Origin: Granulimonas faecalis
GTDB taxonomy: Bacteria; Actinomycetota; Coriobacteriia; Coriobacteriales; Atopobiaceae
DNA length: 64,000 nt
Assembly: GCF_022834715.1 (NCBI RefSeq)
Contig: NZ_BQKC01000001.1
Span: 1,586,501 to 1,650,500 of the forward strand
Reading direction: 5' to 3'
Shown: positions 1 to 64,000 of the stretch, piece after piece
How positions within the stretch are numbered: the stretch's first letter is position 1
How the letters are laid out: the number at the start of each line of letters is the position of its first letter
Translations under genes and position numbers: made by a program
The notes under the pieces: generated by a model
Database searches by the model: none
Told to the model about the DNA's origin: nothing
What the model saw: the letters and a program-made list of their open reading frames with translations, nothing else

Positions 1-345
1 GGCGTCTCCACGTTCCGCAGCTCCGTGGTGGTCACCCCCAAGGCCGAGAACGCCCGCTGCACGGTGTCGTGCCAGTCGCTCATGCTCGACGACCGGTCGG
101 TCTCCGACACCGTCCCGGCCATGGACGTGCGCTGCGCCACGGCCCAGGTGGGCCACGAGGCCACCATCGGCCGCATCTCCGACGACACGGTGCTCTACCT
201 CATGAGCCGCGGCATCGGCGAGGAGGAGGCGCGCGGCATGGTGGTCAACGGCTTTGCCGAGCCCGTCTCGAAGGAGCTCCCGCTGGAGTACGCCGTCGAG
301 ATGAACAACCTCATCAAACTCGAGATGGAAGGGGCGATCGGCTGA
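1..345 (+). CDS. sufB: SufB, C-terminal part (cut by window edge)
   Basis: SufB is the scaffold subunit of the cytoplasmic SufBCD complex, which assembles Fe-S clusters. The frame is open from base 1, so about 114 C-terminal residues are seen and the start lies upstream of the window. The stretch GHEATIGRISDDTVLYLMSR followed by an EEARGMVVNGFAEP segment is the conserved C-terminal end of SufB/SufD proteins, and the ELPLEYAVEMNNLIKLEMEG ending is typical of SufB rather than SufD. Its TGA stop shares one base with the ATG of sufD, so the two are translationally coupled in a suf operon read rightward. Identification is firm; only the missing N-terminus limits it. Confidence 0.93.
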   Translation, partial: GVSTFRSSVVVTPKAENARCTVSCQSLMLDDRSVSDTVPAMDVRCATAQVGHEATIGRISDDTVLYLMSRGIGEEEARGMVVNGFAEPVSKELPLEYAVEMNNLIKLEMEGAIG

Positions 346-1481
346 TGGCGGACGAGAAGACCGTGCAGGGCACCGTCACCCTGTCCCACGTGGACCCCGC
401 ACCGGCCCAGACCTGGAACTGGCTCGCCGTCAACGAGACCTCCCTCGAGGTGCCCGTGGCAGACGCCGTGGCCGCCCGCCTCGCCGACGGGACGGCCCTG
501 GGGGACCTCATGGACACCGAGGTGCCCGACGACGCCCGCGGCATCGTCATGGGCGCCGGCACCCAGGCCACCGCGTGGGTGGACGCCGGCGCCACCGGGC
601 GCACCGTCGTGCGTGTGCCGGACGGCACCGACGGCGGCACCGTGACCGTGCCGTGCCTCTCCCCCGACGGCACCCTGGCCCAGACCACGGTGGTCGTGGG
701 GGCCGACGCCTCCGCCGAGGTGCGCGTGCTCGCCCTGGGCGACGAGACCGGCGCCGCCACCACCGGCAGCGCCCTGCGCCTCGTGCTCGAGCCGGGCGCC
801 CGCTGCTCCGTGGCCCTGCTCGTGGCCCAGGGGGCCGGCCAGCGCCACATCGACAGCCTGGGCGCCGTCCTCGGCGACGGCGCCGGGCTCGCGATCGACC
901 AGTACGTCCTGGGCAGCGAGAGCTCGGCCACCGGCGTGGCCGTGGACCTCGCGGGCGACGGTGCCTCCGTGGAGGCGGCGCTCCACTACATCGGCCGCGC
1001 CGGCCAGGTGGTGGACGCCTCCTACGAGGTGAGCTGCCGCGGCCGCAGGACCCGCGCCGACATCGCCTGCACCGGCGTGCTCACGGGCGACGCCCGGAAG
1101 GCACTCCGGGCCACCATCGACCTCGTGCGCGGCTGCAAGGGCGCCGAGGGCTCCGAGAGCGAGACCGTCGTGCTCGCCGGCGACTCCGTGGTCAACAAGA
1201 CCCTGCCGGTGATCCTGTGCTCCGAGGACGACGTGGTGGGAAACCACGGCGCCACCATCGGCTCGCTCTCCCCCGAGCAGCTCTTCTACCTGGGATGCCG
1301 CGGCATCACCGAGACCGACGCCGCCGACCTCATGGTCTCGGCCCTCGTGGACGACGCCGCCGCCACCCTCGGCGGGGAGGCTGCCGAGGCCGTGTGCGCC
1401 TGGGCGTCGTGGAACCTGGGGCCCGAGGCGGCCGAGAACGCGCGTACGGCGGCCGACCTCGCCGCCGGTGAGGAGGAGTGA
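345..1481 (+). CDS. sufD: SufD, Fe-S cluster assembly protein
   Basis: SufD is the partner of SufB in the SufBC2D scaffold. This 378-residue protein has the low-complexity beta-helix core (residues about 90-290) and the C-terminal signature NHGATIGSLSPEQLFYLGCR plus a GITETDAADLMVSAL segment, parallel to that of SufB. The start is the ATG overlapping the sufB stop (TGATG), giving MADEKTVQGTV; an open frame runs further upstream but is only the shadow of sufB. sufC is not in the window and would be expected upstream. The downstream sufS start lies 2 bases past its stop, so the operon is tightly packed. Confidence 0.9.
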   Translation: MADEKTVQGTVTLSHVDPAPAQTWNWLAVNETSLEVPVADAVAARLADGTALGDLMDTEVPDDARGIVMGAGTQATAWVDAGATGRTVVRVPDGTDGGTVTVPCLSPDGTLAQTTVVVGADASAEVRVLALGDETGAATTGSALRLVLEPGARCSVALLVAQGAGQRHIDSLGAVLGDGAGLAIDQYVLGSESSATGVAVDLAGDGASVEAALHYIGRAGQVVDASYEVSCRGRRTRADIACTGVLTGDARKALRATIDLVRGCKGAEGSESETVVLAGDSVVNKTLPVILCSEDDVVGNHGATIGSLSPEQLFYLGCRGITETDAADLMVSALVDDAAATLGGEAAEAVCAWASWNLGPEAAENARTAADLAAGEEE

Positions 1482-1483
1482 CC

Positions 1484-2869
1484 ATGGCCAAGCAAGACAC
1501 CGCGACCACCGTCGTCGCCGGCACCCCTGCGACCGCCGGGGAGGCCTTCCCCTCGGCCTGCGACGCCGCCGGCGCCCCCGCGGCCGACATCGAGGCCGGC
1601 GCGCCCCTCACCGGGGCCCCCTCCCTCGACCCCGCCGTGGCCGCCGACATCTCCAAGAACCCCTACAAGGCGGACTTCCCGCTGTTCTCCTGCCACCCCG
1701 GCCTGTACTTCCTCGACTCCGCGGCCACGGCCCAGCGCCCCGCCGCCGTCATCGACGCCCAGGCGGACTTCTACCGGCAGATGAACGCCAGCCCGCTCCG
1801 CGGCCTCTACGAGCTCTCGGTGCAGGCCACCCAGCTCATCGACGAGGCCCGCGTCAAGGTGGCCCGGCTCATCGGGGCCCCCGACCCCCGCGAGGTGGTG
1901 TTCACCCGCAACGCGAGCGAGTCGCTCAACATCGCGGCCAGCTGCCTGGGCAGGCTGCTGCTCCGCCCCGGCGACCAGGTGGTCATCTCCGTCATGGAGC
2001 ACCACTCCAACCTCATCCCCTGGCAGCAGGTGTGCGCCGAGACCGGCGCCGAGCTCGTCTACCTCTACCCCGACGCCGAGGGGCACCTCTCCGACGGGGA
2101 GATCGAGGCCAAGGTCGGGCCCAGGGCCCGCATCGTCTCCGTGGCCCACGTGTCCAACGTTCTGGGCGTGGAGCTCCCCGTCCGCAAGATCTGCGACCGC
2201 GCCCACGCCATGGGGGCGAAGGTCGTGGTGGACGCCGCCCAGTCGGTGCCCCACATGAAGGTGGACGTCGAGGAGCTGGGCTGCGACATGCTCGCCTTCT
2301 CGGCCCACAAGGTATTCGGGCCCATGGGCATCGGGGTGCTGTGGGGCAGGATGGGACTCCTCGAGGCCATGCCGCCGTTCCTCACGGGCGGCGAGATGAT
2401 CGACTCCGTCACCGAGACCGAGGCCGTCTGGGCGCCGGTCCCCGAGAAGTTCGAGGCCGGCACCCAGGACGCCGCCGGTATCGGGGCCCTCGGCACCGCC
2501 ACGGACTACGTGGAGGCCGTTGGTTACCCGGCCATCCAGGCCCGCGAGGAGGCCCTCGTGGGCTACCTCACCGCCCGGCTGGCGGAGCTCGACTACGTGA
2601 CCGTCTACGGCCCCGAGGACCCGCACGAGCGCCACGGGGTCGTGGCGTTCAACGTGGAGGGGATCCACCCCCACGACGTCTCGAGCCTGCTCGACAGCAA
2701 GGACGTGTGCATCCGCGCCGGCCACCACTGCGCCCAGCCGCTGCTGCTGCGCCTGGGGGTGGAGAACACCAACCGGGCCTCTCTGGCCTTTTACAACGAC
2801 AAGTCAGACATCGACGCCCTCATCGACGGGCTCGAGTTCGTATGGGGGGTCTTCAATGGGAGCCGCTGA
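1484..2869 (+). CDS. sufS: SufS, group II cysteine desulfurase
   Basis: SufS is a PLP enzyme that removes sulfur from cysteine and passes it to SufU for cluster assembly. The PLP lysine is seen in DMLAFSAHKVFGPMGIGVLW and the persulfide-forming cysteine in CIRAGHHCAQPLLLRLG, with NASESLNIAAS and VMEHHSNLIPW as cofactor-binding motifs. The ATG at 1484 is chosen over an in-frame GTG at 1478 because AGGAGG lies 7 bases before it. The conserved domain begins only around residue 60 (KADFPLFSCHPGLYFLDSAA), so there is an unusual Ala/Pro-rich N-terminal extension of roughly 55 residues. The gene overlaps sufU by 14 bases. Confidence 0.93.
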   Translation: MAKQDTATTVVAGTPATAGEAFPSACDAAGAPAADIEAGAPLTGAPSLDPAVAADISKNPYKADFPLFSCHPGLYFLDSAATAQRPAAVIDAQADFYRQMNASPLRGLYELSVQATQLIDEARVKVARLIGAPDPREVVFTRNASESLNIAASCLGRLLLRPGDQVVISVMEHHSNLIPWQQVCAETGAELVYLYPDAEGHLSDGEIEAKVGPRARIVSVAHVSNVLGVELPVRKICDRAHAMGAKVVVDAAQSVPHMKVDVEELGCDMLAFSAHKVFGPMGIGVLWGRMGLLEAMPPFLTGGEMIDSVTETEAVWAPVPEKFEAGTQDAAGIGALGTATDYVEAVGYPAIQAREEALVGYLTARLAELDYVTVYGPEDPHERHGVVAFNVEGIHPHDVSSLLDSKDVCIRAGHHCAQPLLLRLGVENTNRASLAFYNDKSDIDALIDGLEFVWGVFNGSR

Positions 2870-3317
2870 CCTGTACACGCCGGCGCTGCTGGAGCACGTC
2901 TCGCACCCCGACTACAACTACGCCATCGAGGACGCCACCTGCACCCACGAGGGCATCAACCCCAGTTGCGGCGACGACCTCATGCTCCACGTCAAGGTGG
3001 GGGACGACGGCACCATCTCCGAGGCCAGCTGGACCGGCACCGGCTGCGCCGTGAGCCAGGGCTCGGCCGACATGATGAGCGACCTGGTCCAGGGCAGCAC
3101 CCCCGAGGAGGCCCGGCGCCTGTGCTCGCTGTTCGGCCGCATGGTGCGCGGCGAGGAGCTCTCCGCCGACGAGCTCGACGAGCTCGACGAGGCCACCTGC
3201 CTCGAGTCCATCTCCCACATGCCCGCGCGCGTGAAGTGTGCCGAGCTGGCCTGGCGCACCCTCGACGAGATGCTGTCCGGGTCCGCCGAGGGCCCCACGA
3301 CCACCGAGGAAGCCTGA
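2856..3317 (+). CDS. sufU: SufU, sulfur-accepting partner of SufS
   Basis: SufU is the zinc-dependent sulfur acceptor that takes persulfide from SufS in Gram-positive Suf systems; it resembles IscU. The 153-residue protein has the three conserved cysteines in INPSCGDDLMLHV, WTGTGCAVSQGSADMM and the C-terminal MPARVKCAELAW, and the loop between the second and third is longer than in IscU, which is the mark of SufU. It starts inside the end of sufS (14-base overlap), so the two are co-translated. The cytoplasmic location and pairing with SufS follow from the family. Confidence 0.92.
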   Translation: MGAADLYTPALLEHVSHPDYNYAIEDATCTHEGINPSCGDDLMLHVKVGDDGTISEASWTGTGCAVSQGSADMMSDLVQGSTPEEARRLCSLFGRMVRGEELSADELDELDEATCLESISHMPARVKCAELAWRTLDEMLSGSAEGPTTTEEA

Positions 3318-3318
3318 C

Positions 3319-3774
3319 ATGGCCGTCATCTCCACCAAGGGGCGCTACGCCCTGCGGGTCATGGTCGACCTCGGGTGCCACGACGGCTGGGTGTCGCTGG
3401 GCGACATCGCCGAGCGCCAGCAGATCTCCCGAAAGTACCTCGAGCAGGTCATGGCGCTGCTGACCAAGGCGGGCTTCGTGGACAGCCAGCGCGGCAAGGG
3501 CGGCGGCTACCGCCTCTCCCGCGACCCGTCCGGGTACACCGTGGGCTCCGTGCTCCGTGTGGCCGAGAACGGACCGCTGGCGCCCGTGGCATGCCTTGAC
3601 TGCAGCCACGGCATGCTATGCGAGCGCGCGAGCTTCTGCCCCACCCTGCCGCTTTGGCAGGAGCTCGGGCAGGTGATGTCCGCGTTCCTGGACTCCAAGA
3701 CCCTCGCCGACCTCCTCGGCGACGACCGCGACTCCGTCCTGGAGGCGTTGGAGGGCGGCTGCGAGGGCCGCTGA
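3319..3774 (+). CDS. Rrf2-family regulator (IscR/SufR-like)
   Basis: A 151-residue winged-helix regulator of the Rrf2 family. The N-terminus AVISTKGRYALRVMVDLG and the recognition region ISRKYLEQVMALLTKAGFVD followed by QRGKGGGYRLSRDP are diagnostic. Cysteines in VACLDCSHGMLCERASFC fall in the region where IscR-type members bind a [2Fe-2S] cluster, so it probably senses cluster status and represses suf. The start ATG lies 1 base after the sufU stop, so it belongs to the same operon, as expected for autoregulation. It could instead sense nitric oxide or another signal, as other Rrf2 proteins do. The frame is open further upstream, but that part is the shadow of sufU. Confidence 0.88.
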   Translation: MAVISTKGRYALRVMVDLGCHDGWVSLGDIAERQQISRKYLEQVMALLTKAGFVDSQRGKGGGYRLSRDPSGYTVGSVLRVAENGPLAPVACLDCSHGMLCERASFCPTLPLWQELGQVMSAFLDSKTLADLLGDDRDSVLEALEGGCEGR

Positions 3775-3823
3775 GCGGCCCCGGGGGCGGCACCGGCCGC
3801 CCCGCGACAGGCACCTGACCCCG

Positions 3824-3858
3824 AAGGGGGCGTCGCACGGGATGCGGCGCCCCCTTTC
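3824..3858 (+). terminator. Hairpin terminator of the suf operon
   Basis: A 14-bp stem (AAGGGGGCGTCGCA pairing with TGCGGCGCCCCCTT, one G-T pair) with a 5-base loop, followed by a short T run. It lies 50 bases after the Rrf2 stop. Confidence 0.75.
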
Positions 3859-3859
3859 C

Positions 3860-4092
3860 CATGGGCCGGCGTGGGCAGGGACACACCGGTTCTCCACCGT
3901 GCTTGGATGAGTTTAAATACATTGAGATTTTACCGCGAGGAACCCTTGCGGAATCTGCGGTCCTCACGTTAATATTTGCATATCTTTAACATAAAAATGA
4001 GAAAATGGTTGCGTCTGTTCTCATTTGCCATTGTAGCACAGGGTTGATTACCTGTGCTCATTCAGCACAGGATGGAATGGAGGATATGCAAT
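3860..4092 (+). promoter_or_regulatory. AT-rich leader and promoter region
   Basis: About 230 bases with far lower GC than the surroundings, including TTAATATTTGCATATC and several A/T runs, so a promoter for the surface protein that follows is likely here. A small hairpin, CACAGG-n8-CCTGTG, spans about 4038-4057. The ribosome site GGAGG is at 4079-4083. No other gene is seen between the suf terminator and 4093. Exact -35 and -10 boxes cannot be assigned safely. Confidence 0.5.
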
Positions 4093-5034
4093 ATGAGAAG
4101 AACGATGATCGCATACGTGGTCTTTGGGGCGCTGGCGGCAGCCATCGTCCTCCTCGGTGCCGGGACTGTGGCGGCGGCGCGCGAGGCATCGGCCACGCAG
4201 CCGGTCGACGTGGCCGTGGAGCGCTTCTCCATACAGGACCTGAGCCACCGCGACGTGGACCGAGTCTACTACGCCTCCCGTTTCTACCTCGCCATGACCT
4301 GGGACGCCTCGGCGGCCGGCCAGGGGCTCCGGGCCGCCGACCACTTTGACGTGACCCTCCCCGACCAGATGCGGTTTCCCGAGGACAGCGCCGCGAGGGA
4401 CTTCGACCTCTACGGCGAGGACGGCGCGACCGTGGTGGCGCGGGCCCACGTGGACCCGGACCCGGAGGGCGGCGGGACCGTGCGGATGACGCTCACCGAC
4501 TGGGTGGAGGGCAGAAGAAACGTCAGAGGGTCCATCTACCTGGCGGCCTCGTTCGTCCGGAGCCGGCTGAACATGGACGGCCGCAACACCGTCCAGGCTA
4601 CGGTGGGCGACAAGGTGACGTCCATGGAGGTCGAGGTGTTCGGTGACCGCGACATCCATGACGAGGTGCTGGCCAAGTGGGGATCCCCCGACACCGGCTC
4701 CCCTACCGCCAGCTGGACCATGCGCATCAACCGCCGGGGCGCCGACCTCACGGGGGCGCGGGTTGACGACTCCCTGAGCGAGGGGTCCGGCGGCGACACC
4801 TACGTGCCGGGCAGCTTCGTGCTCCGTCAGGTGGAGATGGACGCCAAGGGGCGCGTCACCCGCGTGGTGCGCACCGTGGACCTCGCCGGGCGCCTCTCCA
4901 CGGCCCCGGACGGCCGGTCCTTCTCCCTCGACCTCGGCGACCCGGCAGCCTCGCTCGTCGCACTGGCGGCGGCAGCGGGGCATCGGCGACGGTCATGCTC
5001 TGGAGAAAGAGGCGGTGACCGGCCGAGGGCGTGA
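4093..5034 (+). CDS. Small surface adhesin-like protein, C-terminal tail frameshifted
   Basis: A 313-residue exported protein. ATG 4093 is chosen because GGAGG lies 9 bases before it and the product then starts with a clear signal peptide (MRRTMIAYVVFGALAAAIVL...). The body resembles the two beta-sandwich domains of collagen-binding/SdrG-type adhesins; the second has the typical LTGARVDDSL...DTYVPGSFVL pattern. The last 22 residues (after AALAAAAG) are odd, basic and Arg-rich. One extra G in the G4 run at 4977-4980 would restore a frame ending ASATVMLWRKRR at 5018, giving a normal membrane segment plus positive tail and a 308-residue protein. So this copy has lost its anchor, or the base is a sequencing error. 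No LPxTG is seen. Confidence 0.65.
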   Translation: MRRTMIAYVVFGALAAAIVLLGAGTVAAAREASATQPVDVAVERFSIQDLSHRDVDRVYYASRFYLAMTWDASAAGQGLRAADHFDVTLPDQMRFPEDSAARDFDLYGEDGATVVARAHVDPDPEGGGTVRMTLTDWVEGRRNVRGSIYLAASFVRSRLNMDGRNTVQATVGDKVTSMEVEVFGDRDIHDEVLAKWGSPDTGSPTASWTMRINRRGADLTGARVDDSLSEGSGGDTYVPGSFVLRQVEMDAKGRVTRVVRTVDLAGRLSTAPDGRSFSLDLGDPAASLVALAAAAGHRRRSCSGERGGDRPRA

Positions 5035-5054
5035 GTAAGGGATCCCGCCTGTGT

Positions 5055-5091
5055 GGAAAGGGGCGCCGCAGCGGCTGCGGCGCCCCTTTCC
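5055..5091 (+). terminator. Perfect hairpin terminator
   Basis: A 17-bp perfect stem (GGAAAGGGGCGCCGCAG with its complement) and 3-base loop, ending CCTTTCC. It follows the adhesin-like gene. Confidence 0.8.
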
Positions 5092-5224
5092 TTGGTGGCA
5101 GGGTCCACGCGACGAGGCGAGGCGGCCCCGGCCCGGGCGGGCGCAAGGCACCGTGCGGGACCGAGACGCCCGGTCGCCCGGTCGGCCCGCCTATCGCCCG
5201 TCGGTCATCCTCCCCGCACAGGAA

Positions 5225-5256
5225 GGCACCCCGCAGGCCGGGGCCTGCGGGGTGCC
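5225..5256 (-). terminator. Hairpin after the NlpC/P60 gene
   Basis: GGCACCCCGCAGGCC pairs with GGCCTGCGGGGTGCC. It lies 40 bases beyond the stop of the leftward NlpC/P60 gene. There is no strong T run on that strand, so termination is inferred from position. Confidence 0.55.
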
Positions 5257-5296
5257 GATGGGTCGTTCCTGCGGGACTTGCAAGCCCCTTACGCCC

Positions 5297-6541
5297 TTAC
5301 GCGGGCCAGCCACCCCTCCACTGGCCCGTGCCGCCGTAGAGCGGGCGCAGGGAGACTCCCACGCGCTCGTTGCCGGCATCGATGATCATGCCGTTGCCGG
5401 CATAGATGCCCACGTGGCCGGGATGCCACACGAGGTCGCCGGGAAGCAGCTGGCTCACGGGCTTCTTGGCCGTACGGGCCGCCTGGCTCTCGGAGTAGTG
5501 GTCGAGGCTGATGCCCGCCTTGGAGAAGCAGTACATCGTGAAACCGGAGCAGTCGAAGGCGCGGCCCGCGGGGTCGCAGGCACCGTAGACGTAGCGGCTG
5601 CCGATCATGGAGTAGGCGGCGTCGAGTACGGCCTGGCGGGCCGAGGAGCTGCCCGAGGGCTTGGAGGTGCTGCCGCCCGAGGGCTTGGAGGGGGTGGAGG
5701 GCTTGGAGGTGCCTCCCCCGTTGGAGCCGCCGTTGTTGCCCCCGTTGTTGGAGGTGCCTCCCCCATTGGAGGTGCCGCCGCCGTTGGAGGTGCCGGCGTT
5801 GTCGAGGGCGTCGTTGACGGTGGCCGCCACCTGGGCCTGGCCCTCGCTGGCGGCCTGGGACTGCTCGGCGGCGCGGGCCTGCTCCTCCTCGGCGAGCTTG
5901 GCCTTCACGTCGGCGTCGAGGCCGTTGACGTAGCTCTCGGCCTCGGAGACGGAGGCGGAGAGCTGGTCCTGCTGGGCCTGCTGCTGGCCGAGGAGGTCGG
6001 TCTGGTCCTGTTTCTGCTGCTCCAGCTGGGTCTTGGTGGCCTCGAGGCTCACCTTCTGGTTCTCGAGGGAGGCCTGGAGGTCCTTGGTGGCCTGGATGTC
6101 GCCGGCCTGCTGCGAGCTGATCTTGTCGGCGTAGTACACGCGCGAGACGAAGTCGTCGAAGCTGCCGGAGTTGAGGACGATCGACAGGAAGTTGACGCCA
6201 CCGGTCTTGTAGTCCTGGGCCACGGAGTCGCCGAGCCTGGCACGGCGCTCCACGAGCTCGGCCTCCTTGGCCTTGATGTCGGCCTCGGTGCTGGCAATCT
6301 TCTGGTTTGACTCCTCGATCTGGGCCTCGGTGTTGGCGAGGTTCACCTTGGTGCCGTTGAGCTGCTCGGAGATCTGGCCTGCCTGGTCGTAGAGGGAGTC
6401 GAGACGGGACTGGGCGGCCTCGAGCTTGGCCTGGAGGTCGCCGGCGGTGTCGGCCAGGGCCGGGGACGACACGAAGAAACCCACGGTGCCGGCCACGAGG
6501 GCCGCGCCCACGAGACCGCAAACCTTGGTCTTGAGATTCAT
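5297..6541 (-). CDS. Secreted NlpC/P60 peptidoglycan hydrolase with coiled coil
   Basis: A 414-residue secreted cell-wall hydrolase. Residues 1-31 form a signal peptide ending SSPALA-DT. Residues about 32-240 are a long coiled coil (PcsB/RipA-like, rich in Gln, Glu and Ala). A Gly/Asn/Ser/Thr linker (repeats of TSNGGG, then SKPSTPSKPSGG) runs to about residue 300. The C-terminal 115 residues are the NlpC/P60 domain with catalytic Cys in AFDCSGFTMYC and His in HPGHVGIYAGNGMIID. It probably cleaves stem-peptide bonds during cell separation, with the coiled coil acting as regulatory domain. It is a single gene with its own promoter (extended -10 near 6609). Expression control beyond that is not visible. 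Confidence 0.92.
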   Translation of the reverse strand: MNLKTKVCGLVGAALVAGTVGFFVSSPALADTAGDLQAKLEAAQSRLDSLYDQAGQISEQLNGTKVNLANTEAQIEESNQKIASTEADIKAKEAELVERRARLGDSVAQDYKTGGVNFLSIVLNSGSFDDFVSRVYYADKISSQQAGDIQATKDLQASLENQKVSLEATKTQLEQQKQDQTDLLGQQQAQQDQLSASVSEAESYVNGLDADVKAKLAEEEQARAAEQSQAASEGQAQVAATVNDALDNAGTSNGGGTSNGGGTSNNGGNNGGSNGGGTSKPSTPSKPSGGSTSKPSGSSSARQAVLDAAYSMIGSRYVYGACDPAGRAFDCSGFTMYCFSKAGISLDHYSESQAARTAKKPVSQLLPGDLVWHPGHVGIYAGNGMIIDAGNERVGVSLRPLYGGTGQWRGGWPA

Positions 6542-6604
6542 AACGCCTCTCTAGGAAGGGTGCATGGCTGCCGGGAGACGGCGGCACGCGCCGTTGCCCG
6601 TTCG

Positions 6605-6616
6605 AGCCATTGTATC
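6605..6616 (-). promoter_or_regulatory. Extended -10 promoter of the NlpC/P60 gene
   Basis: Reading leftward, TTGATACAAT gives a TG-n-TACAAT extended -10 about 70 bases before the start. No clear -35 is seen. Confidence 0.5.
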
Positions 6617-6728
6617 AACCGGCCGCGACGGGGCTCCAGGGGGACGGCACGCTTCATAATTGAAAAGTGGCTTTGCAGAAACCGCGGGCAACGCAGAGGT
6701 CCCCTCTTTTCACCTTGATGGAAGCCCA

Positions 6729-6758
6729 CAAAAAAAGGGCCGACCCGAGGGTCGGCCC
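6729..6758 (-). terminator. Rho-independent terminator of fba
   Basis: GGGCCGACCC pairs with GGGTCGGCCC, and the leftward transcript continues into TTTTTT. It is 30 bases past the fba stop. Confidence 0.9.
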
Positions 6759-6787
6759 GACAAGACGGCAGGGTGCCGAGGGGGGCG

Positions 6788-7660
6788 CTAGTTCCAGCCC
6801 TTGCCGGCAGAGCCGAACTCGCGGATCTTCTCCTCGGTCTTGGCCTGGATGGCGGCGGTGCCGGGCTTGAGCATCTTGCGGGGGTCGAAGCCCTTCTCCT
6901 TCTCCACGCCGCCGTCGCGGACGTATTTGGCCACGGCGTCGGCCCAGACGACCTGGAGCTCGGTGTTGACGTTGATCTTGGCCACGCCGAGGTCGATGGC
7001 CTTGGCGATCTGGTCGGCGGGGATGCCGGTGCCACCGTGGAGGACGAGGGGCAGGTCGCCCACCTCGGCCTTGATGGCCTTCAGGACGTCGAACTGCAGG
7101 CCGGTCCAGTTCTCGGGGTAGAGGCCGTGGATGTTTCCGATGCCGGCGGCCAGCATGTCGACGCCGAGGTCGGCGATGGCCTTGCACTCGGCCGGGTCGG
7201 CGCACTCGCCGGTGCCGGTGATGCCGTCCTCGGTGCCGCCGATGGAGCCAACCTCGGCCTCGATGGAGATGCCCTTGGAGTGGCAGATGCGCACGAGCTC
7301 CGCGGTGTTCTTCATGTTGACGTCGAAGTTCTCCTCGTGGGAGCCGTCGTACATGACGGAGGTGAAGCCGGCGTCGATGCACTCGAGGCAGGCGTCGTAG
7401 GAGCCGTGGTCGAGGTGCAGGGAGACGGGCACGGTGAGGTTCAGGGCGTCGTACATGGCGTGCACGAGGGCGGAGACGGTCTTGTAGCCGGTCTGGTACT
7501 TGCCGGCGCCCATGGAGCACTGGATGATGAGGGGCGACTGGGTCTCCTCGGCCGCCAGCATGATGGCGTGGCACCACTCGAGGTCGTTGGTGTTGAAGGC
7601 GCCGACGGCGTAGTGGCCGGCGACGGCGTTGTCGAGCATCTGCTTGGAATTGACGAGCAT
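6788..7660 (-). CDS. fba: Class II fructose-bisphosphate aldolase
   Basis: A zinc-dependent aldolase that splits fructose-1,6-bisphosphate into two triose phosphates (glycolysis/gluconeogenesis, cytoplasm). The 290-residue length suits the FbaA/GatY-type family. Metal and substrate motifs are visible: VPVSLHLDHGSYDACLECID with the catalytic Asp and zinc His, EAEVGSIGGTEDG, GIGNIHGLYP and LVLHGGTGIPADQIAKAIDLG followed by KINVNTE. The ATG at 7660 is used because CGGAGG lies just upstream and the family N-terminus MLVNSKQMLDNA begins there; the longer open frame has no support. A 22-bp palindrome sits about 150 bases upstream and may be an operator. Confidence 0.95.
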   Translation of the reverse strand: MLVNSKQMLDNAVAGHYAVGAFNTNDLEWCHAIMLAAEETQSPLIIQCSMGAGKYQTGYKTVSALVHAMYDALNLTVPVSLHLDHGSYDACLECIDAGFTSVMYDGSHEENFDVNMKNTAELVRICHSKGISIEAEVGSIGGTEDGITGTGECADPAECKAIADLGVDMLAAGIGNIHGLYPENWTGLQFDVLKAIKAEVGDLPLVLHGGTGIPADQIAKAIDLGVAKINVNTELQVVWADAVAKYVRDGGVEKEKGFDPRKMLKPGTAAIQAKTEEKIREFGSAGKGWN

Positions 7661-7805
7661 GGTCGAACCTCCGTTGGTCGTGACCCTTCCAGGCGCCGGT
7701 GACGCCTGCCCATATGCCTTGATTATGGTCCTGAACGGCGCCGGACCAAGCCGGCATCGGGCCATTCACCGCGGCCACACGGTTTATCAGCCGATTTTGA
7801 CGAAG

Positions 7806-7827
7806 TTGTACCGTCCCGAGGGTACAA
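7806..7827. promoter_or_regulatory. 22-bp near-perfect palindrome upstream of fba
   Basis: TTGTACC-n8-GGTACAA, with extra symmetric TC/GA pairs inside, so 18 of 22 bases obey dyad symmetry. It lies between the stop of the coiled-coil gene and fba, both read leftward, so it may be an operator for fba or a weak terminator stem. It is not a Rex site. Confidence 0.45.
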
Positions 7828-7852
7828 CCTCGACTTCCTTGGCGGACGGTGC

Positions 7853-9085
7853 CTACGTGCTGCGCATGAAGCTCTTGGTGGGCAGGTGCCTGCCCACGTG
7901 GCCCACCACGAGCTTGCGGCGCTCCTCGTCGAACAGGAAGTAGATGCGCAGGGCCCCGTCGGCGTAGTTGCCGGAGTTGCCCACCTTGACGTGGTTGGTC
8001 ATAAGGCGGTCGCGCCCCTGGTAGCGGAAGGTGCGCGCCCGGCGGCAGCTCTCGATCTCCAGGGTCTCGCGGCTCTCGTTGGCCGCGTACTGGAAGCCCG
8101 TGCGGTCGCGGAAGTCGCGGCTGATCTGGACGTCGGCCTCCTGGAACTTGAGGGACCACATGACGTCGTGCATGGCGATGAGGGCCTCCCAGTAACGGTC
8201 GAGGTCGCCCCCGTGGTAGTTGGCGGCGGCCTCGAGGGCCGACGGCAGGAACTCCACCCGGTCCTGGAGGCCCGAGAAGAGCCTCACCTCCTCCACGAGG
8301 GAGTGCGGGATGGTGCGGATGGCGTCGAGGGGGCCGCTGACGGGCCCGAGGTCGATCTCGGGCTCCCGGCCCCGGAGCTGGGCGAGCTCCGCCCCCAGGC
8401 GCCGCACCTCGTTCTCGAGGCGGGAGACCTCCCGGGCGTGGTCCCGCTCGGCCCGGGCGCGGGAGGCGCGCTCCTGCTCCAGCTGGCGGCCCGCGTCGCG
8501 CACGGCGGCGAGCTCGGCGACGAGGTCGTCTATGCGGGCCGTGGCCGCCCGGGCCTCCCTGCGGGCCGACCGGGCGTCGGCCTCGGCGGCGCCGAGACGC
8601 TCGGACGCCAGGGAGCGCCCCTGGCCGCGGCCCCTCTCCAGGGCCTCCCGCTCCCTTCGGGCCCCCTCGCGGCGTTCCCGGTCGAGGGCCCGGGCCACGG
8701 CCTCCCGAGCCTGGGACGTGGCGGCCGCCGTGGTGCGGGCGAGGGCCTCGGACAGCGACGCCACCTTGGCCTCGAGCTCGTGGCAGCGGGCCTCGAGCAG
8801 GGCGATGCGGGCCGTGTCCCCCTGCCCCGCCCGGCGGGAGAACCCCTCGCGGAGGCGTTCGAGGTCTGCCCGGGCCGCGGCGGCCGCCTCCGACTCCCGG
8901 GGGCCGGTCTCCTGGGCCACGAGGTCCTCGGGCCAGGGCACCTCGAGGGGCGGCCTGCCGGGCGCCCGGAAAAGGCCGGCCTCGCAGGGGCCCGGAAGGT
9001 CGGGGCCCGCACCGGCCGGGGCGCCGCCGGGACGGGAGGCCGCGAGGGACTCCCGGATTGTCTCCAAAAACTTATCTGTTTCCAT
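7853..9085 (-). CDS. Coiled-coil protein with C-terminal RelE-like domain (unknown role)
   Basis: A 410-residue soluble protein with no signal peptide or membrane segment. Residues about 60-260 are a long Arg/Glu/Ala-rich coiled coil. Residues about 285-410 form a compact globular domain ending HVKVGNSGNYADGALRIYFL followed by a DEERRKLVVGHVGRHLPT segment. The strand-turn-strand pattern (RIYF...RKLVVGHVGRHL) resembles RelE/HigB-type toxin folds, but no catalytic set can be proven by eye. The ATG at 9085 has no ribosome site; a TGG-TAGAAT extended -10 ends 8 bases before it, so the mRNA may be leaderless. The gene stands alone between the adhesin and fba. Function is unknown. Confidence 0.8.
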   Translation of the reverse strand: METDKFLETIRESLAASRPGGAPAGAGPDLPGPCEAGLFRAPGRPPLEVPWPEDLVAQETGPRESEAAAAARADLERLREGFSRRAGQGDTARIALLEARCHELEAKVASLSEALARTTAAATSQAREAVARALDRERREGARREREALERGRGQGRSLASERLGAAEADARSARREARAATARIDDLVAELAAVRDAGRQLEQERASRARAERDHAREVSRLENEVRRLGAELAQLRGREPEIDLGPVSGPLDAIRTIPHSLVEEVRLFSGLQDRVEFLPSALEAAANYHGGDLDRYWEALIAMHDVMWSLKFQEADVQISRDFRDRTGFQYAANESRETLEIESCRRARTFRYQGRDRLMTNHVKVGNSGNYADGALRIYFLFDEERRKLVVGHVGRHLPTKSFMRST

Positions 9086-9093
9086 GTGATTGA

Positions 9094-9102
9094 TTCTACC
9101 AC
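9094..9102 (-). promoter_or_regulatory. Extended -10 abutting the start codon (leaderless promoter)
   Basis: TGGTAGAAT on the minus strand, 8 bases before the ATG at 9085. There is no purine-rich ribosome site between them. Confidence 0.5.
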
Positions 9103-9116
9103 GGCCGCGAACGGGG

Positions 9117-9150
9117 ACGGCCCCCGGTGCCGAAGGGCGCCGGGGGCCGT
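9117..9150 (-). terminator. Hairpin after giant adhesin 1
   Basis: ACGGCCCCCGG pairs with CCGGGGGCCGT around a 12-base loop, 28 bases past the adhesin stop. It has no T run. Confidence 0.55.
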
Positions 9151-9177
9151 CAGGGAACGCGCGGGGAAACGGGGGTC

Positions 9178-12100
9178 TCAGCGCCCGCGGCGCCGCCCCT
9201 CCACCACCGTCACGGCCCCGGCGCAGGCGAGGGCCGCCAGGAGCGCCCAGCCGTAGGTGGCCGCCTGGTCGCCGGTCACCGGAACGATCGCCCTCAGGCG
9301 CTGGGAAAGGGTGGCCCTGATGGGGCTCCCGGTCTGGGGCAGCGTGGCGCCGGGGGCCGGCCGAGACACCTCGGGGCGCACGCCGTCCGGGTAGGCCACC
9401 TCGGAGGAGGCCGCCGTGGAGGCGTCGAGGCTGCCGTAGATGCCGAGGAGGCCGCCGACCTCGCGCCGGTCGCCGATGGGGGCCGACCCGCCGTCGCGAA
9501 TCACGCCCTCGGTGGCACCGGACGGGTCGGTGCCCAGGGCCGAGGCGGTGTTGGCGATGTCGGTGCCCACGGCCGCCTCCTCCACGAGGGCGTCGAAGAC
9601 GAGGGTGACGGTCTGGCCGCCGTCGATGGCGCCCACGGCCACCGACACATCCCCGGAGACGGGGTTGTAGACGGAGTCGGGGCAGGACATCTCGACGCCG
9701 TCGGGGAGCACCAGCCTGAAGCTGCCGGACACCGGGGTGACGCCGGCGGGCATCTTGTCGTAGAGGGTCACGTCGTACCAGCGGGTCCAGGGCTCGTCGC
9801 CGTTGGTGAAGGCCACGGTGTAGCGGATGGTGTCGCCCACCAGGACGGTGCCGGCCTCGCGACCGGAGAGGTTCTCAGCGGTCTTGGTGCAGGAGAAGCG
9901 GCTGTGGTCGGGGTCGCCGGGGACCACCTCGTGGACCACGTCGTCGATGAACGAGGGGTCCGTGGGGGCAACCTTCACCTCCTCGTCGTCGGGCACGGGC
10001 AGCCCGTCGCGGACCTGCTCCTCGGTCTCCTTCTCCACGTCCTCCCAGGTCTTGTCGTGGTCCTCGGGGTTCCACGGACCCGGGGTCTCGGGCTCGGGCC
10101 CCACGGAGGGCGGGCCGTCGGGGTTCTCGGGGTCGGGGGTGACGGTGGCGGAGGGCTCGGTTCCGAAGGGGGTGGCCACGTTGCCCTCCACGTCCACGGT
10201 GAGGGCGTCGGGGGTGACGGTGCAGTCGAAGGTCACCGACGCGGACGAGACGCTCACGAGGTCGCCGAGGCAGAAGCCCAGCACCCTGGTGGCGGGGTCG
10301 AAGTCGCTGGAGAACTCCGTGAGCTCGGTGCCGTCGGCCAGGGTGACCCGCGCCGACCCCGGCACGTAGGCGAGGCCCACCGGCAGCGCGTCGCGCACGA
10401 CGACGTTGTACCAGGCGCCGCCGGGAAGGGTGTTGGAGACGGTCACGGTGTAGCGGATGGTGTCGCCCACCAGGGCCACGGACTTGTTGGGGCGCCGGTC
10501 GTGGCCCGGCGTCACGTTGACGGCCTTCTTGGTGCTGACGATGTCGCCGTCGGGACGGGGGTCGACGTCGGAGGGCACCGGGACCAGATCGTGGTCGTCG
10601 CGGTCCTCGGGCTCGGGACGCATGTCGGGGGTGATGGGCACGGTCACCACCACCTCGACGCGCTCCGGGGTGCCGTCGGGGCCGGGGCGCTCCACGGTCA
10701 CCGGGATCTTGACCTCGGTGGCCTCGGGGTCCTCCTCGAGCTTCTTGCGGATCTGCTCCTCGAGCTCCTTGGCGATGTCCTCGGGGGTCACCGGGTCGGG
10801 GTCGTCGCCGAAGATCACGACGCGGTCACCGGGTTGGATGGGCTCCCTCACGGGCGGAGCATCCGGGTCGTCGGGATCGTCGGGGAGCTCGGCCTCGTCG
10901 AAGGGGCTGCCGGGGACCACCGGGCCCACGGGCACCCCGGGGGCGTCCGGCTCGTCGTCGGGGTCGTCGGGGTCCGGCGTCTCGTCGATGAGGTCGCCGC
11001 CCAGGATGTCGACGGCCTTGTCGGGGTCGGGCTCGGGTTCGCCGGGCTCGTCGGGGGCGGGCTTGGAGGGGTCTACCGTCACCAGGGCATCGTCCACGGG
11101 CATGCCCTCGGCCGGGAAGCGGGTGTCCCACTCGAACTGGTCGGGGTTGACGCCGTAGATGCCCGAGGCCTTGGAGGTGCTCGCAAGCTCCAGGGCGCCG
11201 TGGCCGGGGTCGAACAGGTCGGAGTCGACGGTCACATCGAGCACGAACCGCCAGGACTGCCCGCCGAAGAGGGTCGGGAGGCTGTCGACGACCACCTTGC
11301 CGTCGACGACGCGGGGGTTCTCGATGACGGTCTCGGTGCCGTCGGGGGCCACGGCCACGAGGGACTTGAGGGTGGTGTCGCCGGGAATGCCGAGCTCGTA
11401 GACGGGGTTGATGCAGGCCGAGTCGGCGGCGGTGTTGGTGGCGGTGACGGTGTAGCGCATCACGTCGCCGGGCCTCACGGTGCCGTCGTCGCGGGTGGTG
11501 TCGTAGGCGGTGGCGGTGAGGGTGAGCTCAGGCTTCTTGGCCAGGTCGGGGAAGACGTAGACGTCGAAGCTCCTGGAGGCGCCACTGTAGGCGCCGGTGC
11601 CCTTGACGGTGGCGGTGATGGTGGTCTTCCCCGCCGAGAGCACCCGGGCCCGGGCCCCCACGCCGTAGTCGGTCTTGTTCTCCACGTAGGTGCGGTCGGT
11701 CATGGCGTCGTTGGGCACCACCGAGATCACCGCCGGGTTGGAGCTGGTGAACTCCACGTCGCCGATGGAGTTGGTCTGGAGGTAGAGGGGGAACCAGTCG
11801 GGGTTCTCCTTGACCACGTTGCCGGCGTCGTCGAGCTTGTCGCGGAAAGCGGAGACGTCGGTGTGGTCCTCGGTGCCCATCCTCGTGCCGTCGGGGGCCG
11901 TCCAGTCGCGCTCGTGGTCCTCGTCGAGCTTGAGCTTGGCGTCGTTGGCGGCCAGGTCGCCCTCGGCCAGGCCCTCCCCGTTGGGGATGTAGCCGGTGCC
12001 GCTCTCGTTGAACAGGCGCAGGTCGGGGGTGGCCAGCTCGATCTCCACGGCGTTGTCGTCGTTGGCCGACTCGTAGTAGTTGACGTAGGCGGAGTCGTTG

Positions 12101-14976
12101 TGGGCGGGCACCCAGGGCTCGCTGTCGTCCTCGGAGGCCGCCGCGGCCTCGTCGCGGGGACCGGCGTCGGCGGAGGCGCTGGTGTACTCGACCCGCACGT
12201 GGTGCTCGTTGCCCTCGGAGCTCTTGTCCTCCAGGCCAAAGGCCTCGAGCTGGGAGCGGGTGAGGTCGAAGTAGGCCATGGTGTGCTCGCGGCCGCTGTC
12301 GTCGGCCGCGATCCAGGCGTGGGTGAAGGACGCGTCCTCGAGCCGGTCGCGGTCGACCTCGATCACGCCGCCCAGGCCCTCGGGCACCGCGCGGTCGTCG
12401 ATGTAGAGCTGGAGGCGGCCGGTGGGGGCCTTGCAGCTGGTGCGGCTCATGGTGGAGCCGTCGGGGTAGGAGTCGCCGAAGGGCAGGGAGCCGCTGGTGA
12501 CGTCCACGGGCACCACCAGGTGGTTGTTGGTGGCGGTGTTGTAGTTGCCGGCGTTGTCGTCCTGGGCCCAGGTGGGGGCGGTGTACTCCTTCCTCACCTC
12601 GTTGCCGTCGGCGTCGGTGGTGGAGAGGACCACCGGTTCGCTGAGCTCCCAGGAGGTGGTGGAGCACACCGGCGAGATGACCGCGCGGCCTGTGGCGGAG
12701 TGGCCCCAGTAGGTCTGGGAGAACGGGGCGTTCTCCTTGTACTGCTCGGAGCGGACCTCGATGTCGTAGAAGCCGGCGTCCGCCGGGGTCCTGGTGCCGG
12801 TGGTGGCGGCGCTGATGGGGTTGCCGTCCTCGTCCATCTGCTGGTAGTTGTATTTGATCTTGTCGTTGTTGTCGAGCTGGCCGCCGGCAGGGTTGTCCAC
12901 CTTGATCGGCGTCTTGGAGACGTCCACCTTCTCCAAGGGCTCGCCGTCGTAGTACTTGCTCCAGTTCTTGGTGACGAAGTCCTCGTCCAGCTTGAAGCTC
13001 TCCCACTCCTTGGCGGTGGTGTCGCCCGAGCCGGCCGAGCCCTGGGGAAGGGTCGTGTTGGAGGTGAGGAGCTTCTCACCCACGTAGTAGGAGAAGTTGG
13101 CGTCGATCTGGTGGGAGGTGTTGGTGCCCTTGGGGAGCCACAGGTAGAGCTTGCCGTCGTTGAGGTTGGCCGGGGCGCCGTAGGGCGGGTCGGTGAGCAT
13201 CTTGTCGAGCAGGAGCTCCCAGCTCTCGAGCTTGGCGTTGAAGTCGGGGGTGACGCCGGCGGCGTCGGCCATGGCCTGGATCTTGGACTTCACGTCGATG
13301 GTGAGCATGGCCACCTTCTTGGTGCGCTCGAGGTCGCCGTAGGCCAGGCCGTCGTTGTCGTTGCCCTGGAAGCGGGTGCAGTTGACCGACCCGCCGGTGA
13401 TGACCACGTAACCCTGGCTGCCGCCGATCTCGAGGAAGCCGCCGTTGCCTCCCCAGTGGGGCAGCAGGGTGCCGCCGGTGATGAGGATGGTCCTGCCGGT
13501 GTTGGTGCCGCCGCAGCCCTGGCCGAAGGCGTTGCTGTGCTCGGCGCCCCATGCCTCCACGAAGCCGCCGTTGACGGTGATGTCGCCGGCGATGGTGTGG
13601 TTGGCGGTGCGGGAGATGATGGCGTCGCGCAGGGGCCAGGTGCTGGTGCTTCCGGACATCCCGCCGGTGTAGGTGCACCCGCCGCCGATGGCGGCGCCGT
13701 GGAAGGAGGCATAGGAGTCGACGGTGCCGCCGTTGAAGGTGATGGTGGTGCCGCCGCCGGCGTGACCGCCGCCGATGGCCGCGCCCGAGCCGTTGGCGGC
13801 CTTGTCGTTGGAGTAGACGTGGAGGTCGCCGCCGTTGAAGGTCATGTCGCCGCTGTTCTCGATGGGGCCGCCGCCGATGGCCGCCGACCGGATGCCGCTG
13901 TAGACCCACAGCTGGCCGGGGTCGCGGCTCTCGAGGTTGGAGAGGCTCGACACGAGGTCCTTGCCCACGCCCGTGGAGGTCTGGGTCTTGCCGTCGCGGT
14001 CCACATAGGTGGTGCCGGCCGGAATCATGCCCTGGGCGGGTACGACGGGCTCTCCCGACACGTCCTGGTTGAGCACCTCGTCGTCGACCACGAGCACGGA
14101 GCCCTCGCCGCAGCGCAGGCCCGGGAACATATAGGCGGCCGGGGTGTTGGACCCGGTGTCCAACGTGGAGTAGTAGGAGTTGTGCAGGGTGTTGGTGGTG
14201 CCGTCGGCGAGGATGAGGTGGACCGTGGTCTTGTCGGCCACGTCGTCGCCCGACACCTCGACGGTGCCGTTTCCGGAGGCGGTGGAGTTGGTGGCGATGT
14301 CCATGGGGAACTGGCCCTGGATGTTCACGCCGGCAAAGGTGATGGTGGCGTCGACCCCGGGGGCGACGCGGATGCCCGTGGCCACGGCGGTGCCGGACCC
14401 CGCGGTGTTGCGGACGGTGTAGGCACCGTCGGCCTTGATCACCAGCATCGCGATGGCGCGGGTGTCGGTGGTGGTCACGGGGAACTGGCGGCCGTCCTGG
14501 TGCTGCGGCGGGGTCTCGTTGGACCCGCGGCCGATGCGGGAGTAGGTGACGTTTTCCAGGGCGTAGCTCGTCCCCGGGGTGCCGCCGGCGATGGAGAGGC
14601 CGCCGTAGTCGGTGAAGCCGTCACCGATGTCGCGGGGCTCGGGAAGGCCCTCGGAGGCCGCGGCCACCGGCTCGTCGACGGGCACGGGGTCATCGGGAAG
14701 GCCCTGGGGGTCCGGGTCGGCCTGATCGACCTGGTCGTCGACGGGCGCGGGCCCGTCGGTCCCGTCGGCCGGCCCGTCCGTGGCGCCGTCATCGGCCGGG
14801 CCATCGACGGTGCCGTCGACCTCATCGACGGTCCGGGTGTCCATGGGCACCTCCGGCGCCACCTCCATGGCCTCCGCCAGTGCCGGTAGGCAGGCTCCGG
14901 GCAGGCAGAGCTCAAAGGCCAAGAACATGGAGAGCAGGAACGCAAAGGGACGGTTTTTGGGTGTTCGCGCATTCAT
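9178..14976 (-). CDS. Giant cell-wall-anchored DUF11-repeat adhesin 1
   Basis: A 1932-residue surface protein. Residues 1-36 are a signal peptide (MNARTPKNRPFAFLLSMFLA...). The N-terminal third has many short beta-helix-type turns (AIGGG, FNGG, ITGG), like right-handed beta-helix adhesins. Middle Ig-like domains follow. The last third carries at least two clear DUF11 modules beginning VGDTIRYTV, joined by Asp/Pro-rich linkers. The C-terminus has LPQTG at about 1879, then VPVTGD at about 1898 directly before a hydrophobic segment and GRRRGR, so it is sorted to the wall by a sortase. It is a paralogue of the adhesin at 15534-21261. The frame is intact, with GGAGG before ATG 14976 and a good promoter at 15045-15074. 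The ligand is unknown. Confidence 0.85.
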   Translation of the reverse strand: MNARTPKNRPFAFLLSMFLAFELCLPGACLPALAEAMEVAPEVPMDTRTVDEVDGTVDGPADDGATDGPADGTDGPAPVDDQVDQADPDPQGLPDDPVPVDEPVAAASEGLPEPRDIGDGFTDYGGLSIAGGTPGTSYALENVTYSRIGRGSNETPPQHQDGRQFPVTTTDTRAIAMLVIKADGAYTVRNTAGSGTAVATGIRVAPGVDATITFAGVNIQGQFPMDIATNSTASGNGTVEVSGDDVADKTTVHLILADGTTNTLHNSYYSTLDTGSNTPAAYMFPGLRCGEGSVLVVDDEVLNQDVSGEPVVPAQGMIPAGTTYVDRDGKTQTSTGVGKDLVSSLSNLESRDPGQLWVYSGIRSAAIGGGPIENSGDMTFNGGDLHVYSNDKAANGSGAAIGGGHAGGGTTITFNGGTVDSYASFHGAAIGGGCTYTGGMSGSTSTWPLRDAIISRTANHTIAGDITVNGGFVEAWGAEHSNAFGQGCGGTNTGRTILITGGTLLPHWGGNGGFLEIGGSQGYVVITGGSVNCTRFQGNDNDGLAYGDLERTKKVAMLTIDVKSKIQAMADAAGVTPDFNAKLESWELLLDKMLTDPPYGAPANLNDGKLYLWLPKGTNTSHQIDANFSYYVGEKLLTSNTTLPQGSAGSGDTTAKEWESFKLDEDFVTKNWSKYYDGEPLEKVDVSKTPIKVDNPAGGQLDNNDKIKYNYQQMDEDGNPISAATTGTRTPADAGFYDIEVRSEQYKENAPFSQTYWGHSATGRAVISPVCSTTSWELSEPVVLSTTDADGNEVRKEYTAPTWAQDDNAGNYNTATNNHLVVPVDVTSGSLPFGDSYPDGSTMSRTSCKAPTGRLQLYIDDRAVPEGLGGVIEVDRDRLEDASFTHAWIAADDSGREHTMAYFDLTRSQLEAFGLEDKSSEGNEHHVRVEYTSASADAGPRDEAAAASEDDSEPWVPAHNDSAYVNYYESANDDNAVEIELATPDLRLFNESGTGYIPNGEGLAEGDLAANDAKLKLDEDHERDWTAPDGTRMGTEDHTDVSAFRDKLDDAGNVVKENPDWFPLYLQTNSIGDVEFTSSNPAVISVVPNDAMTDRTYVENKTDYGVGARARVLSAGKTTITATVKGTGAYSGASRSFDVYVFPDLAKKPELTLTATAYDTTRDDGTVRPGDVMRYTVTATNTAADSACINPVYELGIPGDTTLKSLVAVAPDGTETVIENPRVVDGKVVVDSLPTLFGGQSWRFVLDVTVDSDLFDPGHGALELASTSKASGIYGVNPDQFEWDTRFPAEGMPVDDALVTVDPSKPAPDEPGEPEPDPDKAVDILGGDLIDETPDPDDPDDEPDAPGVPVGPVVPGSPFDEAELPDDPDDPDAPPVREPIQPGDRVVIFGDDPDPVTPEDIAKELEEQIRKKLEEDPEATEVKIPVTVERPGPDGTPERVEVVVTVPITPDMRPEPEDRDDHDLVPVPSDVDPRPDGDIVSTKKAVNVTPGHDRRPNKSVALVGDTIRYTVTVSNTLPGGAWYNVVVRDALPVGLAYVPGSARVTLADGTELTEFSSDFDPATRVLGFCLGDLVSVSSASVTFDCTVTPDALTVDVEGNVATPFGTEPSATVTPDPENPDGPPSVGPEPETPGPWNPEDHDKTWEDVEKETEEQVRDGLPVPDDEEVKVAPTDPSFIDDVVHEVVPGDPDHSRFSCTKTAENLSGREAGTVLVGDTIRYTVAFTNGDEPWTRWYDVTLYDKMPAGVTPVSGSFRLVLPDGVEMSCPDSVYNPVSGDVSVAVGAIDGGQTVTLVFDALVEEAAVGTDIANTASALGTDPSGATEGVIRDGGSAPIGDRREVGGLLGIYGSLDASTAASSEVAYPDGVRPEVSRPAPGATLPQTGSPIRATLSQRLRAIVPVTGDQAATYGWALLAALACAGAVTVVEGRRRGR

Positions 14977-15044
14977 GGGGTCACCTCCGGGTCGCGCACC
15001 GTCGTGGGGACGGCGAGAGTGTCATTTTTCCTAAACGTTTTCTG

Positions 15045-15074
15045 AATATACTCTCTCTAGTCCCTTGTATTCAA
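15045..15074 (-). promoter_or_regulatory. Promoter of giant adhesin 1
   Basis: Leftward TTGAAT, an 18-base spacer and TATATT lie about 70 bases before the start codon, in an AT-rich patch. Confidence 0.75.
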
Positions 15075-15258
15075 GGTGCTTTTAAATTCCGTAAGAAAGT
15101 AGGCGCCCGAAGGGGCCCGCACCTCTGAATCGCCCCCCCCGCTGCCTGAATACGGGGAATGGGAGGCGTCCCTATGCCCGGCAAGCCGGCTCCCGGCCGG
15201 GATGTCGGAGGGCACGAGGCCATGCTCGGACATGGGCCGTCAGAACCATAAATTGATG

Positions 15259-15297
15259 AATATAAGAAGCGACAGATGGGCCAGACGCCCCTGTCGC
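15259..15297. repeat. Solo REP of the RAYT-associated family
   Basis: AATATAAGAAG then GCGACAG-n15-CTGTCGC. It matches the hairpins flanking the transposase at 34.6-35.4 kb, with a compensating change (GCGACAG/CTGTCGC for GTGACAG/CTGTCAC) that keeps the stem paired. It lies in the 557-base gap between the two giant adhesins. Confidence 0.75.
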
Positions 15298-15313
15298 GCC
15301 AGTCACACCAATG

Positions 15314-15409
15314 GTTTGGTGGTTTTTCTCCTGCACGGAGGGGCCAAGACCACCAAACAACGCGATGTTTGGTGGTTTAGATCAGGGTTCATACCGAAAA
15401 GCACCAAAC
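15314..15409. repeat. Double-hairpin GTTTGGTGGTTT repeat, copy 1
   Basis: Two tandem hairpins, each GTTTGGTGGT paired with ACCACCAAAC (the second closed by GCACCAAAC), separated by 8 bases. The internal GTTTGGTGGTTTAGATCAG is shared with the inverted copy at 50041-50142. Confidence 0.75.
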
Positions 15410-15438
15410 GACCGAGAAGGGCCTCCTAGCAGGGCCGC

Positions 15439-15470
15439 TGGGACAAAAGTGTCCGGGTGTTGGGACAGGC
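15439..15470. repeat. GGGACA-type repeat, copy 1
   Basis: GGGACAAAAGTGTCC followed by GGGTGTTGGGACAGG. GGACA can pair with TGTCC, and TGTCC with the next GGACA, so two alternative hairpins exist. The same element occurs at 49971-50004 (inverted) and 60309-60339. Confidence 0.75.
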
Positions 15471-15472
15471 AG

Positions 15473-15513
15473 GGGGAGGGCCGGCGCCCCAGGTGCGGGT
15501 GCCGGCCCTCCCC
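15473..15513 (-). terminator. Hairpin after giant adhesin 2
   Basis: GGGGAGGGCCGGC pairs with GCCGGCCCTCCCC, 21 bases past the stop. It has no T run. Confidence 0.6.
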
Positions 15514-15533
15514 GGTCGGGCGGTGTCGGTGCG

Positions 15534-18500
15534 TCAGCGGCGCCGGCGCACCCAGACGGTCGCGGCCGCCGAGACCGCGGCCATGAGACCGAGGGCCGGG
15601 ACCAGGGATGCGACGTCGCCGGTCACGGGGACCAGTCCCCTGCCGCCGGTGACGGGTAGCACGCGGGCCTTGACGCCCTCGCGGGCACTCACGCGCTCGG
15701 AGGGGTAGACGGCGTCGCCGCTGTCCACCGAGAGGCTGCCGGAGTCGGTGAGGAAGGCGTCCCAGCCGGCAGGCGGGTCAAAGCGCGTACCCGGCACGAG
15801 CGGGACCCTCTCGCCGTCGCCCATGTCGGAGGGGAGCGTGGCGAAGGCACGGGCGATGTTGCCCACATCGGCGCCCACGGCCTCGGAGGTGACCTCCACC
15901 TCGAAGGTGAGCACCGCCTGCCCCCTGCCGAAGACGTCACCCGCCACCGCCGACAGGCGGCGGGTCGACGCGTCGTAGACGCCGCGGCAGGCCACGGAGC
16001 GGCCGTCGGCCGTGACCAGGCGGACGGTGGACTCGTCGACGGCCAGACCGGCGGGCACGGTGTCCTCGATGACCGCGTCGTAGACAGCGGAGCCGGGGGT
16101 GTCGTTGGCCAGGGTCAGGGTGTAGCGCACCCGGTCGCCCACATAGGTGTTGCCGTCGGAGCTGGTGAGGTTCTTGGCCGTCTTGGTCAGGGTCACGGCA
16201 CCGTCGGCGGGATCGGTCACGTCGCTCACGGGGATCTCATGGGTGGCGGGCAGCGTGGCGAGCCCCTCGGTGGCGAGGAACGCGGCGAGGGTGCCGGAGG
16301 GGACGAAGGCCTCGGAGACCTGGGGGTCGGCGGAGTCGAGGTCGTAATAGCTCGGCTTCATGCCATGGCCCCAAGCGCGGTCGAGGATGGTGCGGCCCGC
16401 GGCCCCGGGGCCCACCACGGCGTCGTAGACGAGGCGCACCGAGGTACCCGCAGGCATGTGGCCCGAGCGCACGCCGATGGTGCGGGTGGCGTCCACATAG
16501 GCGCCGTCGGCCACGGCATAGCGCAGGTGGCCGTCCTCGGTGACCTCGGGCGCGGCGGCCGGGGCGACGCCGTCGGTGAGGGCGAGCAGGCTCACGGGCG
16601 CCGCGGTGTCGGGCACCTCGACGTAGATGGAGCCGGGGACCACCGTGAGGCCGTCGGGGACGATGTTGCGCAGGACGGTTTCGTAGAGGGCCGTGTGGTC
16701 CTGGGTATTGGTGAAGGTGGCGGTATAGCGGATGGTGTCGCCCACCATGGTGCGGGAGATGTCGCGGGTGAGGTTCTCGCCGGTGAGGGCCATGGCAAGA
16801 CCGTCCTCGTCGGGATCGGCCGGCATGACGCCGCCGGACTGACCGGGCGTCACCGGGTCGCTGGGCTCGGGCGTGGGCTTGTTCTCCGGATAGGTGTCCC
16901 AGTCAAAGTCCTCCCACGGGTTGTAGGTGGGGTCGTCCGGGTCCACGCCGGCCGGCGGGTCGGGCACGAAGGGATCGCCGGGCTCTGGCTTGGGTTTGGG
17001 GGCAGGCGACGGATCGTCCGGGTTGTCCGGGTTGTCCGGATTGTCAGGGTTGTCCGGGTTATCGGGGTCGTCAGGGTCAGGGGTGGGGTGCTCCTCCTCC
17101 CACTTCTCGGTGGGGGTGGTGCCAAAGGCGAAGGCCACGTTGGCGCCCTCGGTGCCCTGGGCGTCGGGGGTCACCCGGCAGGTGAAGGTGAGCTTGGTCG
17201 ACTCGCCGCCGTAAAGGTCGTCCACATAGACGGCGATGGTGCGGGTGGACTCCACGTATACCGCGTCGTCCACGGGCTGCTCCGTCCCGTCGACACGGGT
17301 GAGCACCAGGGTGCCGGGCACGAACTCGAGGCCCTGGGGCAGGGTGTCGCGGATCACCGGCGAGTACCAGGCGGTGTCGGCCCCCTTGTTGGCGAGGGTG
17401 ATGGTGTAGGAGATCTCGTCGCCCACGAGGGCCCGCTTGGCGTCGGGATGGGTGAGGTTGGCGGCCTTCTTTGTCACGGAGATGTCGGCCTCACCGTCGG
17501 GGTCGTCGGGGTCGGGCACGACCACGGGGTCCTTGGGGATCACGGGCAGCGGCGGGATGGTGCCCGGGTCGACGGGGTTGGGGTTGTCGGGGTCGTCGGG
17601 GTCGGGGGTGGGGTCGTCGCCCACGACCACGATGTCGTCGGGGTTGTCCGGGTCAAGGGGCTTGGGCGTCCCGGGGTCCTCACCGGGGAGCGGGTCGGGG
17701 TTGACGCCCCAGGAGCCGCCGCCGCCAGGGGTCGGGTCGACGGGCTTGGGGTCATCGGGGTCGGTGGGACGGCCGGTGGTGCCGCTGTTGAGGGTGGCGA
17801 CGAAACGCAGGGTGGTAGACTGGCCGCCGTACACCGTGCCGGCGCCGGCCGAGACCGTGGCGCCGCTCAGGTTCCAGGCGTCGTCGGCCAGGTCGCTCCA
17901 GTCGAGGTCCTCCCAGACAAAGCCCTGCTCGGCCGCGGCCGCATAGAAGGCGGAGGTGCCCAGGGTGGTGGACACGTCGGGCGTGGCGTAGTTGGCCGCC
18001 ATGCGCACGGAGTCCTCGTCGAGGGTGAGGCGGCTGTCGAGGGTGGTCCAGAGGGTGGCGGCCTGCCATGCGGACCCCTCGGTGAGGTTCAGGCCGGTGA
18101 CCAGGTACTCGATGCGGTCACCGGGGCGCGCCGGCTGGCCGGGGTGGTCGAGGTTGCGCGTGACCATGCGGATCTGGACCTTGGGCTTGATGGAGGGGTC
18201 CGGGATGATGTTGACGGTGAGGATGTAGCGGGTGCCCGTGTAGAGGGCGTTCGCCCCCTGCTCCATCACGATGGTGGCGGTGCCGCAGCTGTTCACCTGG
18301 ACCTTGATGTTCTCGAGGTCGATGGAGCCGTCCTCGGCGCGGACGATGTCGGCCACGGCGGCGTTGGACGTGGTGCATATGACCTTGGCCGAGGAGCTCG
18401 ACTGGAACTTGAGGTTGAAGAAGTCGGCGATCTCGGCGTCGTTGCTGTGGAAGGAGCTGTAGGACGCGGTGATGGTCTTGCGGACCACCAGGGTCTTGTC

Positions 18501-21261
18501 GTCGGGGTCCACGGGGCCGTCGGGGTCGTCGGGGCCGGGGTCGGGGGTGGGCTCAACCTTGATGGGGTCGTCGGGGCCGGGGACCACGTCGCCGGTGGGC
18601 GGCACCGGCACGATGAAGGTGTCGTCCTCCTTGGCGTTGTCGGGGTTCTTGTCCACGCCCTGGATGTAGTTCTTGTCGGCGATGTACTCGATGTTCACCG
18701 TGTGCTCGCCGCCGCCCGCGGCCGACTCGAGGATGTCGAGGAGGCCGTCGCGGTTGGCGGGGTCGAGGTAGTAGGTGACCTTGGTGGCGTGGCGGGTCTC
18801 GGTGCCGCCGGTCTGGGAGCCCACAGCGATGTCGGGCCACTCGATGGTGGAGAAGGCCGAGGCTCCCACACCCTCGGCGGTGAGGACGATGGGGTCGCCC
18901 ACCTTCTTGCCGTCGATGCGCACCTGGAACGAGCCGGTGGGGGCGGCACAGGTTAGCGCCGTGGTGTTGGCGCTGCGTATGTTGAAGGTGAGCTTGAGGC
19001 GGTTGCCGGCCTGGCCCGCGGCGCTGTCCTGGGTGATCTGGGTCCAGGTGCCGTCGTCGGCCAGGTGGCCCCACTCGACGCCCTCCATGGTGAGCACGGC
19101 GGGCACCGGGTTGATGGTGGCCACGCCCTTGGCCTGGTGACCCCAGTAGCTCGAGGCGTAGGCCGGGTCCTTGGCGTACTGGTAGGAGGTCATGGTCACC
19201 TGGAAGCGACCGGTGTCGGTAGGCAGGGTGGCGGCGCCTTCCTCGGACTCGGCCCCGTCGGGCACCCACTCCCCGTCCTCGTTCTCCTTGAGCATCTGGT
19301 ACTTGAACTTGACGTCGTCACCCTTGTCGAGCAGCTCGGTCAGGGTCTGGTCGCCCACCTGGCGCACCACCTTGATGGGGTGGGCGGCGTCGACCACCAG
19401 GGCCGGGAAGGGCAGGCCGTCGTAGTCCTTCTCGAGGGTCTTCTGGTACTCGTTCGGGAAGGGGAACTCGATGTAGCGCTTGACGGTCTGGGTGGTGTCG
19501 GAGGTGGAGGGCTTGGCGATGTAGAGGGGGTCGATCTTGGCCACGGTGCCGTCGTCCTTGCGCACCGACATCTCGATGCGCACCTCCTTCTCGGCGTTGG
19601 GGGCGGCCACCCACTCGGGCAGCCACAGGTAGAGCTTGCCGCCCTCGAACTCGGTGGGGGCGCCGTAGCTGGCGTCCTCTCCGCCGATGAAGAGCTTGAA
19701 GTCCTCGAGCTTCTCATTGGTGAGGTGCTCGGCGGAGGTGGAGAGATCCACGGTGAGCATGAAGACCTTGTCCTCGGCGGGCAGGGAGCCGCCGAGGGCG
19801 GTCACGTCGCTCCACGTGGTGACGCCCTGGGTGTTGTAGGCGGTGTTGCCCACGCCGGTGAACTTGTTCTTGTTGGAGACGTAGACCGAGCCGCCGGTGA
19901 CGATGGTGTAGCCGCCGGTGCCGCCGATGTCGAACTTGCCGGAGTAGGAGGAGGGGTGAAGGGTGCCGCCGGTGATGCGGATGATGCAGTTGGTGGCGGT
20001 GGTGCCGCAGGCGCCGCCGAAGGCGTTGCCGTGCTCGTAGCCCTGGGAGGTGAGGTAACCGGCGTTGATGTAGATGTTGCCACAGGTCTTGTTCCCCCCG
20101 CCGGCCACCGCGCCGGCCTGGGTGGCCACCGCGCCGCTGGACCACCCGGCGCCGATGCCGGCACCGTGGTAGGAGCCGTAGGCGGCGATCCGGGCGCCGT
20201 TGAACCACATGTTGGTGGCCCCGCCGGCGGCGCCGGCGCCGATGCCGGTGCCGGAGCTCCAGTTCTGGTTGGCGTTGGTGCCGCCGTTGTTGGCGTGGCC
20301 GCCGGCGCCGTAGGCGGTGATGACGCCGCCGTCGAAGATCATGTTACCGGCGTTCTCCTGGGAGCCGGAGCCGATGGCGGCCGACCCGCCGCCGCCCCGC
20401 ACGACGAGCTTGCCGGGGTCGGGGCTCGCCAGACGGGTGACCGGGTCGCCCTGGGCGACGGCCGTGCCGTTGTCCAGGGTGGCCGTGGTGTCCACCACGC
20501 CGTTGAGCACCTCGACGTGGGTGGAGCCGCTCCAGTTGGCCACCGAGTCGTCGATGTAGAGGGTGGAGCCGGCGCCGCAGTGGATACCGGCGCAGAAGAC
20601 CGAGCTGGGACTGCTCACCGTGATGGTGTTGGTGGTACCGTCGGCCAGGAAGAGCCTGAGGGTGGTGCCCGTGCCCATGAGGTTGATGGGCGAGCTGTTG
20701 GTGTTGGACGTGATGGTGGCGCCGTTCAGGGCGATGTTGGCAGAGGTGCCCTGCTTGATCTGGACGGTGCCGTTGGTGAGGGTGCCCTTGAAGGTGAGGG
20801 GCGTGCCGGTCTGCACCACCACGGTGGTGCCGGAGACCGTATAGTCCACGCCCGCGGTGCCGCCGGAGATGGTGAGCGAGCCCACGGTGGTGTCGGCCGC
20901 CTGGGCCGCGGGGGCGTCGTCACCCTCGGTCACGGGGGTGGGAAGGGCGGCGAGCAGGTCTGCCGCGGCGGGCACGGCCACCTCGGAGGGGGTGGGGGCC
21001 TTCGGGGCGGCGGCATCGTCGCCCTCGCCGTCGCCGTCGACGGCCTCGTCGTCCGGGACAGCCTCCTCGGGGGCGGCGTCGGGAGCGGCGTCCTGGGGCT
21101 CGTCGTCGCCGACGGGCTCCACCACTGCCGCAGAGTCACCCCCCTCCCGTCATCTCCTCGGCGATTGCCTGCAGGCTTGCGCTGGGAACCAGCATCTGCA
21201 AGACGAGCAGGAGCGAGAGCACGAATGCAAATGTGCGTTTTCTTGGGGTGGATGCATTCAT
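15534..21261 (-). CDS. Giant DUF11-repeat adhesin 2, split by a poly-G frameshift
   Basis: A surface protein homologous to adhesin 1. ATG 21261 (GGAGG 8 bases upstream) begins a signal peptide, MNASTPRKRTFAFVLSLLLV..., but the frame stops after 41 residues at TGA in the 6-G tract 21139-21144. The remaining 1.86 kilo-residue frame runs 21125 to 15534. Removing one G joins the two exactly and gives about 1908 residues. The body has N-terminal beta-helix-like repeats, Ig-like domains, four or more DUF11 modules (VGDTIRYT, VGDEISYT, VGDRVRYT) and NPDNPDNPD linkers. The C-terminus has LPVTG, then VPVTGD, a hydrophobic segment and VRRRR. As written it would not be exported. It may be phase-variable, a pseudogene or a sequencing error. 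Confidence 0.8.
21139..21144 (-). other. Six-G tract that shifts the adhesin 2 frame
   Basis: On the coding strand ACG GGA GGG GGG TGA. With five G instead of six, the frame reads through to GGT GAC TCT GCG into the adhesin body. It is a candidate slipped-strand switch just after the signal peptide. Confidence 0.7.
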
Positions 21262-21280
21262 CTCGGAACCTCCGTTGGCC

Positions 21281-21299
21281 GCGGCACGTCCCGTGCCGC
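21281..21299 (-). promoter_or_regulatory. Leader hairpin next to the adhesin 2 ribosome site
   Basis: GCGGCACG-n3-CGTGCCGC, a perfect 8-bp stem ending 7 bases before the GGAGG. It could affect translation start or mRNA stability. Confidence 0.45.
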
Positions 21300-21327
21300 A
21301 GGCGACGACCTCTACAGAGCATTCCTG

Positions 21328-21356
21328 ACTCTACTCTGAAAAATAGATACTTTCAA
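21328..21356 (-). promoter_or_regulatory. Promoter of giant adhesin 2
   Basis: Leftward TTGAAA, 17-base spacer, TAGAGT, about 70 bases before the signal-peptide start. The layout matches the promoter of adhesin 1. The rest of the 264-base gap up to gltD holds an AT-rich stretch with no gene. Confidence 0.65.
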
Positions 21357-21474
21357 GGGACACTCAGTTTTCAGTCGGCAAGCGGAGGCGAACACCTAGG
21401 CAACCTGGTGCTTTTTACCGATTTCACCTATGTCTATTTATGAATTTAGAGATATCTATGGACACGGGAGGAAC

Positions 21475-21513
21475 AAAAAAGGGCCCCCTCACGAACCGAT
21501 CGTGAGGGGGCCC
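21475..21513 (-). terminator. Rho-independent terminator of gltBD
   Basis: GGGCCCCCTCACGA pairs perfectly with TCGTGAGGGGGCCC around 5 bases, followed leftward by TTTTTT. It is 12 bases past the gltD stop. Confidence 0.92.
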
Positions 21514-21525
21514 TTGCCGACAGGG

Positions 21526-23010
21526 TCAGGAGAGGCGGGACGCCACCTCCCGTGCGCAGGCCAGGCCGTCGGCCATGGCGCTCACCACGAGGGAGGCGCC
21601 GGAGCGGCAGTCGCCCGCCACGAAGACCGGCACGGCGCAACCGGACACGGCCCCGTGGCCTCCCTCCCCCACCAGCGGCAGCGGGCGGTCGTCGCACGTC
21701 TCCACGGAGAAGGCCTCGAGGACCGCCGGCACCGGGCCGGTGAAGCCCATGGCGATGAGCACGAGCTGGGCCGGGACCTCCTCCTCGGAGCCCTCGACGG
21801 GCACGGGGGTCCCGCCCGACCAGTCCAGGTGCCGGAAGCGCAGCGCGGACACCGAGCCGTCGCCGCCGTCCACGAGGGCCTGGGCGTCGGCCCCCCAGGT
21901 GCGGGGGTCGACGCCCTCCACGGCCTCGGCCTCCACCTGGCCGTAGTCCACCTTGAGCTCCTGGGGCCACTCGGGCCACGGGTTGGAGGCCGGGCGCGTC
22001 TCGGGCGGGCGCGCCATGAACTCCAGCTGCCGGACCGAGCGGGCGCCTTGGCGCAGGGCCGTGGCCACGCAGTCGGTGCCGGTGTCGCCGCCGCCGACGA
22101 CCACGACGTCGAGCCCCGCGGCCGAGATCTCCGGAGCGACGGCCGCGGGGTCGCCGTCGGCCGCCTCGACGGCCCCGGTGCTTGCCGTGAGGTAGTCCAC
22201 CGCCATGACCACGCCGTCGAGGTCCGACCCCGGCACCGCGAGGCGGCGGGCGGCCCCGGCGCCGCAGGCCAGCACCACGGCGTCGCAGGACGAGACGATC
22301 CCGTCGGCCACGGCCGGGTCGGAGGCGTCGGAGCCCGTCTCAAACGCCACGCCCTGGCCCGCGAGCCACTCCACGCGGCGGCGCACCACGGCCTTGTCCA
22401 GCTTCATGGTCGGGATGCCGTACATGAGGAGGCCGCCGGGGGCGTCCGAGCGCTCGTGCACGGTGACGTCGGCGCCCAGGCGGCGGAGCTCCCAGGCGGC
22501 GGCGAGGCCGGCGGGGCCGGAGCCCACCACGGCCACCGAGCGCCCGGCGAGGGGCCGGGGGCGCCCGGGGTCGAACGCGGTCGGGCCGCCGTCGGCCCAC
22601 TCGTGGTCGGAGATGGCGAGCTCGTCGTCCTTGATGGCGGTGGCCCCGCGGTCGCGGCCCAGGTTGCAGGCCGCCTCGCAGAGGGCCGGGCACACGCGGC
22701 CCGTGAACTCGGGCATCGGGTTGGTGACGCGCATGCGGGCCGCCGCCTCGCCCCAGAGCCCGCGCCATACGAGGTCGTTCCACTCGGGGATGAGGTTGTG
22801 GAGCGGGCAGCCGCTCACGCGGGCGCGTCCGAAGGGGCGCCCGGTCTGGCAGAACGCCACGCCGCAGTCCATGCAGCGGCTCGCCTGGAGGCGCTGGCGC
22901 TCGTCCGGCAGTGGCACGGCGATGGGGCGGTAGTCGCCCAGGCGCTCCTCGACGGGGCGCTCGCCGTGGGTGCAACGGTCTATCTCGAGAAAGCCACCGA
23001 CCTTGCCCAT
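21526..23010 (-). CDS. gltD: Glutamate synthase small subunit
   Basis: The beta subunit of NADPH-dependent GOGAT passes electrons from NADPH through FAD to the large subunit. The 494-residue length is normal. The N-terminal cysteine clusters (CMDCGVAFCQTG, then CPLHNLIPEWNDLV, and CPALCEAACNLG) bind two [4Fe-4S] clusters. A FAD-binding motif, VAVVGSGPAGLAAAWELRRL, and a second NADPH-binding Rossmann motif, VVVGGGDTGTDCVATALRQG, follow. It starts 3 bases after gltB, sharing one transcript. It is a genuine GltD rather than one of the GltD-like domains of other enzymes, because of its position next to gltB. Confidence 0.95.
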   Translation of the reverse strand: MGKVGGFLEIDRCTHGERPVEERLGDYRPIAVPLPDERQRLQASRCMDCGVAFCQTGRPFGRARVSGCPLHNLIPEWNDLVWRGLWGEAAARMRVTNPMPEFTGRVCPALCEAACNLGRDRGATAIKDDELAISDHEWADGGPTAFDPGRPRPLAGRSVAVVGSGPAGLAAAWELRRLGADVTVHERSDAPGGLLMYGIPTMKLDKAVVRRRVEWLAGQGVAFETGSDASDPAVADGIVSSCDAVVLACGAGAARRLAVPGSDLDGVVMAVDYLTASTGAVEAADGDPAAVAPEISAAGLDVVVVGGGDTGTDCVATALRQGARSVRQLEFMARPPETRPASNPWPEWPQELKVDYGQVEAEAVEGVDPRTWGADAQALVDGGDGSVSALRFRHLDWSGGTPVPVEGSEEEVPAQLVLIAMGFTGPVPAVLEAFSVETCDDRPLPLVGEGGHGAVSGCAVPVFVAGDCRSGASLVVSAMADGLACAREVASRLS

Positions 23011-23013
23011 GGC

Positions 23014-26000
23014 CTACCTCCCCATCCTCATGGCGTCGAACGCCTGCTGCTCGGCCTCGGCCCTGGTGGCGCCCGCCGCAATCGCGGAGTCCACCAGGGC
23101 GGTCACCCGCGCGTACTCGCGCGGCAGCACCTTCCTGAACCTCCCGGACACCGGGCCGAAGCGGTAGAGCAGCTTGATGCCCAAGGGGCTGCCGGTGCGC
23201 TCCACGTGCTCCTCGATGAGGGCGCGCACCCGCTCGAGGTCGTCCCCGTCGCAGGGCAGCACGTCCACGAGGCCCTTGTTCACCCGCGACTCCAGAGTGC
23301 CCAGCTCGTCGTAGACGTAGGCCACGCCGCCGCTCATGCCGGCGGCGAAGTTGGGGCCCACCTCGCCCAGGATGAGGGCCACGCCGCCGGTCATGTACTC
23401 GCAGCCGCAGGTGCCCACCCCCTCGGCCACCACCGTGGCGCCGGAGTTGCGCACGGCGAAGCGCTGGCCGGCAAGGCCGTTCACAAAGCCGCGACCGCCC
23501 GTGGCGCCGTAGAAGGCCACGTTGCCGATAGCGGTGTTCTCGTTGAACTTGTACGCGGCCCCCTCGCCCGGGTGCACCGAGACGATGCCGCCGGAGAGGC
23601 CCTTGCCCACGTAGTCGTTGGCGTCGCCCGAGATGTCGAGGGAGATGCCCGCCGGCAGGAACGCGCCGAACGACTGGCCGCCGGAGCCCTGGCACCGGAT
23701 GCGGACGGTGTCGTCGGGCAGCCCCTCGGGGTGCCGCGCCGTCACCGCGGCGCCGAGCATGGTGCCCACGCAGCGGTTGACGTTGGCGAGGTCGGCCGTG
23801 AACTCGATGGGCGTCAGGTGCTCGCGGGCGTCGGCCGTGTACGGGATGAAGAGCGTGGCGTCGAGGGTCCGCTCGAGGGCCATGTCGAAGCGCATCTCCT
23901 CGAGGAACCGCGTGCCCGAGGCGCCGGGGACCGAGGTGCCGTAGAGGTTGGTGCCCACGGCGAGGACGGCCGAGAGGTCCAGGGTGCGGGCCTTCCACGG
24001 GCCCTCCCCCGCCTTCTGGCGCAGGCGCTCCGGGTGCCCCACCATCTCGTCCACCGTGCGGAAACCCAGGGCCGCCATCTCGCGGCGGAGGTCCTCGGCC
24101 ATGAAGGTCATGAAGTTGACCACGTCGTCGGGGGTGGCCTTGAACTGCCTGCGCAGGCAGGCGTTCTGGGTGGCGATGCCGGCCGGGCAGGTGTCCTGCT
24201 GGCAGTCGCGCTGCATGAGGCAGCCCATGGCCACGAGGGGCATGGTGGCGAAGCCGAACTCCTCGGCGCCGAGGAGGGCCGCCACGGCCACGTCGCGGCC
24301 GCTCATGAGCTTGCCGTCGGCCTCCATGACCACGCGGGAGCGCAGGCCGTTCCGGAGCAGCGTCTGCTGGGCCTCGGCGAGGCCCAGCTCCAGGGGCAGG
24401 CCCGCGTGGTAGATGGAGTCCCGCGGGGCGGCGCCGGTGCCGCCGTTGGAGCCGGAGATGAGGATCTTGTCGGCGCCGCCCTTGGCCACGCCGGTGGCGA
24501 TGGTACCCACGCCGGCCTCGGCCACGAGCTTCACCGACACGCGGGCGCCGGGGCTGGCGTTCTTGAGGTCGAAGATGAGCTCGGCGAGGTCCTCGATGGA
24601 GTAGATGTCGTGGTGCGGCGGCGGGCTGATGAGGCCCACGCCCGGGGTGGAGCGGCGCACCTCGGCGATCCAGGGGTAGACCTTGGCCCCGGGCAGGTGG
24701 CCGCCCTCGCCGGGCTTGGCGCCCTGGGCCATCTTGATCTGGATCTCGGTGGCGCTGCCGAGGTAGCGGCTCGTGACGCCGAAGCGCCCCGAGGCCACCT
24801 GCTTGATGGCGCTCCTGGCGGAGTCGCCGGGCCGCCATCCGGCGGTGGAGCCGGGGGCCAGCGGCGCCTCGCGGGCCGGGTCCTCGCCGCCCTCGCCGGT
24901 GTTGGAGCGGCCGCCCAGCCGGTTCATGGCCACGGCCAGGCACTCGTGGGCCTCCTTGGAGATGGAGCCGTAGCTCATGGCGCCGGTGTTGAAGCGGCGG
25001 ACGATGGAGGAGGCGGGCTCCACCTCGTCGAGGGGCACGGGGCCGGAGGGCAGCGGCACGCACTCGAGGAGGTCGCGCAGCATCATGGGGCGGCCGGGGC
25101 GGTGCACATGGGCCACGTAGGCGTCCCAGAGGTCGGCGTCGTTCTCGCGGCAGGCGCGCTGCAGGAGGTAGATGGCCTCGGGGTCGATGAGGTGCTCCTC
25201 GCCCTCCCACACGCCGTTGTCGGGGCGCCACTTGGTGGCGCCGGAGCTGGGCAGCTGGTCGGGGGCCGGCGAGAGGGCCAGGGCGTCGGCCTCGGCGCGG
25301 CGCTCCACGAGCTCGCGCTGGATGTCCGCGAAGCCCAGGCCGCCCACGCGCGACGGCACGCCGGAGAAGCAGCGGTCCACGACCTCGCCGGCGAGGCCCA
25401 CGGCCTCGAAGATCCGGGCGGCGTGGTAGCCCTGCATGGTGGAGATGCCCATCTTGGACATGATGGAGACGATGCCCGAGGTGACGGCGCGGTCGTAGTT
25501 GGCCAGGGCCTCGGCGAGGCCCACGGTGACGGCGCCGGTGGCGACGGCGCAGGCCAAGGCGTCGTGGGCGCCGCGGGGGTGCACGCCGGACGCCGAGAAG
25601 CCCACGAGGGCGGCGAAGTCGTGGGCGCAGACGGCGTCGCCGGTGTCCACGACGATGTCGGCCTCCATGCGCAGGCCGCGGGCCATGAGGCGGTCGTGGA
25701 CGGCGCCGAGGGAAAGCAGCGACGGCACGGGGACCAGCGCGGGGTCGCAGTCGTCGGTGAGCACCACGACGTTGGTGCCGGCCGCCACGGCCCGCTCCAC
25801 CTCGTCGCAGAGGGCGTCCAGGGAGGCCTCGAGGGCGTCAGGGCCCGCGGCGGGGTCGAAGGCGCCCACGAAGGTGCGGGCGTGGAAGCCGGTGCGGTCG
25901 AGGGCGGCGACGCGGCGGAAGGCGTCGTCGGACAGGATGGGGCCGTCGAGGGCCACGAGGCGGCAGTTGTCGCGGGCGTCCTCGAGGATGTTACCGTGGT

Positions 26001-27648
26001 TGCCGAGGTAGAGCACGCTGCTCGTGACCATGGACTCGCGCAGGGCGTCGATGGGCGGGTTGGTCACCTGGGCGAACAGCTGGTAGAAGTAGTCGAAGAA
26101 CGGCCGGGGCCTCGCCGAGAGGCAGGCGAGCGGCGTGTCGAAGCCCATGGAGGCCAGGGGCACGGCGCCCTTCTCGGCCATGGGGCGCAGCACCTCGGCG
26201 ACGTCGTCCCACGAGTGGCCGAGGGCCGCCATGGACCAGGCGAAGGGGCGCCCGCCGAAGGGCTCGCGGCCCGGGTCGCCCGGGTCGTCGAGGTCCCCCA
26301 CGGCGAGGGTCTCCTCGGCGATCCAGTCGGCGAAGGGCTTGGCGCTGGCGAGGTCGCGACGGAGCTCGTCGTTCCAGACGATGCGGCCCTCGGCCGGGTC
26401 CACCTCGAGCATCTCGCCGGGGCCGAGGGAGCCGGCCACGAGGATGTCGGCCGGGTCCACGTCCAGGGTGCCCACCTCGCTGGAGAGCAGCAGGCGGTCG
26501 TCGTGGGTCACGTAGTAGCGGGCCGGGCGCAGGCCGTTGCGGTCGAGGGACGCGCCGAGGGTGCGGCCGTCGGTGTAGGCGACGGCGGCCGGGCCGTCCC
26601 AGGGCTCCATGAGCATGGACTGGTAGCGGTCGAAGGCACGGCGCTCGCGGTCGAGGTGGTCGTTGCGGTCCCAGGGATCGGGCATGAGCAGGGAGGCCGC
26701 GCGACTCATGGAGCGGCCGTTCATGACGAGGAACTCGAGCACGTTGTCGAGGATGGCGGAGTCGGAGCCCTCGCGGTCGATGACCGGCAGGACCTTCTCG
26801 AGGTCGGGGCCCATCACCGGCGAGTAGAGCCCGGGCTCGCGGGCGCGCAGGGCGCAGACGTTGCCCTTGAGGGTGTTGATCTCGCCGTTGTGGATGATGT
26901 AGCGGTTGGGGTGCGCGCGCTCCCAGCTGGGCGTGGTGTTGGTGGAGTAGCGGGAGTGCACGAGGCAGAGGGCGCTCTCCACGGCGGCGTCGTTGAGGTC
27001 GAGGAAGAAGCGGCGCATCTGGGTGGCGAGCAGCATGCCCTTGTAGACCACCGTGCGCGCGCTCATGGAGCACACGTAGAAGATGCGGCCGTCGAGGGCG
27101 CTCGAGGCCTCGGCCGCCTTCTCGACGGTGCGGCGGCACACGTAGAGGGCGCGCTCGAAGTCGTCGCCGGCGGCCACGGCGTCCGGGCGGCCGATGAAGG
27201 CCTGCCAGATGGAGGGCATGGTGTCGCGGGCGGCCTCGCCAAGGTCGTGGGGGTCCACGGGGACCTCGCGCCAGAACAGCAGCGGCAGGCCGGCGGCGGC
27301 GCAGCCGTCCTCGAAGGTGCGGCGGGCGGCGGTCACGCCGAACTCGTCCTGGGGCAGGAAGAGCATGGCCACGCCGTAGTCGCCCTCGTCGGGGAGCAGG
27401 CACCCCTCCTTCTGGGCCTCCTTGCGGAAGAACCGGTGGGGCACCTGCAAAAGGATGCCGGCGCCGTCGCCGGTGGTGCGCTCGAGGCCCACGCCGCCGC
27501 GGTGCTCGAGGTTGACGAGGACCGACAGGGCGTCGTCGACCATCTGGTGGCTGCGCCTGCCCTTGATGTGGGCGAGGGCGCCGATGCCGCAGGCGTCGTG
27601 CTCGAACTCGGGGCGCCAGAGGGTGGGGCCGGGTTGCGGTTGGGTCAT
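23014..27648 (-). CDS. gltB: Glutamate synthase large subunit
   Basis: The alpha subunit of GOGAT turns glutamine plus 2-oxoglutarate into two glutamate. It has 1544 residues, the usual size. The class II amidotransferase domain opens with EHDACGIGALAHIKG, so a short propeptide is probably removed to expose the catalytic Cys. The central and FMN-binding domains follow, with GEGGEDPAR, KMAQGAKPGEGGHLPGAKV, SPPPHHDIYSIEDLAELI and the cluster-binding CLMQRDCQQDTCPAGIATQ. The C-terminal beta-helix domain has the GGxxxG repeats (GGRGFVNGLAGQRF). ATG 27648 is chosen over GTG 27654 since AGGGAG is 6 bases before it. No convincing GlnR box is seen upstream. Confidence 0.95.
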   Translation of the reverse strand: MTQPQPGPTLWRPEFEHDACGIGALAHIKGRRSHQMVDDALSVLVNLEHRGGVGLERTTGDGAGILLQVPHRFFRKEAQKEGCLLPDEGDYGVAMLFLPQDEFGVTAARRTFEDGCAAAGLPLLFWREVPVDPHDLGEAARDTMPSIWQAFIGRPDAVAAGDDFERALYVCRRTVEKAAEASSALDGRIFYVCSMSARTVVYKGMLLATQMRRFFLDLNDAAVESALCLVHSRYSTNTTPSWERAHPNRYIIHNGEINTLKGNVCALRAREPGLYSPVMGPDLEKVLPVIDREGSDSAILDNVLEFLVMNGRSMSRAASLLMPDPWDRNDHLDRERRAFDRYQSMLMEPWDGPAAVAYTDGRTLGASLDRNGLRPARYYVTHDDRLLLSSEVGTLDVDPADILVAGSLGPGEMLEVDPAEGRIVWNDELRRDLASAKPFADWIAEETLAVGDLDDPGDPGREPFGGRPFAWSMAALGHSWDDVAEVLRPMAEKGAVPLASMGFDTPLACLSARPRPFFDYFYQLFAQVTNPPIDALRESMVTSSVLYLGNHGNILEDARDNCRLVALDGPILSDDAFRRVAALDRTGFHARTFVGAFDPAAGPDALEASLDALCDEVERAVAAGTNVVVLTDDCDPALVPVPSLLSLGAVHDRLMARGLRMEADIVVDTGDAVCAHDFAALVGFSASGVHPRGAHDALACAVATGAVTVGLAEALANYDRAVTSGIVSIMSKMGISTMQGYHAARIFEAVGLAGEVVDRCFSGVPSRVGGLGFADIQRELVERRAEADALALSPAPDQLPSSGATKWRPDNGVWEGEEHLIDPEAIYLLQRACRENDADLWDAYVAHVHRPGRPMMLRDLLECVPLPSGPVPLDEVEPASSIVRRFNTGAMSYGSISKEAHECLAVAMNRLGGRSNTGEGGEDPAREAPLAPGSTAGWRPGDSARSAIKQVASGRFGVTSRYLGSATEIQIKMAQGAKPGEGGHLPGAKVYPWIAEVRRSTPGVGLISPPPHHDIYSIEDLAELIFDLKNASPGARVSVKLVAEAGVGTIATGVAKGGADKILISGSNGGTGAAPRDSIYHAGLPLELGLAEAQQTLLRNGLRSRVVMEADGKLMSGRDVAVAALLGAEEFGFATMPLVAMGCLMQRDCQQDTCPAGIATQNACLRRQFKATPDDVVNFMTFMAEDLRREMAALGFRTVDEMVGHPERLRQKAGEGPWKARTLDLSAVLAVGTNLYGTSVPGASGTRFLEEMRFDMALERTLDATLFIPYTADAREHLTPIEFTADLANVNRCVGTMLGAAVTARHPEGLPDDTVRIRCQGSGGQSFGAFLPAGISLDISGDANDYVGKGLSGGIVSVHPGEGAAYKFNENTAIGNVAFYGATGGRGFVNGLAGQRFAVRNSGATVVAEGVGTCGCEYMTGGVALILGEVGPNFAAGMSGGVAYVYDELGTLESRVNKGLVDVLPCDGDDLERVRALIEEHVERTGSPLGIKLLYRFGPVSGRFRKVLPREYARVTALVDSAIAAGATRAEAEQQAFDAMRMGR

Positions 27649-27783
27649 GCTCACTCCCTAGGGGCCGGGGACTTGTCCGGGTCTCTCGTACCCTACGGCG
27701 GCAGTGTGTGGCCCCTGTTTCGTGCCCCCAGGGCTTACGAGATGGAAAAGGGGGCGTAACAGAGCGGCGGCGGTCAGGCGCCG

Positions 27784-27821
27784 GGGCCCCTTCCGGCGCG
27801 GTTCTCCGTCGGAAGGGGCCC
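27784..27821 (-). terminator. Hairpin after the hyp genes
   Basis: GGGCCCCTTCCG pairs with CGGAAGGGGCCC around a 14-base loop, downstream of hypA on the minus strand. Confidence 0.6.
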
Positions 27822-27848
27822 GGACGGCGGCCCGTCATTTCAACGATG

Positions 27849-27888
27849 AAATATAAGAAGTGACAGATGGGCCAGGCGCCCCTGTCAC
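27849..27888. repeat. Solo REP of the RAYT-associated family
   Basis: AAATATAAGAAG then GTGACAG-n15-CTGTCAC, almost identical to the copies bounding the transposase element. It lies between hypA and the gltB promoter region. Confidence 0.8.
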
Positions 27889-27912
27889 ATCCGCCGCGTC
27901 GCGGGGCAGGGC

Positions 27913-28257
27913 CTAGACGACGGCTATCTCGCGGATCACCACGCCCGATCCCTGCTCCAGGTGGGTGTGCGGGCTGCCGCAGGCGGGGCACGTGCGGCCG
28001 TGGGCCACCGTGCCGTAGCGGGTGCCGCAGTCCTCGCAGAGCGTCACGGCGGACTCCTCCTCCATGACGAGCTCGCAGTCGCGGAGCAGGTCCTCGCGGT
28101 CGGCGCACCAGCGCCAGGCGTCCTGGAGGAGCCGCGGCACCACCCCAGAGACCTCCCCGAGCTCCACGGTGACCGAGGCCACGGACGTCGCCCCGTTGGC
28201 CAGGGCGACGTCCCTCACCTCGTCGGCGATGTAGAACACGATGCCCAGCTCGTGCAC
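27913..28257 (-). CDS. hypA: HypA, nickel chaperone for hydrogenase maturation
   Basis: HypA passes nickel, with HypB, to [NiFe]-hydrogenase precursors. The 114-residue protein begins (GTG) HELGIVFYIADEV, giving the nickel-binding His2 and Glu3, and has a zinc site made of CEDCG and CPACG. The GTG at 28257 is chosen because any longer form would lack the free N-terminal Met-His-Glu. It follows the oxidoreductase gene by 5 bases and is the last gene of the operon. hypC, D, E and F are absent from the window, so either they lie elsewhere or HypA/B serve another nickel enzyme. Confidence 0.9.
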   Translation of the reverse strand: MHELGIVFYIADEVRDVALANGATSVASVTVELGEVSGVVPRLLQDAWRWCADREDLLRDCELVMEEESAVTLCEDCGTRYGTVAHGRTCPACGSPHTHLEQGSGVVIREIAVV

Positions 28258-28262
28258 CGCGC

Positions 28263-31106
28263 CTACACCTCCCGCCTGATCTTGCGGACGGCGATCTTCG
28301 CCGCGCGCTTGAGGGCGTAGGGGCCGATGGCCTTGAGCTTGTCCTCGGAGCGCACCATGGTGCTGGCCTCGGGGTGGTCGCGCACCAGGTGGATGGCGTC
28401 GAACTCGCAGCGGGTGGTGCAGAGGCCGCAGCCGATGCACTGGTTGGGGTCCACCCAGCTCGCGCCGCAGGACAGGCAGCGCGCGGTCTCGGTGCGCACC
28501 TGCTCCTCGGTGAGCGTCCCCGCGTACTCGCGGAAGGGCTCGGCCTTCTCCTTGGCCCTGTCGGTCGCGGGGCGCTGGCGCGAGGAGGTGTCGTAGCTGG
28601 GCAGCACGGCGTCGTCCTTGTCCAGCTCCACATAGAACCGGGGGTTGCGGCCCACGGTGAGGCTGGAGCCGGGGTGCACGTAGCGGTGGATGGAGACGGC
28701 CGCCTCGTGGCCCTGGGCGATGGCGTCGATGGCGAAGCGCGGGCCGGTGACCACGTCGCCGCCGCAGAAGACGTCGGGCTCGGCCGTCTGGTAGGTCACG
28801 GGGTCCACCACCGGCGAGCCGCCGCGGCCGAGCTCCACGGCACTGCCCTCGAGGAGCGCACCCCACTCCACGGCCTGGCCGATGGAGAAGACGAGGGTGT
28901 CGCAGGGGACCTCCTCGGTGTCGGCCTCGTCGTAGACCGGCGAGAAGCGCCCCTCGTCGTCGAATACCCTCACGCAGCGCTTGAACACCACGGATGAGAC
29001 GGAGCCGTCGTCGCCCACGCGCACCTCGGCCGGGCCCCAGCCACACGTGACGGTGACACCGTCCTCGGCGGCCTCCTCGAGCTCCTCGTCGCTGGCGGGC
29101 ATCTCGCCCCGCTGCTCCAGGCTGCGCATCTCCACGGAGGAGGCGCCGGCCCGGGCGGCCGTGCGGGCCACGTCCACGGCCACGTTGCCGCCGCCCACGA
29201 CGACCGTGCGGCCGAGGGAGGCGCCGTCGAGGGCGCCCTCGGCGGCCCGGTGCAGGAAGTCCACGGCGGAGGAGACGCGCCCGGCATCCTCGCCGGGGAT
29301 GCCGGCGGAGCGGGAGCCCTGGCAGCCGATGGCGAGGTAGAAGGCGTCGTAGCCCTGCTCGCGGAGCTCGTCGAGGGTCACGTCGGAGCCCACGTCGACG
29401 CCGAGCCTGAACTCCACACCCATCTGCGCCATGACGTCGATCTCGGCGTCGATGACGTCCTGCTCGAGCTTGAAAGACGGGATGCCGTAGGAGAGCATGC
29501 CGCCGGGCCGCGGGTTGCGGTCGAAGACCGTGGGGGCGTAGCCCTTCTCGGCCAGGTAGTAGGCGCACGAGAGGCCGGCCGGCCCGGCGCCCACGATGGC
29601 GACCTTCTGGGGGAAGCCCCCGCGGTTGGACGGGGTCACCGCCGGCGGCACGTAGCGGGTGGCCGGGTCGAGGTCGGCGGCGGCCACGAACTTCTTGACC
29701 TCGTCGATGGCCACGGCGGCGTCCACGCGCCCGCGGGTGCAGGCGTCCTCGCAGCGGCGGTTGCAGATGCGGCCGCACACGGCGGGCAGCGGGTTCTCGC
29801 GCTTGATGAGGGCGAGGGCGTCGCGGTAGCGGCCCTGGGCGGCCAGCTTGAGGTAGCCCTGGACGGCCACGTGGGCCGGGCAGGCGGTCTTGCAGGGGGC
29901 CGTGCCGGAGTCGTAGGTCTCGCGACGGTTGTCGTCGCGGTAGTTGGGGCTCCAGCGCTCGGGGCCCCAGGGCGTGGCGTCGGGCAGCTCGCGCACGGGG
30001 TACTCGGGCACCTTGCCGCCGGCCTTGGCGGAGCAGAGCTTCTGGCCGAGGGACACCGCACCGGCGGGGCACACCTCGACGCAGCGGCCACAAGCCACGC
30101 AGGCCTCGCGGTCGACCTCGGCGGTGTAGGCCGAGCGGCTCATGTTGGGCGTGTTGAACAGCTGGCTCGTGCGCAGGGCGTTGCAGATGTTCACGTTGCA
30201 GTTGCAGATGGCGAAGATCTTGTGCTCGCCGTCGATGTTGGTGACCTGGTGCACGAAGCCGTTCTCCTCGGCGTGGGCCAGGATGGCGAGCACCTCGTCG
30301 CGGTCGATGTAGTGGCCGCGCTGGGTGTCCACGAGGTAGTCGGCCATGTCGCCCACGCCGATGCACCAGTCCTCGGGGTCGTCGGCCGAGCCCTCCCCCA
30401 GCTTCTCACGGCTCATGCGGCAGCTGCAGGGGCTGGCGGCGTACTTGCCGTCGTACTTGTCGAGCCAGTGGGTGATGTGCTCCACCGAGGCCGACTCGTT
30501 CTCCATGGGGATGGCCCGCTCCACGGGGATCACGTGCATGCCGATGCCGGCACCGCCCGGGGGCACCATGGCGGTGACGCGCTCCAGGGGGAGCTGGGTC
30601 ATGCGCTCGAACATCTTGGCCACCTGGGGGTGCTCGTCGATCTGGGACTGGCGCATGTTGAAGAACTCCGCCGAGCCCGGCACGAAGGGCGGCAGCACGT
30701 AGCGCAGCTCGCCCTCGGGATTGCGGCCGTCCTCGTTCTCGCGGTTCCACTCGATGAGGCCCACGTAGCCCATGTCGAACAGGAGCGGCTCGAGCTCCGC
30801 GGGGTCCATGGAGCAGAGTTCGGCCAGCTGGGCGAGGGTCTTGGGCTTGCGCACCCCCATCTTGAGGGCCACCTTGGCCATGGGGTCGGTGATGCAGGCG
30901 GCCAGGCCGTAGTACTCGGGGTCCGCCGGGGTGACCTTGTGGCCGATGCGGTCGGAGACCATCTGGGCCAGCTCGAGGACCGGCTTGCGCACGGCCACAG
31001 AGGGGTCGGACGCCTCGGGGGGCACGTAGTCGCCCTCCACGGTGAGGCCGGCCTCCCGGAGCCGCTCGATGCGTTCGTCGGCGGCCATACGACGCTCGTT
31101 AGGCAT
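28263..31106 (-). CDS. Multi-[4Fe-4S] FAD/NAD(P) oxidoreductase (GltD-like fusion)
   Basis: A 947-residue cytoplasmic redox protein. The N-terminal 230 residues lack strong motifs. Next comes a cysteine-rich domain (CSCRMS, DWCIGVGDMADYLVDT, then ICNCNVNICNALR), then a ferredoxin pair beginning CVACGRCVEVCPAGA. A GltD-like module follows, with Cys clusters CKTACPAHV and CGRICNRRCEDAC, FAD motif VAIVGAGPAGLSCAYYLAEK and NAD(P) motif VVVGGGNVAVDVARTAARAG. It ends with CLSCG and CIGCGLCTTRC. It probably moves electrons between NAD(P)H and ferredoxin or an unknown partner. ATG 31106 has GGGAGG upstream and overlaps hypB by 8 bases. Being placed between hypB and hypA suggests a link to hydrogen metabolism, but this is inference. 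Confidence 0.85.
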   Translation of the reverse strand: MPNERRMAADERIERLREAGLTVEGDYVPPEASDPSVAVRKPVLELAQMVSDRIGHKVTPADPEYYGLAACITDPMAKVALKMGVRKPKTLAQLAELCSMDPAELEPLLFDMGYVGLIEWNRENEDGRNPEGELRYVLPPFVPGSAEFFNMRQSQIDEHPQVAKMFERMTQLPLERVTAMVPPGGAGIGMHVIPVERAIPMENESASVEHITHWLDKYDGKYAASPCSCRMSREKLGEGSADDPEDWCIGVGDMADYLVDTQRGHYIDRDEVLAILAHAEENGFVHQVTNIDGEHKIFAICNCNVNICNALRTSQLFNTPNMSRSAYTAEVDREACVACGRCVEVCPAGAVSLGQKLCSAKAGGKVPEYPVRELPDATPWGPERWSPNYRDDNRRETYDSGTAPCKTACPAHVAVQGYLKLAAQGRYRDALALIKRENPLPAVCGRICNRRCEDACTRGRVDAAVAIDEVKKFVAAADLDPATRYVPPAVTPSNRGGFPQKVAIVGAGPAGLSCAYYLAEKGYAPTVFDRNPRPGGMLSYGIPSFKLEQDVIDAEIDVMAQMGVEFRLGVDVGSDVTLDELREQGYDAFYLAIGCQGSRSAGIPGEDAGRVSSAVDFLHRAAEGALDGASLGRTVVVGGGNVAVDVARTAARAGASSVEMRSLEQRGEMPASDEELEEAAEDGVTVTCGWGPAEVRVGDDGSVSSVVFKRCVRVFDDEGRFSPVYDEADTEEVPCDTLVFSIGQAVEWGALLEGSAVELGRGGSPVVDPVTYQTAEPDVFCGGDVVTGPRFAIDAIAQGHEAAVSIHRYVHPGSSLTVGRNPRFYVELDKDDAVLPSYDTSSRQRPATDRAKEKAEPFREYAGTLTEEQVRTETARCLSCGASWVDPNQCIGCGLCTTRCEFDAIHLVRDHPEASTMVRSEDKLKAIGPYALKRAAKIAVRKIRREV

Positions 31107-31827
31107 GGGAGCCTCCCTTCCAGGCGGCCACGGCACCCTCGAGCCACGCCGTCCAGGCGTCGACGCCCTCGCCGGTCTTGGCCGACAGGCAGATGACGGG
31201 GGCCTCGGGGTTGCGCAGGCGCACGTTCTCGCGGAACCGCTCGATGTCGAAGTCGAAGAGCTCGCAGGTGTCGACCTTGTTGACCACCACGACGTCGACC
31301 ACCTCGAACATCAGGGGGTACTTGAGGGGCTTGTCGTCGCCCTCGGGCACCGAGACCAGGGCCACCGAGGCCGAGGCACCGGTGTCGAACTCGGCGGGGC
31401 ACACGAGGTTGCCCACGTTCTCGAGGACGGCGAGGTCGATGGGGGCGGCCCCCTGCTCGGCGGCGGCGGCATCGAGCTCCGTGAGGCCCTGGGAGGTCAT
31501 GGCGGCGTCGAGGTGGCACATGCCGCCGGTGTGGAGCTGCACGGCCACCACGCCGGCGTCGGCCATGGTCACGGCGTCGACGTCGGAGTCGATGTCGGCC
31601 TCCATGACGCCCATGGACAGGCGGTCGCGCAGGCGCTCGGCCGTGCGGGTGAGGAGGGTGGTCTTCCCCGAGCCGGGGCTGCTCATGACGTTGAGCAGGA
31701 ACGTCCCCCGCTCCCTGAGGTCGTCGCGCAGCCTGTCGGCCCTCTGCTCGTTGGCCGCGAAGACCGATTCCTTCACCTCGATGACGCGCACCGCGCGCCC
31801 GTCGGACGCCTTGGGCTCTTGGGCCAT
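31099..31827 (-). CDS. hypB: HypB, GTPase for nickel insertion
   Basis: HypB is a GTPase that drives nickel transfer to [NiFe]-hydrogenase. In 242 residues it has the P-loop MSSPGSGKTTLLTRT, the metal-site segment LHTGGMCHLDAAM, ENVGNLVCPAEFD and the guanine-specificity motif VVVNKVDTCE. It lacks an N-terminal His-rich or CXXCGC nickel-storage segment, so it depends on the conserved interdomain site. ATG 31827 (GGAGAGGAGAG upstream) is preferred over the start at 31845. It is the first gene of hypB-oxidoreductase-hypA. Confidence 0.93.
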   Translation of the reverse strand: MAQEPKASDGRAVRVIEVKESVFAANEQRADRLRDDLRERGTFLLNVMSSPGSGKTTLLTRTAERLRDRLSMGVMEADIDSDVDAVTMADAGVVAVQLHTGGMCHLDAAMTSQGLTELDAAAAEQGAAPIDLAVLENVGNLVCPAEFDTGASASVALVSVPEGDDKPLKYPLMFEVVDVVVVNKVDTCELFDFDIERFRENVRLRNPEAPVICLSAKTGEGVDAWTAWLEGAVAAWKGGSHA

Positions 31828-31931
31828 GGCATCTCTCCTCTCCATAGGGTTTTTGCCAAGTCTAGCAACTCGGCCGTTGACGGCCCCTATCAGACCGTCA
31901 ACAAGACAAAAGACCCTGAAGAGGCAGCCGC

Positions 31932-32237
31932 CTAGTGGAGCGCGGTAAGGAAGGTGATGCAGCCGAGCACGATGCCGGGGACGTTGGCCACCACGATGGG
32001 CATGTCGCGGGGCTTCTCGAGCAGGCCGTAGGCGGTCCAGAACACGCAGTTGACCATGGCCACGAGGGGCTGCAGCGGCGAGCCGTAGTTGCCGGCCAGG
32101 TTGTTGGCGATCTGCGGGATGTACGAGACGTACATGAGCACCGAGAGGACCGAGGCTATGCGGCCGAGGACCTTGACGATGCGGACGCGGTGCGCGTCGT
32201 CGACGGGGGCTGCGGTGCGGGTGTCGTTGTCTGCCAT
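31932..32237 (-). CDS. SemiSWEET-type sugar transporter
   Basis: A 101-residue membrane protein with three predicted helices, the size of a SemiSWEET (MtN3/PQ-loop) sugar transporter, which works as a homodimer in the membrane. The PQ-loop motif is seen in MYVSYIPQIANNLAGNYGSP, then a helix with VNCVFWTAYGLLEKPRD and a last helix, VANVPGIVLGCITFLTALH. ATG 32237 has AAGGAGGA at a good distance; the longer open frame starts in non-coding sequence. The substrate (a mono- or disaccharide) cannot be told. It stands alone between hypB and ligA. Confidence 0.85.
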   Translation of the reverse strand: MADNDTRTAAPVDDAHRVRIVKVLGRIASVLSVLMYVSYIPQIANNLAGNYGSPLQPLVAMVNCVFWTAYGLLEKPRDMPIVVANVPGIVLGCITFLTALH

Positions 32238-32372
32238 GGGCTTCCTCCTTGGGATCGCGGGTGGGTACCGAAGACCCGGGTACCCGCGAACCCGAGGAAC
32301 CCCCGACGACATTCGGGGGACTCTACAGGGTTTTCACCGTCCGCCCCGGCCGACACGCACGGGGAGCGGCGG

Positions 32373-34544
<2,172 letters not shown>

Positions 34545-34581
34545 CTACCCCAGGCCGCCGCCCCGCGCCGCCCGACAGCGC

Positions 34582-34614
34582 GTGACAGCGGTGCCTGGCC
34601 CATCTGTCACTTCG
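34582..34614. repeat. REP hairpin at the 3' end of the RAYT gene
   Basis: GTGACAG-n15-CTGTCAC with the AAG edge. The TGA stop of the transposase lies inside the CTGTCAC arm (34607-34609). It is the inverted mate of the copy at 35533-35563. Confidence 0.85.
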
Positions 34615-35359
34615 CATATTTTACTCTTGATATTATTCCACGGCCCACGCCCGTGAGCCGCTCTATCTGACGTACGGAGAGCCCCACCGCACGCATGCGG
34701 GCGATACGGTCGTCGCGCTTGGCCCGCGGCAACGCCCCGACCTCGTGCGGCGCGACGTCGAGTACCCCCTCGGCGACCTCTCGGGCATCCTCCTCCGAGA
34801 AACGGCCGCCCCGGCACTCGAGACCCATGTGCGGCGAGACGTCCACGTACCGGTGGAACCGCACGTACTCCTCGTCGCTGTCGAACAGATGCGCCACGGG
34901 CCCGGGCTCGCCGCCATAGAAACTGTCAAGGATGGCGTCGTAGCTGCTCCAAGGGTAGGAGCAGCCCTCGGTCATACCGGCCTTGACCGGGTTGCGGTGG
35001 ATGTAGCGAACGACATCGAGGAGGTGCGTCTCGCTCTCGACCGGTTCGCTGCCGAACCTGCCCTGGAACAGGCTCCCCACCCTCCCGTGGCGCCTGTTGA
35101 AAGACTCGGCATACGCACCGCACACCTCGCGGACCGTATCGCTCAGGCAGTCGAAAGGAACGGACAGCAGGAGGTGCACGTGGTTGTCCATGAGGCACCA
35201 GGCGAGGAGCTCGCCTCCCTGCCTGGTCAGCTCCCGTCGCAGAAGCGCCATAAAGAGCGTGCGGTCCCCGTCGTCCTCGAAGACAATCTGCCGACCGTTC
35301 CCGCGGGCCACCACGTGATACAGGTCGGAAGCGGACGGCCTTCTCGGCCCTCTCGGCAT
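34607..35359 (-). CDS. REP-associated tyrosine transposase (RAYT, Y1/HUH family)
   Basis: A 250-residue single-strand DNA transposase-like protein of the IS200/Y1 superfamily. The HUH motif is DNHVHLLL (His60, His62). The catalytic Tyr is probably Tyr83 in GAYAESFNRRHGRVGSLFQG, whose FNRR...GxLFQxRF pattern marks RAYTs. The C-terminal 40 residues add a helix-turn-helix (MRAVGLSVRQIERLTGVGRG). ATG 35359 is chosen because the family N-terminus PRxPR...YHVVARGNGRQ follows. RAYTs are domesticated transposases thought to spread REP hairpins; here REPs flank the gene as inverted repeats, and the stop codon lies inside one. Confidence 0.9.
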   Translation of the reverse strand: MPRGPRRPSASDLYHVVARGNGRQIVFEDDGDRTLFMALLRRELTRQGGELLAWCLMDNHVHLLLSVPFDCLSDTVREVCGAYAESFNRRHGRVGSLFQGRFGSEPVESETHLLDVVRYIHRNPVKAGMTEGCSYPWSSYDAILDSFYGGEPGPVAHLFDSDEEYVRFHRYVDVSPHMGLECRGGRFSEEDAREVAEGVLDVAPHEVGALPRAKRDDRIARMRAVGLSVRQIERLTGVGRGIISRVKYAK

Positions 35360-35532
35360 CGGCCCACCCCCCGGTCCCCCTGCAGGCCGCGCGGCACGGC
35401 CCGCCGTGGGGACACGGTAACCCCTGCGAGATCGAACGGCCCCGATATGGCATAAAGGGGCGAAAAAGAAGGGGACATCCATAAAGATGGATGCCCCCAT
35501 GGACGGATATCCCATAAATCTATCAATAGAGC

Positions 35533-35563
35533 AAGTGACAGATGGACCAGGCACCACTGTCAC
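35533..35563. repeat. REP hairpin upstream of the RAYT gene
   Basis: AAGTGACAGATGG then CTGTCAC; stem GTGACAG/CTGTCAC extended by TGG/CCA. It is the inverted mate of 34582-34614. Just inside it (about 35471-35498) is another hairpin, CATCCAT-n4-ATGGATG. Confidence 0.85.
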
Positions 35564-35585
35564 GCGCCGCCGCCCCGCGGGCCCG

Positions 35586-37874
35586 TCAGCCGCGCCAGCG
35601 CTTCAGCAGCAGCGAGTTGGACACCACCGACACGCTCGAGAGCGCCATGGCCGCGCCGGAGACCTCCGGGGCGATGATGCCCAGGCACGCCAGCGGGATG
35701 AGCAGGCAGTTGTAGCCCAGGGCCCACGCGAAGTTCTGGCGGATCTTGCGCATCGTGGCGCGGGAGAGCGAGACGGCCCGGGCGACGTCGCGCACGTCGT
35801 CGTGCATGAGGACCACCTGGCCCACCTCGAGGGCAGCGTCGGAGCCGGCGCCCATGGCGATGCCGATGTCGGCCGTGGCGAGGGCCGGCGTGTCGTTGAT
35901 GCCGTCGCCCACCATGCAGACCTTCTCGCCGGAGGCCCGGAGCCCCTCGACGACCTCGGCCTTGTCGCCGGGAAGCACCTCGGCGACCACGTTGTCCGGC
36001 CCGATGCCCACGAGGGAGGCCACGCCCTCGGCGGCGGCGCGGCCGTCGCCCGAAAGGAGCATGACCCGGAGGCCCAGGGCCTCCAGGGCGGCCACACCCT
36101 CGGCGGCCGTGGGCTTGGGCTCGTCGGCGGCGCGCACGCGGGCGACCACAGTGCCGCCGCGCACGAGGTACATGTCGGTGGCGCCCGGCGCCGAGCCCTC
36201 GGCCCACGCGGGGACGCCGGAGCCGGTGAGACGCGCCACGAGGCGCCCGTTGCCGAAGCCCACCTCGACCGGCGAGCCGTCCGGGCCCGCCACGGCGCCC
36301 ACGACGCCGTGGCCCGGGACGGCCTCGAAGCCGTCCACCGCCACGGGGGCCGCCCCCTCCTCCTCGGCGGCCGCGAGCACGGCGCGGGCCAGCGGGTGCT
36401 CGCTCCCCCGCTCGAGGCCGGCCGCCAGGGCGAGGGCGTCGCCGCGGCCGGTGCCGTCGGCGCAGAGCACCTCGGTCACCTGCGGCGAGCCCTCGGTGAG
36501 GGTGCCCGTCTTGTCGAAGACCACGCACGTGAGCGACCCGGCCCCCTCCAGGGCCTGGCCGTCCTTGATGAGGATGCCCTCCTCGGCGCCCCGGCCCGTG
36601 CCCACCATGATGGCGGTGGGGGTGGCGAGGCCCAGGGCGCAGGGGCACGCCACGACGACCACGGACACGCCGACCATGAGGGCGCGCTCGAACCCGGCGG
36701 CGTCGAGCGTGCCTCCCACGGCCGCCACGACGAGCCACACGACGAAGGTCGCCAGGGCCACGGACAGCACGGCGGGCACGAAGACGGCGCTGATGCGGTC
36801 GGCCAGGCGCTGGATGGGCGGCTTGGAGCCCTGGGCGGCCTCCACGAGCCCCACGATGTGGGCCAGCACGGTGTCGGACCCGGCGGCCGTGACCTCGAAC
36901 TCGAAGACGCCGGTGCCGTTGACGGTACCGCCGGTGACCTCGTCGCCGGCGGACTTCTCCTGGGAGAGGGGCTCGCCGGTGAGCATGGACTCGTCCACCG
37001 AGGAGTGGCCCGAGACCACGCGGCCGTCGGCCGGCACGCGCTCGCCGGGGCGCACGGCGCAGACGTCGCCCACCGCGAGCTCGCCCTGGGGCACCTCCAC
37101 GAGGGAGTCGCCGCGGCGCACCCACGCCACGGCCGGCGTGAGGCTCATGAGCTCCTCCACAGCAGCGCCGGCGCGGCCCTTGGCCCGGTGCTCGAGCATC
37201 TTGCCGAGCATGACGAACGTGATGAGCATGGCGCTCGTCTCGAACGGGGCCATGACGCCCGACGTGGCCCGGGGGCCGAACGTGAGATACGTGGCGTAGG
37301 CGAAGGCCACGGTGGTGCCCACGGCCACGAGGGTGTCCATGTTGCCGGCCCGGGCCTTGAGGGCGCCCCAGGCCCCCTTGTAGTAGCGGGCGCCGCACAC
37401 GAACTGCACTGGGATGCACAGCACGAAGCACGCCACGTTCATGAGCTCCATGGCCCGGCCGTGGCTCGCCTCGCCCCAGAGGGCCCCCGACGCCGCCATG
37501 GCCGCGGACATGCCCAGCGGCGTCATGGAGATGACCAGGATGACGACGGTGAGCACGAGCGAGACCACGAACATGGCGAGGTCGCGGCGCTCCGTGGCGG
37601 CCTCCTTGGCCCGGCGCCCCTCGTCGAAGGCGGCGCGGCTCTCATCGGGGACCACCTCGGCCGAGAAGCCCAGGCCGTCGATGGTCTCGAGCACGGCGTC
37701 GAGGGAGACGGCGCCGGGGTCGTAGGTGACGGTGCCGCTGTTGGCGGCGAGGTTGACCGCCATGGACTCGACCCCGTCCATGCGGCCCAACGTCCTCTCG
37801 ATGATCGAGGAGCAGCTTGCGCACGTCATCCCGTCGATGGCGAGACGGGCGGTGCGCTCGGTGGCGGTGCTCAC
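35586..37874 (-). CDS. copA: Copper-exporting P1B-type ATPase
   Basis: A 762-residue membrane ATPase that exports Cu(I). One N-terminal heavy-metal domain has the binding motif [11 protein letters not shown]. The membrane metal-site motif is [20 protein letters not shown] (CPC), and later helices carry YN and MxxSS ([29 protein letters not shown]), the Cu(I) signature. Catalytic motifs are [26 protein letters not shown] and [20 protein letters not shown]. The start is GTG at 37874 with AAGGAGGAGG upstream. No chaperone (CopZ) or regulator gene is adjacent. A perfect 18-bp palindrome overlaps its promoter, so it is likely controlled by a metal-sensing regulator. Confidence 0.93.
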
Positions 37875-37914
37875 GTCGGCCTCCTCCTTGACGCATTTCC
37901 CACCTTTTCACAGT

Positions 37915-37945
37915 AGTATAAACACATGAGCATATGCTCATGCAA
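37915..37945 (-). promoter_or_regulatory. copA promoter with 18-bp perfect palindrome
   Basis: The palindrome CATGAGCATATGCTCATG (37925-37942) lies between a leftward -35 (TTGCAT) and -10 (TATACT) that are 19 bases apart. The long spacer recalls MerR-type promoters, while the dyad resembles ArsR/SmtB operators. It is not a CsoR or CopY box. Confidence 0.55.
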
Positions 37946-38056
37946 CCAAGACCGCGACGGCGTCACGCCTGCACCCGCCCCTCCCGCCCTCTCATCCAAA
38001 CGCGCCCGATCGTATTCAGGCGACGGGCAAGCCGAGGCCCCGGGCCGCCGTGCCCC

Positions 38057-38217
38057 CTTCCCAGAACCGCTTTTGGGAAGGTGAGATTTTATATTTCATG
38101 AGGCAAACGCTTCCCGCAACGTCTTCTGGGAAGGAAACCCTTCCCAGAAGGGGTCCTGGGAAGGGTTGGTTCCAAACCCCATGGGCAACCGCCTTCCCAA
38201 AACCGCTTCTGGGAAGA
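38057..38217. repeat. Cluster of four CTTCCC...GGGAAG palindromes
   Basis: Four copies of about 26 bases at 38057-38082, 38109-38134, 38138-38165 and 38192-38217, each CTTCCC-n14-GGGAAG with internal AGAA/TTCT pairing. They fill most of the 427-base gap between copA and the protease gene. No gene is seen in this gap. Confidence 0.75.
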
Positions 38218-38240
38218 CGGCCGTGGCGGCCGGACAGCAA

Positions 38241-38274
38241 AAGGCCCCGCGGGCCGGTGGGTCCGCAGGGCCTT
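38241..38274 (-). terminator. Terminator of the HtrA protease gene
   Basis: AAGGCCC-CGCGG pairs with CCGCaGGGCCTT; the leftward strand continues TTTTGC. It is 27 bases past the stop. Confidence 0.75.
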
Positions 38275-38300
38275 GGTTGCCTCCGTCCGTCCGTGCCGGC

Positions 38301-39893
38301 TCAGCCGATGCCGAGGCCGCCGAACAGGTCGCCGAGCGGGCCGGAGCCCCGGGCGTCGCCGTCCCGGGAGGAGCCGCCCTGGGAGGGGTCGCCCTCGTCC
38401 CAGGCCGACTGCCGGCGCTGGTCCTGGGCGGCGGACTGGCTCTGGGCGTCGCTGCCAAGCTGGATGTCGACCGTGGACTCCTCGGAGCCGCGGTAGTAGG
38501 TGACGGCGACCTTGTCGCCCACGGCATGGCTGCGCACGGCGAGGATGAGTCCGTCGGCGGAGGTGATGTCCTCGTCGCCGAGCTTGGTGATGATGTCGCC
38601 CTCCTGCAGTCCGGCCTGAGCCGCAGGGCCGCCCTCGGTCACGGACGCCACGTAGGCGCCCTGGTTGACGGCGAGGCGGTTGCGGACGGCGGCCTGGGGC
38701 GTGACGGTCCGCACGTTGGCGCCAAGGTAGGCGTGCTCCACCTGCCGCCCGGCGATGATGGCGTCGGCGACGTCCACCGCGTAGTTGACCGGGATGGCGA
38801 AGCCCACGCCGGAGCTGGAGCCAGAGGCGCTCTCGATGATGGAGTTGATGCCCACGAGCCTGCCCTCGGAGTCCACGAGGGCACCGCCGGAGTTGCCGGG
38901 GTTGATGGCGGTGTCGGTCTGGATGAGGTTGGTGTAGATGGTGTTGCCAGAGGAGCCCTCGAGGATGGTGGAGCGGTAGAGCGAGCTCACGATGCCCGAG
39001 GAGACCGACTGGTCGAGCCCGAAGGGGCTGCCGATCGCCATGACCCACTCGCCCACCACGAGCTTGGAGGAGTCTCCGCGCTCCATGGGCGTGACGGCGT
39101 CGCCGCCGAGGTCCACGTGCACCACGGCGAGGTCGCTGGACTCGTCGGAGCCCACCACGGTGCCCTCGTAGCTCTTGCCGCCGAGGTTGACGGTGATGGA
39201 CTGGGCGCCGTCGACCACGTGGAAGTTGGTGAGGATGTTGCCGTCGGTGTCGTAGACCACGCCGGAGCCCACGCCCTCGCCCTCGCTGGAGCTCACGTTG
39301 ATGGAGGCCACGGAGGGGAGGCACTTGGCGGCCACGACCTCGGCGGTAGTGGCGTCCTGGGGGGCGGCGGTGACGTTGACGGTGGGGCCGGCCGCGGAGT
39401 CGCTGGTGCCGGTGGAGGCGACCGTGCCGCCGATGCGGCCCGTCGCGGCGAGGAACACGAGGAAGGCGACGGTGCAGGCCAGGATGCCGCCGAGAAGGCC
39501 GGCCAGGAACGGGTGGCCCTGGCGGCGGGGCGCCGGGGCGTCGCCGGGGGCCGGGGCGTCGGCACCCGCGGGCGGGACGGGGGGCACGGGGCCGCCGGCG
39601 GCATCGTCCGCGGTCCCGGGGGCGGGCGCGGCCGGGGATGCCATCACGCGCGTGGGGTGCACGGCGGTGACGTCGGGGGTGTCCACCTCGGGGAGGCCGG
39701 CGACGGCGGAGCGGCGCTCGTCGGGGCCCTCGACCCGCGCGGGGACGGCCTCGAAGGGGTTCTCGGGGGCGCCTGCGGGGCGGCGGTGGAGGGGCTCGGG
39801 CTCCAGGGACGGGTCGGTCTCGGGGCCCGGGGACGCGTGGTGCGGGCGACGGGCGTCGTCGGGCTCAGGGATGCGGGTGTCGTCTGTGCTCAC
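38301..39893 (-). CDS. Membrane-anchored HtrA/DegP-like serine protease
   Basis: A 530-residue envelope quality-control protease. Residues 1-125 are a Pro/Ala-rich cytoplasmic segment, followed by one membrane helix (HPFLAGLLGGILACTVAFLV). The trypsin-like domain shows the triad His in ILTNFHVVDGA, Asp in ESSDLAVVHVDL and Ser in INPGNSGGALVDSEGR. One PDZ domain follows (YLGANVRTVTPQAAV ... GGPAAQAGLQEGDIITKLGD). The tail is Gln/Ser/Gly-rich. The start is GTG 39893 with GAGAGGAAGG upstream. It is a single gene and its substrates are unknown. Confidence 0.93.
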   Translation of the reverse strand: MSTDDTRIPEPDDARRPHHASPGPETDPSLEPEPLHRRPAGAPENPFEAVPARVEGPDERRSAVAGLPEVDTPDVTAVHPTRVMASPAAPAPGTADDAAGGPVPPVPPAGADAPAPGDAPAPRRQGHPFLAGLLGGILACTVAFLVFLAATGRIGGTVASTGTSDSAAGPTVNVTAAPQDATTAEVVAAKCLPSVASINVSSSEGEGVGSGVVYDTDGNILTNFHVVDGAQSITVNLGGKSYEGTVVGSDESSDLAVVHVDLGGDAVTPMERGDSSKLVVGEWVMAIGSPFGLDQSVSSGIVSSLYRSTILEGSSGNTIYTNLIQTDTAINPGNSGGALVDSEGRLVGINSIIESASGSSSGVGFAIPVNYAVDVADAIIAGRQVEHAYLGANVRTVTPQAAVRNRLAVNQGAYVASVTEGGPAAQAGLQEGDIITKLGDEDITSADGLILAVRSHAVGDKVAVTYYRGSEESTVDIQLGSDAQSQSAAQDQRRQSAWDEGDPSQGGSSRDGDARGSGPLGDLFGGLGIG

Positions 39894-40047
39894 TGGTGTG
39901 CCTTCCTCTCAACAGGCGCGGTGGCGAGGTCGCTCTTCTAGGGGTGTGGTACCCCGCCACCCGATAACGTTTCAAATGGGGGGACGAAAACAGCCTATCT
40001 GCCCCACCTAAAGCCTGCCTAAGGCCGTCGGCCCCCTCGCGAAAACA

Positions 40048-40089
40048 GCGGCGGCCCCACCGCCGCGCGCCGGGCGGTGGGGCCGCCGC
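40048..40089 (-). terminator. Terminator of the GlnR-like gene
   Basis: A 17-bp stem, GCGGCGGCCCCACCGCC with its near-perfect complement, with TGTTTTCGC on the leftward side. It lies 24 bases past the stop. Confidence 0.85.
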
Positions 40090-40112
40090 CCCGGGGCAGG
40101 ACCCCATGCGCG

Positions 40113-40790
40113 TCAGAGCTTGAAGAGGTAGCCCACACCGCGCACCGTGACGATGTGCGAGGCCACCTGGGGACCCACCTTGGAGCGTACGCGGCGGATG
40201 TGCACGTCCACCGTGCGGGTGCCGCCACAGTACTCGAAGCCCCAGACGCGGTGGAGCAGGGCCTCGCGCGAGTAGGCGCGGGACGGGTGGGTGGCCAGGA
40301 ACGAGAGCAGCGAGTACTCCATGAGGGTGAGGTCCACGGGCTCGCCGTCGATGGTGACCTGATAGGTGGCCAGGTTGATGGTCATGTTGTCGATGGTGAC
40401 GAAGTCAGACGGCACGGTCTCCTCGCCGGGCCAGAGCAGGAGGGCCAGACGGACCTCGAACTCTGCCTCCGACGCGGTGGCCAGGATGAGGTCGGAGCGG
40501 CCCTGCACCGGCATCCGGAGGGAGGGGAGTTGCTCTTCGTCCACGGAGAAGAGCCGGGGGATGCCGGAGTTGCCCGCCACATAGGCGTCTACCTTGTTGA
40601 TGGTCTCGGACGAGAGGCCCGCGAGGTCGAGCAGGACGAGGTCGAAGTCGTGTCCTGACGAGATTGCCTGGTCGAAGGTGTCGGGCGTCGACAGGAGCAC
40701 CGAGATGTCGAGGGAATGGGAGAGCTCCCGCATCCGCTCGTGCAGGCGGCTCGTCTTCGAGACGAGGAGGACGTTCTTATGGTGCTGCAA
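40113..40790 (-). CDS. GlnR-like orphan response regulator (OmpR/PhoB fold)
   Basis: A 225-residue regulator with an atypical receiver domain (1-115; acidic DLVLLDLAG segment, but the usual phosphorylation pocket is poor) and a C-terminal winged helix. The segment VWGFEYCGGTRTVDVHIRRV is very close to the actinobacterial GlnR signature and ends HIVTVRGVGYLFKL. The start is a TTG with AAGGAGG 6 bases upstream. No sensor kinase lies nearby. The next genes are an amino-acid ABC operon and a glutamine-synthetase-like gene, and a GlnR-type motif lies before the latter, so nitrogen control is likely. It could instead be a RegX3/PhoP-type regulator. Confidence 0.78.
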   Translation of the reverse strand: MQHHKNVLLVSKTSRLHERMRELSHSLDISVLLSTPDTFDQAISSGHDFDLVLLDLAGLSSETINKVDAYVAGNSGIPRLFSVDEEQLPSLRMPVQGRSDLILATASEAEFEVRLALLLWPGEETVPSDFVTIDNMTINLATYQVTIDGEPVDLTLMEYSLLSFLATHPSRAYSREALLHRVWGFEYCGGTRTVDVHIRRVRSKVGPQVASHIVTVRGVGYLFKL

Positions 40791-40903
40791 GCCAGGCCTC
40801 CTTCACAAGGCGGGGCGTCATCGCCGCATGGGCAAACAGTTGCACACAAGTATATTGAAGTTTACCACAGCGTCCCGTCAGCAACTTGTAACAATTCCAA
40901 AGG

Positions 40904-40933
40904 GACGGGAGGGCCCCAGAGGTCCCTCCCGTC
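40904..40933 (-). terminator. Hairpin after the amino-acid ABC operon
   Basis: GACGGGAGGG pairs with CCCTCCCGTC around 10 bases. It lies 40 bases past the ATPase stop. Confidence 0.6.
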
Positions 40934-40972
40934 ATAAAACAAAGGACGATCGGCCGGCTGCGACGACGGGCC

Positions 40973-41825
<853 letters not shown>

Positions 41826-41833
<8 letters not shown>

Positions 41834-43286
41834 CCTGGGCCTCCTCTCGGGGCGCGGCGCCCATGCGGGCACGGGCGGTGGCGGGCACGGCCGGGCGCGG
41901 CTTGAGTCGTGCAGCGCCGAAGGCCTTGCGGCTCTCCTCGGCGACCGCCTCGGCCGCCGGGTCGGGGTCGACGGTCTCGGCGTCGCGTCCCTCGATGCCC
42001 TCGGCCTTGGCCGGGCCCTTGGGGCGCGGCCCCTGGCCGGACTCGCTGCGGGCGAGGTGCTGCTCGACCTTGGAGACGATGCGGATGAGCGGCAGGGTGA
42101 CGATGAGGTAGTAGATGGCCGCGGCGATGTAGGGCGTGATGTTGCCGGTGACCGTGGTGAGGTTCTTGGAGAACATCATGAGCTCCATGACGCCCACCGA
42201 GGACAGCAGCGAGGTGTCCTTGTAGCCCGTGATGAAGTCGCTCGTGACCGTGGGGAGCACGCGGCGCACGGTCTGGGGCAGGATGACCGAGACCATGGTC
42301 TGCCGGGCGTTCATGCCGAGGGACTCGGCGGCCTCGTACTGCCCCTTGGGGATGGACTCGATGCCGGCGCGGAAGATCTCGGCCAGGTAGGCGCTCGAGT
42401 TCACGGCCATGACGATGACGCCCAGCACGTTGTTGTCGATGTTGACGCCGATCATGGGCAGGCCGAAGAACATGATATAGATCTGCAGGAAGAGCGGCGT
42501 GCCGCGCAGGATGTTGATATAGGTGACGGCCACGGCGCGCACGACGCGGTGCTTGGCCATCTTCATGAACGCGAAGAGCAGGCCGAGCAGGATGGCGAAC
42601 GGGTAGGCCACCACGACGATGGCCAGACAGACGAGCCAGCCGGGAAACAGCGAGGCGAACGACGTCACGAGCAGCTGCGGCTTGAAGAACATGCCGAGGA
42701 ACTGGTTGGAGTTCCACGCCGCCACCCAAGGCTGCTCGTCGAGCCAGTTGACGAGCGCCTGCAGCGGCGTGTTGGCGATGACCGCGATGACCGGCGACGG
42801 CGCGAGGTCGGTCTCCTGGCCGTCGACGGTGGCGGTGCCGGTCACCTGCACGTCGCCACCCTCGGGCGGGAACCGCATGTTGGTGACCTCCACGCGGAGG
42901 AGGTCGCCGGCGCCCACGGGCTCGGAGAAGTCGAGGGTGAGACTCGTGCCGTCGACCTTGGCGTCGGCCTGCACGTCCTTGCGCTTGAGGCCCTCGAGCA
43001 CGGTGACGCGGGAGGTGGAGCCGTCGAAGGAACCGTCCTGGGGCAGTGTCAGCGTCACGGCATCCACGCTCTCGCCCTCGTCGACGGTGGCCTCCCAGGT
43101 GAGTCGCGTGTCGATGCCGCCGATGACGCCGGAGCCGCCGTCCTCGTTGGGCTTGGCCGTCGCCTTGTTGACGGTGACGGCCTCGGCCGTGGCGGGCGCC
43201 ACGGCCGTGAGGCAGAGGGCCGCGGCGAGGGCGGCACAGAAGGCGCGCGCGACGTGGCGCCCCTGCCGATCTGCCGTGTGCTTCAT
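41826..43286 (-). CDS. Amino-acid ABC permease with N-terminal exported Ig-like domain
   Basis: A 486-residue protein. Residues about 1-36 look like a cleavable or anchoring signal segment. Residues about 40-165 form a beta-rich Ig-like domain ([20 protein letters not shown], then [13 protein letters not shown]). From about 195 on it is a HisM/GlnP-type permease with about five helices and the EAA loop [20 protein letters not shown]. The C-terminal 75 residues are a charged, Pro/Ala-rich cytoplasmic tail. Ordinary permeases of this family have about 220-300 residues and no such extracellular domain, so the fusion is unusual. ATG 43286 has AAGGAGGA upstream. It overlaps the ATPase gene. Confidence 0.85.
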
Positions 43287-43311
43287 GGGAACCAATCCTC
43301 CTTCGGGCCGG

Positions 43312-44139
43312 CTACAGCTGCTCGCCGAACCACTTCTCCTGGAGCCTCGCTATGGTGCCGTCGTCCACGAGCTCCTTGTACGCCTTGTCGATCGCCTCGG
43401 TCAGGCCGGGATTGTCCTTGGAGACCACGAAGCCGTACTGCTCGCCCGTGGCGATCTCCTGCTTCACCGCGAGGTCCTTGTAGCTGGTGTTGCAGAGGTG
43501 CGACAGCACGGGCAGGTCGGCCACGCAGGCGTCGTAGGAGCCGGTCTGGACACCCATGAGGCACTGGACGACGTCGTCCAAGGGCACCACCTGCGCGTTG
43601 GTGAGGTTCTCCTCGACCCAGGCCTCGCCCGTGGTGCCCGACTGAACGGCCACCTTGGCGTAGGCGTTGTTGAGCTCGGTGTCGGGGTCCAGGACCTTGG
43701 AGGAGGCCGCCATGACGAGCCCCTGGTTGGAGTCCAGGTAGGGGTCCGTGAAGTCGATCTCCTCGGCGCGCTCGTCGTTGACGGTGAAGGCGGAGGCGCC
43801 GATGTCGGCCCTGCCGCCCTGCTTGATCTGGGGGATGATGGTGTCGAACTTCACCTGGGACCACTCGGCCTCGAGGCCCAGCTTCCCGGCGACGGCGTCC
43901 ACGACGTCGACCTCGTAGCCCTCGCAGTCGGCCGCCGTCTTGCCCTCGGGCACGGACTCGAGGGGCGGGTAGGCGAGGTCCGAGAGGACCGTGAGGGTGC
44001 CCTCCTTGACCGTGGAGACGCCCCCCGCTCCCCCGGCGGACGACGAGCCGCAGGCGGCGAGGGCGAGGACGGTGGCGACGCAGACGGCCAGGGCGGCCAG
44101 CTTCGGTGCTCGTTTCATAAGCGTCCGTGCTCGTTTCAT
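43312..44139 (-). CDS. Amino-acid binding lipoprotein 1
   Basis: A 275-residue extracellular substrate-binding protein (family 3). The signal peptide ends with lipobox VLALAACGSSS, so it is lipid-anchored. Family motifs are visible: GTLTVLSDLAYPPLES, CEGYEVDVVDAVAGKLG, KFDTIIPQIKQGGRADIGAS and YGFVVSKDNPGL. The start region has a perfect 21-bp tandem duplication (44106-44147) that doubles the ribosome site and ATG (MKRARTLMKRAP). ATG 44139 is preferred since it has AAAGGA, while ATG 44118 has a weaker site. It is the first gene of the ABC operon. Confidence 0.92.
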   Translation of the reverse strand: MKRARTLMKRAPKLAALAVCVATVLALAACGSSSAGGAGGVSTVKEGTLTVLSDLAYPPLESVPEGKTAADCEGYEVDVVDAVAGKLGLEAEWSQVKFDTIIPQIKQGGRADIGASAFTVNDERAEEIDFTDPYLDSNQGLVMAASSKVLDPDTELNNAYAKVAVQSGTTGEAWVEENLTNAQVVPLDDVVQCLMGVQTGSYDACVADLPVLSHLCNTSYKDLAVKQEIATGEQYGFVVSKDNPGLTEAIDKAYKELVDDGTIARLQEKWFGEQL

Positions 44140-44147
44140 AAGCGTCC
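44106..44147. repeat. Perfect 21-bp tandem duplication at a start codon
   Basis: Two adjacent copies of a 21-base unit (GTGCTCGTTTCATAAGCGTC plus C), each carrying the complement of an ATG. Being a multiple of three, the repeat adds 7 residues in frame. Confidence 0.95.
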
Positions 44148-44285
44148 TTTCAGGGGGACTCGAACGTGGGGACGATACTACCATCCCCGGGACGTTTATT
44201 CGACGCCTCATCATACGTGCCGATAAAAGAAACGAGATTGTTATTCGATACTCCGAATATTTTCAGGGCAGGAGCCCGGAGACCC

Positions 44286-45149
44286 CTAGGCCAGCGGCGA
44301 CCCGAACCACTTGGCCTCGAGCGACGCCACGAAACCGTCCTCCTCGAGGGCCGCAAGGGCATCGTCCACGGCCTCGCGCACGGCGGGGTCCTCGGACGAG
44401 AAGGCGAAGCAGTAGCGGCTCACGTCGTCCTGGTGGTGGCCCACCATGAGGGTGCCGAACATGGAGTTGAGGAGGTAGGTGGCGCTCACGTCGTCGTAGA
44501 CGGCGGCGCTGTAGGTGCCGTTGGCCACGCCCGTGAGGCCCTGGACGGCGTTGTCCACCGGGACCACCGCGGCCTTGGGGAGGGTCTCGCGCACCCAGGC
44601 CTCGTTGGGCGACCCGCCCTGCACCACGACGGTGCACGCGGGGTCGTTGAGCTGCTCGACCCCCTTGAACGGGCGCTCGCGGGGCACCACGACGTCGCGG
44701 GGCACCACGACGTCGCGACCCACCGACATATAGGGCGACCCCGCCTCGAGGGAGGAGACGCTGCCCCCGAAATCGTCGAGGGAGAGGGCGGAGGCGGCCA
44801 TGTCCGCCGCCCTGTCGGCCACGGCGGACTCGACCGCGGGGAGGTCCTCGCACCGGCGGAACTCGAGGTCCAGACCCAAGCGGTCGGCCACCTCGGCGAC
44901 GAGCTCGTACTCGAACCCGCGGCGCTGGCCGTCGGAGTCCACGAAGTCCATGGGCGGCGACGCGAAGTCGCAGGCCACCGTCAGCGTGCCCGGCTCCACG
45001 GTGGACAGGTCCCGCTCGATGTTCCGCTTGGCGAAGGGACCCTGGAGCGCCGCGCACCCGCACAGGAGGGTGCCAGCGAGGATGACGAGCACGCACAGGG
45101 CCGTGCGCGGCGTCGGACGCCTGTGGCCGTGTCTGACGGGTTCACCCAA
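44286..45149 (-). CDS. Amino-acid binding lipoprotein 2
   Basis: A 287-residue family 3 substrate-binding protein, diverged from lipoprotein 1 (GTLTVACDFASPPMDFVDSD, FEYELVAEVADRLGLDLEFR, DMAASALSLDDF). The lipobox is LLCGC. The best start is TTG 45149 with GGGGAGG about 11 bases upstream; an upstream TTG at 45212 has no ribosome site. An 18-bp tandem repeat inside the gene gives RDVVVPRDVVVPRE. It has no permease or ATPase beside it and probably shares the neighbouring transporter or acts as a sensor. It has its own promoter at about 45296-45323. Confidence 0.85.
   Translation of the reverse strand: MGEPVRHGHRRPTPRTALCVLVILAGTLLCGCAALQGPFAKRNIERDLSTVEPGTLTVACDFASPPMDFVDSDGQRRGFEYELVAEVADRLGLDLEFRRCEDLPAVESAVADRAADMAASALSLDDFGGSVSSLEAGSPYMSVGRDVVVPRDVVVPRERPFKGVEQLNDPACTVVVQGGSPNEAWVRETLPKAAVVPVDNAVQGLTGVANGTYSAAVYDDVSATYLLNSMFGTLMVGHHQDDVSRYCFAFSSEDPAVREAVDDALAALEEDGFVASLEAKWFGSPLA
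44677..44712. repeat. 18-bp in-frame tandem repeat in binding lipoprotein 2
   Basis: Two adjacent perfect copies of TCGCGGGGCACCACGACG, coding for a doubled RDVVVP. Confidence 0.9.
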
Positions 45150-45295
45150 TGGAAAGACCGCCTCCCCGAACAAGCCGGTTCTCTCAAAGCTCTTTGAAAC
45201 AAAGTAACACAACGGGGCCCACGACGGCCCCTCGTTACGGGTAGCGACACCCGGGGGACAACCGCTGGTAGAACGATTTTTAAGGTTTCGTTAAG

Positions 45296-45323
45296 ATAAT
45301 ATCTTCTCAATGAGTTTATTCAG
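45296..45323 (-). promoter_or_regulatory. Promoter of binding lipoprotein 2
   Basis: Leftward CTGAAT, 16-base spacer, TATTAT, in an AT-rich patch between the glnA-like terminator and the lipoprotein gene. Confidence 0.5.
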
Positions 45324-45376
45324 TAATGTATAAGGTAACCGGCATACGTTTCCTTTCAGTATAGCTGGGGGCACAC

Positions 45377-45406
45377 AAAAGCCGCCCCCTCCGGAAAAGG
45401 GGCGGC
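45377..45406 (-). terminator. Rho-independent terminator of the GS-like gene
   Basis: GCCGCCCC pairs with GGGGCGGC around 10 bases, followed leftward by TTTTGTG. It lies 40 bases past the stop. Confidence 0.85.
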
Positions 45407-45445
45407 CCAAGGCACCGCACGGGTCGTCGCAGGAAGGGCGGGGTC

Positions 45446-46780
45446 CTAATAACCGCCGTAGTAGCTGCGGACCTCCCAGTCCGTGACCGTGGAGTTGTAC
45501 GACAGCCACTCGCGACTCTTCTCCTCCACCAGGAACTCGAAGGTGTGGTCGCCGAGGACCTCGCGCATGAGCTCCGAGGAGCGGAAGGCCTCGATGGCCT
45601 CCCCGAGGTCGCGGGGGAGCCGCTCGAACCCGGCGCTCTCGAGCTCCAGCTCCGAGGTGCCGAGGTCGGAGGTGTACTCCGGGGGCAGGGGCAGGCCCTC
45701 CTCGATGCCCTTGAGGCCGGCCATGACCGTGGCGGCGATGGCGTGGTAGGGGTTGGCCGAGGGGTCGGGCACGCGCAGCTCAACGCGGGTGGACTGGTGC
45801 TTGCCGGGCTTGTGCATGGGAATGCGCACGAGGGCGTTGCGGTTGCGGCGGCCCCAGGTGGCGAACGTGGGGGCCTCGCCGTCGGGGACGAGGCGCTTGT
45901 AGGAGTTCACCGTGGGGTTGGTGAGCAGCATGTACTCGGGCGCGTAGCGGACGAGGCCGGCGATGTAGTGGCAGGCGACGTCGCTGAGGTGGTGACCGCC
46001 CTCGGCGCCCCAGAAGACGTTCTCCCCCTCGCCGTCGAAGAGCGACTCCTGCAGGAACATGCCGGAGCCGGGGCGCCCGGGGATGGGCTTGGGCATGAAC
46101 GACGCGTAGAAGCCGTTGTTCTGGGCGATCTGCTTCACGGCGAAGCGCGTGGTCATGATGTTGTCCGCCGCGCTCACGGCCTCGGCGTAGCGGAGCGAGA
46201 TGCCCTGCTGCGACGGCCCCATGGCGTGGAAGGAGTACTCCACGGGGATGGAGAGGCGCTCGAGGGAGAGCACGGTGTCGCGGCGCAGGTTGCGCGACGA
46301 GTTGGTGGGCGCGAGGTCGAAGTAGCCGGCGTCGTCCAGGGGCACCGGGCTCTTGGAGCTCTCCGAGTAGAAGTACTCGAGCTCGGGGCCCACGTTGGGC
46401 ACGAAGCCGCGGTCGGACGCCAGGCGGAAGACGCGCATGAGGCAGTGGCGCGGGTCGCCCTCGAAGGGCTGGCGGTCGGGGGTGCAGATGTCGCAGAAGA
46501 TGCGGGTCACGGCGTTGGCCGCGGGGCGCCACGGCAGGAACTGGAAGGTGGAGGCGTCGGGGAAGGCCAGCATGTCGGACTCCACCACGGAGGAGAAGCC
46601 GTTTACCGACGACCCGTCGAAGCCGATGCCCTCCTCGAAGGCCTCCTCGAGGTCCTCGGGCGAGATGGCGAACGACTTGAGGTTGCCGAGCACGTCCGTG
46701 AACCAGAGACGGACGAACCGGACGTCGCGCTCCTCGACGGTGCGAAGCACGTAATCGATGTCCTTGCTGGAGTTGCTCAT
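45446..46780 (-). CDS. Glutamine synthetase-like protein with altered active site
   Basis: A 444-residue type I (alpha-size) glutamine synthetase homologue, full length and in frame. It keeps GIGFDGSSVNGF, GPELEYF (the first two metal Glu), NPTVNSYKRLVP, NRNALVRIP and TRVELRVPDPSANPY. But where GSI enzymes have HHEVAPSQHE it has FHAMGPSQQG (both metal Glu lost, to Ala186 and Gly193), and where they have SGMHVHQS it has SGMFLQES (metal His to Phe242). Three of the six manganese/magnesium ligands are therefore missing. It may be inactive, use another chemistry or be regulatory. ATG 46780 is chosen (GAGG 5 bases upstream). A GlnR-type motif lies 80 bases upstream. Confidence 0.85.
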   Translation of the reverse strand: MSNSSKDIDYVLRTVEERDVRFVRLWFTDVLGNLKSFAISPEDLEEAFEEGIGFDGSSVNGFSSVVESDMLAFPDASTFQFLPWRPAANAVTRIFCDICTPDRQPFEGDPRHCLMRVFRLASDRGFVPNVGPELEYFYSESSKSPVPLDDAGYFDLAPTNSSRNLRRDTVLSLERLSIPVEYSFHAMGPSQQGISLRYAEAVSAADNIMTTRFAVKQIAQNNGFYASFMPKPIPGRPGSGMFLQESLFDGEGENVFWGAEGGHHLSDVACHYIAGLVRYAPEYMLLTNPTVNSYKRLVPDGEAPTFATWGRRNRNALVRIPMHKPGKHQSTRVELRVPDPSANPYHAIAATVMAGLKGIEEGLPLPPEYTSDLGTSELELESAGFERLPRDLGEAIEAFRSSELMREVLGDHTFEFLVEEKSREWLSYNSTVTDWEVRSYYGGY

Positions 46781-46859
46781 CACTACCTCGCAATGGAAGG
46801 GGGTGGAGGCCGTCGCAAGGGCCCCTTGTGCATAGTCCTGACAACTGTTGCACAGGGGT

Positions 46860-46875
46860 GTTTCAGCTCTGTTTC
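46860..46875 (-). promoter_or_regulatory. GlnR-type operator before the GS-like gene
   Basis: On the minus strand GAAAC-n6-GAAAC, then at the same 11-base period GTGCA and GTCAG, which are partial matches. This follows the known actinobacterial pattern gTnAC-n6-GaAAC. It lies about 80-95 bases before the start codon. Confidence 0.45.
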
Positions 46876-46915
46876 TATGACCGGCGCAGGCGGCCGTGCG
46901 CGCCGGCGGCCCCGC

Positions 46916-47155
46916 CTAATGGCAGCAGGAGCGCCCCCTCCCCGCCGGCTTCACCGACGCCACGGCGGCGCGGGCCGCCTCCTCCATGGACTCCACGGCG
47001 TCGCCCGCCACGGGGCACGGGCCGGTGCCCGACCCGGCGCACACCGATGCCGATCCGCAGCCGCTGCACCCTCCCTTGGCGTTGGCGCGGACCCGGGCGC
47101 GGACGACGAGGACGACGGCGACGACCACGGCCGCGACGACGATCGCATCGATCAT
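46916..47155 (-). CDS. FeoB-associated Cys-rich type small membrane protein
   Basis: A 79-residue protein with one N-terminal membrane helix (MIDAIVVAAVVVAVVLVVRA), a basic stretch, and then cysteines in GGCSGCGSASVCAGSG, CPVAG and a terminal SCCH. This matches the FeoB-associated Cys-rich membrane protein family, usually encoded next to feoB. Here feoB is 3.4 kb away, across gpmA and two acetyltransferase genes, so the link is by family only. AGGGGGGA lies before ATG 47155. It may bind iron or another metal at the membrane. Confidence 0.65.
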   Translation of the reverse strand: MIDAIVVAAVVVAVVLVVRARVRANAKGGCSGCGSASVCAGSGTGPCPVAGDAVESMEEAARAAVASVKPAGRGRSCCH

Positions 47156-47215
47156 GGGACATCCCCCCCTGCTTCCAAAGGCGCCGACCCGTTTGTGGGC
47201 CTTTTAAGTTAGCCT

Positions 47216-47245
47216 TTGTTTACTTATGTCGCGCCCTACTATAAG
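47216..47245 (+). promoter_or_regulatory. Promoter of gpmA
   Basis: TTGTTT, 18-base spacer, TATAAG, 45 bases before the start codon, in an AT-rich patch. Confidence 0.6.
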
Positions 47246-47289
47246 TCCAGCGACAAACCGTTCGCAACCACCGGAAAGGAGCCCACACA

Positions 47290-48051
47290 ATGGCTCAAGA
47301 CACGATGCGTCTCGTCCTCATCCGCCACGGGGAGAGCGAGTGGAACAAGGAGAACCTCTTCACCGGATGGGCCGACGTCGACCTGTCCGAGCTCGGCCGC
47401 GACGAGGCCTACAACGGCGGCGTGGCCCTCAAGGACGCCGGGTTCGACTTCGACCTCTGCTACACCAGCTACCTCAAGCGCGCCATCCACACCCTCAACC
47501 TGGTGCTCGACGCCATGGACCGCGACTGGCTGCCCGTGGAGAAGACCTGGAAGCTCAACGAGCGCCACTACGGTGCCCTCCAGGGTCTCAACAAGGCCGA
47601 CACCGCCGCCAAGTACGGCGACGATCAGGTGAAGGTCTGGCGCCGCTCCTTCGACGTGCGGCCGCCCGCGCTGGAGCCCGGCGACGAGCGCGACGCCCAC
47701 ACCCAGCCCGCCTACCGCGACGTGCCCGCCGACCAGATCCCCTACGCCGAGTGCCTGGAGGACACCATCGCCCGCGTGTGGCCGTGGTTCCAGGAGGTCG
47801 TGGAGCCGCAGATGCGCGCCGGCAAGCGCATCGTCATCGCCGCCCACGGCAACTCCCTGCGCGCGCTGGTGAAGCAGTTCGACGGCCTCACACCCGACGA
47901 GATCCTCGAGGTGAACATCCCCACGGCCATCCCGCTGGTCTACACCTTCGACAGGGACTTCAACGTGGTGGACAAGCAGTACGTGGGCGACCCCGAGGTC
48001 ATCGCCGCCAAGATCGACGCCGTGGCCAACCAGGGCAAGGCCAAGGGGTAG
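47290..48051 (+). CDS. gpmA: 2,3-bisphosphoglycerate-dependent phosphoglycerate mutase
   Basis: A glycolytic enzyme that interconverts 3- and 2-phosphoglycerate via a phosphohistidine. The 253-residue protein has the catalytic [20 protein letters not shown], the [15 protein letters not shown] segment, [20 protein letters not shown] and the second His in [23 protein letters not shown] precedes ATG 47290. The last 12 codons (ending VANQGKAKG) are repeated 1.08 kb downstream as VANQGKAKK plus stop, followed there by a hairpin. This suggests that a segment carrying an acetyltransferase gene was inserted and separated gpmA from its original end and terminator. Confidence 0.96.
48016..48051 (+). 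repeat. gpmA 3'-end direct repeat, left copy
   Basis: GACGC-C-GTGGCCAACCAGGGCAAGG-CCAAG then GGGTAG (functional gpmA end). It matches 49099-49134 at 33 of 36 positions. Confidence 0.9.
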
Positions 48052-48081
48052 CTGATTGCTTTTTTGCTGCGCCTGGGTCCC

Positions 48082-48127
48082 TGCGCCTGAAAGCGGCTGA
48101 GGATGCCTTCAGCCGCCTTCAGGCGCA
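48082..48127. repeat. Long REP-like hairpin downstream of gpmA
   Basis: TGCGCCTGAA pairs with TTCAGGCGCA, with an inner CGGCTGA/TCAGCCG stem. It lies between the convergent gpmA and acetyltransferase genes and is followed by two near-copies of TTCGTCGCGCTCGGCGA. Confidence 0.65.
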
Positions 48128-48172
48128 TTTCGTCGCGCTCGGCGACGGGCCAACAAGCATAGTTCGTCGCGG

Positions 48173-49015
48173 TCAGCGAGCCGACGGGCGCAGCATGGCG
48201 TAGGGTCCCACGTCGCAAAAGCCCAGACGCCGATAGATGCGGGCCGCCGCGGGGTTCTCAAAAAACAGCGACATGAACTCGAGGCCGCCTCTGAGGCAGA
48301 CGTCGCAGAGCTCGGCCACCACGGCAGTGGCCAACCCGCGGCCGCGCCAGGCCTTGTCGGTGGCCACGGCGATGACCATGGCGCCCTGGCTCGAGGCCGC
48401 GCCCACGGACGCCGTAGAGACAATCTGGCCACGATCGTCGCGCGCCACCACACAGGGCAGCCCTGCGCCGAGCTCGTCGAGCTTACGGGCACGGCGCTCG
48501 GCGTAGATGCTCGCATCGTCCAAATGCAGCGAGAACTCGTCGATCGTCCCCTGGAGCCCCAGCCAGGCGTCGACCTCCTCGGCCTTGAGCAGACCCAGCT
48601 CCACGCCTTGGGGCACAGGGCCCACGGCGTCGCGATTCACCTCGCGCAGGCTTGCCATGGTGCAGGGCTCGAGGCGATTCGCAGGGAAGAACGGGGCAAG
48701 ACGGGCCACGAGGTCGGCTCTGCCGTTGACATCTCCCGGAGCGTCCCCTCCCATGGAGCGGTCGATGAGGACCGCGGCCTCGGCATCGTCAAAGTCGCCG
48801 TCTCGGCTGTAAACCACGAAGTTGTCGCCATAGCGAAGAATCACGGCGCCCAAGTCCTTGTCGGCAGAAGCGGCCTTTGCAAGGCCCCACACGCAGAGCT
48901 GTCCCTCCATCCCCATGGTCTCGATGTCGCCCGCGATGAAGAGGCTCATCTCGGGCTCTGCGGCAACGTAGGAAAGGACGAGGTCGCGGTCTTTCTCGGT
49001 AAGGACGCGGTGCAT
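48173..49015 (-). CDS. GNAT-family acetyltransferase (inserted cassette)
   Basis: A 280-residue GNAT protein. The C-terminal half has the acetyl-CoA motif VIAVATDKAWRGRGLATAVV and the closing FENPAAARIYRRLGFCDVGP. The N-terminal half is a diverged or inactive partner domain. The substrate is unknown. GAGAGGGG precedes ATG 49015. The gene is read against gpmA and lies wholly between the two copies of the gpmA 3' end, so it appears to be a recent insertion. GC looks somewhat lower than its neighbours by eye, but this was not measured. Confidence 0.85.
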   Translation of the reverse strand: MHRVLTEKDRDLVLSYVAAEPEMSLFIAGDIETMGMEGQLCVWGLAKAASADKDLGAVILRYGDNFVVYSRDGDFDDAEAAVLIDRSMGGDAPGDVNGRADLVARLAPFFPANRLEPCTMASLREVNRDAVGPVPQGVELGLLKAEEVDAWLGLQGTIDEFSLHLDDASIYAERRARKLDELGAGLPCVVARDDRGQIVSTASVGAASSQGAMVIAVATDKAWRGRGLATAVVAELCDVCLRGGLEFMSLFFENPAAARIYRRLGFCDVGPYAMLRPSAR

Positions 49016-49098
49016 GGGATCCCCTCTCCTTGGCTAGCTGTATTGACGGCCATACTAACTGAAATGGAGGGAGGCTCCCCTAGGGGCTCCCTTCCCCA

Positions 49099-49134
49099 GA
49101 CGCAGTGGCCAACCAGGGCAAGGCCAAGAAGTAG
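49099..49134 (+). repeat. gpmA 3'-end direct repeat, right copy
   Basis: GACGC-A-GTGGCCAACCAGGGCAAGG-CCAAG then AAGTAG. It would code VANQGKAKK-stop, has no start or ribosome site, and is followed by the hairpin at 49161-49194. Confidence 0.9.
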
Positions 49135-49160
49135 CCTGCCGGGACACGGGAGCGGACGTC

Positions 49161-49194
49161 GAGGGCCGGGCACCCAGCGTGGGGCTCGGCCCTC
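49161..49194 (+). terminator. Hairpin, probable original gpmA terminator
   Basis: GAGGGCCG pairs with CGGCCCTC, with further GC pairs inside; then CCTTGT. It lies 27 bases after the displaced gpmA end. It may also serve the convergent gene at 49213. Confidence 0.65.
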
Positions 49195-49212
49195 CCTTGT
49201 GCGGCGGCGCCG

Positions 49213-49953
49213 TCAGGCCGGGCCGCCGCAGTCCAGAAACGCCTGGTAGCCGCTGCCAAAAGCCATGCCCAGGCGGTGCTGCAGGGCGATGGAGGCGCGG
49301 TTCTCGGGGAAGACCTGGGCCCAGGGGACGCGCCCGGCCGCGAGCCCGGAGGCGATCTTCGCGGCCTCGAGGGCGAGGGCCACGCCGCGGCGGCGCCACC
49401 CGGGGAAGACCTCCAGCATGCCCATGGAGCCCTCGGCGTGCATGCCGATGAACCCGACGAGCTCGCCGTCGAGGTATCCGCCGTCGATAGTGCCGGCCGC
49501 CAGGCGGCGCACGATCTCCTCGCGGGAGAAGTACTCGGGATGGGAGTAGCGGGCGATCACGAGGTCGGCGTGGTCCGGCCCGAGGGGGCGTATCTCGAGA
49601 GCGTCGGCCACCGGGGGCGGCGTGGCGGCAAGGTACGCGCACACGAGGTGCCCCTGGGGCTCGGAGCTGCCGGGGAAGGCCCGCGCCACGGCCTCGGCGG
49701 CCGCCCGACCGGTGACCTCCACCATGGCCGGCCGCGGGCAGCGGGACAGGAGCGCCGCGGCCTCGGCGGCGTCCTCCGCCCAGAGAAAGCCGTCGGCGCC
49801 CCCGATGGAGTCCACGTAGACCAGACCTGGCGCCACGTGCACCGGGCGACCGAGGCCGCGGGCCAGCACCTGCTGGACGGGCACGAGGTCCACGTCGCCG
49901 GCGGCGACGCGCCGTGCGAGCCACACCGAGACATCCCGGTCCACACCTGCCAC
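49213..49953 (-). CDS. GNAT-family acetyltransferase 2
   Basis: A 246-residue protein of the FR47-like GNAT group: EVFPGWRRRGVALALEAAKI binds acetyl-CoA, and FPENRASIALQHRLGMAFGS closes the domain. GTG 49953 with GGAAGGGGGA upstream is chosen; the open frame continues 120 codons further but there crosses the repeat elements at 49971-50142 and is not coding. Its promoter would lie within or beyond those repeats. The substrate is unknown. It is not closely similar to the acetyltransferase at 48173. Confidence 0.8.
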   Translation of the reverse strand: MAGVDRDVSVWLARRVAAGDVDLVPVQQVLARGLGRPVHVAPGLVYVDSIGGADGFLWAEDAAEAAALLSRCPRPAMVEVTGRAAAEAVARAFPGSSEPQGHLVCAYLAATPPPVADALEIRPLGPDHADLVIARYSHPEYFSREEIVRRLAAGTIDGGYLDGELVGFIGMHAEGSMGMLEVFPGWRRRGVALALEAAKIASGLAAGRVPWAQVFPENRASIALQHRLGMAFGSGYQAFLDCGGPA

Positions 49954-49970
49954 CCGTTCCCCCTTCCCAT

Positions 49971-50004
49971 TGCCTGTCCCATCACCCGGACACTTTTGTC
50001 CCAC
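49971..50004. repeat. GGGACA-type repeat, copy 2 (inverted)
   Basis: On the minus strand GGGACAAAAGTGTCC then GGGTGATGGGACAGG, identical to copy 1 except for one base. It ends 18 bases before the acetyltransferase GTG. Confidence 0.75.
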
Positions 50005-50040
50005 ATCGACGGACAGACTTCTCGGCTGTCTGGCTCCGCT

Positions 50041-50142
50041 CGGTCGTTTGGTGGTTTTCCATACGACAACTGATCTAAACCACCAAACGGCACGCTGTTT
50101 GGTGGTTTTTTGGACCTCCGCGCGGGGAAAACCACCAAACGG
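50041..50142. repeat. Double-hairpin GTTTGGTGGTTT repeat, copy 2 (inverted)
   Basis: Hairpins at 50046-50088 and 50097-50140, GTTTGGTGGTTT with AAACCACCAAAC. The reverse complement aligns with 15314-15409 throughout, including GTTTAGATCAG and CACCAAACGACCG. Confidence 0.8.
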
Positions 50143-50191
50143 CCCTCGCCCAGGAGCCCGCGACCGGGCACCGGTCACCGACCTCCAGCCC

Positions 50192-50452
50192 CTACAGCGG
50201 CCAGGGGGCCAGGATGAGCACCGAGACGACGGCGAACGCGACGGCCATGCCCTTCTGACCGGCCATGGCCAGGAGCACCACGAACACGGTGTCCACGATG
50301 GCGTTACCGACAAACCAGATGCCCCAATAGTCGGCCAAAGGCACGATGCCGGCGTAGCTCAGCACCGTGAGTACGATCTCTGCCACCAGCCATACCCAAA
50401 AGACGATGTTGATCCACTTCGACGCCTCGTAACGCTCCTGCCAGCTTGCCAT
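50192..50452 (-). CDS. Small membrane protein of unknown role
   Basis: An 86-residue protein with three likely helices (WINIVFWVWLVAEIVLTVLS, then YWGIWFVGNAIVDTVFVVLL, then MAVAFAVVSVLILAPWP). AAAGGA lies 7 bases before ATG 50452, so it is probably real. No family is recognised. It is read leftward downstream of feoB, beyond the feoB terminator, so it has its own transcript. Confidence 0.65.
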   Translation of the reverse strand: MASWQERYEASKWINIVFWVWLVAEIVLTVLSYAGIVPLADYWGIWFVGNAIVDTVFVVLLAMAGQKGMAVAFAVVSVLILAPWPL

Positions 50453-50515
50453 GGCCTGTCCTTTCCTCGACGGTTCGCTGGTTTGTTCCCCATCGCAGGG
50501 CCCAAAGAACAGGAG

Positions 50516-50548
50516 GGCGCCCCCGGGGAGAGGAGGTCCGGGGGCGCC
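50516..50548 (-). terminator. Hairpin terminator of feoAAB
   Basis: GGCGCCCCCGG pairs perfectly with CCGGGGGCGCC around 11 bases, then CTCCTGTTCTTTG leftward. It lies 56 bases past the feoB stop. Confidence 0.75.
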
Positions 50549-50603
50549 AAGCGGGGTAGGCGTCTATAGGCTGGCCCGGTTGGGCCCGACCGGAAGGTTG
50601 CCG

Positions 50604-53237
50604 CTAGGCGGCCTTCCTCGCCGCCTCGGCGTGGCCCGCGCGCGCCTTGGGCATGGGCCGGAAGAGCTGGAACAGGATGGCGGCCAGCGCGACGAACGCC
50701 ACCGCCGTCCAGACCCCGAAGCGCCCCAGGGCGAAGAGCTCCCACAGCTGGTTGATGATGAGGCCCACGACCCAGCCGAAGCCGCACTGGTAGCCCACGG
50801 CCGCCCAGAACCACCTGGTGTCGTTCATCTGGCGCCGGATGGTGCCGATGGCAGCGAAGCACGGGGCGTCGAGCATGTTGAAGGCCACGAAGGCGATCAT
50901 GGCGCCGAGGGAGAAAGCGCCGGCCACGGTGAACATCTGCTGAAACGTGGCCCAGAGGAGCGTGGAGCCCTCCCCCACCTCACCGAGGCCGAACAGCACG
51001 CCGAACGTGGAGACGAGGTTCTCCTTGGCGATGAGCGCGGAGAGCGAGCACGCGGCGGCCTGCCATGAGCCGAACCCCAGGGGCGCGAAGATCCAGGCGA
51101 TGGCACCGCCCACGGCGGCGAGCAGCGAGAAGTCCATGTAGTTCTCGGGCACGGCCCCCATGGCGGGCAGGAACCCGAAGGCGCCGTCGCCGCCCTCCCA
51201 GCCGGCGAGGCCGAAGTTGGAGAGGAGCCACACGCCCACGCAGGCCACGAAGATGATGGTGCCGGCCTTCTTGATGAACGCGGAGACGCGCTCCCACATG
51301 TGCAGCAGGTACGACTTGAGGGCGGGCAGGTGGTAGGCGGGCAGCTCCATGACGAACGGGGCGGGCTCGCCGGCGAAGGGCTTGGTCTTCTTGAGCATGA
51401 TGGCCGACACGATGACGGCGGCGAGGCCCAGGAAGTAGAAGAACGGGGCGATCCACCAGCCCTCGGTGCCGCCGATGAGCACGCCCATGAGCAGGGCGAT
51501 GATCGGGGTCTTGGCGCCGCAGGGGATCATGGTGGTGAGCATGACGGTCATGCGGCGGTCGCGCTCGTTCTCGATGGTCTTGGTGGCCATGATGCCGGGC
51601 ACGCCGCAGCCGCTGGAGATGAGCAGCGGGATGAAGCTCTTGCCGGAGAGGCCGAAGCGGCGGAACGCGCGGTCCATGACGAAGGCCACACGGCTCATGT
51701 AGCCGCAGTCCTCGAGGAAGCACAGGAGCAGGAACAGCACGACCATCTGGGGCACGAAGCCGAGGATGGAGCCCACGCCGCCCACGATGCCGTCGAGGAC
51801 GAGGGACTTCACCACGGCGGAGGCGCCGACCTGGTCGAGCCAGCCCTCGACGACCACGGGGATGCCGGGCACGTAGATGCCGTACTCGCCGGGGACGGGC
51901 TCGGCGGCCTCGGAGGCCGCGAGGAACGCGGCGGCGTCGACGTCGTCGTGGTAGGCGAGGGTCTGGCCGGCGGCCAGCCGGGGCTCGTCGGAGGCGTCGG
52001 TGAGCACCACGTTGCCCTCGCTGTCGAGGAAGTTGCCGTCGGCGTCGTGCACGGGGACGTCGGTGGCCACGACACCCGCGGCCTGGGCACGGGAGGCGAA
52101 GTCCTCGACGACGGCAGTGTCGCCCTCCTCGACGGCTTCGGCCACGCCCTCGGTGGAGACGCCGGCCTCCTCGGCGGCCGCGAGGTAGGCGTCCACCCGG
52201 CCGCTGTAGTCGTTGTCGGCGTACTCCTCGGACGCCTCGTCGTAGGCGGCCGCGGAGGCGGGGCTCAGGAACCAGCCGTCGCCGAAGACGCCGTCGTTGG
52301 CCCAGTCGGTACCCCAGGTACCCACGGTGGAGACCGCGAGGTAGTACACGAGGACCATGACCGCCACGAAGATGGGCAGGCCCAGCCAGCGGTTGGTGAC
52401 CACGCGGTCGATCCTCTCGGAGGCGGTGAGGTGCGGGGGCGCCTTGACCACGCAGTCGGCGACGGTGGCCTCGATCCAGTCGTAGCGCTCGCAGGTGACG
52501 AGCGACTCGGCGTCGTCGTCCAGCCTTGCCTCGACGCCGGAGCGCACGGCGTCGAGGGCGGCCACGGACGCCGCGGGCAGCCCGAGGGGCTCCAGGGCGG
52601 CCCCGTCGCCCTCGAAGGCCTTGACGGCGTACCAGGGCAGGCGCGCCTTGTCGGCCACGTGGGGGGCCACGATGGAGGAGCACTCGTCCACGGCATCGGC
52701 CGCCTCGCCGGTGAGGAACGCGGGCGCAGGGGAGGCGGCGCCCGCGCGGCCGGCCTCGACGGCGGCCTCGACGAGGGCGTCGAGGTTGGTGCGGCGCAGG
52801 GCGCTGATGCCCACGACCGGGCAGCCGAGGCGCTCGGAGAGGGCGTCGACGTCGATGGAGTCGCCCTGCTTCTCGACGAGGTCGCACATGTTGAGCGCCA
52901 CGACGCAGGGCACCCCGCACTCGCGCACCTGGGTGGCGAGGTAGAGGTTGCGCTCGAGGTTGGTGGCGTCGACGACGTCGACCACGCACGCGGGCTCGCC
53001 GCCGAGCAGGTAGTCGCGGCTCACGACCTCCTCGGGGGAGTAGGGCGAGAGCGAGTAGACGCCGGGGAGGTCGGTGAGCACCACCGACGGGTCGCGGCGC
53101 AGCGGCGCCTCGAGCTTCTCCACGGTGACGCCGGGCCAGTTGCCCACGTAGCCGTTGGAGCCGGTAAGCTCGTTGAACAGTGTCGTCTTGCCACAGTTGG
53201 GGTTGCCTATCAAGGCGATGTGCACGGTCTTGTCCAC
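50604..53237 (-). CDS. feoB: Ferrous iron transporter FeoB
   Basis: FeoB takes up Fe(II), with an N-terminal GTPase and a membrane gate. The 877-residue protein has G1 ALIGNPNCGKTTLFNELTGS, G3 LTDLPGVYSLSPYSPEE and G4 ALNMCDL, then the gate motifs GGVGSILGFVPQMVVLFLLL and ISSGCGVPGIMATKTIENER. An unusual 135-residue hydrophilic, acidic insert (about 321-455) lies in the extracellular loop after the first gate helix, replacing what is normally a short link between TVGTWGTDW and the LDGIVGGVG helix. The start is GTG 53237 with AAAGGGAG. It is the last gene of feoA-feoA-feoB. Confidence 0.95.
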   Translation of the reverse strand: MDKTVHIALIGNPNCGKTTLFNELTGSNGYVGNWPGVTVEKLEAPLRRDPSVVLTDLPGVYSLSPYSPEEVVSRDYLLGGEPACVVDVVDATNLERNLYLATQVRECGVPCVVALNMCDLVEKQGDSIDVDALSERLGCPVVGISALRRTNLDALVEAAVEAGRAGAASPAPAFLTGEAADAVDECSSIVAPHVADKARLPWYAVKAFEGDGAALEPLGLPAASVAALDAVRSGVEARLDDDAESLVTCERYDWIEATVADCVVKAPPHLTASERIDRVVTNRWLGLPIFVAVMVLVYYLAVSTVGTWGTDWANDGVFGDGWFLSPASAAAYDEASEEYADNDYSGRVDAYLAAAEEAGVSTEGVAEAVEEGDTAVVEDFASRAQAAGVVATDVPVHDADGNFLDSEGNVVLTDASDEPRLAAGQTLAYHDDVDAAAFLAASEAAEPVPGEYGIYVPGIPVVVEGWLDQVGASAVVKSLVLDGIVGGVGSILGFVPQMVVLFLLLCFLEDCGYMSRVAFVMDRAFRRFGLSGKSFIPLLISSGCGVPGIMATKTIENERDRRMTVMLTTMIPCGAKTPIIALLMGVLIGGTEGWWIAPFFYFLGLAAVIVSAIMLKKTKPFAGEPAPFVMELPAYHLPALKSYLLHMWERVSAFIKKAGTIIFVACVGVWLLSNFGLAGWEGGDGAFGFLPAMGAVPENYMDFSLLAAVGGAIAWIFAPLGFGSWQAAACSLSALIAKENLVSTFGVLFGLGEVGEGSTLLWATFQQMFTVAGAFSLGAMIAFVAFNMLDAPCFAAIGTIRRQMNDTRWFWAAVGYQCGFGWVVGLIINQLWELFALGRFGVWTAVAFVALAAILFQLFRPMPKARAGHAEAARKAA

Positions 53238-53339
53238 TGGGTCTCCCTTTCGTAGTGCCGGGGGCGGGCGACCCCCTGCCCCGCCGTGCGGGGCCCTCTC
53301 TCTCCTGCGGTCGGGCACCCCGCCCGGCCCTCCCCTCGG

Positions 53340-53576
53340 CTAGGCGGGGACTACCTCCACACGGGCGGCCTCGTCCTTGCGGATGGACAGCTCGTAGCCG
53401 CGGACGGTGAGCTCCACGGGGTCGCCCAGGGGCGCGACCTTGCGCACCGCCACGTGGGTCCCCTTGGTGATCCCCATGTCCATGATCCGGCGGCGGACCT
53501 GCCCCGAACCGGTGAGCCTGCGCACGGTGCAGGCCTCCCCCACCGCGACGTCGGCGAGGGTCATGACCTCGGCCAT
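53340..53576 (-). CDS. feoA: FeoA domain protein 1
   Basis: A 78-residue SH3-like cytosolic protein needed for FeoB function. MTLADVAVGEACTVRRLTGS, then RRRIMDMGITKGTHVAVRKV and DPVELTVRGYELSIRKDEA match the FeoA family over its full length. ATG 53576 is used because the family N-terminus begins there; the open frame upstream is a shadow. It lies 102 bases before feoB and 50 bases after a second feoA-like gene. Confidence 0.9.
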   Translation of the reverse strand: MAEVMTLADVAVGEACTVRRLTGSGQVRRRIMDMGITKGTHVAVRKVAPLGDPVELTVRGYELSIRKDEAARVEVVPA

Positions 53577-53626
53577 GGCTTCTCCTCTCTCTGCCTGTCG
53601 GGCAGCTGTACGACTGGTTGCGCGGC

Positions 53627-53905
53627 TCAGGCGCCGGGGGCGCAGAGGACCCTGCGCGCCGTCGCCTTGTCGAGCGCGAGCCGGGTGCCCATCACCTGGG
53701 CCACCGTCCCCGACACCGCCTGGCCCACGACGCGCACTGCCGCCCCCTCGACGAAGCCGAGGGTGGCCAGGTGGCGCACCACGCGCTCGCCGCCCTTGAC
53801 GGCCTGGACGGTCACGGTCTCGCCGACCTTGGCCATCGAGAGCGGCATGGCCGGGACGGACGGGCCGCCGCGGCGGACGCCTCTCTTCTCCCTGACTGCC
53901 TCCAT
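53627..53905 (-). CDS. feoA: FeoA domain protein 2
   Basis: A 92-residue FeoA-like protein (MPLSMAKVGETVTVQAVKGG, RHLATLGFVEGAAVRVVGQA, GTVAQVMGTRLALDKATARR) with a short basic N-terminal extension. GGAGG lies just before ATG 53905. Two FeoA genes before FeoB are known in several Gram-positive lineages. It is the first gene of the operon, behind a promoter at 53945-53972. Confidence 0.88.
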   Translation of the reverse strand: MEAVREKRGVRRGGPSVPAMPLSMAKVGETVTVQAVKGGERVVRHLATLGFVEGAAVRVVGQAVSGTVAQVMGTRLALDKATARRVLCAPGA

Positions 53906-53944
53906 GGGGCCTCCAAAAAAGTATCGCGTCGTTAACTCGAGAGT

Positions 53945-53972
53945 ATCTTACAGCTAACTCGTCACAAGTAAA
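53945..53972 (-). promoter_or_regulatory. Promoter of feoAAB
   Basis: Leftward TTTACT, 16-base spacer, TAAGAT. Two CGAGTTA direct repeats lie across it; they may bind an iron regulator, but they do not fit the DtxR consensus well. The region between this and the GntR gene (to 54202) shows no other gene. Confidence 0.5.
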
Positions 53973-54202
53973 CCCGGGATTACTTTTTTTCGGGGACAGT
54001 GGGGCAGGCCGTGGCCGGCGAGGCGGGGGCACGGGGCGAGAGGGGCCACCGAGCCCCCGTCGGTCGGGCGGCCGCCGACCGGGCCCGTCGGCGCGCACGG
54101 GGAACGTGTTGTTTGGGGACGAAACGGCGACCGGCCGGGACAAGGTCCGCCGGCACTGATATTCTGCCGTTGGTATATCACCGACCGTGGATGGAGAGAT
54201 CT

Positions 54203-54952
54203 ATGCCAGAACCGCGCACGCGCCTCGTGGGCCGCGCCGGAGTGAGCGCGGCGGACTGCATGCGCATCTTCCCCCGCGAGGAGAAGGAGTCGGGGTCGGC
54301 CTACGCCTACCGCATCCTCTCCTACAACATCATGATGCTCTACATGCCCCCCGGGGCCTGGATCCGCGAGTCGTCCGTGGCCGAGATCCTCGAGGTCTCC
54401 CGCACGCCCGTCCACGAGGCGATGGGGCTGCTGCGCGACCGCTCGCTCGTGGAGGTGGCGCCCCAGAGCGCCACGCACGTCTCCCGCATCTCGGTGAGCG
54501 AGCTTCGGCAGTCGTTCTACATGCGCGTGGCCGTGGAGCCCCTCGTGGTGACGCAGCTCGCCCGCAACGTCTCCCCCGAGACCGTGGCCGAGCTCTCCTC
54601 CATGGTGGACGCCATGGAGGAGGTGGCCGAGTCGCGCTTCAACGAGGCGGAGTTCATCCGCCTGAACGAGGTGTTCCACGACACCCTGTACCGCGCCGCC
54701 GGCAAGGGCTACGTGTGGCAGTCGCTCAAGAAGACGGGCACGGCGTTCGACCGCACCCTCAACATGGGCGTGCTGTTCGGCTACACGGTCCCCTCCGTGT
54801 CCACCCTGCGCCAGGTCGTGGGCTTCCTCGCCTCGGGCGGCGAGAACCGCAAGGAGGCAGCGACGGCCATCCACGAGCAGCTGAGCAGCTACACCACCTA
54901 CCTGGAGCAGCTCCTCACCGACTTCCCGGACTGCTTCCTCACCTCGTCGTAG
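54203..54952 (+). CDS. GntR-family regulator (FadR subfamily, FCD domain)
   Basis: A 249-residue transcription factor. The winged helix is at about 35-100 (PPGAWIRESSVAEILEVSRT followed by PVHEAMGLLRDRSLVEV), and the C-terminal helical FCD effector domain contains the metal-site-like EFIRLNEVFHDTLYRAAG. The ligand is probably a small organic acid, as in the family, but cannot be named. GGAGAG lies 5 bases before ATG 54203. It is transcribed away from feo, with no adjacent target operon on its strand, so its targets are not clear. Confidence 0.85.
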   Translation: MPEPRTRLVGRAGVSAADCMRIFPREEKESGSAYAYRILSYNIMMLYMPPGAWIRESSVAEILEVSRTPVHEAMGLLRDRSLVEVAPQSATHVSRISVSELRQSFYMRVAVEPLVVTQLARNVSPETVAELSSMVDAMEEVAESRFNEAEFIRLNEVFHDTLYRAAGKGYVWQSLKKTGTAFDRTLNMGVLFGYTVPSVSTLRQVVGFLASGGENRKEAATAIHEQLSSYTTYLEQLLTDFPDCFLTSS

Positions 54953-54982
54953 CCCGCGCCGCACACGACCCGCGCCCCCGTG

Positions 54983-55016
54983 CGGCCCCGGACCGTCTCC
55001 GTGCGGTCCGGGGCCG
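54983..55016 (+). terminator. Hairpin terminator of the GntR gene
   Basis: CGGCCCCGGACCG pairs perfectly with CGGTCCGGGGCCG around 8 bases, then TTCG. It lies 31 bases past the stop. Confidence 0.75.
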
Positions 55017-55128
55017 TTCGCGGATTGGGCGACGGCCAAGCGCTCGGTAGGGACTGTTTTTAGGTACGGTTTCAGCCACAGGCGCGGACGGTCGTGCCGT
55101 CCGCATCCCCCCGAGGAAAGGACAGCCC

Positions 55129-55467
55129 ATGGGTGTTCGTGCAGAAGAGGCCCTCGACCTCAATTACGACGGGCTCACCGACTACCTGAGCCACAACCAC
55201 TCGGTCTATATGGCCCTCGGCGACGCCATGTACTACCTCACCGACGTCAACGCCCACTACTGGCGCGCCCAGGACACCTCCAAGCTCAACCACAAGGGCC
55301 ACTACTCCGACTGCAGCGAGCTCGTCCCCACCATCGGCGAGTTCCTCGGCCTCCCGTGGGTCGACGGCAGGACCGTCGCCGACGTCGCGGACGAGGTCAC
55401 GTTCTACGCGAGCACCAAGCCCCGCTCCGAGGTCGAGGCCGAGGAGGCCGCGGCGGCGGAGGCATAG
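55129..55467 (+). CDS. Conserved-looking small protein of unknown function
   Basis: A 112-residue soluble, acidic protein (LNYDGLTDYLSHNHSVYMAL, YYLTDVNAHYWRAQDTSKLN, SELVPTIGEFLGLPWVDGRT). It has no signal peptide or membrane segment, and an Ala/Glu-rich tail. The ribosome site GAGGAAAGGA before ATG 55129 is strong and codon use is normal, so it is surely a gene. I do not recognise the family. It stands alone between the GntR regulator and a terminator at 55528-55560. Confidence 0.75.
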   Translation: MGVRAEEALDLNYDGLTDYLSHNHSVYMALGDAMYYLTDVNAHYWRAQDTSKLNHKGHYSDCSELVPTIGEFLGLPWVDGRTVADVADEVTFYASTKPRSEVEAEEAAAAEA

Positions 55468-55527
55468 GGACGTATCGAAACGATTGAATGAGGGGCACGG
55501 GAATCGGTTAGAATCGTGTCCGGTAAC

Positions 55528-55560
55528 GGCGGCGGGCAGACTCGGCCCCGCCGCCTTTCT
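55528..55560 (+). terminator. Rho-independent terminator
   Basis: GGCGGCGGG pairs with CCCGCCGCC, then TTTCT. It ends the small unknown gene. A TTGAAT-19-TAGAAT promoter-like pair lies just upstream (about 55484-55515), so a very short RNA is conceivable. Confidence 0.75.
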
Positions 55561-55604
55561 CATGGCGCATCGGGACCCCGGCAGGCGCCGCCCCGCAGGC
55601 ACGC

Positions 55605-56255
55605 TCAGCCCGCCAGGATGGCGTCGCCCAGCCCCCCCACGGAGTCGACGAGCTCCGTGGCGCCGTGGGCGGAGAGCCACTCCGGGTCGCGGAAGCCCCA
55701 GGTCACCGAAAGGCACGGGATGCCGGCATTGGCCGCCGTGGCCACGTCGACCTCGGAGTCGCCCACATAGACGGAGTTCGACTGGTCGGCCTCGAGGGCC
55801 GCCATGGCGGCGTAGACCATGTCGGGGTCGGGCTTGCGGGGGATGTCGTCGCGCTGGCCGAGGACGAAGTCGAACACCCCCGGGAAGTGCAGGTCCATGA
55901 GCTCGCAGACCGCGAAGTCGCCCTTGTTGGACACCACGGCGCAGCGCACGCCGGCGGCGCGGAGGCGGCCCACCATGGCCACGACGCCCGCGTAGGGCCG
56001 GGTGTGGTCGTTGCAGTGGTCGGCGTAGTAGGCGCAGAAGTCCTCGAAGACGGCGTCCACCTCGGCCTGGGGCGTGCCCTCGGGGCAGGCGTCGGCCATG
56101 AGACGCCTGAGGCCGTTGCCCACCATGGCGCGCACCTCGGCGCGTGTGTAGGGCGGGAAGCCGTGGGCGTCCAAGGTGTGGTTGAGGGCGAGCTGCAGGT
56201 CGTCCAGGGTGTCGAGGATGGTTCCGTCGAGGTCGAACACGGCTGCGGCGTACAT
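55605..56255 (-). CDS. HAD phosphatase, phosphoglycolate phosphatase-like
   Basis: A 216-residue cytosolic HAD hydrolase. Motif I is AAVFDLDGTILDTLDDLQLA, motif II CAVVSNKGDF, motif III Lys in DDIPRKPDPDMVYAAM and motif IV VYVGDSEVDVATAANAGIPC. The helical cap and size match Gph/PGPase proteins, which remove phosphate from 2-phosphoglycolate, though HAD substrates are hard to predict. ATG 56255 (AAAGGAAG upstream) starts right at the family N-terminus. It is divergent from aspS. Confidence 0.88.
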   Translation of the reverse strand: MYAAAVFDLDGTILDTLDDLQLALNHTLDAHGFPPYTRAEVRAMVGNGLRRLMADACPEGTPQAEVDAVFEDFCAYYADHCNDHTRPYAGVVAMVGRLRAAGVRCAVVSNKGDFAVCELMDLHFPGVFDFVLGQRDDIPRKPDPDMVYAAMAALEADQSNSVYVGDSEVDVATAANAGIPCLSVTWGFRDPEWLSAHGATELVDSVGGLGDAILAG

Positions 56256-56425
56256 GGGTTTCGGCTTCCTTTCGGGGTGCTGGGGATACCGGGGGCGTGG
56301 CCTCGCCGGTCGCACCCGTTGCTATGATAGGTGACCGTGCGCACGTTACGCCGTCTACGCAACCTGCGCCGTCTTGGAGCAAGCCGCCCGCACCGGCACG
56401 GGGCGGCAAGACGAAAGGAACCACA

Positions 56426-58195
56426 GTGTCAGAGTTCTGCATGGCCACCCACACCGCAGGCGAGCTCCGCTCGTCCGACATCGGTCAGGACGTCGTCCTG
56501 TGCGGGTGGGTGTGGCGCCGCCGTGACCACGGCGGCCTCATCTTCGTCGACCTGCGCGACCGCGACGGGGTCACCCAGCTCACGTTCGACCCCGACAACT
56601 CCGGCGGGGAGGCCTTCCACACCGCGGAGGCCATCCGTCCCGAGTGGCCCATCATGGTCTCGGGCACCGTGCGCGCCCGCCCCGAGGACACCGCCAACCC
56701 CAACCTGCCCACCGGCGAGGTCGAGGTGCTCGTCCACGAGGTCGTGGTGCTCAACACCAGCAAGACCCCGCCCTTCCAGATCGAGGACGGCATCGACACC
56801 GCCGAGGACACGCGCCTGCGCTACCGCTACCTCGACCTGCGCCGCCCGGAGATGCAGAGGAACCTGAAGCTGCGCAACGACTTCACCTTCGCCATCCGCT
56901 CCGCGCTCCACGGCGAGGACTTCCTCGAGGTCGAGACACCCACGCTGGCCAAGTCGACCCCCGAGGGCGCCCGCGACTTCATCGTCCCCTCGCGCATCCA
57001 GCCCGGCAACTTCTACGCCCTGCCCCAGAGCCCGCAGCTGCTCAAGCAGCTCCTCATGGTGGGCGGCGTCGAGCGCTACTACCAGGTGGCCAAGTGCTTC
57101 CGCGACGAGGACCTGCGCGCCGACCGACAGCCCGAGTTCACCCAAGTGGACCTCGAGATGAGCTTCGTCACCCAAGACCAGGTCATGGCCATGGTGGAGC
57201 ACGTGCTCAAGGAGGCCTTCTCGGCCGTGGGCGTGGACTTCGAGACCCCGCTGCGCCGCATCCCCTACTGGGAGGCCATGGACACCTACGGCTCCGACAA
57301 GCCAGACACCCGCTACGGCATGCACCTCATGGACGTCAGCGACATCTTCAAGGCCAGCCGTTTCAAGGTGTTCGCCGGCGCCGCCAACACCGAGGGCGAG
57401 CGCGTCAAGTGCATCAACGCCAAGGGTGCCGGCGCGTGGCCCCGCGCCCAGATCGACAAGCTCGAGAAGGTGGCCAAGACCCTGGGGGCCAAGGGCCTGG
57501 CCTGGATCGCCTTCCGCGAGGACGGATCCGTGAACTCCCCCATCGTCAAGTTCTTCTCCGACGACGAGATGGATGCCCTCAAGGCGCGCGCCGACGTGGA
57601 GCCCGGCGACCTCGTGATGTTTGCCGCCTGCGCCCGCAAGGAGGCCGACGAGATCCTCGGCGGCATGCGCTGCCACATGGCCGACGCTCTGGGCATCGAG
57701 CGCGAGGGCCACGACTTCCTCTGGGTCGTTGACTTCCCCATGTTCGAGCAGGACAAGGCCACCGGCCGCTACAGCGCCGAGCACCACCCGTTCACGCTCC
57801 CCGTGGAGCAGGACATCCAGCTCATCGACTCCGATCCGCTGGCCGTGGGCTCCTACACCTACGACTTCGTCATGGACGGGTTCGAGGCCGGCGGCGGCGG
57901 CCTGCGCATCCACAACGAGGAGCTGCAGCTCAAGGTGCTCGAGCGCCTGGGCTTCACCGAGGAGAAGGCCCGGGAGCAGTTCGGGTTCCTCCTCGAGGCC
58001 CTCTCCTTCGGCGCGCCCCCCATGGGCGGCTTCGCCCTGGGCCTCGACCGCGTGTGCATGCTGCTCGTGGGGGCCGACTCCATCCGCGACGTCATGGCGT
58101 TCCCCAAGACCTCGAGCGGCTCCGACCTCATGCAGGGCGCCCCGAGCCAGGTGTCGTCGGCACAGCTCAAGGACGTGAGCCTGCGGGTGGACTAG
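56426..58195 (+). CDS. aspS: Aspartyl-tRNA synthetase
   Basis: AspS charges tRNA-Asp (and perhaps tRNA-Asn, if this species lacks AsnS). The 589-residue bacterial-type enzyme has the N-terminal anticodon OB fold (VVLCGWVWRRRDHGGLIFVD), class II motif 1 around FLEVETPTLAKSTPEGARDF, motif 2 in FRDEDLRADRQPEFTQVDLE, a GAD insert and motif 3 in GGFALGLDRVCMLLVGADSI. The start is GTG 56426, with AAAGGA 6 bases upstream; ATG 56441 is less likely. A TATGAT -10 lies near 56321 in the gap to the divergent phosphatase. Confidence 0.97.
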   Translation: MSEFCMATHTAGELRSSDIGQDVVLCGWVWRRRDHGGLIFVDLRDRDGVTQLTFDPDNSGGEAFHTAEAIRPEWPIMVSGTVRARPEDTANPNLPTGEVEVLVHEVVVLNTSKTPPFQIEDGIDTAEDTRLRYRYLDLRRPEMQRNLKLRNDFTFAIRSALHGEDFLEVETPTLAKSTPEGARDFIVPSRIQPGNFYALPQSPQLLKQLLMVGGVERYYQVAKCFRDEDLRADRQPEFTQVDLEMSFVTQDQVMAMVEHVLKEAFSAVGVDFETPLRRIPYWEAMDTYGSDKPDTRYGMHLMDVSDIFKASRFKVFAGAANTEGERVKCINAKGAGAWPRAQIDKLEKVAKTLGAKGLAWIAFREDGSVNSPIVKFFSDDEMDALKARADVEPGDLVMFAACARKEADEILGGMRCHMADALGIEREGHDFLWVVDFPMFEQDKATGRYSAEHHPFTLPVEQDIQLIDSDPLAVGSYTYDFVMDGFEAGGGGLRIHNEELQLKVLERLGFTEEKAREQFGFLLEALSFGAPPMGGFALGLDRVCMLLVGADSIRDVMAFPKTSSGSDLMQGAPSQVSSAQLKDVSLRVD

Positions 58196-58283
58196 GTAGG
58201 CCGCGGCGGCAGCCCCGTCGCAGCGGCAGTCCCCGGTCAGGCCCCGGCGCGGCGCCCCCGGCGGCGTCAACCCCCGGTCGAAA

Positions 58284-58415
58284 CCTGAACGCGACTGGGG
58301 GCACCGTCTCCCGCACCTGAATGCGGATGAGGGCGGATTTCCCGTCCCTGAACACCGATGAGGGCGGCTTCCGACGCAGAACCACGTCGGAAGCCGCCCT
58401 CAATCGCGTTCAGGT
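58284..58415. repeat. Cluster of CCTGAA...GAGGGCGG repeats with long hairpin
   Basis: Three direct units (58284, 58316, 58347) and one inverted unit (to about 58414) of CCTGAA-n9-GAGGGCGG type (the first one diverged). The last two form a perfect 17-bp stem at 58360-58401 with an 8-base loop. It lies in the 271-base gap between convergent aspS and the hydrogenase gene and may end both transcripts. Confidence 0.7.
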
Positions 58416-58466
58416 GGCGTTGCGGCAGACGGCGCCGGTGCCAGGCGGCGTCACGCCCAGGCGGCG

Positions 58467-60119
58467 TCACTGCTCCACGGGCTCCTCCACCGTCTCCACC
58501 GACAGCGTCTCCCGCAGCTCCTCGGGGGCAGGAACCCGCCTCTCGTTGCGAGGCGGCACCGGGGCGTCGTCGGGCTCGTCGCGGCCCATGGCCAGAAGCT
58601 CGGGAAGCTGCATGCGGTAGCCGTTCTCGGTGGCGTTCTTGCGCGGGGAGCGCTTCATGTAGGCCTTGACCTGGGCCTGGGACTTCTTGATGCCCTGGAG
58701 GGTGCCGGCACCGGCCACGCAGCCGCCGGGGCAGGCCATGCCCTCGATGAGATAGCCGGGATACTTGCCCTTGACGGCGTCGCGCATCATCTTGCGGCAC
58801 TCGTCGAGGCCCTCGGCGGCGAAGACGTTGACCTCGCGGTCAGGCTCCATGCGCTTGACGGCGTTGACCACGGCGTTCGCCACGCCGCCCGAGACGGCGA
58901 AGCCGCGGCCGTCGGCGCTGGCGGCCCCGAAGTCGTTGTCGTCGGGCTTGGGCAAGGCGGTGTAGTCGACCTCCAGGGCCTCCATCATGCCCGCCACCTC
59001 CTCGAAGGTGAGGACGAAGTCCACCTCGGAGCGCACGGAGGTGCGCATGGCCTCGAGCTTCTTGGCCGAGCAGGGCCCCACGAACACGATCTTGGCGTCG
59101 GGGTGCTGCTCGCGCAGGAACCGGGCCGTGAGGGTCATGGGGGTGAGGGCCATGGAGATGCAGTTGGCGTTGTCGGGGAACTCCTTCTTGGCCATGGAGG
59201 CCCAGGCCGGGCAGCACGACGTGGCCATGAACGGAAGCTTGTCGGGCACCTCCTCGAGGAAGTCCTCGGCCTCCTGCACCGTGCAGAGGTCGGCGCCGAT
59301 GGCCACCTCCTCCACGCCGGAGAAGCCCAGGATCTCGAACATCTCCCGCAGCTTGCCCACGTCGCCGCGACCGCCGTACTGGCCCACGAAGGCCGGGGCC
59401 ACGGCCGCGATCACCTCGGCGCCACTCTTGATGGCCTTGATGACCTGGAAGATCTGGCTCTTGTCGGCGATGGCGCCGAAGGGGCAGTTGATGAGGCACT
59501 GGCCGCAGGAGACGCAGCGGTCGTAGTCGATGTCGGCGCGGCCCTGCTCGTCGGAGCCTATGCAGTGCATGCCGCAGGCGGCGGCGCAGGGGCGGTTGCG
59601 GTGCACGATGGCACTGTAGGGGCACACGCCGGCGCACCGGCCGCACTTGATGCACTTGTCCTGGTCGATGTGCGCCCGGTGGTTCACGAAGGAGATGGCG
59701 TCCTTGGGGCACACCTCCTGGCAGGGGTGGGCAAGGCAGCCCTGGCACTGGTCGGTGACCTTGTAGGAGTTCTCCGGGCACGCGTGGCACGCGAACTTGA
59801 TGATGTTGACGAGGGGCGGCTCGTAATAAGCCTCGGGGCGCTCGGCCTCCTTGAGGCCGTCGGAGATCTTGTTGGGCTCGTCAACCGGCAGGAGGTTGAG
59901 GCCCATGGCCAGGCGGATGCGGGCGCCCACGATGGCGCGCTCGATGAAGATGCTCTCGCGGTACGTGGCCTTGTCGCCGGGGAGGATCTCGTACGGGAGA
60001 CGGTCCGCCCAGTCGGGGTTGACGTCTCCGGCGAGGTAGGCCGCGCGGGCCACCTCCCGGAACACCTGGCGGCGGATCTTGGTCAGGTTGGTGTAGACCC
60101 CTCGCATGGTGTCGGGCAT
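58467..60119 (-). CDS. [FeFe] hydrogenase, group B type
   Basis: A 550-residue cytoplasmic iron hydrogenase. N-terminal Cys motifs at about 111-140 and two ferredoxin-like segments (CIKCGRCAGVCPYSA about 156-170; CVSCGQCLINCPFGA about 202-216) bind [4Fe-4S] clusters. The H-cluster motifs are L1 TSCCPAW (300-306), L2 VGPCSAKK (347-354) and L3 EGMACPGGC (459-467). TSCCPAW and GPCSAKK in place of TSCSPGW and MPCxAKK point to group B. ATG 60119 has AGAGGAG upstream. It probably re-oxidises ferredoxin during fermentation or senses hydrogen. Maturases HydEFG are not in the window. It has an approximately 70-residue acidic tail. Confidence 0.9.
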   Translation of the reverse strand: MPDTMRGVYTNLTKIRRQVFREVARAAYLAGDVNPDWADRLPYEILPGDKATYRESIFIERAIVGARIRLAMGLNLLPVDEPNKISDGLKEAERPEAYYEPPLVNIIKFACHACPENSYKVTDQCQGCLAHPCQEVCPKDAISFVNHRAHIDQDKCIKCGRCAGVCPYSAIVHRNRPCAAACGMHCIGSDEQGRADIDYDRCVSCGQCLINCPFGAIADKSQIFQVIKAIKSGAEVIAAVAPAFVGQYGGRGDVGKLREMFEILGFSGVEEVAIGADLCTVQEAEDFLEEVPDKLPFMATSCCPAWASMAKKEFPDNANCISMALTPMTLTARFLREQHPDAKIVFVGPCSAKKLEAMRTSVRSEVDFVLTFEEVAGMMEALEVDYTALPKPDDNDFGAASADGRGFAVSGGVANAVVNAVKRMEPDREVNVFAAEGLDECRKMMRDAVKGKYPGYLIEGMACPGGCVAGAGTLQGIKKSQAQVKAYMKRSPRKNATENGYRMQLPELLAMGRDEPDDAPVPPRNERRVPAPEELRETLSVETVEEPVEQ

Positions 60120-60246
60120 GGGTGCTCCTCTCCCCCGCCCGGGGCGGGCGGCGCGGACTCTCGGCATAGTGGTTTCATGATACGCGCCGCGAACGCCCAG
60201 GGCGGTGAGGACGGGGACGCCGCTGCCGTGCGGGAAAAGACATGCC

Positions 60247-60285
60247 CGCCGGTGCCGGGACGCGGACGGCGGCACGGCACCGGCG
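60247..60285 (-). terminator. Inverted repeat at an inter-operon boundary
   Basis: CGCCGGTGCCG pairs perfectly with CGGCACCGGCG around 17 bases, downstream of the ABC exporter genes on the minus strand. It has no T run. Confidence 0.5.
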
Positions 60286-60339
60286 GTGGGACAGAAGTGC
60301 CCGACCATTGGGACAGAAGTGTCCGGGTGATGGGACAGG
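60285..60339. repeat. GGGACA-type repeat, copy 3 (doubled)
   Basis: Two head-to-tail units: GGGACAGAAGTGCCCGACC and then GGGACAGAAGTGTCC-GGGTGATGGGACAGG, the second almost identical to the copies at 15.4 and 50.0 kb. It ends 4 bases before the stop codon of the ABC exporter gene. Confidence 0.75.
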
Positions 60340-60343
60340 GCGG

Positions 60344-62119
60344 CTATGCGAACTGGGAGTTGTACAGCGTCGCATACGCCCCGCCGGCCTCCAGGAGGCT
60401 GTCGTGGGTGCCCTGCTCGACGATGGTGCCGTGGTCCATGTAGAGGATCAGGTCGGCGTCGCGGATGGTGGAGAGGCGGTGCGCGATGACGAAGCTCGTG
60501 CGGCCGTGCATGAGCCGGTCCATGGCGCGGCCGATCTCCACCTCGGTGCGGGTGTCCACGCTCGACGTGGCCTCGTCGAGGATGATCACCGGCGGGTTGC
60601 GCAGGAACACGCGGGCGATGGTGATGAGCTGACGCTGGCCCTGGGACAGGTTGGAGCCGTCGTTGTCCACCACGGTGTCGTAGCCCTGGGGCATGGTGCG
60701 GATGAAGTGGTCCACGCGGGCGGCCTTGGCGGCCTCCACGATCTCCTCCCGGGTGGCGTCGGGCTTGGCGTAGGCGATGTTGTCGGCGATGGTGCCGCCG
60801 AAGAGCCAGGTGTCCTGGAGCACCATGCCGAAGTTGTCGCGCAGGCCGTCGCGGGTGAGCTCGCGGGTGGGGACGCCGTCGAGCGTGATGCGGCCGCCGT
60901 CGACCTCGTAGAAGCGCATCAGGAGGTTGATGAGCGTCGTCTTGCCGGCGCCCGTGGGGCCCACCACGGCCACCTTCTGGCCTGGCAGGACGCCGAAGGA
61001 GACGTCGCGCATCAGGGGCTTCTCGGGGTCGTAGCCAAAGCGCACGTGCTCGAAGGTCACGGCGCCGGAGGCGTCGGCCACCACCATGGGGTGGTCGCAG
61101 TCGGGCTCCTCCTCGGGGGCGTCCAACAGCTCGAAGGTGCGCCGGGCGGAGGCGAGGGCGCTCTGGAGCGAGTTGACCATGTAGGCGGCCTGGACGAAGG
61201 GCTCGGCGGCCATGTTGACATACTGGAAGAACGCCTGGGCCACACCCACCGTCATGGCGCCCGAGAGCATCATGCCGCCGCACGATACGGCGATGACGGC
61301 CAGCGCCACGCGCTGGATGGTGCGCATGACCGGGTTCATGGAGCTCATGGCGATGTCGGCGCGGCGGGTGGCCACGCGGTTGGCGTCGGCGAGGCGGCGG
61401 ACCTCGTCGTAGGTGGCCTGCTCCTGGTTGCAGGCGCGGATGACGTTGCGGCCGGTGTAGTACTCCTCCACGAGGCCGGTGAGCGCCCCCAGGGTCTCCT
61501 GCCGCTCGTCGGCCGCACTGAGGGTGCGCTTGGAGATGAGGCCGCAGAGGACGCCCGAGAGCGCCATGAAGGCCAGGTAGACGAGGGTGAGGCCCACCGA
61601 GTAGTAGATCATGACGCCGAGCACGCCCGCGATGGTTCCCACGGCGGTGATGAGCTGGAGGAGGCCCGTCTGCATGGTCTCGCTGATCTTGTCGAGGTCG
61701 CCGGTCACGCGGGTGAGCACCTCGCCGGGCTGATGGCCGTCGAAGAATCGCAGGGGCAGGCGGTTGAGCTTGGCGGCGATGGACTCGCGGAGCTGCAGGT
61801 TGAGGGTCTCGGCCACCGATGCCATGAGCTGCACCGACGCCCAGTAGAAGACCACCTGGAGCACGTAGAGCAGCGTGAGGAGGGCGAGCGACGAGCCCAG
61901 GGGGTCCCAGGCGATGGAGAAGGACCCCTCCCCCGCCAGGGTAGGCTGCACGGCGGCCCACAGGTCGTTGACGGCCACGGCGCTCTGGAAGGGCGCCCAT
62001 ATGAAGACCACGAGGTAGAGCACGCGGAGGACGAGGACAGCCATGAGGCGCGGGCGCTGGGGGCCCAGCTGCCCGAAGAGGCGGGCCGCGATGCCGAGGC
62101 GGGATCCGGGGTTCATCAT
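60344..62119 (-). CDS. ABC exporter half-transporter B (multidrug/lipid type)
   Basis: A 591-residue protein: six-helix exporter membrane domain (about 1-330), then an ATPase domain with Walker A VVGPTGAGKTTLINLLMRFY, signature NLSQGQRQLITIARV, Walker B PPVIILDEATSSVDTRTEVE and H-loop FVIAHRLSTIRDADLILYMD. The catalytic Glu after Walker B is present. It starts at ATG 62119 overlapping the stop of the first half-transporter (ATGA), so the two are co-translated and probably form a heterodimer. The substrate is unknown. The frame runs open upstream, but there the real gene is in another frame. Confidence 0.92.
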   Translation of the reverse strand: MMNPGSRLGIAARLFGQLGPQRPRLMAVLVLRVLYLVVFIWAPFQSAVAVNDLWAAVQPTLAGEGSFSIAWDPLGSSLALLTLLYVLQVVFYWASVQLMASVAETLNLQLRESIAAKLNRLPLRFFDGHQPGEVLTRVTGDLDKISETMQTGLLQLITAVGTIAGVLGVMIYYSVGLTLVYLAFMALSGVLCGLISKRTLSAADERQETLGALTGLVEEYYTGRNVIRACNQEQATYDEVRRLADANRVATRRADIAMSSMNPVMRTIQRVALAVIAVSCGGMMLSGAMTVGVAQAFFQYVNMAAEPFVQAAYMVNSLQSALASARRTFELLDAPEEEPDCDHPMVVADASGAVTFEHVRFGYDPEKPLMRDVSFGVLPGQKVAVVGPTGAGKTTLINLLMRFYEVDGGRITLDGVPTRELTRDGLRDNFGMVLQDTWLFGGTIADNIAYAKPDATREEIVEAAKAARVDHFIRTMPQGYDTVVDNDGSNLSQGQRQLITIARVFLRNPPVIILDEATSSVDTRTEVEIGRAMDRLMHGRTSFVIAHRLSTIRDADLILYMDHGTIVEQGTHDSLLEAGGAYATLYNSQFA

Positions 62120-63852
62120 GACAGCACCCCCTGCTTTGTCTGGGACGCCACGATCTCCCGGTACACGGGGCACGCGGCCATGAGCTCGTCGTGGGTGCCC
62201 AGGCCCACGGGGCGGCCCTCGTCGATGACGAGGATCTGGTCGGCGTGGCGGATGGTGCTCACGCGCTGGGCGATGATCAGCACCGCGGCCTCGGCGGTCT
62301 CCCCCGCAAGGGCGGCGCGCAGGGCGGCGTCGGTCTTGAAGTCCAGGGCAGAGAAGGAGTCGTCGAACACGTAGAGCTCCGACCTGGCCACGAGGGCGCG
62401 GGCGATGGCCAGACGCTGGCGCTGGCCGCCGGAGAAGTTGGAGCCGCCCTGGGCCACCGGGGCGTCGAGGCCCTCGGGCAGGCCGCGCACGAAGTCGGCC
62501 GCCTGGGCCACCTCGAGGGCGTGCCAGAGCTCGTCGTCCGTGGCGTCGGCACGCTCCCAGCGGAGGTTCTCCGCAATGGTGCCCGAGGCAAGCCACGCCT
62601 TCTGCTGCACATAGCCGATGCGCCCCCTGAGGGCGCGCTGCGTCAGGTGGCGAACGTCCACGCTGTCCAGCTCGAGGGAGCCCTGGGTCACCTCGTTGAA
62701 GCGCATGATGAGGCTCGCGATGGTGGACTTGCCCGAGCCCGTGCCGCCGATGATGGCGGTGGTGGTGCCGGGCCAGCACTCGAGGTCGATCCCCGTGAGG
62801 GCGTCCTCCTGCGCGTCCTGGTAGCGAAAGCGCACGCGCGAGAACCGCAGGGTGGGCACGCCCTCCTCGGGCGAGGGCCGGTCGACGGCGTCCGGGAGGT
62901 CGTCGATCTCCGGCGCGTAGTCGAGCACCTCCTGGATGCGGCTGGCGCACTCGAGGGCGCGGGGCACCATGATGAACACGAACTGCGCCATCAGGATGTA
63001 CATGAGCACCATGATGGCGTACTCCACGAGCGCCGTGATGTCGCCGATACCCAGCTCGCCCACGGCGATGCGGGCGCCGCTGGTCCAGTAGACGGCGATC
63101 ACGAAGACGTTCATCACCACGTACTGGAACCCGTCCACGTTGGTGAAGAGCTTGTTGGCCTTGATGGCGGTCTCCGCATAGGCGGCGAACGAGGCGTCGA
63201 GGCGCCCGTTCTCGTGGCGCTGGCGGTTGAAGGCCCGCACCACGCGCACGCCCGAGAGGTTCTCGAGCAGCACCTGGGTCATGGCGTCGAGCTGCTTCTG
63301 CAGGCGCGTGAACAGCGGAGACACCGAGCGCAGGATGGCGCCCACCACCACCATGAGCACGGCGATGGACGCCACGAGGAACCAGCCGGCCGTGACGTCC
63401 ACCGAGAAGGTCATCACGAGCGCGGCCACGGCCATGAGGGGCACGGGCACCACCATGAGGATGGCCTGGGTGAGCAGGGTCTGCACCGTGGTGACGTCGG
63501 AGGAGGTGCGGGTGGTGACGGAGGCCACGCCGAAGTGGCGGAAGTCGTAGACGGAGAGCCTCATGGACTTGGCGTAGAGCGCGCAGCGGATGTCGCGCCC
63601 CACGGAGGTGCAGAGCTCGGCGCAGAGGGCCGCGGCCGCCGTGGTGGCGACGCCCGTGACGAGGGCGACGAGCGACATCTGCAGGCCGGCCTCGACGAGC
63701 AGCGAGAACGACGCGTGGGCGGTGCCCAGGTTGAGGACCCGCGCGGCGACGGTGGGGATGGCGAGCGTGCCCACCACGTCCACGGAGAGCAGGAGGCAGA
63801 TGAGCAGGAACTTGAGGCGGTAGGGCTTCAGGAAGTGAAGGATCAGCCGCAC
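62116..63852 (-). CDS. ABC exporter half-transporter A
   Basis: A 578-residue partner of the gene above. The membrane domain starts at once (MRLILHFLKPYRLKFLLICL). The ATPase has Walker A AIIGGTGSGKSTIASLIMRF, signature NFSGGQRQRLAIARAL and Walker B ELYVFDDSFSALDFKTDAAL. Here the base after Walker B is Asp (FDDS) rather than catalytic Glu, so one of the two sites is degenerate, as in many heterodimeric exporters (TM287/288, BmrCD). The start is GTG 63852 with AAAGGAG. It lies 27 bases after the partial gene at the window end. Confidence 0.92.
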   Translation of the reverse strand: MRLILHFLKPYRLKFLLICLLLSVDVVGTLAIPTVAARVLNLGTAHASFSLLVEAGLQMSLVALVTGVATTAAAALCAELCTSVGRDIRCALYAKSMRLSVYDFRHFGVASVTTRTSSDVTTVQTLLTQAILMVVPVPLMAVAALVMTFSVDVTAGWFLVASIAVLMVVVGAILRSVSPLFTRLQKQLDAMTQVLLENLSGVRVVRAFNRQRHENGRLDASFAAYAETAIKANKLFTNVDGFQYVVMNVFVIAVYWTSGARIAVGELGIGDITALVEYAIMVLMYILMAQFVFIMVPRALECASRIQEVLDYAPEIDDLPDAVDRPSPEEGVPTLRFSRVRFRYQDAQEDALTGIDLECWPGTTTAIIGGTGSGKSTIASLIMRFNEVTQGSLELDSVDVRHLTQRALRGRIGYVQQKAWLASGTIAENLRWERADATDDELWHALEVAQAADFVRGLPEGLDAPVAQGGSNFSGGQRQRLAIARALVARSELYVFDDSFSALDFKTDAALRAALAGETAEAAVLIIAQRVSTIRHADQILVIDEGRPVGLGTHDELMAACPVYREIVASQTKQGVLS

Positions 63853-63879
63853 TGGTTCTCCTTTCTTGCGAACGGGGCC

Positions 63880-64000
63880 TCAGCGGTTCAGCGAGGCCAG
63901 TGACGGGGCGAGGGCGGCGAGGTAGCGGCCCATGACGCGGTTGAGCATGGTCCGGTCGGCGGCGGGCAGCGCCTCCCACACGGCCTTCTCCGCCTCGTCG
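63880..64000 (-). CDS. C-terminal end of an unidentified gene (cut by window edge)
   Basis: The last 40 codons of a leftward gene, ending TMLNRVMGRYLAALAPSLAS plus LNR, with TGA at 63880-63882. The helical, Leu/Ala-rich end and its place 27 bases before an ABC exporter pair would suit a MarR-family regulator, which often heads such operons, but too little is visible to be sure. Confidence 0.5.
   Translation of the reverse strand, partial: DEAEKAVWEALPAADRTMLNRVMGRYLAALAPSLASLNR

Follow-up and report, generated by a model that had tools for sequence, protein, structure and literature searches.

A frame break at a short G run behind the signal peptide of a giant adhesin in Granulimonas faecalis, possibly a recent slip mutation

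In Bifidobacterium breve, the genes bbr_0113 and bbr_1889 carry G10 and G11 runs between a Sec signal and an LPXTG pilin, and the lengths of these runs vary within populations (PMC9187656). Across the genus Bifidobacterium, the tracts comprise 8-13 G (PMC9187656, Table 1). Variation has also been described for a shorter tract; the six-base C6 tract of bvgS in Bordetella pertussis can vary between C6 and C7 (PMC1891110). An earlier note on a stretch of Granulimonas faecalis DNA proposed a comparable slipped-strand switch at a six-G run that separates a signal peptide from a giant adhesin, here called adhesin 2. The stretch, referred to as the window, is 64,000 nucleotides long (NZ_BQKC01000001.1, positions 1,586,501 to 1,650,500). 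In this study, we evaluated the proposal against the sequence of the locus, the rest of the genome, and the genomes of the family. The explanation that we favor, with a probability of roughly 0.5, is that a recent slip mutation in a short G run gave rise to an OFF or pseudogene allele of adhesin 2.

Anatomy of the adhesin 2 locus

The features of the adhesin 2 locus are located on the minus strand. The signal-peptide frame (MNASTPRKRTFAFVLSLLLVLQMLVPSASLQAIAEEMTGGG; 21136-21261) starts at the ATG at 21261 and, as the earlier note had described, is halted after 41 codons by a TGA (21138-21136) that abuts a G6 run (21144-21139). The adhesin 2 frame is one base out of register with the signal-peptide frame. 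It begins just past its own 5' limit, a TGA at 21152-21150, and is open from 21149 to 15534 (1,871 codons). The arithmetic of the one-base offset was correct; the earliest start in the adhesin 2 frame, GTG at 21125, yields 1,863 amino acids rather than the 1,860 stated before. Since a stop limits either frame, any lone single-base lesion must fall within the 11 nt between the two limiting stops (CGGGAGGGGGG, 21139-21149), of which the G6 run is the likeliest place for a slip. Translation could restart behind the G run at the internal GTG (21125); this reading was rejected, as the product would have no signal peptide and would not be exported.

Upstream of the ATG at 21261, a GGAGGT motif resembling a ribosome-binding site was read directly at 21268-21273. 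A promoter-like site, TTGAAA-17-TAGAGT, lies at 21328-21356; this assignment is a consensus match only, with one such site found versus 0.2 expected. Similar signal peptides are found in adhesin 1, as had been claimed, and in the orthologues of two relatives (G022 and G073). The promoter, the ribosome-binding site, and the signal peptide of adhesin 2 look intact, in agreement with the earlier note.

The adhesin 2 frame (15534-21149) encodes DUF11 and isopeptide-forming domains and ends in a C-terminal LPVTG/VPVTGD followed by a hydrophobic and basic tail. PF01345, TIGR01451, and TIGR04226 were matched above their curated cut-offs, representing DUF11 repeats and RrgB-type isopeptide domains. 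By its domains and its LPxTG-like tail, adhesin 2 is a sortase-anchored DUF11/isopeptide fimbrial-type adhesin. Its tandem paralogue adhesin 1 (9178-14976, minus strand) is intact and has a signal peptide. A genome-wide search yielded only two sortase matches, at C2:37.5 kb and C1:45.4 kb, and no dedicated sortase beside adhesin 2 in the window.

The adhesin family comprises seven loci in the G. faecalis genome. Five of them combine a signal peptide with an open frame; the other two are adhesin 2, with its frame break, and a paralogue truncated at its 5' end. The truncated paralogue (C1:1113175-1118091, L085) is devoid of a signal peptide and N-terminus and abuts an IMP-dehydrogenase-like gene upstream; a search of the rest of the G. 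faecalis genome did not recover the lost 5' end. Gene conversion or inversion from this paralogue was rejected as an origin of the adhesin 2 arrangement, given an identity of approximately 45% and the failure to find the missing end.

Orthologues, repair, and the age of the break

The relatives compared were 140 family genomes, among which there was no second genome of the genus. The adhesin 2 gene is present in only two of them, G022 (Olsenella sp. KGMB02461) and G073, a single contig. In both, the signal peptide continues in frame into the adhesin (...AIAQSVVGEGIDSELI...), and a G5 is located approximately 4 bases upstream of the homologous point. A G6 at the break point was absent from both orthologues and from all intact paralogues. 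Viral contigs and plasmids were also searched for same-species sequence, and nothing was found.

Adhesin 2 shares 66-70% identity with the two orthologues, with a dN/dS of about 0.3 (NG86; dS is near saturation). There is no further stop across the 1,871 codons of its frame, in which about 1.25 stops per 1% divergence would be expected under neutrality. The dN/dS and the lack of any other stop indicate that the break arose recently, does not exist, or can revert. Adhesin 2 thus combines a single lesion, an open remaining frame, and intact orthologues, the features of a recent pseudogene. Another member of the family has been lost in a relative: adhesin 1 of G022 is broken mid gene, where 8 bp are duplicated in tandem (CTACTACG twice, L046:14850-14865), and this duplication is absent from G073 and from adhesin 1 of the window. 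Together with the other breaks, this duplication points to repeated young losses of adhesins via different types of lesion.

The status of mismatch repair was assessed by profile search, in which the controls behaved as expected. No MutS_I domain and no MutL match above the cut-off were detected in the G. faecalis genome, and MutS_I was found in none of 104 family genomes that are each at least 90% complete. MutS/MutL repair of indels in runs is therefore probably lacking in this lineage.

In the mechanism that we propose, a one-base slip in G6 would have shifted the sortase-anchored giant adhesin out of frame directly behind its signal peptide. Translation in the sequenced clone would start normally, produce a 41-residue signal-peptide stub, and stop at the TGA; adhesin 2 would not be exported because translation ends at the stub. 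With MutS and MutL apparently missing, such slips would go unrepaired, and reversion at a low rate would be possible. What the sequences show is the broken frame and its site, the intact orthologues, the lack of detected MutS and MutL, and an unexceptional run length; we infer a lesion that exists in the cell, arose recently, and is not programmed. A recent slip is supported by the confinement of the break to 11 nt that include a G run, by the two orthologues that are in frame without G6, by the dN/dS of about 0.3 with no other stop in the frame, by the failure to detect MutS and MutL, by comparable breaks in the same genome (an EamA-like gene at G7 and an internal lesion in a GH32-like gene), and by the other young losses in the family (the G022 adhesin 1 duplication and the 5'-less paralogue). 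Two points count against it: the extra base at G6 may be an assembly error, and a site right behind the signal peptide would equally be expected of a selected switch.

Homopolymer runs and the competing explanations

The window contains 19 G/C runs of at least 6 (16 of length 6, two of 7, and one of 8), versus 54-119 expected by Markov models of order 1-3; such runs are depleted, not enriched. The longest G run in the window, a G8 at 15133-15140 (minus strand), is located approximately 160 bp upstream of adhesin 1, and the G022 locus (L046) has no run of at least 6 immediately ahead of its adhesin 1. Frame retention at coding runs was examined in a 464-kb genome sample, consisting of 400 kb of stretches plus the window. 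Seven apparent frame changes were flagged at G/C runs; six of them mark normal junctions between genes, and the seventh is a real break, in an EamA-like transporter gene that changes frame at a G7 (C1:206901; L088:6901). The run in adhesin 2 escaped flagging, as the signal-peptide frame has too few codons to be scored. A GH32-like gene, whose label was taken from sequence and not from a family search, has a frame-shifting internal lesion that is not at a long homopolymer (L100:15892, minus strand).

These counts bear on the strongest alternative, in which the extra base arose in sequencing or assembly, the chromosome has the in-frame length, and the adhesin 2 gene is ordinary and intact. Indel errors fall in homopolymers, the rest of the gene is intact, and a second coding break in the 464-kb sample is likewise at a G7. 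However, another 58 coding G/C runs in the sample, 6-7 in length, retain their frame, which leaves systematic homopolymer miscalling unsupported, and the existence of breaks outside homopolymers signifies that real pseudogenes occur in G. faecalis. We regard an assembly indel as somewhat unlikely, yet it deserves to be taken seriously.

The switch proposed in the earlier note, in which slipped-strand changes of the G run would toggle export of adhesin 2 in the population, appears less likely still. Part of that proposal stood, in that the anatomy resembles the pilus switches bbr_0113 and bbr_1889 of B. breve (PMC9187656). MutS and MutL are undetected, the C6 of Bordetella bvgS does vary (PMC1891110), and other switch-like G tracts occur in the same genome. 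The run itself fits poorly: G6 is short and common, lies within the ordinary background at a length that is depleted, falls below the 8-13 of the bifidobacterial tracts (PMC9187656), has no conserved counterpart in the orthologues or paralogues, and is dwarfed by other tracts of the genome. Nothing shows selection for, or maintenance of, G6 as a switch. A recent frameshift or a sequencing slip is preferred over a switch because fewer assumptions are needed.

Much longer tracts of the same genome are located elsewhere. G24 (C1:427277-427300), G21 (C1:1925321-1925341, minus strand), and G17 (C2:74270-74286) lie between genes, and several G10-G12 tracts are also present. In a prophage-type DNA methyltransferase, a G12 at C1:1462894-1462905 (L069) lies between the ParB_N and N6_N4_Mtase halves, which are out of frame with each other in this assembly. 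This arrangement makes the methyltransferase G12 a stronger candidate for phase variation than the adhesin 2 G6. Another G12, at C1:698583-698594 (L066), constitutes most of the 17-bp spacer between TTGACT and CATAAT and is a candidate length-dependent promoter element upstream of small genes. As better switch candidates, these two G12 tracts merit priority over adhesin 2.

The frameshift site of prfB (RF2) has a UGA-C stop that closely follows a G-rich stretch resembling a Shine-Dalgarno sequence. A similar programmed +1 ribosomal frameshift at GGG-UGA-C, which would yield a little full-length exported adhesin, agrees with the UGA-C context, the G-rich stretch upstream, and the sign of the offset, but it is very improbable, as the orthologues are in frame without a shift, the site is not conserved, and the 3' RNA structure is not unusual (z = -0.85).

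Adhesin 2 among known systems

That an Atopobiaceae species without MutS/MutL controls giant-adhesin export through a low-rate G6 slip switch is improbable on the present evidence. If true, this reading would take the signal-peptide poly-G switch known from bifidobacteria into a further class of Actinomycetota and to a far shorter tract, and Atopobiaceae would be varying a large adhesin on their surface in the way that bifidobacteria vary their pili. It would also mean that a six-base run is enough in a lineage without MutS/MutL. If the break is an ordinary frameshift, the adhesins of this family are still lost repeatedly and recently.

Adhesin 2 shares with bbr_0113 and bbr_1889 a homopolymeric G run between a Sec signal-peptide frame and the frame of a large sortase-anchored protein, the two being out of register. 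In each case, a good promoter and ribosome-binding site are found on the short frame only, and the phylum, Actinomycetota, is the same. The B. breve runs, however, are G10-G11 (8-13 genus-wide) with mixed lengths in populations, whereas adhesin 2 has a G6 known from one assembly; a dedicated sortase is part of the B. breve cluster, whereas no sortase gene adjoins adhesin 2. Tract length (6 versus 8-13), conservation in G022 and G073, and a cluster sortase are thus the features of the Bifidobacterium type that adhesin 2 does not display. In bvgS, as in adhesin 2, the frame is broken by a change of length in a tract of only six. The product of bvgS is a sensor-kinase regulator, C6 is the in-frame length, and variation was observed in strains and cultures; the adhesin 2 break was read from a single assembly. 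Ordinary frameshift pseudogenes of surface adhesins have the same single small indel, the same open remainder, and intact orthologues in relatives. By the sequence comparisons made here, nothing distinguishes adhesin 2 from such ordinary recent adhesin pseudogenes.

Follow-up and report, generated by a model that had tools for sequence, protein, structure and literature searches.

A RAYT gene framed by its own dispersed hairpin repeats in Granulimonas faecalis: a probable REPtron, with similarly framed relatives across Coriobacteriia

Pairs of a RAYT gene and its REP sequences serve as a model of how a transposase can settle as a gene of the host even as its short target goes on spreading. The locus considered here lies in a 64-kb window (the whole stretch of DNA that was analysed, 64,000 nt) and raises the question whether a RAYT-like gene bounded by inverted hairpins forms such a pair. 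In the part of the literature covered, neither REPs nor RAYTs were found to have been reported from Coriobacteriia or, more broadly, from Actinobacteria. The question extends to the type of protein involved. HTH-bearing proteins with NHVH and Y---NP motifs constitute subclass 2.1 (Quentin et al., 2018; PMC6006769), which is the same as Bertels group 1 as cited through that source. This is the largest RAYT subclass and was reported without REPs, neither automatic nor manual searches having yielded REP-like sequences (PMC6006769), a result that had suggested a different function.

Three matches to GTGACAG-n15-CTGTCAC, hereafter the REP1 hairpin, lie in the window (Table 1), and none in the dinucleotide-shuffled window. 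Two of them bound the RAYT gene in inverted orientation, as described in the initial annotation, with an inverted-repeat score of 29 against a shuffled maximum of 13. The TGA stop of the gene was also correctly placed within the downstream hairpin, and the AATATAAGAAG-like flank noted beside the hairpins corresponds, on the opposite strand, to a conserved 3' tail, TTCGCMTATTKC-n5-TTGATG. The most plausible start of the gene is the ATG at 35359 (250 aa) rather than a GTG within the hairpin, and homologues begin at this ATG. Compensating changes had been proposed for both solo copies; the copy at 15.3 kb does carry a double change in the stem, from T-A to C-G, whereas the term is loose for the copy at 27.9 kb, in which the outer arms are unchanged and extra inner pairs are present.

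Table 1. Features of the RAYT locus and of the repeats in the 64-kb window (positions are those of the window).
Feature	Position	Strand	Details
RAYT/TnpAREP-like HUH-Tyr nuclease gene	34607..35359	-	250 aa plus stop; DNHVH, Y119, C-terminal HTH
REP1 hairpin, downstream of RAYT gene	34582..34610	+	holds RAYT stop (34607-34609, - strand)
REP1 3' tail of downstream copy	34611..34633	+	TTCGCATATTTTACTCTTGATAT; directed at RAYT gene
REP1 hairpin, upstream of RAYT gene	35535..35563	-	inverted relative to downstream copy
REP1 3' tail of upstream copy	35512..35534	-	TTGCTCTATTGATAGATTTATGG; directed at RAYT gene
Solo REP1, intergenic	27860..27888	-	upstream gene end 25 bp away; tail ~27837-27859
Diverged solo REP1	15269..15297	-	compensated stem pair (GCGACAG...CTGTCGC); by alignment and fold
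REP2 unit, repeat of second RAYT	15439..15457	+	TGGGACAAAAGTGTCCGGG; G000:C1:1601939-1601957
REP2 tandem pair	60287..60327	+	2 units 22 bp apart; G000:C1:1646787-1646805 and 1646809-1646827

The encoded protein matches Pfam Y1_Tnp (E 4.8e-12) and NCBIfam REP_Tyr_transpos (E 6.8e-18), the latter with 65 bits, below the cut-off of 80, as expected for a divergent subclass. It contains the HUH motif DNHVH (H60, H62) and the catalytic Y119 within YIHRNP, the Y---NP signature. Across 43 aligned sequences (the window RAYT and 42 relatives), D58-N59-H60, H62, Y119, H121 and N123 are invariant and P124 nearly so, and a C-terminal LSxRQIERLTGIGRGxI (HTH) segment is strongly conserved. The AlphaFold2 model (mean pLDDT 91.7) has C-terminal helices at residues 212-224, 229-236 and 240-245. 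Its top Foldseek match is 4er8 (E 2e-8; TM 0.74 when normalised by target length), a structure of E. coli TnpAREP, the REP-associated tyrosine transposase, in complex with a REP hairpin; the same entry is also the top profile match of the protein (E 1.1e-4). By domain make-up and described features, among them an HTH extension after the core and a length in the class of about 240 aa (here 250), the protein belongs to subclass 2.1/group 1, an assignment made from published feature descriptions. The initial annotation of a RAYT-REP system is retained, with the qualification that the protein is of the HTH-bearing subclass and not of the classical GTAG-REP group. The gene is present in a single copy, and its only paralogue in the host genome is 43% identical. 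The same genome also encodes, on contig 2, a typical IS200-type TnpA (PF01797, E 1.1e-40; G000:C2:74450-74803, locus L016), which is unrelated to the REP systems described here.

Beyond the window, the host genome (2.23 Mb in two contigs, contig 1 being 2.08 Mb) contains 37 REP1 copies with perfect arms and 49 that differ from the consensus at no more than three positions, far more than the four places initially noted, while a reversed-pattern control had no match in it. Alignment of 50 copies defines an oriented unit of about 50-54 nt, consisting of a 29-nt hairpin, GTGACAG-M-GGTGCCTGGCCCAT-CTGTCAC, and the tail given above. The 5' edge is sharp, the 3' signal fades past about position 50-54, and the sequence outside both edges is unrelated among copies. 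The unit is preceded by RY, with Y at -1 in 49/50 copies and R at -2 in 45/50. In nearly all 50 copies the foot is GTGA(CAG), the canonical GT[AG]G foot being absent, and no T-run stands behind the stem. REP1 is mostly single, and the majority of copies have no inverted partner nearby. Sixteen copies share the same 29 nt although their flanks are unrelated, a sign of recent spread, and truncated tandem copies abut the 5' foot at several sites.

The gene is bounded by inverted REPs that also occur dispersed in intergenic DNA, and the locus is very probably a REPtron, in which a single-copy, domesticated, IS200-like RAYT is accompanied by its own inverted hairpins, spread as about 50 units of ~50 nt. 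A defined unit, dispersed between genes, restricted to the RAYT-bearing genome and obeying a rule of one repeat per RAYT, can be read directly from the sequence. It is conceivable, though unlikely, that REP1 is passive and no longer mobile, and that the RAYT is a DNA-binding regulator or a genome-maintenance nuclease that uses it: RAYTs are single-copy and domesticated according to the literature (PMC6006769), an HTH fits a regulator, and recent insertion was not observed in the single genome of the genus, but the 16 identical copies amid unrelated flanks and the truncated partial copies in tandem argue for mobility. The framing repeats could also be ordinary TIRs of a small insertion sequence, with the solos as single-ended debris of a decayed IS. 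This reading, already disfavoured, has a slim chance; it accounts for the two copies inverted at the gene ends, and RAYT-like genes with such 'TIRs' have been described (Di Nocera et al., 2013; PMC3733652), yet the genome has no second identical copy of the RAYT, about 50 solos retain the full hairpin and tail with equal edges, most of them lack an inverted partner, and the end is itself a hairpin, apparently covarying in relatives.

The dispersed units of the REPtron lie between genes in nearly every case. Although the surveyed loci are about 79% coding and about 21% non-coding, 47/50 copies are intergenic and 3/50 run into the end of a gene by 4 bp (genes were called with a simple in-house codon-based finder trained on the window). 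The upstream neighbour is in sense toward REP1 in 37/50 cases, divergent (promoter) positions account for 2/50, and the median distance past the stop codon is about 28 bp. This excess just after stop codons may reflect either target choice or the survival of the least harmful insertions. A strong terminator-type hairpin follows 17/34 sense-downstream copies within 80 nt, against 25/105 control gene ends, a difference that is a lead only, as test and control windows were placed differently. In three cases (L012, L042 and the window RAYT), the foot GTGACAG supplies the TGA stop of the upstream frame.

The REP1 29-mer is absent from all other genomes of the family that were searched (139), RAYT-bearing or not. 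Of the two findings named at the outset as refuting the reading, a hairpin confined to four places and a hairpin in RAYT-free genomes, neither was made. RAYT homologues are encoded in 82 of the 139, the nearest being at most 53% identical over the full length among the matches listed, and those examined have repeats other than REP1; the sample holds one genome per species, and the genus is represented by the host genome alone. That the hairpins are host-selected RNA signals (terminators or 3' stabilisers), associated with the RAYT only incidentally, is highly improbable despite their sense position 3' of genes and the terminator-like hairpins often next to them, as relatives would share host signals and yet have no REP1, copies frame the RAYT gene itself, all five RAYT-repeat pairs considered are dispersed in the RAYT's own genome, and the stem is not followed by a T-run. 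A secondary role of REP1 at RNA ends may nonetheless exist.

The paralogue provides an independent instance in the same genome. This second RAYT (G000:C1:2023676-2024428), 43% identical to the first, is bounded by perfectly inverted 52-bp arms of another repeat, REP2, TGGGACAAAAGTGYCCG, which forms direct pairs 22 bp apart and has 138 matches in the host genome. Each RAYT is framed by its own repeat family, so that the host genome has two RAYT-repeat pairs. REP2 lies within 400 bp of 21/50 REP1 copies, and in 19 of these it is downstream and in the same orientation. A pair of REP1 copies at 1985907 and 1988732 was considered as a further REPtron and rejected, since the interval contains apparently ordinary host genes and REP2 and no RAYT.

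Related RAYT genes were collected at 107 loci, comprising the family-genome relatives and records of Olsenella, Collinsella, Tractidigestivibacter, Gordonibacter, Paraeggerthella and others; two loci are from Bacillota, and some genomes are present in both collections. Flanking inverted repeats exceed shuffles at 90/107 loci, which does not match the published absence of REP-like sequences in subclass 2.1, and 17/107 have no significant inverted repeat. The case is noteworthy for Coriobacteriia, as had been anticipated, but it is not an isolated one, related genes across the class being likewise framed. After removal of near-identical proteins, 79 non-redundant loci remained. In these, the longest perfect stem within an arm averages 7.6 against 3.9 in shuffled sequences, at least six stem pairs are found at 61/79 loci against 4.5 expected, and GGGAC[AG]G occurs at 58/79 against 0.8 expected by shuffles, nearly always in a constant orientation relative to the gene. 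GGGGWSAS is present at 23/79 loci; the window REP1 carries GGTGCCTGG instead. Protein identity and repeat similarity are correlated (Mantel rho 0.24; 0/2000 permutations). In one subgroup, eight 33-nt hairpins retain pairing through two-sided changes at 7/14 stem positions, a count that illustrates covariation and does not prove it, as the hairpins were chosen as palindromes. Most of the framing repeats are, as predicted from these stems, hairpins that differ between RAYTs and conserve a GGGAC[AG]G core.

All five RAYT-repeat pairs examined are dispersed in the genome that carries the RAYT. For the TGATTC family, TGATTCAAAAGGGGACAGACCCCTTTTGAATCA, the number of sites per strand ranges from 0 up to about 70 in a genus of 31 genomes. 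The median number of matches on both strands is 76.5 in the six carriers of the cognate RAYT and 5 in the other genomes (Mann-Whitney p 0.003, kinship among genomes being ignored). The correspondence is imperfect: one genome (G111) has the RAYT and few copies, and two (G086 and G100) lack a close intact RAYT yet show 23-28 sites per strand. In G086 the RAYT (G086:C2:478937-479678) is broken into two frames while about 23 TGATTC-type sites remain, possibly a case of repeats outliving their enzyme. Of two other families, the G079 family has 22 matches in G079 and 2 in a single further genome of the five compared, and the G128 family has 53 matches in G128 and 0 in 17 congeners. Both consist mostly of inverted pairs and are thus REPIN-like.

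The nearest precedent is the TIRYT/TIRtron. The 'TIRYT' genes of Di Nocera et al. (2013; PMC3733652) are flanked by TIRs, of which some share GGGGWSAS and some recur in the genome, and 20/26 examples were later classed in subclass 2.1 (PMC6006769). In both cases a RAYT-like gene stands between inverted repeats that lack a GTAG tag, and TIRYT repeats often share GGGGWSAS and include some moderately abundant families, dimers or clusters. TIRtron repeats, however, were described from other phyla and mostly as plain TIRs, few of them repeated; the present repeats are hairpins whose stems are specific to the lineage and whose tail is defined, they occur at nearly all Coriobacteriia RAYT loci, and 5/5 families tested are dispersed. 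Many 'TIRs' of this kind are, on this sequence evidence, conserved-core, private-stem hairpins that form dispersed families. With the subclass as surveyed the window protein shares NHVH, Y---NP, a single copy, about 250 aa and the C-terminal HTH, but the survey found no REPs and the genes here are framed by hairpin REP families. The classical RAYT/TnpAREP-REP(IN) systems (E. coli TnpAREP, 4er8; Pseudomonas REPINs) have the same HUH/Tyr core and fold, gene-framing inverted hairpins, dispersed intergenic copies and one RAYT per repeat family; they differ in having the GT[AG]G foot and no C-terminal HTH, and their GTAG-contact residues are not conserved here. In contrast to inverted REPINs, REP1 copies are mostly solitary and REP2 is arranged in direct tandem pairs, although inverted pairs are seen in the G079 and G128 families. 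IS200/IS605 elements with TnpA (IS608, ISDra2) share the fold of the nuclease and the presence of subterminal hairpins with the present system; in both, the unit is oriented, with a target at its left flank and a right end that is fixed. The present system has no multi-copy autonomous element, no tnpB and Y---NP rather than Y---Q. By analogy, the RY left flank and the fixed 3' end near TTGATG resemble the left-flank target and right end of IS200-type elements.

In the REPtron, the RAYT appears to have spread, or may still spread, non-autonomous REP1 units. Homology to TnpAREP and to the TnpA of IS608 and ISDra2 suggests that it would bind REP1 as a single-stranded hairpin, and that the HUH-bound metal and Tyr119 would cut at the unit edges and rejoin them. 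Insertion of the unit would take place 3' of an RY target, probably where single strands are exposed, and the surviving copies seem to lie for the most part past stop codons and ahead of terminators, positions at which an insertion presumably does the least damage. The HTH probably serves as an additional DNA-binding module. The RAYT and the stem of its hairpin seem to drift together, leaving each RAYT lineage with a stem of its own, built around a GGGAC[AG]G-like core that the lineages share. Whether group-1/subclass-2.1 RAYTs are active REP mobilisers throughout Coriobacteriia, with private stems and insertion 3' of RY past stop codons, is evenly poised; if they are, the reading of a private stem around the shared GGGAC[AG]G core by each RAYT would amount to lock-and-key co-evolution of RAYT and stem.

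A subclass from which REPs seemed missing is here paired with hairpin repeats at nearly every Coriobacteriia locus examined, and a single 2.2-Mb genome holds two independent pairs. The 79 non-redundant loci constitute natural RAYT-repeat pairs, which makes RAYT specificity and the role of the HTH directly testable by stem swaps, and in common gut bacteria the REP families provide markers for telling strains apart as well as 3'-end elements. A 480-kb stretch of contig 1 (G000:C1:824865-1304499) is devoid of REP1 (simulated chance 0.0002) and contains one REP2 match (1014433) among the matches listed. This stretch is perhaps the terminus region or acquired DNA; the replication origin was looked for at the ends of contig 1 and was not found there. 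At four loci (L010, L014, L032 and L039), the REP1 tail is followed by a similar extra hairpin, GGCATGGGTYTT...AAACCCATGCC, which may represent a third family of repeats or a common type of terminator.

Follow-up and report, generated by a model that had tools for sequence, protein, structure and literature searches.

What can a glutamine synthetase (GS) homologue be kept for once half of its metal ligands are gone? The question is posed by a gene of Granulimonas faecalis that lies in the stretch of 64,000 nucleotides analyzed here (the window, to which coordinates refer unless stated otherwise). An earlier note, made from the sequence alone, had described the encoded protein as lacking three of six metal ligands through changes that look selected, and had offered three functions for it: a new enzyme, a nitrogen-status regulator, or a partner subunit of GS. 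Our reading, to which we assign a probability of about 0.5, is that a type I-alpha GS without metal-dependent phosphoryl transfer has been kept as a noncatalytic nitrogen-status sensor in a GlnR circuit.

An intact GS fold with a depleted metal site

The gene, its two altered motifs, and a hairpin at its end are as follows.

45446..46783, minus strand: pseudo-glutamine synthetase (pseudo-GS) gene, 445 amino acids, likely start ATG at 46780
46202..46231, minus strand: FHAMGPSQQG, with lost ligands E189 (A187) and E196 (G194) in B. subtilis numbering, as aligned to the GS of B. subtilis and of M. mazei
46043..46066, minus strand: SGMFLQES, with lost metal ligand H245 (F243), from alignment
45385..45401, minus strand: terminator-like hairpin just 3′ of the pseudo-GS stop codon, from a consensus scan (weak evidence)

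The open reading frame has no internal stops, its likely start lies where homologues begin, and its product matches both GS Pfam domains. The AlphaFold (AF2) model, built on a 28-sequence alignment (pLDDT, 81.5; pTM, 0.87), has the beta-grasp N-domain and catalytic C-domain of the GS fold, and the nearest solved fold is M. mazei GS (TM, 0.91; 44% identity). The window protein is a full-length type I-alpha GS (GSI-alpha) fold; it scores 405 bits against the NCBIfam GlnA equivalog, under the 429-bit cut-off. A polyamine ligase (gamma-glutamylputrescine synthetase) was considered as well and rejected, the protein falling far below that model (279 bits versus a cut-off of 650). An Rfam scan of 38 to 54 kb of the window gave no match.

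GSI enzymes have six metal ligands, which in B. subtilis are E132, E134, E189, E196, H245, and E333. Some of them are listed in PMC10799026 and PMC9249791. Three of the six are replaced in the window protein (E189 by A187, E196 by G194, and H245 by F243), with FHAMGPSQQG at 46231-46202 standing where GSI has HHEVAPSQHE and SGMFLQES at 46066-46043 standing where GSI has SGMHVHQS; the other three (E132, E134, and E333) are retained as E134, E136, and E335. Alignment with B. subtilis GS over the full-length frame thus bears out the reported loss; of the two motifs, the span first given for it (46170-46240) covers the first and leaves SGMFLQES outside. FDGSS, NSYKRLVP, and RVELRVPDPSANPY are well kept, as had been described. 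Other changes replace H187 (F185) and the glutamine-feedback arginine R62 (S65), and Asp50 (D56), R298, E304, R316, R321, R331, and R335 are retained. Judged by these residues, pseudo-GS very probably lacks normal GS catalysis.

A single clade under purifying selection

Among homologues gathered from public genomes and from a set of 148 Coriobacteriia genomes, part of which were assigned to families from their relatives, E189, E196, and H245 are all absent in 54 of 54 nonredundant sequences from Atopobiaceae (42) and Coriobacteriaceae (12) and intact in all 58 outgroup sequences (19 from Eggerthellaceae and, from deeper orders, 25 in group A and 14 in group B). The 54 degenerate sequences form one clade (SH-aLRT, 100; stem, 0.5 changes per site) in a tree made by a quick method without bootstrap, so that a single loss of the three ligands, in the ancestor of Atopobiaceae and Coriobacteriaceae, is the simplest reading. 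No frame in the clade is broken, and dN/dS between close pairs within it (NG86; dS is saturated for the pair L016/L021) is about 0.03 to 0.27, overlapping that of intact relatives. Purifying selection on pseudo-GS since the loss is supported by these comparisons, and the impression that the changes look selected has held up: the variant is a conserved clade with one basal loss and purifying selection afterwards. According to the earlier note, normal residues in relatives would point to sequence error or recent decay. None of the 54 clade members carries them, and either explanation is now exceedingly improbable, given that the same three ligands are missing across many independent assemblies, that the frames are intact and dN/dS is low, and that we found nothing in favor of error or decay. 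Literature searches found no published work on this pseudo-GS clade, and a metaproteome paper with Coriobacteriales (PMC12208373) holds no evidence on pseudo-GS.

Within the clade, the metal-ligand columns lose conservation beyond matched columns (about the 98th percentile), and five pocket arginines are invariant, with 0.035 of matched column sets equally conserved. Pseudo-GS might alternatively be a new enzyme that GlnR induces when nitrogen is short: a ligase or kinase acting on a different substrate or using metal in a changed way. Clade-wide retention of the Asp50, E134, and E333 equivalents (the E134 position is D in 3 of 54 members) and of R298, R316, R321, R331, and R335 speaks for such an enzyme, as does a promoter box that fits nitrogen control (described below). 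We nevertheless consider it unlikely, because a single ligand is left of the three at one metal site and the other site is without its histidine; 33 of the 42 Atopobiaceae sequences also have the E132 ligand replaced (by K, R, G, or D); the flap glutamate E304, although present in the window protein, is missing from 11 of the 12 Coriobacteriaceae sequences; and the replacements do not form one new conserved ligand set. Nearly all clade members have P, S, T, A, or Q at the Arg62 position, which is S65 in the window protein.

GSIII as a catalytic backup

The earlier note had suggested looking for a second, normal GS, and had named the lack of any other GS, combined with normal activity of the protein, as refuting its reading. 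A second GS is present: the sole other GS-family gene in the genome encodes GSIII (G000:C1, about 790.2 to 792.3 kb). Its ligand motifs (VGPEQEYFL, HNEVAPCQHE, NGSGKHDN, and FEFRM) are intact, and by these motifs GSIII can be predicted to do the glutamine-synthesis catalysis in place of pseudo-GS. All 91 genomes sampled from the order have the GSIII N-terminal domain, against 0 of the 57 others of the class, and Eggerthellaceae kept both GSIII and a GSI with the three ligands. GSIII was likely gained in the ancestor of the order, and the GSI ligands would then have been lost later, in the ancestor of the two families. These species must depend on GSIII or other enzymes to assimilate ammonia, and annotation is corrected in that proteins of the pseudo-GS clade are not to be assumed to do so.

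A GlnR-like regulator as constant neighbor

Gene clustering around all GS loci yields a single partner that is constant, a regulator of the OmpR type, about 225 residues long and encoded downstream on the same strand. The window holds the Atopobiaceae layout of this pair, with a transporter between pseudo-GS and the regulator.

44286..45212, minus strand: ABC transporter amino-acid-binding protein of family 3, its gene lying between those of pseudo-GS and the regulator (Pfam SBP_bac_3)
43312..44214, minus strand: second family 3 amino-acid-binding protein (Pfam SBP_bac_3; best NCBIfam match, polar amino-acid binding proteins)
41826..43295, minus strand: permease of an amino-acid ABC transporter, with a long extension at its N-terminus (Pfam BPD_transp_1, residues 234-414)
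40973..41872, minus strand: GlnQ-like amino-acid ABC transporter ATPase (best NCBIfam match GlnQ, below cut-off)
40113..40790, minus strand: GlnR-like orphan OmpR-family regulator, 225 amino acids (best solved relatives 8hig, 8hih, and 8hml; conserved GS partner across the class)

The GlnR-like gene lies directly downstream of GS at 22 of 25 deep-order A loci, 17 of 19 Eggerthellaceae loci, and 14 of 14 Coriobacteriaceae loci; in Atopobiaceae it is near GS in 22 of 24 long loci, either directly next to it or after a polar amino-acid ABC transporter. Upstream of GS in the deep orders is a gene set that is presumably an archaeal-type glutamate synthase. The top three solved relatives of the linked regulator are named OmpR-family or transcriptional regulators in the table of matches, and we take them to be actinobacterial GlnR structures. 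In the order, the receiver of this regulator does not have the usual pair of acidic residues, as would be expected of an orphan regulator of the GlnR kind, and the protein ends in GVGYLFKL, with no GS-binding C-tail. In all likelihood, pseudo-GS is a member of a GlnR-like circuit.

Pseudo-GS might instead be a regulatory or scaffolding subunit for another enzyme or a transporter (GSIII, glutamate metabolism, or the linked ABC transporter) and not for a transcription factor. GSIII is indeed present wherever pseudo-GS is, and in Atopobiaceae the transporter lies between pseudo-GS and the regulator. The GS-regulator linkage is, however, both more ancient and more widespread than either GSIII or the transporter, the deep orders pair GS and regulator without GSIII, and GSIII is not adjacent to pseudo-GS; such a subunit role seems on the improbable side.

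Other features of these loci are recorded here as separate observations. The permease (41826-43295, minus strand) is extended at its N-terminus by about 200 residues, which include a possible signal sequence and match DUF2808 near the threshold; it is unusual for a permease to be fused to a secreted domain. Elsewhere in the window (50604-53905, minus strand) lies a gene for a FeoB-like iron transport protein of 904 amino acids with an insert after its GTPase part; the two small open reading frames beside it (78 and 92 amino acids) recur there in Coriobacteriaceae. In a single-contig Eggerthellaceae-like genome (G117), the GS match is split in two and the GlnR-like gene is absent, as if they had decayed together. 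We did not adopt co-loss of regulator and GS as proof of their connection: it is suggestive in G117, but the drafts G076 and G096 show a GlnR-like match without GS.

A GlnR box upstream of pseudo-GS

46860..46875, minus strand: GlnR box GAAAC-AGAGCT-GAAAC, about 80 bp ahead of the pseudo-GS start codon; the sole match in the window

The published GlnR box consists of 5 + 6 + 5 bases (PMC10704036). Matches to GWAAC-n6-GWAAC number one in the window (0.05 expected) and three in the 2.23-Mb genome. A sense-strand box stands upstream of GS in 26 of 42 Atopobiaceae, 10 of 12 Coriobacteriaceae, 6 of 19 Eggerthellaceae, and 24 of 25 deep-order A promoters; the exact box is absent in the other 16 of 42 Atopobiaceae promoters. 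Dinucleotide shuffles of the GS promoters give a mean box count of at most 0.04, and spacers of 2 to 5 and 7 to 11 give at most one match per group, so that recurrence is confined to spacer 6. The predicted GlnR boxes are highly significant by sequence. Promoters of one family are not fully independent of each other, but common descent alone accounts less readily for boxes that agree between families. Metal-site loss, selection, and circuit membership of pseudo-GS are thus, as far as sequence comparison goes, well supported.

GSIII promoters carry a variant GlnR box at -71 to -104 in 10 of 20 Atopobiaceae genomes. At the GSIII locus of this genome, 15 relaxed matches were found versus 22.9 expected, which is not significant alone. 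Another exact box (L134 1501-1516; G000:C1:313496-313511) lies near the start of an EamA-type transporter-like frame, which could be a further regulon member. In two relatives (L181 and L182), genes for binding proteins of amino-acid-type ABC transporters have an exact GlnR box upstream, which fits a nitrogen regulon.

Proposed sensing and the candidate ligand site

Because of the linked GlnR-like gene and the GlnR boxes, we favor a regulator over a new enzyme. Among the three functions first offered, the nitrogen-status regulator is thereby the one that gains, and the new enzyme and the partner subunit are less favored. Strong selection together with the GlnR-type link suggests that the protein is kept as a nitrogen sensor, not as an enzyme. 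In the circuit that we propose, the GlnR-like protein would control transcription of pseudo-GS, the pseudo-GS oligomer would bind a metabolite that reports nitrogen status, and the ligand-bound form would pass that status to the GlnR-like regulator and change its activity. We put the chance that pseudo-GS signals to the regulator at roughly even; linkage and a shared box also fit a GS that is a mere target of the regulator. Such a target might have a structural or other noncatalytic role unrelated to nitrogen sensing, for which abundant, stable GS oligomers and the reuse of a dead GS as lengsin (PMC2667176) offer a basis and a precedent. We regard this as quite unlikely, since it leaves the class-wide GlnR-like pairing and the kept ligand pockets unexplained.

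For the sensor that we prefer, the best candidate metabolite would be 2-oxoglutarate, bound at a retained intersubunit site; alternatively, glutamate, glutamine, or a nucleotide could bind in the retained arginine pocket.

46232..46717, minus strand: span of seven residues matching the M. mazei GlnA1 2-oxoglutarate site (F23, R25, S37, R86, R167, R168, and S184), all seven identical

The 2-oxoglutarate contacts of M. mazei GlnA1 are F24, R26, S38, R87, R172, R173, and S189 (PMC11957540, PMC10799026). Besides matching all of them, the window protein lacks the tyrosine and glutamate that would block the site in B. subtilis, and the candidate site varies little within the dead clade (4 members have Q for R26 and 2 have N for R87). 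Excess conservation of the site was considered as proof of the ligand and set aside, there being none relative to matched columns (fraction, 0.61); the site therefore counts as consistent with 2-oxoglutarate binding and not as proof of it. A PII protein was not found in this genome, so the usual 2-oxoglutarate sensor seems absent; PII is also absent in several sister genomes and present in others. From the residues, 2-oxoglutarate is a tentative assignment as the ligand of pseudo-GS. As a separate observation, deep Coriobacteriia (L104-L117) have a second intact GSI (group B) adjoining an oppositely oriented glutamate-synthase-like gene, and in it the class A 2-oxoglutarate residues R26 and R173 are H and K.

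Comparison with known systems

In Firmicutes, glutamine-bound catalytic GS switches the MerR-type regulators GlnR and TnrA (PMC9249791). The window locus resembles that system in encoding a GSI-alpha with a nitrogen regulator. It differs in that the Firmicute regulators are MerR-type, with a C-tail entering the GS active site, whereas the window regulator is OmpR-type and has no such tail, and in that the Firmicute GS is catalytic, with glutamine feedback through Arg62 and Glu304, whereas the window GS retains Glu304 but lacks both the metal site and Arg62. The pseudo-GS circuit may work like the Firmicute circuit without belonging to it; because regulator family and feedback arginine are not shared, the relation is one of analogy and not of membership.

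The methanogen GSI-alpha enzymes (M. mazei GlnA1 and M. thermolithotrophicus GS; PMC11957540, PMC10799026) have identical 2-oxoglutarate contacts but are active, unlike the window protein with its three missing metal ligands. Lengsin, the pseudo-GS of the vertebrate lens, is a class I GS homologue without catalysis and with another role; the window protein shares the fold and the loss of catalytic residues with it and may share a nonenzymatic role. Lengsin is eukaryotic and structural and has no link to nitrogen regulation, and we claim no common descent with the window pseudo-GS. GlnA2, GlnA3, and GlnA4 of Streptomyces and mycobacteria are also actinobacterial GS-like proteins other than the main GS, but they are described as ligases (gamma-glutamylpolyamine synthetases), and the window protein scores far below that kind of model. 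A pseudo-GS and a GS as partner of a nitrogen regulator are thus both already known, and the combination found here is a variant of them. In keeping the GS but dropping its metal site, this clade of gut and oral actinobacteria would separate the enzyme from the proposed sensor.

The closest parallel on the side of the regulator is actinobacterial GlnR (PMC10704036): GlnR structures are the best matches of the linked regulator, and its presumed boxes are of the 5 + 6 + 5 form. No co-localized sensory gene has been described for Streptomyces glnR (PMC10704036), whereas in Coriobacteriia GS is a constant neighbor; we found no GlnR study in Coriobacteriia in the open literature searched. At GlnR-like loci in other actinobacterial classes, GS adjoins on the same strand in 13 of 20 (upstream in 12 of the 13), and these 13 GSs keep the E189, E196, and H245 equivalents, so that a GS beside a GlnR-like gene appears, from gene order, to be widespread in Actinomycetota. 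In 5 of the 13 (L220, L222, L226, L228, and L232), the key catalytic Arg316 is replaced, by G, A, Q, Q, and E, with the metal ligands intact; catalysis may have weakened repeatedly among GSs linked to GlnR. According to a review from 2023, the nitrogen signals and sensory kinases of actinomycete GlnR are still unknown (PMC10704036), and with this GS the nitrogen input of GlnR in actinobacteria becomes testable. A broader reading, which we hold to be possible though somewhat doubtful, is that in much of Actinomycetota the adjoining GS is the nitrogen sensor missing for OmpR-type GlnR, to which it reports 2-oxoglutarate or glutamine status, and that catalysis was shed in Atopobiaceae and Coriobacteriaceae after GSIII took it over.
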